From a virus: a stretch of DNA of 20,613 nt. The notes beneath the pieces were generated by a model. It was not told the origin of the DNA. It worked only from the letters and a program-made list of their open reading frames with translations, and made no database searches. Location of the stretch: positions 1 through 20,613 of the IMG/VR virus record IMGVR_UViG_3300047457_000843; one strand, given 5' to 3'. Positions 1 through 20,613 of the stretch are shown here, one piece after another. How positions within the stretch are numbered: position 1 is the first letter of the stretch; every line of letters starts with the position of its first letter. Both the position numbers and the translations under genes were made by a program.

Positions 1-1766
1 ATGGTAAAGTTATCTTCTTTACCATCATTAGGACCTTCTGCCATACCTTTTTCACCCATTAGGGCATCGCCTTTATGACGCTGTGCCCATTCTTGGGTAA
101 GTTTGGCCATGAACTTTTCTGCCAGCATACGAGCATGTTGGCCTGCTTCTTCACCGAACTTTTCTGAGATTTCTTTTTCCACATCAATGGCAATACCTTC
201 TTCTGAACGGAATGGTCCCACATTGGGATTGTCTCTGTTATAGAAACTTTTTACAATGCGAGCAACCTCACCGATCATGGCCTTCATGTCACGATCTTCT
301 GCCACAGGCTGTGGTTGTTCTGGAGCAGGTTCTGCTGAGGGTTCAGGAACAGGTGCTTGGAATATGTCTGCCAATCCTGGAAACTTGTCTTGATTTTCTG
401 GTTTCATTGCCCAGGGCATTATGACATCCTGAATAGGATCTGCACCGGGATTGATTCTTGCTTGGTCTTTGAGATTGTCTGCTAACTCGGGACTTTCGAC
501 GCCGTATTCGCTGAAGAAACGCACTACCTCGTCCGCTGCCATTTCATCACTAAGTGTCAATGGTTGTGGAAGTTCCTGGAGAGCCTGTGCTAATTTTGCC
601 GCATCGAATTCCATACTGGCGGCGTCTTCTGCCCATTCTGTGAATGCCTGATCTAATTTGCCTGGGGGTAATATTGGACCTTTAATACCGTTAGAGAAAT
701 CGTATTCTTCTCTCATTTCGTCGTCTTCTTCGCTGTCTGTCTCACTGACATATGATTCTAAATCTACCTTATTGGCCTCACTCATTATTCGATGTAGTAG
801 GGGAAAGTATTGACTGAGTTCTTCTTGATAATTTTTCTGTGTGAATTTTGCCTTATAATCTTCCATTGTAACAGCATCTAATTCTGCCTGTAGGCCATCA
901 TCTTCTGTGGCTGTAAATTCTGCTATCCATGATTCATAATGGGGGCGCTTGCTCAAACTTTCAATCTGTGCCTTTAATTCCTGTAGTCGGCCTACGGCCC
1001 TTTCTGTTATACCTAATGCGTCATCGTGTAGAGTAGCGCCTCTTATAGTCTTTTGAAATTCTGCCAATTGAGCAATTTCCTCGCTCATACGAATTATGGC
1101 CTTGCCTGCTGGATCATGTGGGGCACCACCGTGATCAACATGCTGAGCCATGGCAAATGCGCCTGCGGGATGAATGAAAGGATACTTGAATCTCTCACCA
1201 TCTCTGTTCTGTATAAAAATTGCCTTGATATTTTTACGTTGGCTGCGAGCACCTGGGAATGTTTCTTCCACGGGCTTGTTGTGTCTAATGATAACTTCTG
1301 TGCGTCCCTTGACAGCACGACTGGTTTTAGAACTGCTGCGACCGTTCCAACGTCCTTCTGCTATGTTTGCCATATCTTCTTCCTTGGGGCCCTGCGTGGC
1401 TGCTAAATGTTGAAAATCGTTTTTGTCTAAGTTAGTCTTGGCTATGTCTCTGGTGTCAAATCTCAATAGTCTGCGCATAGCAAAATAGCGCATTTCTTTG
1501 AGAAAATCATACCACAATTTCTTGCCCATGATATCCTGACCTTCTGTGATACCTTGGCTGTAGTATACTTTGAGACTGCCTAAATCATTTAGACTGATAC
1601 TAACACGACCGAGATCTACACCTTCTCTCACAAAATCAAAGTCGAAAAAACGTGCTTCTGCTGGATCAATAGTCACAGCACCGGTTTCGTCGCCCATTTC
1701 TAAATTGCTAAAACGGCTGCGAACTTTGTCAAATAGATCTTGGCTGATAATCTGTATAGGTTTCAT
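1..1766 (-). CDS. Large unassigned protein after gp17, C-terminus cut by window edge
   Basis: The reading frame is open from an ATG at 1764-1766 to the left edge, giving at least 588 residues without a stop; the C-terminus is outside the window. The N-terminal ~130 residues look folded, with a hydrophobic/aromatic stretch containing WYDFLKEMRYFAMRR followed by LLRFDTRDIAKTNLDK. The middle is rich in Glu, Gln and Ala and probably helical. Near residue 485 there is a Pro/Glu linker (PVPEPSAEPAPEQPQP). I do not recognise an enzymatic motif, and it does not look like the portal protein gp20. It follows the terminase after a 12-nt gap, and its late-promoter core overlaps the terminase stop codon. 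The position suggests a virion structural or head-assembly protein expressed late; that is inference. Its DNA looks somewhat richer in G+C than the tail genes to the right. Confidence 0.85.
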   Translation of the reverse strand, partial: MKPIQIISQDLFDKVRSRFSNLEMGDETGAVTIDPAEARFFDFDFVREGVDLGRVSISLNDLGSLKVYYSQGITEGQDIMGKKLWYDFLKEMRYFAMRRLLRFDTRDIAKTNLDKNDFQHLAATQGPKEEDMANIAEGRWNGRSSSKTSRAVKGRTEVIIRHNKPVEETFPGARSQRKNIKAIFIQNRDGERFKYPFIHPAGAFAMAQHVDHGGAPHDPAGKAIIRMSEEIAQLAEFQKTIRGATLHDDALGITERAVGRLQELKAQIESLSKRPHYESWIAEFTATEDDGLQAELDAVTMEDYKAKFTQKNYQEELSQYFPLLHRIMSEANKVDLESYVSETDSEEDDEMREEYDFSNGIKGPILPPGKLDQAFTEWAEDAASMEFDAAKLAQALQELPQPLTLSDEMAADEVVRFFSEYGVESPELADNLKDQARINPGADPIQDVIMPWAMKPENQDKFPGLADIFQAPVPEPSAEPAPEQPQPVAEDRDMKAMIGEVARIVKSFYNRDNPNVGPFRSEEGIAIDVEKEISEKFGEEAGQHARMLAEKFMAKLTQEWAQRHKGDALMGEKGMAEGPNDGKEDNFT

Positions 1767-1772
1767 AATGTA

Positions 1773-1779
1773 TATTTAT
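1773..1779 (-). promoter_or_regulatory. T4-type late promoter core for the left-edge gene
   Basis: Read on the minus strand this is ATAAATA, preceded by A (AATAAATA against T4 TATAAATA). It ends 6 nt before the ATG at 1766 and its first base lies in the terminase stop codon. There is no Shine-Dalgarno sequence between it and the ATG. With T4 spacing, transcription would start at or next to the start codon. Confidence 0.6.
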
Positions 1780-3359
1780 TAGTGCGTTATGTAAATGGGC
1801 ATGGGCATAATCCACTCATCTTCTCGTTCTTCACGCATTTTATCGTATATAGCAGGATCCCATTCTTGTAGCATCATTACCATGCGTAGGGCCAATAACA
1901 TACTGCTGACCAAATCATCAGTTGAGCCGACTTTGCCTGAAAAACTTATGCCCTTGGCTATATAGGTCTTTAACTCACTGACCAAAGGCTTGCTATAGAT
2001 TTTTAGTCTATCACTTTCAATTAGATGTTTTAACTTGGCACAGATTGATATTTTTGCTGAATGTGTGGTGTTAAATCCCTTGCGAAATCTGCGCACATGC
2101 CCTTTCTTTATAGGCTCACTGAGGAACAGGCCTGGTATGCTTTCTTCACCTAATTCTGATATGGCCACAAGTGCTGCTTCACCTACAGCATTATTTTCCA
2201 CACTGAAGTATAGGTTAGCCTGACTGCCTTGTCTACTACATTCGTCATTGATGTAATTACAGATGTCCCTCAATATTCTAACCTGCCCTTGTATGGTGGT
2301 AAGGTTGTGCTGCCATTCACCAGCCTGTTCAAAACTGGGGATTTCTAAGATCTGTATGGCCGCCGGATCTCCACCTGTCCCCAGACTGGGATCGAGAGCA
2401 ACAATATACGAGCAGTTAGGTTTGACTTTCTTATACCAACGACACTGACCCATTTTCATGAATGGCTCTTTGCCCTCTAAGGTGGCTAATTTTAGGCTGC
2501 TGATTAGCGTTTCATCGAAGACCAAAAATTCGCATTCATGCTCACGACGGAATCGTTCTTCACCTATACTGGCACGCTCTACTTCAGCCCATTTTTCATC
2601 ACGTTCAGGATGTTCGCTCCAGTGTGCTCTAAATGGGAAAAATCCATTGCGTCCCACTGTGGTAGTGTTACCGTGTTCATCAAACCTGTAACTGGCATCT
2701 TTCCAAATTAGAGCGAATTGATCTTCATCTGAATTAGGTGTAGATGTTAGTATGGCCTTACCACCTGTGGCCAAGGTAGGACGAATGGAAGTCCAAAATT
2801 CTGTGGCAATGTTTGGTTCAACGAAGGCAAACTCGTCAGCATAGAGTAGGGAAATACTCATACCACGGCCGGTTGTTTCTGTTGTAGTTTGTGCTACAAT
2901 ACGACTACCGTTGTCAAACTCTATACTCTGTTTGTTATAACTTACTACTCCACAACGAATATGATCAGGACATAATTCATAGGCATATCTAATACGCTGC
3001 ATGATTTCTTGAGCACCTGTATATTTGTGTGCTGCTACAAGTATAGTGCTGTCTGGGATAAACATTGCATACCATAACAAATAACCTGCGGCTGTTGTAG
3101 TTTTACCTGTCTGGCGGGGCAGTAGATTTATGTTAAATCTGTGATTATGATAACTATCTACCAAGCGTTTTTGATAATCAAATGCTTCGTATTTTAATTT
3201 TCCTCTAACAGGATGTTGTATGAAGAAAAAGTTATTGAGAAAATAATGAGGCCCAGTTTCTTGGTCCTGACAAGAAATTAAATCATCAATATGCTCTTGT
3301 GTCCATTTTTGTTGAACGTTAGCATTTTTAACAAGTTTATAATCTTTAGTAACAGCCAT
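1779..3359 (-). CDS. 17: Terminase large subunit (gp17-like)
   Basis: A 526-residue ATP-driven DNA-packaging motor and headful nuclease that docks on the portal; T4 gp17 is somewhat longer (about 610). The ATPase domain shows Walker A PRQTGKTTTA at residues 81-90, Walker B LLYADEF at 171-177 with D175/E176, and a coupling motif TSTP at 205-208. The RNase H-like nuclease domain shows the expected acidic residues: D323 in ALDPS, E388 in SVENN, and D481/D482 in STDDLV. No key residue appears missing. The ATG at 3359 is preceded, after 5 nt, by a late promoter core and then by a terminator, so the gene begins its own transcription unit. It is separated from gp16 by two unassigned genes, whereas in T4 gp16 and gp17 are adjacent. 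Confidence 0.96.
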   Translation of the reverse strand: MAVTKDYKLVKNANVQQKWTQEHIDDLISCQDQETGPHYFLNNFFFIQHPVRGKLKYEAFDYQKRLVDSYHNHRFNINLLPRQTGKTTTAAGYLLWYAMFIPDSTILVAAHKYTGAQEIMQRIRYAYELCPDHIRCGVVSYNKQSIEFDNGSRIVAQTTTETTGRGMSISLLYADEFAFVEPNIATEFWTSIRPTLATGGKAILTSTPNSDEDQFALIWKDASYRFDEHGNTTTVGRNGFFPFRAHWSEHPERDEKWAEVERASIGEERFRREHECEFLVFDETLISSLKLATLEGKEPFMKMGQCRWYKKVKPNCSYIVALDPSLGTGGDPAAIQILEIPSFEQAGEWQHNLTTIQGQVRILRDICNYINDECSRQGSQANLYFSVENNAVGEAALVAISELGEESIPGLFLSEPIKKGHVRRFRKGFNTTHSAKISICAKLKHLIESDRLKIYSKPLVSELKTYIAKGISFSGKVGSTDDLVSSMLLALRMVMMLQEWDPAIYDKMREEREDEWIMPMPIYITH

Positions 3360-3364
3360 ACAAT

Positions 3365-3371
3365 TATTTAC
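3365..3371 (-). promoter_or_regulatory. Late promoter core for gp17
   Basis: The minus strand reads GTAAATA, then ATTGT, then the terminase ATG (spacer 5 nt). It begins 2 nt past the T-tract of the upstream terminator. There is no Shine-Dalgarno sequence. Confidence 0.55.
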
Positions 3372-3373
3372 TG

Positions 3374-3401
3374 AAAAAAATAGCCCCCTAAGGGGCTATT
3401 T
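3374..3401 (-). terminator. Rho-independent terminator after the acidic protein gene
   Basis: The arms 3378-3387 and 3392-3401 form a perfect 10-bp stem (AAATAGCCCC with GGGGCTATTT) with a 4-nt loop. Read leftward it is followed by seven T residues (3380 to 3374, partly within the stem). It lies about 20 nt past the stop codon of the gene ending at 3424 and directly precedes the gp17 promoter, so it separates the two units. Confidence 0.85.
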
Positions 3402-3423
3402 GGTGAAAATTGCATATTAATAA

Positions 3424-4173
3424 TCAACTTTCACTAACGAACCTTCTATATTCCAAGAATAGGTTCTTTTCTACTTCCTCCATAGTTGGATGGCCTTTAG
3501 GAGATGTTCCGTCCATCCTATCGCCTTGCCCTGGCTGATTCTCTTGATGTGCAAATTGATTTGCATCGAACTCATTCTTTTTGTTTGGATCTGCTGGGGT
3601 ATTGTCATACTCTTTTACATCGTCTCCCTGGTCGCCGTCTTGGTCACCTCCTTCATCGTCGCCTGGGTTTAATTTATCTATCATACTGCGCATCATTGTA
3701 GGCTCGTCCATGCCCATGTCATCGCCCCCGTCTGTATCTACTTCTGCCGGTGGGGGCATGTCTCCTGCGGGTTCCGCCATACCCATATCATTATGATCAT
3801 GGTGATCACGACCTGCTAGAGTCATAATATCACGCAACATGGCACTGAGTTCATCACCGCTGTCTGCCGTAATGTTAATGCTTGCCGGAGTATGGTGATC
3901 ACTCATACCACCCATAGGAGGCATCATGCCACATTCTTCTACCTGTTCATCATTAGCTTCTTTTACAGGAAAAGATTTCTCACCGACTTTAAATGATTTT
4001 TCACCTTTAGCTTTTGCCTGGTCAGATTTAATTTTTAGAATCTCCGGACCTTCATCAGCCTTTTCTTCATCCATATCCTTACTTTCATTGTTAAGAGTAG
4101 GAGTATCTTTGTAAACTTGAGGATTTTGCTCATCAAGCTCTGCTAATCTTTTTAATACATCTAGCATCTGCAT
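3424..4173 (-). CDS. Acidic, low-complexity protein; possible head core or scaffold protein
   Basis: A 249-residue protein dominated by Asp, Glu, Gly, Met and Pro, so probably largely disordered. An ordered N-terminus (MQMLDVLKRLAELDEQNP) and a helical C-terminus (MEEVEKNLFLEYRRFVSES) flank the acidic middle. A more hydrophobic central segment, INITADSGDELSAMLRDIM near residues 99-117, is followed by the His cluster RDHHDHND. Asp/Gly repeats (GDDEGGDQDGDQGDD) lie near residues 172-186. I recall similar proteins from uncultured marine T4-like phages but know no tested function. Composition and position beside packaging genes would fit a prohead core/scaffold component or a virion-internal protein; this is inference. 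It starts 2 nt after the preceding stop codon, with AAGGA as ribosome-binding site inside the preceding gene, so it is co-transcribed with it. Confidence 0.85.
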   Translation of the reverse strand: MQMLDVLKRLAELDEQNPQVYKDTPTLNNESKDMDEEKADEGPEILKIKSDQAKAKGEKSFKVGEKSFPVKEANDEQVEECGMMPPMGGMSDHHTPASINITADSGDELSAMLRDIMTLAGRDHHDHNDMGMAEPAGDMPPPAEVDTDGGDDMGMDEPTMMRSMIDKLNPGDDEGGDQDGDQGDDVKEYDNTPADPNKKNEFDANQFAHQENQPGQGDRMDGTSPKGHPTMEEVEKNLFLEYRRFVSES

Positions 4174-4175
4174 AA

Positions 4176-4763
4176 TTATTTTCCTTTTCCACCGATAACG
4201 CTTTGTGATTTTTCGTCGGCGTCTGTGTTAAACTTAGCCGCACCTTCTGTAGGAATTTCTTCTCCGCGCTCTCGTCTTTGCAGTTTGAGAATATCGTTTA
4301 ATTCTTTTACAAAACCAGAATTATATTTGTCACCGTAGTAATCTTCAAATTTAACATTTGGTGCTTCTTTGTAATCAGGATCGTTTAATAACGCACCCTC
4401 TCTTTTAGGTTCTTGTGTTTGATATTCTTCGCTTGGCTCGTTTGGTGCTCTTACTACAAGGTGTGGTTTGCCTACACCTAAGTGGGTGCTAAGGTATTCT
4501 TTAAGCTCAAATTGCGTTGTTGGAAAATCTAACACTACTTCATAGATATTAACTTCTGAGTTTTTAACTTGGGGAAAATCTAAAGGTGCTGCTTGAATTG
4601 GTGTTTTAGATTTTTTTAAACTTAGAGAAGAATTATCTCTAATAAATCTTCCTAAAAGACTTTTCATTAGATCTTCTTGTTCAGAAGTCATTTCGTGAGC
4701 AATTTTAATCCTAAAAGGATATTGCTTTTGAGATTTGGTTAGATATTCTTTAAATGATTTCAT
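4176..4763 (-). CDS. Conserved phage protein of unknown function
   Basis: A 195-residue protein. It begins MKSFKEYLTKSQKQYPFRIK, a pattern I associate with hypothetical proteins of marine phages. The N-terminal ~110 residues seem to form an alpha/beta fold (IYEVVLDFPTTQFELKEYL, then KPHLVVRAP). The C-terminal third is charged and probably extended (EDYYGDKYNSGF, then RRERGEEIP), ending in a Gly/Lys tail. There is no catalytic motif or membrane segment. A late promoter core ends 5 nt before its ATG, overlapping the end of the small terminase gene, so it can be expressed independently of gp16. It shares an mRNA with the acidic protein downstream. Location between gp16 and gp17 suggests a role in packaging or head assembly; no specific function can be assigned. 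Confidence 0.85.
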   Translation of the reverse strand: MKSFKEYLTKSQKQYPFRIKIAHEMTSEQEDLMKSLLGRFIRDNSSLSLKKSKTPIQAAPLDFPQVKNSEVNIYEVVLDFPTTQFELKEYLSTHLGVGKPHLVVRAPNEPSEEYQTQEPKREGALLNDPDYKEAPNVKFEDYYGDKYNSGFVKELNDILKLQRRERGEEIPTEGAAKFNTDADEKSQSVIGGKGK

Positions 4764-4767
4764 AGTA

Positions 4768-5244
4768 TTATTTATTTAAAGATTTAAGTTTTTCAAGGAG
4801 GCTGTTTCTGTCACTAATGATATAACCTTCTGCTTGAACGGTTTGAGTTTCTACATCACTGTGTTTTTTATCAATCGCTAACTTTTTAATCTGAAGATCG
4901 ATCATTTTTAATTTTTTATCAATTTTTGCAGATTTTGCCTGAATAGCAGCATTCATCATATTGGCTGCAACTTCAAACATTCTAGCTCCGTATCTAACAT
5001 CTACATTCATACCTAGATCCATTAGGTCATCATAAGCCTGCTCTGCCTTACTGGCCAACGCATCTAGCTCTGAATCAGCCATGTCTCCTAACCCTTTTAC
5101 TCTAGGCAATGCGCTGGCTATTTTATCAAACTCCTCAAGTTTCTCTTGGAGATTAATGGTTTCTTTTTTACTTGATTCGGTGGGCCCAATTAAATGTTCT
5201 TCATTTGGGGCGATATCGAACAATTTTTCAAGTTTCTTAGTCAT
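4768..5244 (-). CDS. 16: Terminase small subunit (gp16-like)
   Basis: A 158-residue protein resembling the T4-like small terminase, which binds DNA, forms a ring and regulates gp17 cutting and ATPase activity. The N-terminal third is acidic and linker-like. The central part is a predicted helical hairpin (residues ~58-90 around LASKAEQAYDDLMDLG, then VRYGARMFEVAANMMNAAIQ). It continues into a Lys-rich, probably coiled-coil helix with KIDKKLKMIDLQIKKLAIDK near residues 105-124. This helix-rich layout and the DVRYGARMFEVA-type segment match gp16 of marine T4-like phages as I remember them; no catalytic motif is expected. It starts 8 nt after the gp4 stop codon and has only a weak ribosome-binding site. 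Its last codons form part of the next gene's late promoter. Confidence 0.78.
   Translation of the reverse strand: MTKKLEKLFDIAPNEEHLIGPTESSKKETINLQEKLEEFDKIASALPRVKGLGDMADSELDALASKAEQAYDDLMDLGMNVDVRYGARMFEVAANMMNAAIQAKSAKIDKKLKMIDLQIKKLAIDKKHSDVETQTVQAEGYIISDRNSLLEKLKSLNK
4769..4775 (-). promoter_or_regulatory. Late promoter core for the 195-residue protein gene
   Basis: The minus strand reads ATAAATA (AATAAATA with the preceding base), followed by ATACT and the ATG at 4763 (spacer 5 nt). The core is made of the last sense codons and the stop codon of gp16. There is no Shine-Dalgarno sequence between it and the ATG. Confidence 0.62.
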
Positions 5245-5252
5245 AAATTTAC

Positions 5253-5699
5253 TTATCTTTTCTTTTTAGTTCCGGTATGGTAAATGTCGTGCTCATTAAT
5301 AACTCTGAAGACAATTCCTCTTGATTTAGCCCATTCCCCTGCCGCCGCCCATTTTGCCATATTTTTAACATATTGAGCTTGATTATATACATTTTTACCA
5401 ACTCTTTCTTTTATCATTTGATTAGCTGGTTTAATTTCTATCAGTTCGACTTTTTTACGTTGATTTTTATCATAGTAGACAATGATAAAATCAGGGACAT
5501 ATACTGTAAATTTACCTGTTAAAGGATCTCTATATGGAATTTTTACAGGTTCGCTAGCCCATTCTTGTATAGCAGGATTATTATCACAAAACATCATAAA
5601 TGTCATTTCCCAGCTACTACGATATAATGGATCTTTACTTCCTATATATTTCTCTGGATTTTTTACCTTGTAGAAATCCTTACTGAATTTAAGGCTCAT
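5253..5699 (-). CDS. 4: Head completion protein with PD-(D/E)XK nuclease-like fold (gp4-like)
   Basis: A 148-residue protein, close to the length of T4 gp4 (about 150), which is needed to complete the filled head before tail joining. The N-terminus FSKDFYKVKNPEKYIG and the segment YRSSWEMTFMMFCDNNP are typical of this family. TnsA/PD-(D/E)XK-type landmarks are present: the Glu in RSSWE near residue 31, PDFIIVYYD near 75-83, and ELIEIKP near 91-97. Whether it cuts DNA is not established by the sequence. The ATG overlaps the stop of the preceding gene by 4 nt (ATGA), implying translational coupling. It is followed 8 nt later by gp16, so head-completion and packaging genes share a unit. Confidence 0.9.
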   Translation of the reverse strand: MSLKFSKDFYKVKNPEKYIGSKDPLYRSSWEMTFMMFCDNNPAIQEWASEPVKIPYRDPLTGKFTVYVPDFIIVYYDKNQRKKVELIEIKPANQMIKERVGKNVYNQAQYVKNMAKWAAAGEWAKSRGIVFRVINEHDIYHTGTKKKR

Positions 5700-6064
5700 G
5701 CTATTATGTTTCTAAGTATTTCAGGATTAGTGGGCAAGACATATCCGATACCTAGACTGCTAGACTTATATCTATTATAATTTAAAATTTCTGCCACTAA
5801 TCCAGAAATGTCAGCGTCGGTAAATCCTTTCAAAGTATCAAGAATTTGCATAGGATTATAACCATCTTGTTTAGCCTGAAGAATTATAACTTCGCTAATA
5901 CTTTCTGAGGCAACTTCTTGAAACCCTCTACTCTGAAAAAAACCTGTCAACGCAGCATACACTGTAGGATCGATTCCCATAGGAAGTGATTGGTATCCTT
6001 CGAATCCTTGAACTGTTTTTGTCTTTTGACTTGCGCCGGGAAAATTAGAATAAGATGTTCTCAT
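5696..6064 (-). CDS. Small conserved protein, probable virion component
   Basis: A 122-residue protein with a polar N-terminus (SNFPGASQKTKTVQGFEGYQ). A compact helical part follows, about residues 30-95, containing YAALTGFFQSRGFQEVA, then GYNPMQILDTLKGF and GLVAEILNYNRYKSS. The tail SLGIGYVLPTNPEILRNIIA could pack against a partner. I recognise the pattern from hypothetical structural proteins of marine T4-like phages but know no biochemical role. It overlaps its upstream neighbour by 1 nt (TAATG) and gp4 downstream by 4 nt (ATGA). This indicates coupled translation of three proteins, so it may act with the tube-fold protein or with gp4 in head or tail completion. That is inference. Confidence 0.85.
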   Translation of the reverse strand: MRTSYSNFPGASQKTKTVQGFEGYQSLPMGIDPTVYAALTGFFQSRGFQEVASESISEVIILQAKQDGYNPMQILDTLKGFTDADISGLVAEILNYNRYKSSSLGIGYVLPTNPEILRNIIA

Positions 6065-7305
6065 TATCGTTTAGGTGGAAAAATAATTGCCGCAGGGTTA
6101 ACTCTGAGTTTACCATCGACACTTGTGTTAATTCCTTTAAAAACATTAACACCAATTCCGCCTGGTAAATTTACTACACCTGGATTATATTGATTGGTAG
6201 GTTGTTCGTAGAATTTCCCCGCAGGTTCTCTAACTGAATAATTCAAGGCTCCCGATGCTATGTTATAACCTTTAGGTCCTACTCTACCGAGCCCGTTCTT
6301 TTGTAGGTAATCTTTAGCTAATATAGCTGCAATGTCTAGTAGCTGATTATTAGTCCTATAAGGCGGGTTGATATATCCATATTGTCTCGGTTTACCCGAC
6401 TTATCAAATAAGGATGCTTTTTGCGGAGGAATATTATATTGTCTAGCATTTCCCGCCTTATCGAACACCGAGCTTCCTTGTCTTGCAAGTTGAGGTTGAT
6501 TAAAGATTGCTGCATTTCCTGGACGTATAGCTAATTCTTCGTTCGCATTAGGATCGTTATTAGAGTTACCACCCATCTTTAAAGGACTTTGATTAGGATC
6601 ATAAAATTCGTTAACAAAACCTGGGATTTTAGAATTACCACTGTTAGTATGGTATAAAACATTTTCATAAACAAGTGTCATCGAATTTTGTAATACTTTT
6701 GTTTCAGCCGAAGTTAAAGAATCGTGTTTCCATTCAGTAATTTTAGGATTAATTAAACTGACCATTGTATGGTTATCTGTATTGTGATGGAAAACATATA
6801 TGTCTACTCGTTCAAAAAAGCTTTCGCTGTCTTTTCTAGTATACATTCCATATTCGTAGTCAGTATCAGAGAATTTAGTATCTTTGAATTGCCTTGGAAC
6901 GTTGGTTTTTGTTTTATAGTTTCCGTCTGCAATGTGGGAAATATAATATGAATGCCATAGGTTATTGGTTATATTACTGGAGTCATCATGAAACTCAATT
7001 GATACAGGACTATAGGTTAGTCCTGTATGCACTTGTGTTTTTCTGTTATATTGATTAACCGTTTCGGTTTTAATAGTAAATCTCGGTAAATCAATTTTTT
7101 TAACAAATAATCCTATGTTTTTGTCTAGCTCATTGGCTGAAGCGTTAGTATTAATTATAAATTGAACATAGTAAAGAAATCCATATTTAGGTGCTCTAGC
7201 TTGTCCGTCATCTGAAAACAACCTTGCAGCATGTCTATAATCGTGAAGAGTTGGCTCTAAACCGTTTAAGGGAGGTAGACCTAAATAGTTATTAAATTTT
7301 GACAT
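6064..7305 (-). CDS. Tail-tube-fold baseplate or tail-cap-like protein
   Basis: A 413-residue protein. Residues ~40-220 resemble the tail-tube/tube-initiator superfamily (T4 gp19, gp48, gp54). FLYYVQFIINTNAS opens a beta strand, IDLPRFTIKTETVNQYNRK matches the inner-tube loop region, and TYSPVSIEFHDDSSN resembles the conserved strand before the Asp-Asp motif. After residue ~235 comes an extended Pro/Asn/Gly-rich C-terminal region with two near-identical copies of FDK-[AS]-G-x-x-RQY. The most likely role is a minor tube or baseplate tube-initiator component rather than the main tube, which is encoded just upstream as gp19. Exact equivalence to gp48 or gp54 is not shown. It has its own late promoter core 5 nt before the ATG and lies just after a terminator. 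Confidence 0.75.
   Translation of the reverse strand: MSKFNNYLGLPPLNGLEPTLHDYRHAARLFSDDGQARAPKYGFLYYVQFIINTNASANELDKNIGLFVKKIDLPRFTIKTETVNQYNRKTQVHTGLTYSPVSIEFHDDSSNITNNLWHSYYISHIADGNYKTKTNVPRQFKDTKFSDTDYEYGMYTRKDSESFFERVDIYVFHHNTDNHTMVSLINPKITEWKHDSLTSAETKVLQNSMTLVYENVLYHTNSGNSKIPGFVNEFYDPNQSPLKMGGNSNNDPNANEELAIRPGNAAIFNQPQLARQGSSVFDKAGNARQYNIPPQKASLFDKSGKPRQYGYINPPYRTNNQLLDIAAILAKDYLQKNGLGRVGPKGYNIASGALNYSVREPAGKFYEQPTNQYNPGVVNLPGGIGVNVFKGINTSVDGKLRVNPAAIIFPPKR
6370..6474 (-). repeat. Tandem protein repeat in the tube-fold protein tail
   Basis: Residues ~278-293 and ~297-312 of the 413-residue protein carry GSSVFDKAGNARQYNIPP and KASLFDKSGKPRQYGYINPP. Each has FDK-[AS]-G-x-x-RQY followed by two prolines, 19 residues apart. 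The region is outside the tube-like domain and probably extended, so a short binding motif is plausible. Confidence 0.75.
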
Positions 7306-7310
7306 ATTGA

Positions 7311-7317
7311 TATTTAT
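7311..7317 (-). promoter_or_regulatory. Late promoter core for the tube-fold protein operon
   Basis: The minus strand reads ATAAATA, then TCAAT, then the ATG at 7305 (spacer 5 nt). It lies 6 nt beyond the T-tract of a terminator. No ribosome-binding site is present in the spacer. Confidence 0.62.
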
Positions 7318-7323
7318 GCCAAT

Positions 7324-7352
7324 AAAAAAGCCCGGATTTTACCGGGCTTTTT
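7324..7352 (-). terminator. Rho-independent terminator after gp19
   Basis: An 11-bp perfect stem (7325-7335 with 7342-7352) includes a GC block CCCGG/CCGGG, closes a 6-nt loop and ends in a T-run (7329 to 7324 read leftward). The opposite strand also ends in T residues, so it could work in both directions. It begins 16 nt after the tube gene stop codon and would end the sheath-tube mRNA. Confidence 0.9.
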
Positions 7353-7368
7353 AATAATAGATAAACTA

Positions 7369-8019
7369 TTACCCGCCAACAGCTTGACCTTGTGCGTTTG
7401 CAGGACGAACAACACGACCTACATTTACACCTATACCACTGGCTGCTCCCCCTGGTGCTTCTAGTTGAATTGCATTATCGTAAGTTATCGTTAAAGCAAT
7501 ATCCATTATTTCATTGCTGCTATAATCGCCGCCTTGATAAGTTGCTTGTTTAATGAAGCATCCTAAAAATTCAAAGCTTTCTAAAGTTACAGGCTCAAAT
7601 CCGCCATTGCCGCCATCTAAAATCTCAACCCGCATTCTGAACTTATAGTCAATAGCACTTTGCGCACTAGCTTGTTCAAAGAAATCAAATTGTTTCTGTA
7701 GTTGCTCACCAACTTTACGGCTAACTACTCCACTAGCATCATCTCTTAAGGTAAGTTTAGCATCAGCAAAACTATGTTTACCTAGAATTTTAACTGTGCT
7801 GTTGTAAACAGGTAAAGTTATGTTTTCAAAGGTAATGTCCGGTCTTGACGCATTCATAACCTGCTTGGTTAGTTCGGTTGTGGGTGCTCCTGCAACACCG
7901 AATCCGTCAAGAGTTACACGGAATCTATACTTTAATTTTGGCATCAACAACCCTTGTGTTGATGATGCCTGTGTTCCTGCTAATGGAACTGTAAAATTTC
8001 TTAAACTTGCAATTGGCAT
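7369..8019 (-). CDS. 19: Major tail tube protein (gp19-like)
   Basis: A 216-residue protein that polymerises as hexameric rings to form the inner tube of the contractile tail. T4 gp19 is 163 residues; marine relatives are longer. Typical family segments are the first strand KLKYRFRVTLDGFG near residues 28-41, ITLPVYNSTVKILGKHSF near 67-84, then KLTLRDD near 88-94. The strand near 153-160 contains FEFLGCFIKQ, and MDIALTITYDNAIQ lies near 175-188. The C-terminal ~25 residues are Gly/Ala-rich and likely flexible. The ATG at 8019 has an excellent TAAGGAG ribosome-binding site 6 nt upstream and its own late promoter core. It directly follows the sheath gene, the usual order, and is closed by a terminator, consistent with very high expression. 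Confidence 0.93.
   Translation of the reverse strand: MPIASLRNFTVPLAGTQASSTQGLLMPKLKYRFRVTLDGFGVAGAPTTELTKQVMNASRPDITFENITLPVYNSTVKILGKHSFADAKLTLRDDASGVVSRKVGEQLQKQFDFFEQASAQSAIDYKFRMRVEILDGGNGGFEPVTLESFEFLGCFIKQATYQGGDYSSNEIMDIALTITYDNAIQLEAPGGAASGIGVNVGRVVRPANAQGQAVGG
7940..7969 (-). other. Inverted repeat inside the start of gp19
   Basis: GGCATCAACA (7940-7949) pairs with TGTTGAT/GCC (7957-7969) with a 3-nt bulge, forming a 10-bp stem around codons 17-27 of the tube gene. It could fold in mRNA just after the start, or simply reflect codon use (repeated TCA and TTG codons). No function is shown. Confidence 0.35.
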
Positions 8020-8025
8020 GAACTG

Positions 8026-8032
8026 CTCCTTA
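8026..8032 (-). promoter_or_regulatory. Strong ribosome-binding site for gp19
   Basis: The minus strand reads TAAGGAG 6 nt before the ATG at 8019, a strong match to the 16S rRNA 3' end. It supports this start and contrasts with the many genes here that have no such site. Confidence 0.85.
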
Positions 8033-8039
8033 TTCGTTT

Positions 8040-8046
8040 TATTTAC
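8040..8046 (-). promoter_or_regulatory. Late promoter core for gp19
   Basis: The minus strand reads GTAAATA 20 nt before the gp19 ATG. T4-like spacing would give a leader of about 15 nt holding the TAAGGAG site. It lies just past the sheath stop codon at 8050, so the tube gene can be transcribed separately as well as by read-through. Confidence 0.5.
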
Positions 8047-8049
8047 CTA

Positions 8050-11016
8050 TTATAGTCCAGCTGCAATATCACCCTTGTTTTTGAGTCTCAATGGAATGTA
8101 GATAAATTCAACACTTTTAACTGGTTCTACAGCTATATCCATATATAGCTCGTTACGGTCAATTCTTGCAGCAGTGTTATTTGTCTCATCACAGACTACA
8201 ATAAAATCATACAGAGCACGTTGACCTACTAACTCGAGTAGCAAGCTTTCTGCTGCGGACTTAATTTCTCTTCTTGTCTGTGCATCATTAGGCTCAAACA
8301 AGAATGGTCTTGATAAAACATCTAATTGTCTACGTAGATATGCAACTAGTCTAGCTACGTTAATTCTATCTAAGGAACTTGCGTTTCTAGCACGAGTTCT
8401 TTGACCATAGATAACTAGACCAACTCCTGTTAAATTACTAATAGGATTAATTTTTACATCGTCTAACACGTCACGTAGATTTTGTGGAACTGTAGTTGAC
8501 TTAAATTCGCCTTCAGAATCGACATAACCCACTGAGGTTGCGTTATCAACTGTGCCTCTACGTGTTCCTGCTGGAGCAAACCATTGATATGCCTTGGCAT
8601 CACTGTTAATAATAGTTCTTAATACCATGTGGCTTGCAGGAACTACAATGTTGTTGCCAGCATTATCTGTTGCGTAGCCGCTTGGATAAAACATACCCAT
8701 GTATTCATCATAGGTAGCTGCACCGATTTCATTTGTCTCTACAGCTCCATTGCTGTTTAGACCGTATGCATTTAAGGCAGATCCAGTTGGTTTCAATCTA
8801 AATGGTGTATCACCTACTACAAATCCTGTAATTCCTCGATCTGTATTAAATGCTACCATATTGCTAACTAGCTCAGGATATGATGGTGCTGCGATTAAGT
8901 TAAAGTTTAATGTATCTGTATCTCTAATGGCTACATTAGTATCAATTAGAGACTTCATAGCTTTAACAATAACTTGACGCTGTGCTTTACGTCCAAATAC
9001 ACCTGATCCATCATCGGCTGTAGTGTATTGTGCGACCCATCTATCTGCTTCATAGTTTGCCATCGACTCACTGTTGAATCTTAAGTTAAGTCCGCTATTT
9101 GCTAGAGTGTTAACATGTCCTGCTACGTATTTCTTAACATTGAATCCACTACGGCGAGTATTCCACAGTCGCATACCTCTTGGATATAACAACGGGTCTG
9201 GACAATCTGGATCTACATAGTTACTACTTCTCATTAAACCTAATACACCAGGAGTGTTAACTGTTCCTGTTGTATTGTATCGTGCATCTGCAAAGACCCA
9301 GCCATCTGGACTTGATTGATCAGTTGTATCTTGTAAAACCCACTTAGTAACTGTAGAGGTGTTATAAACATAAATGTTTTTACCGTAAGCTTCTAGATCG
9401 CTTGTATCAATCCAAATATCGCCTGTAACTAAATCACTTCCATCTGATTGTGTAGTTGGCTCTAAAGAGCTAACAATTGGACCATTAGGATCTGCATTAG
9501 GGAAAGCGTTTGCATAGCCTACCCATTGAGTTCCTGTGTTATACATAATATCAACCTGATCCAACACATTGCTATACCAAAGTGTTCCATCAACTGGATC
9601 TGTATATGGCGCTGTTGGTTTTGCTTCAAATACTAACGGTTTCCAGTTTGAAACTAGGAAGTCGGTTGTTGTGTTGCTTGCAAATGTATAAAGATTTGCA
9701 GTTCCACTTAAAGTAGTCATATCATAGGGTATTAAACCTAATAATGATCTTACTGCGCTATTTAGACCGGTAATTTTAATATTACCACCTAGCTTATGAT
9801 TCATTGTTAGTCTACCAGTTGATGAATCAAACGAAGCAGTTACATTGATTAATCCAGATAATGCACTGATAGCTGCTGGAATCATTGATCCTAATACTGT
9901 TGTAGCATTAGTTACAGTCATAATAACTTGCACAGGGGAAGTAAATGTTGAAGATTCTACTCTACTTTCTGCTACACTAAATGTGTATACTGACCCGTTC
10001 GTTGCATAAGCTGTGACTGGATCAGAAACGATTGTTGTAGCACCAGTTTTGCTTCTTCTCCAAAGTTTAAAGTTTGCTGTTTCACTTGCGTTATCATCAT
10101 AGTTACTATCGATAAAGAGAGATCCTACGCTAAGATTAGCACCACCTCCTGTTAGGTCTAAGTTATAGGTAGCATTTTGAACATTTCTATAGATAGGAGC
10201 AGATACTACACTCCAAGTTTGTGTGCTTCCGTTAAAGTATTTTACACTCCAGTTAGCACCATTAGATTTTGAAGTTGTTGTAATCCAAACTGATCCTGTT
10301 GCTGTTGCGCCGTTCCATGATGGATAGTTGTAGTGCTCGCTTATTTGAACAGACTTTCCTCCACCGAAGCCGTTTACTACTGCTTCCCAAGCATTTGATC
10401 CATTTTTATAATATACTCTAGAATCGTTATCATTCACAATAACAATGCAGTAGTCACCTATTTGTCCAGCGCTGACTAAAGGAATATTTGTAGGACTTGC
10501 TAAAGTTGATTTATTAGAATCATCGATAACAAGTGGAGTTTTTACTGTAAATTTTTGAGTAGATGCGTTCCATTCTTTAATGCCAAAAACTGAGTTAGCT
10601 GTATCAACCCAATAAGTTCCAGATATCGGATCACCTACAGGTTCTGTTGCTTGAGGAGCAAGTTCTGCTAAATCAATATCAGCTCTGACAACATAAGATC
10701 TACTGCTTACACCTAATGAGCTGTATGCTGCTTGTAGACCGTATTCATTTAATTCATTTCCATGAAGGGGATTACCACTGCTATCGGTATAGAACAATGG
10801 GGTGCCAAACGTATCAGTTAAATCTCGTTGGCTTGTGATTAACCATACCTTACCTGCATTGGCTTTGGTAGTTCCTGCGGCAATTGTTCCGCTTGGATTT
10901 GTTTTGTCTTGCGCAGTAGCTACGAAAACCATAGGCGCTGTGCCGGGAGCAGCCGGTGTGTAAAAACTTTCGTCAATAACCTGAACTACTACACCAGGTG
11001 AATTCAATGTTGCCAT
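8050..11016 (-). CDS. 18: Tail sheath protein with large insertion (gp18-like)
   Basis: A 988-residue contractile sheath subunit; T4 gp18 is 659 residues. The conserved core is split. Residues 1-~118 begin ATLNSPGVVVQVIDESFY and include NEYGLQAAYSSLGVSSRSYVVRAD; the C-terminal core runs from about 585. The latter contains DRWVAQYTTADDGSGVFG, the segment YGQRTRARNASSLDRINVAR near 870-890, and FIYIPLRLKNKGD at the end. Between them, ~residues 120-580 form an inserted, beta-rich region with about six degenerate copies of a Gly-x-x-aromatic ... Asn ... Trp motif plus another domain (~335-440). The insertion probably decorates the outside of the sheath. The ATG at 11016 has AGGAG 8 nt upstream and a late promoter core further upstream. 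The gene leads the sheath-tube unit. Confidence 0.95.
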   Translation of the reverse strand: MATLNSPGVVVQVIDESFYTPAAPGTAPMVFVATAQDKTNPSGTIAAGTTKANAGKVWLITSQRDLTDTFGTPLFYTDSSGNPLHGNELNEYGLQAAYSSLGVSSRSYVVRADIDLAELAPQATEPVGDPISGTYWVDTANSVFGIKEWNASTQKFTVKTPLVIDDSNKSTLASPTNIPLVSAGQIGDYCIVIVNDNDSRVYYKNGSNAWEAVVNGFGGGKSVQISEHYNYPSWNGATATGSVWITTTSKSNGANWSVKYFNGSTQTWSVVSAPIYRNVQNATYNLDLTGGGANLSVGSLFIDSNYDDNASETANFKLWRRSKTGATTIVSDPVTAYATNGSVYTFSVAESRVESSTFTSPVQVIMTVTNATTVLGSMIPAAISALSGLINVTASFDSSTGRLTMNHKLGGNIKITGLNSAVRSLLGLIPYDMTTLSGTANLYTFASNTTTDFLVSNWKPLVFEAKPTAPYTDPVDGTLWYSNVLDQVDIMYNTGTQWVGYANAFPNADPNGPIVSSLEPTTQSDGSDLVTGDIWIDTSDLEAYGKNIYVYNTSTVTKWVLQDTTDQSSPDGWVFADARYNTTGTVNTPGVLGLMRSSNYVDPDCPDPLLYPRGMRLWNTRRSGFNVKKYVAGHVNTLANSGLNLRFNSESMANYEADRWVAQYTTADDGSGVFGRKAQRQVIVKAMKSLIDTNVAIRDTDTLNFNLIAAPSYPELVSNMVAFNTDRGITGFVVGDTPFRLKPTGSALNAYGLNSNGAVETNEIGAATYDEYMGMFYPSGYATDNAGNNIVVPASHMVLRTIINSDAKAYQWFAPAGTRRGTVDNATSVGYVDSEGEFKSTTVPQNLRDVLDDVKINPISNLTGVGLVIYGQRTRARNASSLDRINVARLVAYLRRQLDVLSRPFLFEPNDAQTRREIKSAAESLLLELVGQRALYDFIVVCDETNNTAARIDRNELYMDIAVEPVKSVEFIYIPLRLKNKGDIAAGL
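9331..10629 (-). repeat. Degenerate Trp/Asn beta-motif repeats inside the sheath
   Basis: Within sheath residues 130-562 I see a recurring pattern. Copies are GTYWVDT...GIKEWNASTQKF (133-156), GDYCIVI...VYYKNGSNAWEAV (187-213), GSVWITT...VKYFNGSTQTWSVV (241-271), GSLFIDS...FKLWRRSKTG (298-325), GTLWYSN...IMYNTGTQWVG (477-500) and GDIWIDT...IYVYNTSTVTKWV (532-560). Spacing is irregular and identity low, so this is a structural motif rather than a recent DNA duplication. Confidence 0.65.
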
Positions 11017-11047
11017 TATACAATCTCCTAAATGGATTACTTTGATT

Positions 11048-11054
11048 TATTTAT
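11048..11054 (-). promoter_or_regulatory. Late promoter core for the sheath gene
   Basis: The minus strand reads ATAAATA (AATAAATA) 31 nt before the sheath ATG. T4-like spacing gives a leader of about 26 nt that contains the AGGAG site (11025-11029). Confidence 0.62.
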
Positions 11055-11078
11055 TACCATCTTAGAAAAAAATCCGTC

Positions 11079-11085
11079 TTAAATA
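11079..11085 (+). promoter_or_regulatory. Possible late promoter core for the HNH-like gene
   Basis: The plus strand reads TTAAATA (6 of 7 against ATAAATA), 30 nt before the ATG at 11116. It diverges from the sheath promoter about 25 bp away. It is a weak match in AT-rich DNA. Confidence 0.3.
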
Positions 11086-11089
11086 CACG

Positions 11090-11110
11090 GAAAAGGGCAC
11101 TGAAAAGGGC
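11090..11110 (+). repeat. Direct repeat upstream of the HNH-like gene
   Basis: GAAAAGGGC occurs at 11090-11098 and again at 11102-11110, 12 bp apart. The second copy supplies the AAGGG ribosome-binding site 6 nt before the ATG at 11116. The first copy could be an operator half or a leftover duplication. Confidence 0.7.
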
Positions 11111-11115
11111 GCAGT

Positions 11116-11451
11116 ATGCGTAATTTTTGTAAGAAATGTCAACAAAGGCTTGTTGCTATTAACTATCACAAAGCTGATAAAGTTTATTATAGGTCAATGT
11201 GCGATCATTGCTCCAAAGATCGTGGAGATGGGGTTCCTTTATGGGTAAGAGCAGGATATAAGAAAAAATTATCCTGCGATAGATGTAGCTTTTCTTCTAA
11301 ATTTCCGCAACAATTTAATGTTTATCACGCTGACGGTGATCTACAAAATTGTAGGCATTCTAACTTAAAAACTGTCTGTGCAAATTGCCAAAGAATTTTA
11401 GATAAAACAGAGATTAGATGGCGACGAGGTGATCTTCAACCAGATTTTTAA
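11116..11451 (+). CDS. Small zinc-binding HNH-endonuclease-like protein
   Basis: A 111-residue protein with four Cys-x-x-Cys pairs: C5/C8, C29/C32, C54/C57 and C88/C91. Between the last two pairs lies an HNH-like core, VYHADGDLQNCRHSNLKTVC (residues 69-88), which matches the common pattern His-x-Asp-Gly-[DN] ... Asn-Leu-x-x-[VL]-Cys-x-x-Cys. The N-terminal zinc pairs look like a separate zinc ribbon. It could be a small nuclease (some phage HNH proteins assist terminase cutting) or a DNA-binding protein; catalysis is not proven because the usual first DH/HH pair is reduced to a single His (H71). It is the only plus-strand gene inside the leftward block. Its last 38 bp overlap the 3' end of the kinase gene on the opposite strand. 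Confidence 0.8.
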   Translation: MRNFCKKCQQRLVAINYHKADKVYYRSMCDHCSKDRGDGVPLWVRAGYKKKLSCDRCSFSSKFPQQFNVYHADGDLQNCRHSNLKTVCANCQRILDKTEIRWRRGDLQPDF

Positions 11452-12061
11452 TTTCGTTAAAAAGATGATCAATGGTTTGATCATTTTCTATTGTGTAGTC
11501 AATATGATTTCCAATCCAACTAGTTTCACTAGTATGAATTTTTAATTCCGACATTCTTTGTTTACTTATTGCCCAATTAAGATTTGTAGGTCCGCAGTTA
11601 ACGTTGGCAGCATCTTGGAACCAATTAGGATCAGTCCCTCTTTTTACTCTCACTACTAATCCACCTGCATTATGGATGGCCTTTATTTCATTTGTAAATC
11701 TAACATCGCTGATTACAATGTTGTCTTTAGTTTTGCGAATTTTATTCTCAAGGCTAGCAATCCAGATATCATCGTGAAAATGATTTCTTAGAACTTCTGT
11801 CCCCCAATGCTGTAATACCCATCGAGGGGTTAGTTCCTTAATTTCAAGTCTTTCTGACCACCAAGTGTCTACTTGTTCTCGCCATTCCCGAGCTTCTTTA
11901 GTGCGTCCTTCTAGTAAAGTTCTATCCCATCCAAAAACCGCAGCTACAGCATCTTTTAAGGTATTAGCAAAAGAATCCCTTCGAAATCCGTGAAAATTTA
12001 CCAAATAATCTGCGGCAGTATCTTTACCTGATCCAATAAAACCTACAAACCCTATAATCAT
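11414..12061 (-). CDS. 1: Deoxynucleoside monophosphate kinase (gp1-like)
   Basis: A 215-residue P-loop kinase that would phosphorylate dNMPs to dNDPs using ATP in the cytoplasm, feeding phage DNA synthesis. T4 gp1 is about 240 residues. The P-loop GFIGSGKDT lies at residues 7-15 directly after the first strand MIIGFV. The lid/substrate region includes RWVLQHWGTEVLRNHF near residues 84-99, and the strand NIVISDVRFTNEIKAI near 114-129 carries the Asp-Val-Arg-Phe signature of this family. The ATG at 12061 is just before the P-loop strand and is the only sensible start. Upstream is a perfect TTGACA hexamer with a weak -10, suggesting host-type (early) transcription unlike its late neighbours. 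Its 3' end overlaps the HNH-like gene on the other strand. Confidence 0.9.
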   Translation of the reverse strand: MIIGFVGFIGSGKDTAADYLVNFHGFRRDSFANTLKDAVAAVFGWDRTLLEGRTKEAREWREQVDTWWSERLEIKELTPRWVLQHWGTEVLRNHFHDDIWIASLENKIRKTKDNIVISDVRFTNEIKAIHNAGGLVVRVKRGTDPNWFQDAANVNCGPTNLNWAISKQRMSELKIHTSETSWIGNHIDYTIENDQTIDHLFNEIKNLVEDHLVAI

Positions 12062-12082
12062 AGCACCCCCGAACGATGCTAT

Positions 12083-12111
12083 AATTTATTATCTTTAGAT
12101 TAGAATGTCAA
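12083..12111 (-). promoter_or_regulatory. Possible sigma-70-type promoter for the dNMP kinase
   Basis: The minus strand reads TTGACA (12111 to 12106, 6 of 6), a 17-nt spacer, then TAAATT (12088 to 12083, 4 of 6 against TATAAT). It lies in the 57-nt gap between gp13 and the kinase. AATAAATT overlapping the -10 is only a poor late-promoter match, so an early start is the better reading. Confidence 0.4.
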
Positions 12112-12118
12112 ATTTTTA

Positions 12119-12877
12119 TTAGCCGATAACAAATGTAAGGGGAGTTCCGCCGTCTTTATAATTAACAATGTCTTGTTCTAACATTTCTAGCTCAGCTTTA
12201 CCCTCACCTTTTAAGGCGGCACCGTTTAGCGTTGTGCCACCTTGTGGACTCGCAATAGTTCCAAATTTTTCTCTAGCTTCGCCAAGTATAACTTTACAGG
12301 TAGCAAGGGCATAATCCTTTAACCATTGGCCAGCAAACTGATCTTGCAATAAATTAAAGTCTGGTCTGTAGTTGTGAACCCATATCAATACTTCTTCTTC
12401 ACTTCTAGGCCTTTGCATCAATGTTAGTTTCTTTGTAGTTCTATTATATGTGAAATTTATATCACTACCAAACATTTTTCCTACTTGCTTTTGATAGCTT
12501 GCAAAAGCGTAATATGTAGCTAATCCACCCATATTTGTAGCAGTTAAGAGATAAGTGTTAGAGTAGGCTAAATTGAATGGTTCAAATAGGGTGCCACCTC
12601 CTCCTCCGCCAGATCTAGAACCTATGCTTCGACGAAAAATTTGTCTAACATTAGTAATTTCACTAGGTAGGGTATACTCATTTTGGTCAACTTGAACTGT
12701 TAAAAAAGCATAGCTCTCTTCTACTGCATTGCTACTACGCTGTCTAAACTTAGCTAAAGCTCGATCTATGGCAGTTTTATAGTGTGCAGGGTCTAATTCA
12801 ACATCAATCATGCCATCACCTAGCATAGATTTGATGTAGTCAACGACATTTTGTCTTTCTAGTTCGCTATCAGTCAT
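12119..12877 (-). CDS. 13: Neck / head-completion protein (gp13-like)
   Basis: A 252-residue protein from the ATG at 12877. I prefer this start to the ATG at 12892 (257 residues) because a late core GTAAATA sits exactly 5 nt before it, as at other genes here, and MTDSELERQNVVDYIKSML begins the recognisable fold. Features are an N-terminal helical adaptor part containing LDPAHYKTAIDRALAKFRQR, and YTLPSEITNVRQIFRR near residues 69-84. A Gly run (six G, ~94-99), NYRPDFNLL and LKDYALATCKVILGEAREKF (~185-205) follow, with a C-terminal IASPQGGTTLNG motif. These match the neck protein of marine T4-like phages as I know it; in T4, gp13 with gp14 joins head to tail. It diverges from gp14, whereas in T4 the two are co-directional. 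Confidence 0.7.
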   Translation of the reverse strand: MTDSELERQNVVDYIKSMLGDGMIDVELDPAHYKTAIDRALAKFRQRSSNAVEESYAFLTVQVDQNEYTLPSEITNVRQIFRRSIGSRSGGGGGGTLFEPFNLAYSNTYLLTATNMGGLATYYAFASYQKQVGKMFGSDINFTYNRTTKKLTLMQRPRSEEEVLIWVHNYRPDFNLLQDQFAGQWLKDYALATCKVILGEAREKFGTIASPQGGTTLNGAALKGEGKAELEMLEQDIVNYKDGGTPLTFVIG

Positions 12878-12882
12878 ACAGC

Positions 12883-12889
12883 TATTTAC
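12883..12889 (-). promoter_or_regulatory. Late promoter core for gp13
   Basis: The minus strand reads GTAAATA followed by GCTGT and the ATG at 12877 (spacer 5 nt). It supports that start. Only 1 bp separates it from the oppositely oriented gp14 promoter core. Confidence 0.58.
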
Positions 12890-12890
12890 C

Positions 12891-12897
12891 ATAAATA
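12891..12897 (+). promoter_or_regulatory. Late promoter core for the gp14-gp15-Nudix operon
   Basis: The plus strand reads ATAAATA (CATAAATA), then TACTACT, then the gp14 ATG at 12905 (spacer 7 nt). No Shine-Dalgarno sequence fits in between. Confidence 0.6.
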
Positions 12898-12904
12898 TAC
12901 TACT

Positions 12905-14092
12905 ATGCCTAGACTATCTCTATATCGTCCAGAAAAAGGTAATGATTTTAAATTTATCGATCGTGCTATTAATGAACAATTTCAAATTGGTGGCACAGAT
13001 ATACTTGTTCACAAATACCTTGGGCCAGTGACTCCTTTAGAAGGAGAAAGTTCGCCAACAGTTCCTGCTCAGCTTAACGAAATCCCTGAAGTTTCTATTC
13101 AAGACTTATTGTTGTTAGAAAATAGAGATAGAAAGTATGATACAGATGTTTATGTAATTAGAGGGATTTACACTCTTCAGGATATAGATTTTAATTTGAG
13201 TCAATTTGGATTGTTTTTACAAAATGAGAATATACTTATAAACTTTCATCTTAGATCAAGTTTCGAAGCTCTTGGTAGAAAAATTGTTGCAGGTGATGTT
13301 CTAGAGCTACCGCATCAAAAAGATGAATATGCCTTAGATAACAGTTTAGCTGCTTTAAAAAGATTTTATGTAGTTAGCGAAGTCAGCAGACCTGCTAGCG
13401 GTTACAGCCAAACTTGGTATCCACATTTGATTAGAGTTAAATGCCAACCTTTGGTAGATAGACAAGAGTTTAAAGAAATTTTAGATAAAGATTCAGGAGC
13501 AGGTGATGGATCGACTTTAAGAGATCTTTTAAGTGATTATCAAAAGAGTATAGAAATTAATGATCAGGTTATACTTCAAGCTGAAGCAGATGTCCCTAAG
13601 AGTGGGTATGAAACACGACATTTGTATATTGTTCCTAAGGAGGAGACATCTGGGTTAGTAGATACTTTAGATGTAAGCTCAACAGATATTGATGTCACTA
13701 GCGGATTAGATACTACCGCTATTCTTAATACACCTAACAAGAATTATTATGTAGGATATCTTACAGGGGATGGTGTTCCACCAAACGGATCGCCATACAG
13801 TTTTGGTATAACATTTCCGGAAAATGCAACAGAAGGTGAGTTTTTTGTTAGAACTGACTACCTTCCAAATAGAATGTATAGGTTCAATGGATCGCATTGG
13901 GTAAGATTTGAGGATAATGTTAGGATGACAATTAGCACCTTAGGGGATACACAAACTATCGATCAAGATCTAATTAGAAGAAAATTAAAAGCTAGCTTTA
14001 TAAACAATTTAAATACAGCTACTATAGCAGGTGAGATTATTCCAGAAAGACAGGCTCTTAGCAGAGTCCTTAAACCGAAGGCTGATGTGTAA
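12905..14092 (+). CDS. 14: Neck protein (gp14-like) with C-terminal extension
   Basis: A 395-residue protein; T4 gp14 is 256. The gp14 core occupies residues 1-~195: SLYRPEKGNDFKFIDRAI, the strand YVIRGIYTLQDIDF, and GRKIVAGDVLELPHQKDEYA near 124-143, which corresponds to the conserved Gly-Asp-x-hydrophobic-x-x-Pro strand. It continues with KRFYVVSEVSRPASGYSQTW (152-171) and a strand ending HLIRVKCQPLVDRQEF. The extra ~200 residues include a Ser/Asp/Thr-rich linker (~245-275) and one copy of the Gly-x-x-aromatic ... RFNGSHWVRF motif (310-336) also found in gp18 and gp15. Its role is in the neck complex that closes the filled head and joins the tail. It overlaps gp15 by 1 nt (TAATG). Confidence 0.85.
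   Translation: MPRLSLYRPEKGNDFKFIDRAINEQFQIGGTDILVHKYLGPVTPLEGESSPTVPAQLNEIPEVSIQDLLLLENRDRKYDTDVYVIRGIYTLQDIDFNLSQFGLFLQNENILINFHLRSSFEALGRKIVAGDVLELPHQKDEYALDNSLAALKRFYVVSEVSRPASGYSQTWYPHLIRVKCQPLVDRQEFKEILDKDSGAGDGSTLRDLLSDYQKSIEINDQVILQAEADVPKSGYETRHLYIVPKEETSGLVDTLDVSSTDIDVTSGLDTTAILNTPNKNYYVGYLTGDGVPPNGSPYSFGITFPENATEGEFFVRTDYLPNRMYRFNGSHWVRFEDNVRMTISTLGDTQTIDQDLIRRKLKASFINNLNTATIAGEIIPERQALSRVLKPKADV
13832..13918 (+). repeat. Trp/Asn beta motif in gp14
   Basis: Residues 310-338 read EGEFFVRT ... NRMYRFNGSHWVRFEDN. Spacing and key residues (Gly, aromatic, Asn-Gly-Ser, Trp) are like those of the sheath repeats. Confidence 0.6.
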
Positions 14093-15492
14093 TGGATTAT
14101 TTTTATGACGGGCAAATAAGAAGATATTTGTCTCAATTTATTAACGTGATGAGTAATTTTGCCTATAGAGATGCTAAGGGTAATCTTACTCGTGTGCCTG
14201 TTAGATATGGAGATATGACTAGACAGGTGGCACAGTTGCTAAGAAAGAACAGTGAGAATGCTATTCCATCAGCACCATTTATTGCTTGCTATATAAAAGA
14301 CATTCAATTTGACCGCCCTAGACTACAAGACCCTACCTTTGTCAGCAAAATACATATTAGAGAACGTGATATAAACACCGCTACTAATACCTATATTAAC
14401 ACTCAAGGTAGTAATTATACTGTAGAACGTATTATGCCTAGCCCTTATCTGCTTTCTTTAAATGCAGATATATGGACTACAAGTGCAGAACAAAAGTTGC
14501 AACTTTGGGAGCAAATAGTTGTATTTTTTAATCCTAGTTTAGAAATTCAAACTACTGATAATTATGTTGATTGGACTAGCCTTAGTGTGCTACACTTAGA
14601 AAGTCAGGTATGGACGACAAGAGCTGTTCCGCAAGGTGTTAACGAGGATATTGATATTTTAAGTTTAACATTCTCAGCACCTGTATGGATTACTCCACCT
14701 GCAAAGGTAAGAAAATTAGGTATAGTAACTAAAATTATCAGTAATCTTTTTGCTGAAAATATAGAAGGACCGATTAAGACTGCCTATGATAGAACAGGTG
14801 AATCTGCTATTTTTAATGATTTTAGCCCAGACGAAGAAGTTACAGTGACACCGGGCAACTATGAATTATTAGTGTTAAACGGAACAGCACGTCTTATTAG
14901 TCAAGCAATTTCAAACTCAGGAATTGATATAACTGATCCTAGGAATTCTACTTCGTGGCATACAATTTTAAATATGTATCCTGGAAAATTTAGAGCTAGT
15001 TTAACTCAATTAAGATTTGCTAAAGCTGGTGAGAATGAAGTAGTTGCTACAATTTCTTTAGATCCATCAGATGATAAATCAATGATTTTATCTGTAGATC
15101 AAGATACAATACCCTCTAATACTATTTTATCAGGAAGAGGCACTATTGATGCTATAGTTAATCCTATTACATATAAACCATCGGGGGTAACAGCAGGAAC
15201 AAGATTTTTAATTTTAGAAGGATTAAATCTTTCTCCAGATTTTGGTCAGCCCGGATACGACGGTCCTGTAGCATGGAAAAACTCCGACGGAAGCGATTTC
15301 AGGGCACATGCCAATGATATAATCTCATGGAATGGAACAAGTTGGGGTATTGTATTTGATTCTACAACAGCGACCGGTGTAATTTATGTCACTAACTCTT
15401 ATACCGGAACTCAGTATCAATTTGAAAACGGTGATTGGGTAAAGAGTTATGAAGGTGTATATCAAAATAAACTTTGGCGATTGATTTTGTGA
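14092..15492 (+). CDS. 15: Tail terminator / sheath stabiliser (gp15-like) with C-terminal extension
   Basis: A 466-residue protein; T4 gp15 is 272. Residues 1-~210 match gp15: YFYDGQIRRYLSQFINVMSN, then RVPVRYGDMTRQ, MPSPYLLSLNADIWTTSAEQ (115-134), EQIVVFFNPSLEI, and LSLTFSAPVWITPPAKVRKL (190-209). In T4 it caps tube and sheath and binds the neck. The remaining ~255 residues are beta-rich and unrelated to T4 gp15. The last hundred carry motifs resembling those in gp14 and gp18: GTRFLILEG ... ISWNGTSWGIVF, and GVIYVTN ... YQFENGDWVKSY. The ATG overlaps the gp14 stop (TAATG), implying coupled translation. The stop overlaps the GTG start of the Nudix gene. Confidence 0.85.
   Translation: MDYFYDGQIRRYLSQFINVMSNFAYRDAKGNLTRVPVRYGDMTRQVAQLLRKNSENAIPSAPFIACYIKDIQFDRPRLQDPTFVSKIHIRERDINTATNTYINTQGSNYTVERIMPSPYLLSLNADIWTTSAEQKLQLWEQIVVFFNPSLEIQTTDNYVDWTSLSVLHLESQVWTTRAVPQGVNEDIDILSLTFSAPVWITPPAKVRKLGIVTKIISNLFAENIEGPIKTAYDRTGESAIFNDFSPDEEVTVTPGNYELLVLNGTARLISQAISNSGIDITDPRNSTSWHTILNMYPGKFRASLTQLRFAKAGENEVVATISLDPSDDKSMILSVDQDTIPSNTILSGRGTIDAIVNPITYKPSGVTAGTRFLILEGLNLSPDFGQPGYDGPVAWKNSDGSDFRAHANDIISWNGTSWGIVFDSTTATGVIYVTNSYTGTQYQFENGDWVKSYEGVYQNKLWRLIL
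15187..15456 (+). repeat. Trp/Asn beta motifs in the gp15 C-terminal extension
   Basis: Two copies can be read. One spans residues ~369-422 (GTRFLILEG ... DIISWNGTSWGIVFD, with a long loop between halves). The other spans 429-452 (GVIYVTN ... YQFENGDWVKSY). The shared positions are Gly, aromatic strand, aromatic-x-Asn-Gly, Trp. Confidence 0.55.
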
Positions 15493-15911
15493 ATGAAATA
15501 ATTTGTAGTGGTGGATTTGTTTTGGCTGCTGATACTAAAAGGTTTTTATTTTTACTCAGGAACAACGGTAAAACTGCCGGGTCTTGGGGATTTGTTGGAG
15601 GTAAAAAAGATCCTAAAGATTTTACACCATATGACACACTGTCACGTGAAATAGAAGAAGAAGTAGGAAATACTAAAATTAGAAAAGCTATACCTTTAGA
15701 GCTTTTTGTAAGTAATGATCAACGTTTTCAATATAATACCTATGTGCTATTAATTGAAAAAGAATTTATGCCTGTATTAAATTCTGAGCATAGTGGTTAT
15801 TCTTGGTGTGAATACGGTAAATGGCCTAAACCCCTACATCAAGGCGTAAAAAATAGTTTAACAAATAAGATAACTAGGGCTAAATTAGAATTATTATTAG
15901 AACTTATCTAA
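15489..15911 (+). CDS. Nudix hydrolase
   Basis: A 140-residue protein from GTG at 15489, whose GTGA overlaps the gp15 stop. I prefer this to a TTG at 15474, which would add five residues and overlap gp15 by 19 nt. The core has SGGFVLAADTKRFLFLLRN, WGFVGGKKDP, then the Nudix helix SREIEEEVG, which keeps the Arg-Glu and Glu-Glu metal ligands. The residue where the box usually has Glu (GX5E) is Asp in KDPKDF, and the loop is one residue longer than the standard 23-residue box. Nudix enzymes hydrolyse nucleoside diphosphates linked to another group; the substrate (oxidised dNTP, NDP-sugar, RNA cap or signalling nucleotide) cannot be told. It is odd as the third gene of a neck operon. The last 15 bp overlap the opposing glycosyltransferase gene. 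Confidence 0.85.
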   Translation: MNEIICSGGFVLAADTKRFLFLLRNNGKTAGSWGFVGGKKDPKDFTPYDTLSREIEEEVGNTKIRKAIPLELFVSNDQRFQYNTYVLLIEKEFMPVLNSEHSGYSWCEYGKWPKPLHQGVKNSLTNKITRAKLELLLELI

Positions 15912-16559
15912 TAGGTCTGGGCCGAACGCCCAAGTTCCTAAATGCCTTAATTCTTGACTGAGTTGAGTATCAATTTTTACATTATACCCAACACTTGCCA
16001 TTTTTTGACAAAGTATCATGTCCTCACCGAGATAGTCATTACTAGAGGCTGTCCAACCAAACTCAAACCAAGGTTTAGGGATTTCTGTAAAAATTTTAGT
16101 TTTCATTAGCATACATCCCATACCTACACCCTGAACTTCTATTAAGTCATCGTAAATCTCGAATGGTAATGGATTTTGCCAATCTCCTATAACTTCATAG
16201 GCAACACCCTTTGGTGGCAATTGCCTTCGAATATAATTACAGGCAACAATATCCTCGTTATGTGCTATTAATCTCATGGCTATGCTAGCGGGAAAGGTAA
16301 TATCGCTATCTAACCAAAGCACATATTCTGCACCTAGATTAACCGCTTCGGTGGCTAGCCGTTCACGCTGAGTTAATAGTATAGTGCTAGCATCCATGAA
16401 TACTTGAGTATCGATATTATTCATGGTATTAAGTTTCATCATTTCAGCTAGACATAAGGCGTGAGCTGAATGTAGAGTATCCCTAGTAGGGATACAAACA
16501 GCTAATTTACCTTTTTTGCTTGTCCAGCTTGTGGTAGAAAATACTGATTTCTTTTTCAT
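15897..16559 (-). CDS. GT-A-type glycosyltransferase
   Basis: A 220-residue protein with a single nucleotide-sugar-binding domain. The first strand LAVCIPTRDTLHSAHA (19-34) and the segment TILLTQRERLATEAV are followed by YVLWLDSDITFP (79-90). Its Asp-Ser-Asp at 84-86 is the metal-binding DxD motif. VQGVGMGCMLMKTKIF (142-157) is the acceptor-side strand, GED at 178-180 supplies the likely catalytic acid, and RHLG (205-208) gives a late metal-binding His. This layout is common in family-2-like phage glycosyltransferases. The likely substrate is phage DNA, a virion protein or a cell-surface glycan, but which is unknown; closeness to a tail fibre hints at the last two. The ATG overlaps the upstream stop by 4 nt (ATGA), so it is translationally coupled to the 156-residue protein. 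Confidence 0.85.
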   Translation of the reverse strand: MKKKSVFSTTSWTSKKGKLAVCIPTRDTLHSAHALCLAEMMKLNTMNNIDTQVFMDASTILLTQRERLATEAVNLGAEYVLWLDSDITFPASIAMRLIAHNEDIVACNYIRRQLPPKGVAYEVIGDWQNPLPFEIYDDLIEVQGVGMGCMLMKTKIFTEIPKPWFEFGWTASSNDYLGEDMILCQKMASVGYNVKIDTQLSQELRHLGTWAFGPDLLDKF

Positions 16560-17026
16560 GCGCCTGCAACATCTTTACTCAGTGCTTCGCCCTTAATTAC
16601 TAATCCATGTATTGCCTGAATTAGATCTTGTGTGCGTTTCGCAACTATTATAAAGTCGTTGGGACTTAATTTGCAAGCGGTTGTCATAGTTTCGAAGCTC
16701 AATTTGCCCGAGGTTAGTGTTTCTATAGCCGCTGTTCTTGCTAAAGATTCTAAATAATAATCTTTAGATTGGTCGTCGTCTTGGCTAAAAAGCTCTTTAC
16801 ATTCTTTATAATCAAGCTCTTTTAACAATTCAATGAGATGCTTAAGCTCAGTCTCTTCAGTTTTAGTTAAACTAGTGCTAGTTTTGAGTTCTTGAATTCT
16901 TTCTAAAAAGTTTATAAGTGTTACTGGATTTGTAGATCTGTCCCAGTAGATTATATTATCTAATTCCCACTTACTCTTTGATAAGTCTGCAATTTTTATT
17001 ATTTCAGCAATTTGATCTACTTTCAT
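16556..17026 (-). CDS. Unknown helical protein upstream of the glycosyltransferase
   Basis: A 156-residue, mostly alpha-helical protein. The N-terminal part contains VDQIAEIIKIADLSKSKWEL, the middle is a Leu/Glu/Lys-rich stretch that may form a coiled coil (FLERIQELK ... ELKHLIELLKELDYKEC, about residues 40-80), and the C-terminal half includes MTTACKLSPNDFIIVAKRTQ and ends in a helix near IHGLVIKGEALSKDVAGA. There are no catalytic motifs and no membrane segment. I do not recognise the family. It follows the 74-residue tail-like gene by 8 nt with AAGG as ribosome-binding site and is coupled to the glycosyltransferase. It may be a partner of either, or a tail-associated assembly factor. Confidence 0.8.
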   Translation of the reverse strand: MKVDQIAEIIKIADLSKSKWELDNIIYWDRSTNPVTLINFLERIQELKTSTSLTKTEETELKHLIELLKELDYKECKELFSQDDDQSKDYYLESLARTAAIETLTSGKLSFETMTTACKLSPNDFIIVAKRTQDLIQAIHGLVIKGEALSKDVAGA

Positions 17027-17034
17027 CTATTACC

Positions 17035-17259
17035 TTATGTATCGTAATCAAAAGGTGTAGATTTTCCGCCTAATCCTAAAGATAAACTTAATTGTGTTCC
17101 GGTTGCCAAACTAACGTAGGTTCCTAACACTGAACTAAGTTTTATATTTTGTCCTCCAGACGGGGCATTACCTGCTGCACCTGGTGCAAAATTGGTAAAT
17201 GCCTTGTTGACTTTACCAAAAGAAATCTGTGCTCCTGTTGCAGGGGTGAGTAATGCCAT
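17035..17259 (-). CDS. Short tail-associated structural protein
   Basis: A 74-residue protein. MALLTPATGAQISFGKVNKA followed by a Gly/Ala/Asn loop and IKLSSVLGTYVSLATGTQLS resembles the short 'Ser-Gly-x-Ile-Ser-[LF] ... Ile-x-Leu-Ser' modules often found at the ends of phage tail and fibre proteins, here as a stand-alone protein. It has no Cys and is rich in Gly, Ala, Ser and Thr, as expected for a virion component. It is transcribed from its own late promoter core 21 nt upstream and has AAGG-type ribosome-binding sequences before the ATG, so high late expression is plausible. It lies directly downstream of the fibre-like gene and may join the fibre to the baseplate or cap the tail. This is inference. 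Confidence 0.75.
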   Translation of the reverse strand: MALLTPATGAQISFGKVNKAFTNFAPGAAGNAPSGGQNIKLSSVLGTYVSLATGTQLSLSLGLGGKSTPFDYDT

Positions 17260-17280
17260 ACCTTTACCTTATGGCTCCGA

Positions 17281-17287
17281 TATTTAT
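17281..17287 (-). promoter_or_regulatory. Late promoter core for the 74-residue protein operon
   Basis: The minus strand reads ATAAATA (CATAAATA) 21 nt before the ATG at 17259. The short leader contains GGAG and AAGG sequences. Confidence 0.6.
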
Positions 17288-17333
17288 GGTGCTGTTTTTT
17301 TGCAGAGATAATTTGTGAAAAGGTGCCATAATT

Positions 17334-17364
17334 TAACTAGATAATAGATAATCTAGTTATTTAT
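17334..17364 (-). promoter_or_regulatory. Second possible late promoter core overlapping an AT-rich inverted repeat
   Basis: The minus strand reads ATAAATA at 17364 to 17358, overlapping a perfect 9-bp inverted repeat (17334-17342 with 17351-17359, TAACTAGAT/ATCTAGTTA, 8-nt loop). It lies in the 118-nt gap after the fibre gene. A transcript from here would begin inside the stem-loop. The hairpin has little GC and no T-tract, so it is a poor terminator. Confidence 0.35.
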
Positions 17365-17377
17365 TATATACTTCACG

Positions 17378-20300
17378 CTAGAAAAATACAAAAAATCCGT
17401 TACCGTTATTTGTATTAACTGGAGCGGCAAATATCCATCCTGTGTTGCCTCCATAGTCTATACTGCTATTAGCATACCAACCAGGAGGAGCACCTCCTGA
17501 TACCACTGAATTTTTTACTCCCAACCAATTAAATGTCATAGTTCCTACACTTCCTGGTTTAGTTATAGGACCTTGAACATAGGTAGGAAATCCAGAAATA
17601 CCATCTATAGAGAACGCTGTAACTTTGGCTATACCAGCTCCTTGGTTAGTAAATTTGAAACCTGCAGAATAGGCACCAGGATTTTTGGCCACAAGAGCTA
17701 TAGAAAGGTTATCAGATTGAATTATTAACCACCCTGTGCCGTCCCCGCTTCCACTATGTGAAAATGTTGTTCCATTTGTTAACTTGTTGAGCGTATTACC
17801 AGTTCCAAAATAAACAGTTTTATCAAACGATCCTGTGCCTGTAAACTTAATCTCTGAGGTTCCTCCGTTAACAATTTGACTAGCACTGCCACTCCAAATA
17901 CTACCACTGTTAGAAGACATAGTTATTATACTAGACCCTAATGTGACTGTCCCATTGTTTATTACACTATTATCAATGGTTATTGCTTGATCATTTGTGT
18001 TTAAGGTGTTTGAAGCATTTATTTGGATAATACTAGCAAGTATAGAATTCTGAATTGTAAGTGTTTTACCTCCAGAGATAATAAACCTTGGAAAAGAATT
18101 AGTCATTGCTGCTGTAGTAGATACTGAAGCTGCATTTGTCCCGATAAATTCAAAGGTATGTAGGTATGCTGTTGAATCCATTCCACCAGAATAGGTTAGA
18201 TTACCTGCAATATATGTTCTATAAAGACTAGAATTAGGAGTCCATCCGACAAGTATTAGGTTGTTTGCATAAAAATTATTGTTGACTGTGGGATTTCCTG
18301 CTATCCTAAAGTTAGCAATATTAGTAGTAGCGCCTGTAGTGCCTCCATTGTTTAGTGTTCCGTTATAAACTTCGATGTAACCTGTGCCTGTCCATGTCAT
18401 TGCGCTTATGTCTGCATGGCTCCAATTTATAGTTTGTATTTTTCCTGATGTTCCTGAAGCTATGGACTTTGTAGTTGAATTTAATGTACATGTGGTAGCA
18501 AAAATTGTATTGTTATTTAAATTAAAACTACCTGAATTAAAAGTAAATGTTCCTACATATAAGTTTCCTACTAGATTTCTTGTCACCCCTGCACCGGATA
18601 CATCAAGATTAGGGATAGTTACAGAACCTGATGCGCCGGAAGGATATGAAGTAAAGGAAGGATTTGCAGCAGTGTCATTATTTATAACAGTTATATTTGT
18701 AGTAGACCAATTACCATAGTTTAGATTACCGTCACCAGCTAATTTTACTCCACCGTAGACAGTTAGGGTAAAATTGGCTGTATTTATGTATCCAGGTGTT
18801 CCTGCATCACCATCCCAATAATTTTGAAGTGTTTTAATAAATGTATTTCCAGGTGTAGACAGAGTTAAAACACCTTGAAATTGGATATTCATAGAAGCAC
18901 CAGATGCCAATATACCTATATCCATGGTATTATTATTTCTCAGCCTCCATCCACCCCCTGTCTCAGTAGAGCTGAATTGTGCCGAATTGGCAATGTTAAC
19001 ATTACCGCCTGCTTCCATAATAATAAAATAACTGCCGAAATTAAAACTTCTTGTATTGCCAACATTTGAATTGATACGATAGAAAGAAGGATTTCCTACT
19101 AGGTTTAAATTACCACCCCCCTGAAATTGTAGTCCTTGTCCTACAGCAGATCCTGTAATCACAATAGATCCTATGTTGTAAACAGGAGTTCCGCTGGCAA
19201 AAAGTGCGGTAAGGTTTACTGTTGTTCCGCTAAATGATAACAAGTTATAAGTAGAACCGCTACCACTACAGTTTAAGATAGTTATAGCTGTGGCATTATT
19301 AATTGTATAATTTGAAGTAGCCCCTGTAAAATCAACTTGAGAAGCATACATATTGTTAACCGTGATGCTTTGCCCATTATTTTGGGCGACAACTAAACCC
19401 ACTGGACTGGGTGTATCTGCGTCATAAGTTCCGTTGCTAACCATGTATATTCGAAGATTGGAAAGTGAGTTAACCGTGGTCCAAGGATACCCTTGTATGA
19501 CATTTTTTCTTACATACATCTGAGTTAACCCTGTTATACCGGCACCACCTCCTAGGATCAAGGTATTCACTGTTCCGCCAAAACTCCAGGACATATTACC
19601 ATATATTCTAAAATCAAAAGCATTGGTATCTGTTGATAGAATAGCAGTTAAGTTAGCATTGCCATTATCCATTTCGAAGCCACCATTACTATCTGAAGTA
19701 AATCCAGTAATGCCTGATTGAAAATTCACTGAGGTTGCACAATATATAAAATAGCCATTGGCTTGTAGTCGTCTAGTAAGTCCAGATGTTGATTGCCATT
19801 GGTCGAAAAGATTATTATTAGAGGTAAGATTTACGGTGCCAGCACTATGAGTTATAGTTCCCAGTGCCTGCCAATTAGTCAAATTATAAGTAGAACCTGT
19901 GCCTGATAATGTTCTAGCGCCTGCTCCTGTATTTTGTCGTAGATAGTTACAATTATAAGTAGCAGACCCACCACTTAATGTAACAATACCGTGTGTGATA
20001 TTATCGAGGTTATATGTGTTACTGCCCGAAGAAATCGTTAGAGTGTTACAATCAGCACTAAGATTATAAGTTAATCCCGTAGGTGCTCCAGAAACTTGTA
20101 GTGTTCCTATTCTAGTATATGTATAATCAAAAGTTTCGTTAGCAACAAAATTTATAATACATGTTAAATTTACTGTATTATATGTGCCGCCGGCATGACT
20201 CATTCCAGATCTCACAAAGGTTATTACGCTACTGGTAAGAAAGGTAAGAGTTCCCGCCTCTAAATATACTTCTCGAACATTTCCGCTGGTTACTCCCACG

Positions 20301-20613
20301 GTAACGGTGCTGCCTTGAGGATCAAAAATTACCCTAGGCGCATGTATTCCAGGAACGGTTCCAAAAGTATGATAACTCCCAGAACCTCTTACCCTAAAAC
20401 CTCCACCCCAAGGACTTGTTTCTGCATCTGAAGTAATAGCGGTTGATCCTACAATGTCGAATATACCAGAACCAGTAGTATTAATCCAATTACCGTTAAA
20501 TTCCCATACTCTAGTATTAGCAGTGACATTACTTCTAAATGTGCGACAATTTAAATCCCAGTCTAGGTGTAATAACCCTATCGAATGATTTATAATACCA
20601 TTTACATTAACAT
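17378..20613 (-). CDS. Tail-fibre or adhesin-like beta-helix protein, N-terminus cut by window edge
   Basis: The frame is open from the stop at 17378 to the right edge, so at least 1077 residues are visible and the start lies beyond the window; the GTG at 20299 is internal. The protein is rich in Asn, Gly, Ser and Thr, almost lacks charged residues, and has stretches with a TYN(L) motif every ~18-23 residues, as expected for a parallel beta-helix. There is no transmembrane segment. The C-terminus includes PPGWYANSSIDYGGNTGW, an Asn/Gly-Trp ending I have seen in environmental phage fibre-like proteins, and ends in GFFVFF. Probable role: a host-recognition fibre or other virion adhesin; a phage-encoded passenger-like protein cannot be excluded. 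It is followed by the small tail protein and glycosyltransferase operon. Confidence 0.8.
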   Translation of the reverse strand, partial: VNVNGIINHSIGLLHLDWDLNCRTFRSNVTANTRVWEFNGNWINTTGSGIFDIVGSTAITSDAETSPWGGGFRVRGSGSYHTFGTVPGIHAPRVIFDPQGSTVTVGVTSGNVREVYLEAGTLTFLTSSVITFVRSGMSHAGGTYNTVNLTCIINFVANETFDYTYTRIGTLQVSGAPTGLTYNLSADCNTLTISSGSNTYNLDNITHGIVTLSGGSATYNCNYLRQNTGAGARTLSGTGSTYNLTNWQALGTITHSAGTVNLTSNNNLFDQWQSTSGLTRRLQANGYFIYCATSVNFQSGITGFTSDSNGGFEMDNGNANLTAILSTDTNAFDFRIYGNMSWSFGGTVNTLILGGGAGITGLTQMYVRKNVIQGYPWTTVNSLSNLRIYMVSNGTYDADTPSPVGLVVAQNNGQSITVNNMYASQVDFTGATSNYTINNATAITILNCSGSGSTYNLLSFSGTTVNLTALFASGTPVYNIGSIVITGSAVGQGLQFQGGGNLNLVGNPSFYRINSNVGNTRSFNFGSYFIIMEAGGNVNIANSAQFSSTETGGGWRLRNNNTMDIGILASGASMNIQFQGVLTLSTPGNTFIKTLQNYWDGDAGTPGYINTANFTLTVYGGVKLAGDGNLNYGNWSTTNITVINNDTAANPSFTSYPSGASGSVTIPNLDVSGAGVTRNLVGNLYVGTFTFNSGSFNLNNNTIFATTCTLNSTTKSIASGTSGKIQTINWSHADISAMTWTGTGYIEVYNGTLNNGGTTGATTNIANFRIAGNPTVNNNFYANNLILVGWTPNSSLYRTYIAGNLTYSGGMDSTAYLHTFEFIGTNAASVSTTAAMTNSFPRFIISGGKTLTIQNSILASIIQINASNTLNTNDQAITIDNSVINNGTVTLGSSIITMSSNSGSIWSGSASQIVNGGTSEIKFTGTGSFDKTVYFGTGNTLNKLTNGTTFSHSGSGDGTGWLIIQSDNLSIALVAKNPGAYSAGFKFTNQGAGIAKVTAFSIDGISGFPTYVQGPITKPGSVGTMTFNWLGVKNSVVSGGAPPGWYANSSIDYGGNTGWIFAAPVNTNNGNGFFVFF
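19820..20185 (-). repeat. TYNL beta-helix repeats in the fibre protein
   Basis: Successive turns contain GGTYNTVNL, GLTYNLSAD, SNTYNLDNI, SATYNCNYL, GSTYNLTNW and AGTVNLTSN. The TYN positions (counted from the in-frame GTG at 20299) are 39, 77, 95, 114, 137 and 155, so most steps are 18-23 residues and the first is double. This fits one motif per coil of a beta-helix. Confidence 0.65.

Follow-up and report, generated by a model that had tools for sequence, protein, structure and literature searches.

Sequence profiles relate units of a tail sheath insertion and a gp14-like neck-region protein to a widespread phage-fiber unit

Four short units in the insertion of a contractile tail sheath protein (s1, s3, s5, and s6) and one unit in a gp14-like protein belong, as judged by sequence profiles, to a widespread and unnamed unit of phage fibers, because a profile grown on fiber proteins alone recovers the units of both proteins. 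The window, i.e., the whole stretch of DNA that was analyzed, is a virus record of 20.6 kb (20,613 nucleotides). That jumbo phages use several copies of this unit in the insertion of a contractile sheath and in a neck-region protein appears to be new; no description of the unit in sheath or neck proteins was found in the literature, the coverage of which was incomplete.

The tail sheath protein (988 aa, 8050..11016, minus strand) matched PHROG 10581 tail sheath (E 4.3e-219), Pfam Phage_sheath_1C (E 7.5e-16), and T4 gp18 (E 2.1e-20). On the plus strand, a gp14-like virion protein (395 aa, 12905..14092; PHROG 11591 virion structural protein, E 1.2e-81) adjoins the gp15 tail terminator (466 aa, 14092..15492), which matched Pfam T4-gp15_tss (PF16724, E 4.5e-22) and, structurally, T4 gp15 (4huh, Z 15.3 over 165 aa, 3.8 Å). 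The identities of the sheath and gp15 are secure. The name gp14 derives from the position beside gp15 alone: a profile of the gp14-like family found no match in the T4 genome, and its hhalign probability against T4 gp14 was 0.55%. The nearest named relatives of all three proteins were found in jumbo phages, namely Pseudomonas phage PA5oct, Sinorhizobium phage Phosso, Agrobacterium phage Atu_ph07, and Salicola phage SCTP-2, with the 121Q/RaK2 group being more distant. The PA5oct homologs of the three proteins are virion proteins, as determined by mass spectrometry. The ORF at 15474-15911 resembles a NUDIX gene, and the gene order gp14-gp15-NUDIX (12905-15911) is kept in PA5oct, 121Q, Hallingskeid, and Vibrio phage 2.275.O. 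A small Cys-rich ORF at 11116-11451, HNH/zinc-finger-like by sight, lies between the sheath gene and a dNMP kinase-like gene.

The preliminary description reported a recurring Trp/Asn motif in the sheath (about six copies), gp14 (one), and the gp15 extension (about two). When searched literally as G..[WFY][VIYL]...[WFY].[WYF]N[GAT][ST]...W, this pattern had just two occurrences, one in the sheath (aa 532) and one in gp14 (aa 311). Shuffling of the sheath and gp14 sequences never produced it, and the shuffled fiber protein of the window gave a mean of 0.002. About 80 relatives of each protein were collected from IMG/VR and aligned, and the individual segments were tested; only segments without overlap to a motif segment were counted as controls. 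The unit that emerged has ~32 residues and the consensus P-x-x-G-[DTQ]-[LFY]-[WF]-phi-(D/R)T, a turn, phi-[YKF]-x-[YWF]-[ND]-G, and then W-[VI].

The sheath units lie in an insertion of ~aa 115-575 (9292..10674, minus strand). An iterated profile seeded with s1 (aa 124-160, 10537..10647, TEPVGDPISGTYWVDTANSVFGIKEWNASTQKFTVKT), which was also the seed of the pooled profile, found s6 (aa 528-563, 9328..9435, DLVTGDIWIDTSDLEAYGKNIYVYNTSTVTKWVLQD; i-E 8.5e-11), s5 (aa 468-499, 9520..9615, TAPYTDPVDGTLWYSNVLDQVDIMYNTGTQWV; i-E 5e-9), and s3 (aa 236-271, 10204..10311, GATATGSVWITTTSKSNGANWSVKYFNGSTQTWSVV; i-E 2.5e-7) in the same protein. Four of the roughly six proposed sheath copies were thus recovered by profile, but the remaining two places, s2 (~aa 185-215, 10372..10464) and s4 (~aa 297-332, 10021..10128), were not found by the s1 profile, stayed at control level, and do not count as sequence-proven copies. 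Exactly four copies were detected in 62 of the 70 full-length sheath relatives by the s1 profile, which was itself trained on those sheaths. PA5oct has three copies and 121Q one that is recognizable. The insertion as a whole matched only jumbo-phage sheaths.

The relationship to fibers was established with a profile that had seen none of the three families. Its seed consisted of three natural copies from the fibers of a Geobacillus siphophage and cyanophage KBS-S-2A, and it was grown only in proteins cleared of sheath, gp14, and gp15 relatives, with a gp14 C-terminal fragment (L179) also removed. At i-E <0.001, this fiber-only profile detected the unit in 34 of the 81 gp14 relatives, as well as ten units in sheaths, with no match in reversed sequences; at i-E 0.1, the counts rose to 64 gp14 and 51 sheath units, still with none in reversed sequences. 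Single-sequence matches in sheath relatives reached an i-E of 2.6e-5. In profile-profile comparison with the fiber-only profile, s5 scored 97%, s6 96%, gp14 95%, s1 91%, and s3 81%, whereas controls without motif overlap reached at most about 5%, and s2, s4 (both 0.9-2.5%), and both gp15 stretches at most 3%.

The search also worked in the opposite direction, as the sheath profile matched fiber-like proteins in other loci. Using tblastn with one fiber copy, the unit was found in 95 phage records, mostly of cyanophages, in proteins annotated among others as tail fiber, baseplate wedge, and tail collar fiber. It is present in fiber-region and baseplate proteins of P-SSM2 and S-CREM2. The concern that the motif might be equally common in unrelated beta-rich proteins was borne out within phage tail and fiber proteins only; among 177,635 PDB sequences, a profile of 25 chosen copies found no solved protein below E 0.5. 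The sequence RVWEFNGNWI of the window's fiber, which had been listed as related, was matched by none of the profiles. In another locus, Pfam Cyclophil_like2 (PF18050) scored the fiber unit of an ORF (L174, 2332-5577; aa 596-630) with E 1.7e-11. We take this match as a local resemblance; the unit, or a mimic of it, may be part of the Pfam model.

The gp14 unit (aa 303-334, 13811..13906, plus strand, TFPENATEGEFFVRTDYLPNRMYRFNGSHWVR) bears out the motif copy proposed for the C-terminal extension of this protein. In the window protein, it was matched with an i-E of 0.0089 by the fiber-only profile and 0.0049 by the seed-only profile, and the fiber-only values in relatives went down to 1.5e-7. The copy number was one in 78 relatives but three in 121Q and Hallingskeid. 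A consensus of the gp14 C-terminus matched the tail fiber of a Geobacillus siphophage (51% identity over 33 aa, E 0.001), as well as Paenibacillus tail proteins and the tail fiber of cyanophage KBS-S-2A; this consensus was written by hand, and its matches are not counted as independent proof.

The sheath insertion was modeled with AlphaFold2 (aa 108-600; mean pLDDT 83.7, pTM 0.70). According to DSSP, the model has three short strands in the expected order at all six places proposed for the sheath, with the first strand of s5 only weakly predicted. The predicted strands are 135-138, 146-150, and 155-159 in s1; 189-192, 199-204, and 210-212 in s2; and 300-303, 315-321, and 327-330 in s4. On the model, the strand order is consistent with a three-strand layout at the six places. 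Foldseek comparison with viral models (BFVD) returned fiber and baseplate proteins over 53-79 columns at 22-36% identity (E 0.05-0.2), and we regard these model-based matches as suggestive only.

The model also contains a flagellin/FliD-like domain (aa 321-459, 9640..10056, minus strand), the start of which overlaps the end of s4. In structural terms, this part of the contractile sheath resembles the D2 domain of flagellin and FliD (VIA-align, FliD 6iwy, Z 7.2, 103 aa, 2.6 Å). The first ~18 entries of the fold-library comparison of the insertion were all flagellar proteins or phage sheath, at a level (Z ~7) that is common by chance. The assignment is supported by Pfam Flagellin_IN, which scored above its cut-off in the Phosso sheath. 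The sheath of cyanophage A-1(L) (8kee) aligned to the same domain with Z 6.3. Ig folds appeared with Z about 3 and only over ~aa 321-460. As matches to the flagellin-like domain and to antibodies took up the fold-library list of the sheath, and terminator cores that of gp15, the units themselves were barely probed by this comparison.

The gp15 protein consists of a core (aa 1-224) and an extension (aa 225-466), which AlphaFold2 predicted with pLDDT ~81-92 over most of aa 250-466. Two stretches of the extension (aa 369-424 and 429-452; 15196..15447, plus strand) have an analogous predicted layout, with strands 371-374/410-413/418-422 and 431-435/441-445/448-451 (pLDDT 84-92). The structure prediction thus agrees with a three-strand layout at both places, as a likeness of topology only. 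As a carrier of the motif, the extension did not stand up: both places scored 2-3% in profile-profile comparison, the same as controls, and the best i-E of the fiber-only profile in a gp15 relative was 0.55. The pooled sheath profile gave 33% against the first gp15 stretch; this was not repeated by the fiber-only profile, and gp15 was rejected as a sequence member. The DUF2793 tail fiber domain was absent from the Pfam matches (E<=5) of 32 gp15 relatives. With the C-terminus of Phosso gp15 as the query, a virion protein of Bacillus phages PBS1/AR9 was matched (E 0.003-0.02). The gene of this protein (gp196; L231, 2321-3199) lies beside the tail spike gene in AR9. Because of this match and this location, the gp15 C-terminus gives the impression of an added part that moves independently.

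The placement of the motif in sequence beyond the T4-length core was confirmed for the sheath and gp15, as T4 gp18, gp14, and gp15 lack the unit; the gp14-like family, having no recognizable kinship to T4 gp14, offers no T4 core for this comparison. The occurrence in cyanophage gp18 and gp15, which the preliminary description had suggested checking, was not borne out in P-SSM2 and S-CREM2, where profiles found no unit in the sheath or gp15. In the window, the unit lies in the added sequence of the sheath and the gp14-like protein, probably facing outward.

We consider it reasonably probable that the units are compact outward structural tiles, widely used in fibers and the outer tail, rather than a clasp specific to the neck. 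Each sheath place would form a beta1-beta2-beta3 meander, with the conserved Gly and aromatic residues making up the small core of each unit. Strung together, the sheath units may form a rigid arm that points away from the tube on every subunit and is interrupted by the flagellin/FliD-like domain. The gp14 unit or units would protrude from the neck protein as a knob, and the gp15 extension would be a separately acquired addition of similar layout. Such tiles would add both thickness and decoration to the outside of the tail, perhaps with weak contacts to fibers, hairs, or the host. In related hairy jumbo phages, filaments and elongated decorations are present at the collar and tail end, and hairs along the sheath (PMC7247149; PMC5259590). 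The sheath arms might serve as anchoring points for hairs or decorations; 121Q, however, which is related to these phages, has only a single recognizable sheath copy.

The preliminary description proposed that the same module had been recruited into proteins that contact each other. The sheath insertion does share a unit with the gp14-like protein, but this does not extend to gp15, nor to contact as the cause. Recruitment of one module into all three proteins on account of their contact, where it would hold neck and sheath decorations together, would agree with the similar three-strand layout of the gp15 extension and with the collar, tail-end, and sheath decorations of related jumbo phages (PMC7247149; PMC5259590). 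Nevertheless, we consider it improbable, as gp15 is at control level with the fiber-only profile, the unit is no rarer in fiber and baseplate proteins that make no contact with the neck, and 121Q retains so little of the sheath array despite its kinship with hairy phages. Since the unit occurs in cyanophage tail fibers, baseplate wedge, and tail collar fibers and in siphophage tail fibers, its sharing between neck and sheath needs no special cause. Common origin itself might be doubted, because a unit of ~32 aa is short and because s2, s4, and gp15 have the layout without the sequence similarity; short G..W...W meanders could then have arisen repeatedly in Trp/Gly/Asn-rich beta proteins. We give such convergence little credence for s1, s3, s5, s6, and gp14, whose profile matches are far above those of reversed sequences and control segments, and no solved protein from outside phages was matched.

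Weak binding of host glycans or surface polymers, in the manner of Ig-like and other phage surface domains, would suit an aromatic-rich, outward unit that occurs in fibers, and added sheath domains have been proposed as adsorption aids (PMC9230969). The Trp residue is, however, invariant across 25 sheath inserts that share 36-67% identity, and this invariance fits a structural core better than a variable receptor site; the other aromatic positions are likewise invariant across relatives. No Pfam CBM family was found in the window proteins at E<=1, and CBM96 in 121Q gp14 (E 0.11) was below the cut-off. We regard glycan binding as unlikely. The units could also act as self-matching docking tiles, with unit-bearing fibers or hairs folding back onto the sheath or neck and being held there through contacts between units. 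Cyanophage A-1(L) has a tail fiber arm that runs along a groove on the sheath (PMC10966104). We regard this docking as very improbable. Structural tiles of the outer tail remain the reading that we prefer. The sharing of the unit shows that additions to the sheath and neck proteins of jumbo phages can draw on the repertoire of small units used in tail fibers. The unit provides a sequence handle for the annotation of sheath insertions and neck proteins that Pfam leaves unnamed, and it marks a candidate surface for the attachment of hairs or fibers in hairy jumbo phages.

The sheath insertion resembles the additional domains of other jumbo-phage sheath proteins, which in known structures are located away from the tube (Evseev et al. 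2022, PMC9230969): in both cases, extra beta-rich domains are inserted into a conserved sheath core. The domains described there are mostly Ig-like sandwiches, whereas the window sheath is predicted to carry small three-strand units and a flagellin/FliD-like domain. The gp15 core corresponds to the T4 gp15 tail terminator (PF16724); unlike T4 gp15, the window protein has ~240 extra residues, and their C-terminal stretch recurs in the AR9/PBS1 virion proteins. For the unit itself, the closest counterparts are short unnamed units within PHROG 3304 'L-shaped tail fiber protein assembly' (~125-170) and PHROG 9729 'tail fiber protein' (~576-630). These have the pattern P-x-x-G-x-[LF]-W...YY/RW-x-DG...W in common with the window unit, and the sheath and fiber profiles find each other's units, with the fiber profile also finding that of gp14. 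In these PHROGs, the unit sits in fibers and collagen-like proteins, whereas in the window it occurs in the insertion of a contractile sheath and in the neck-region protein.
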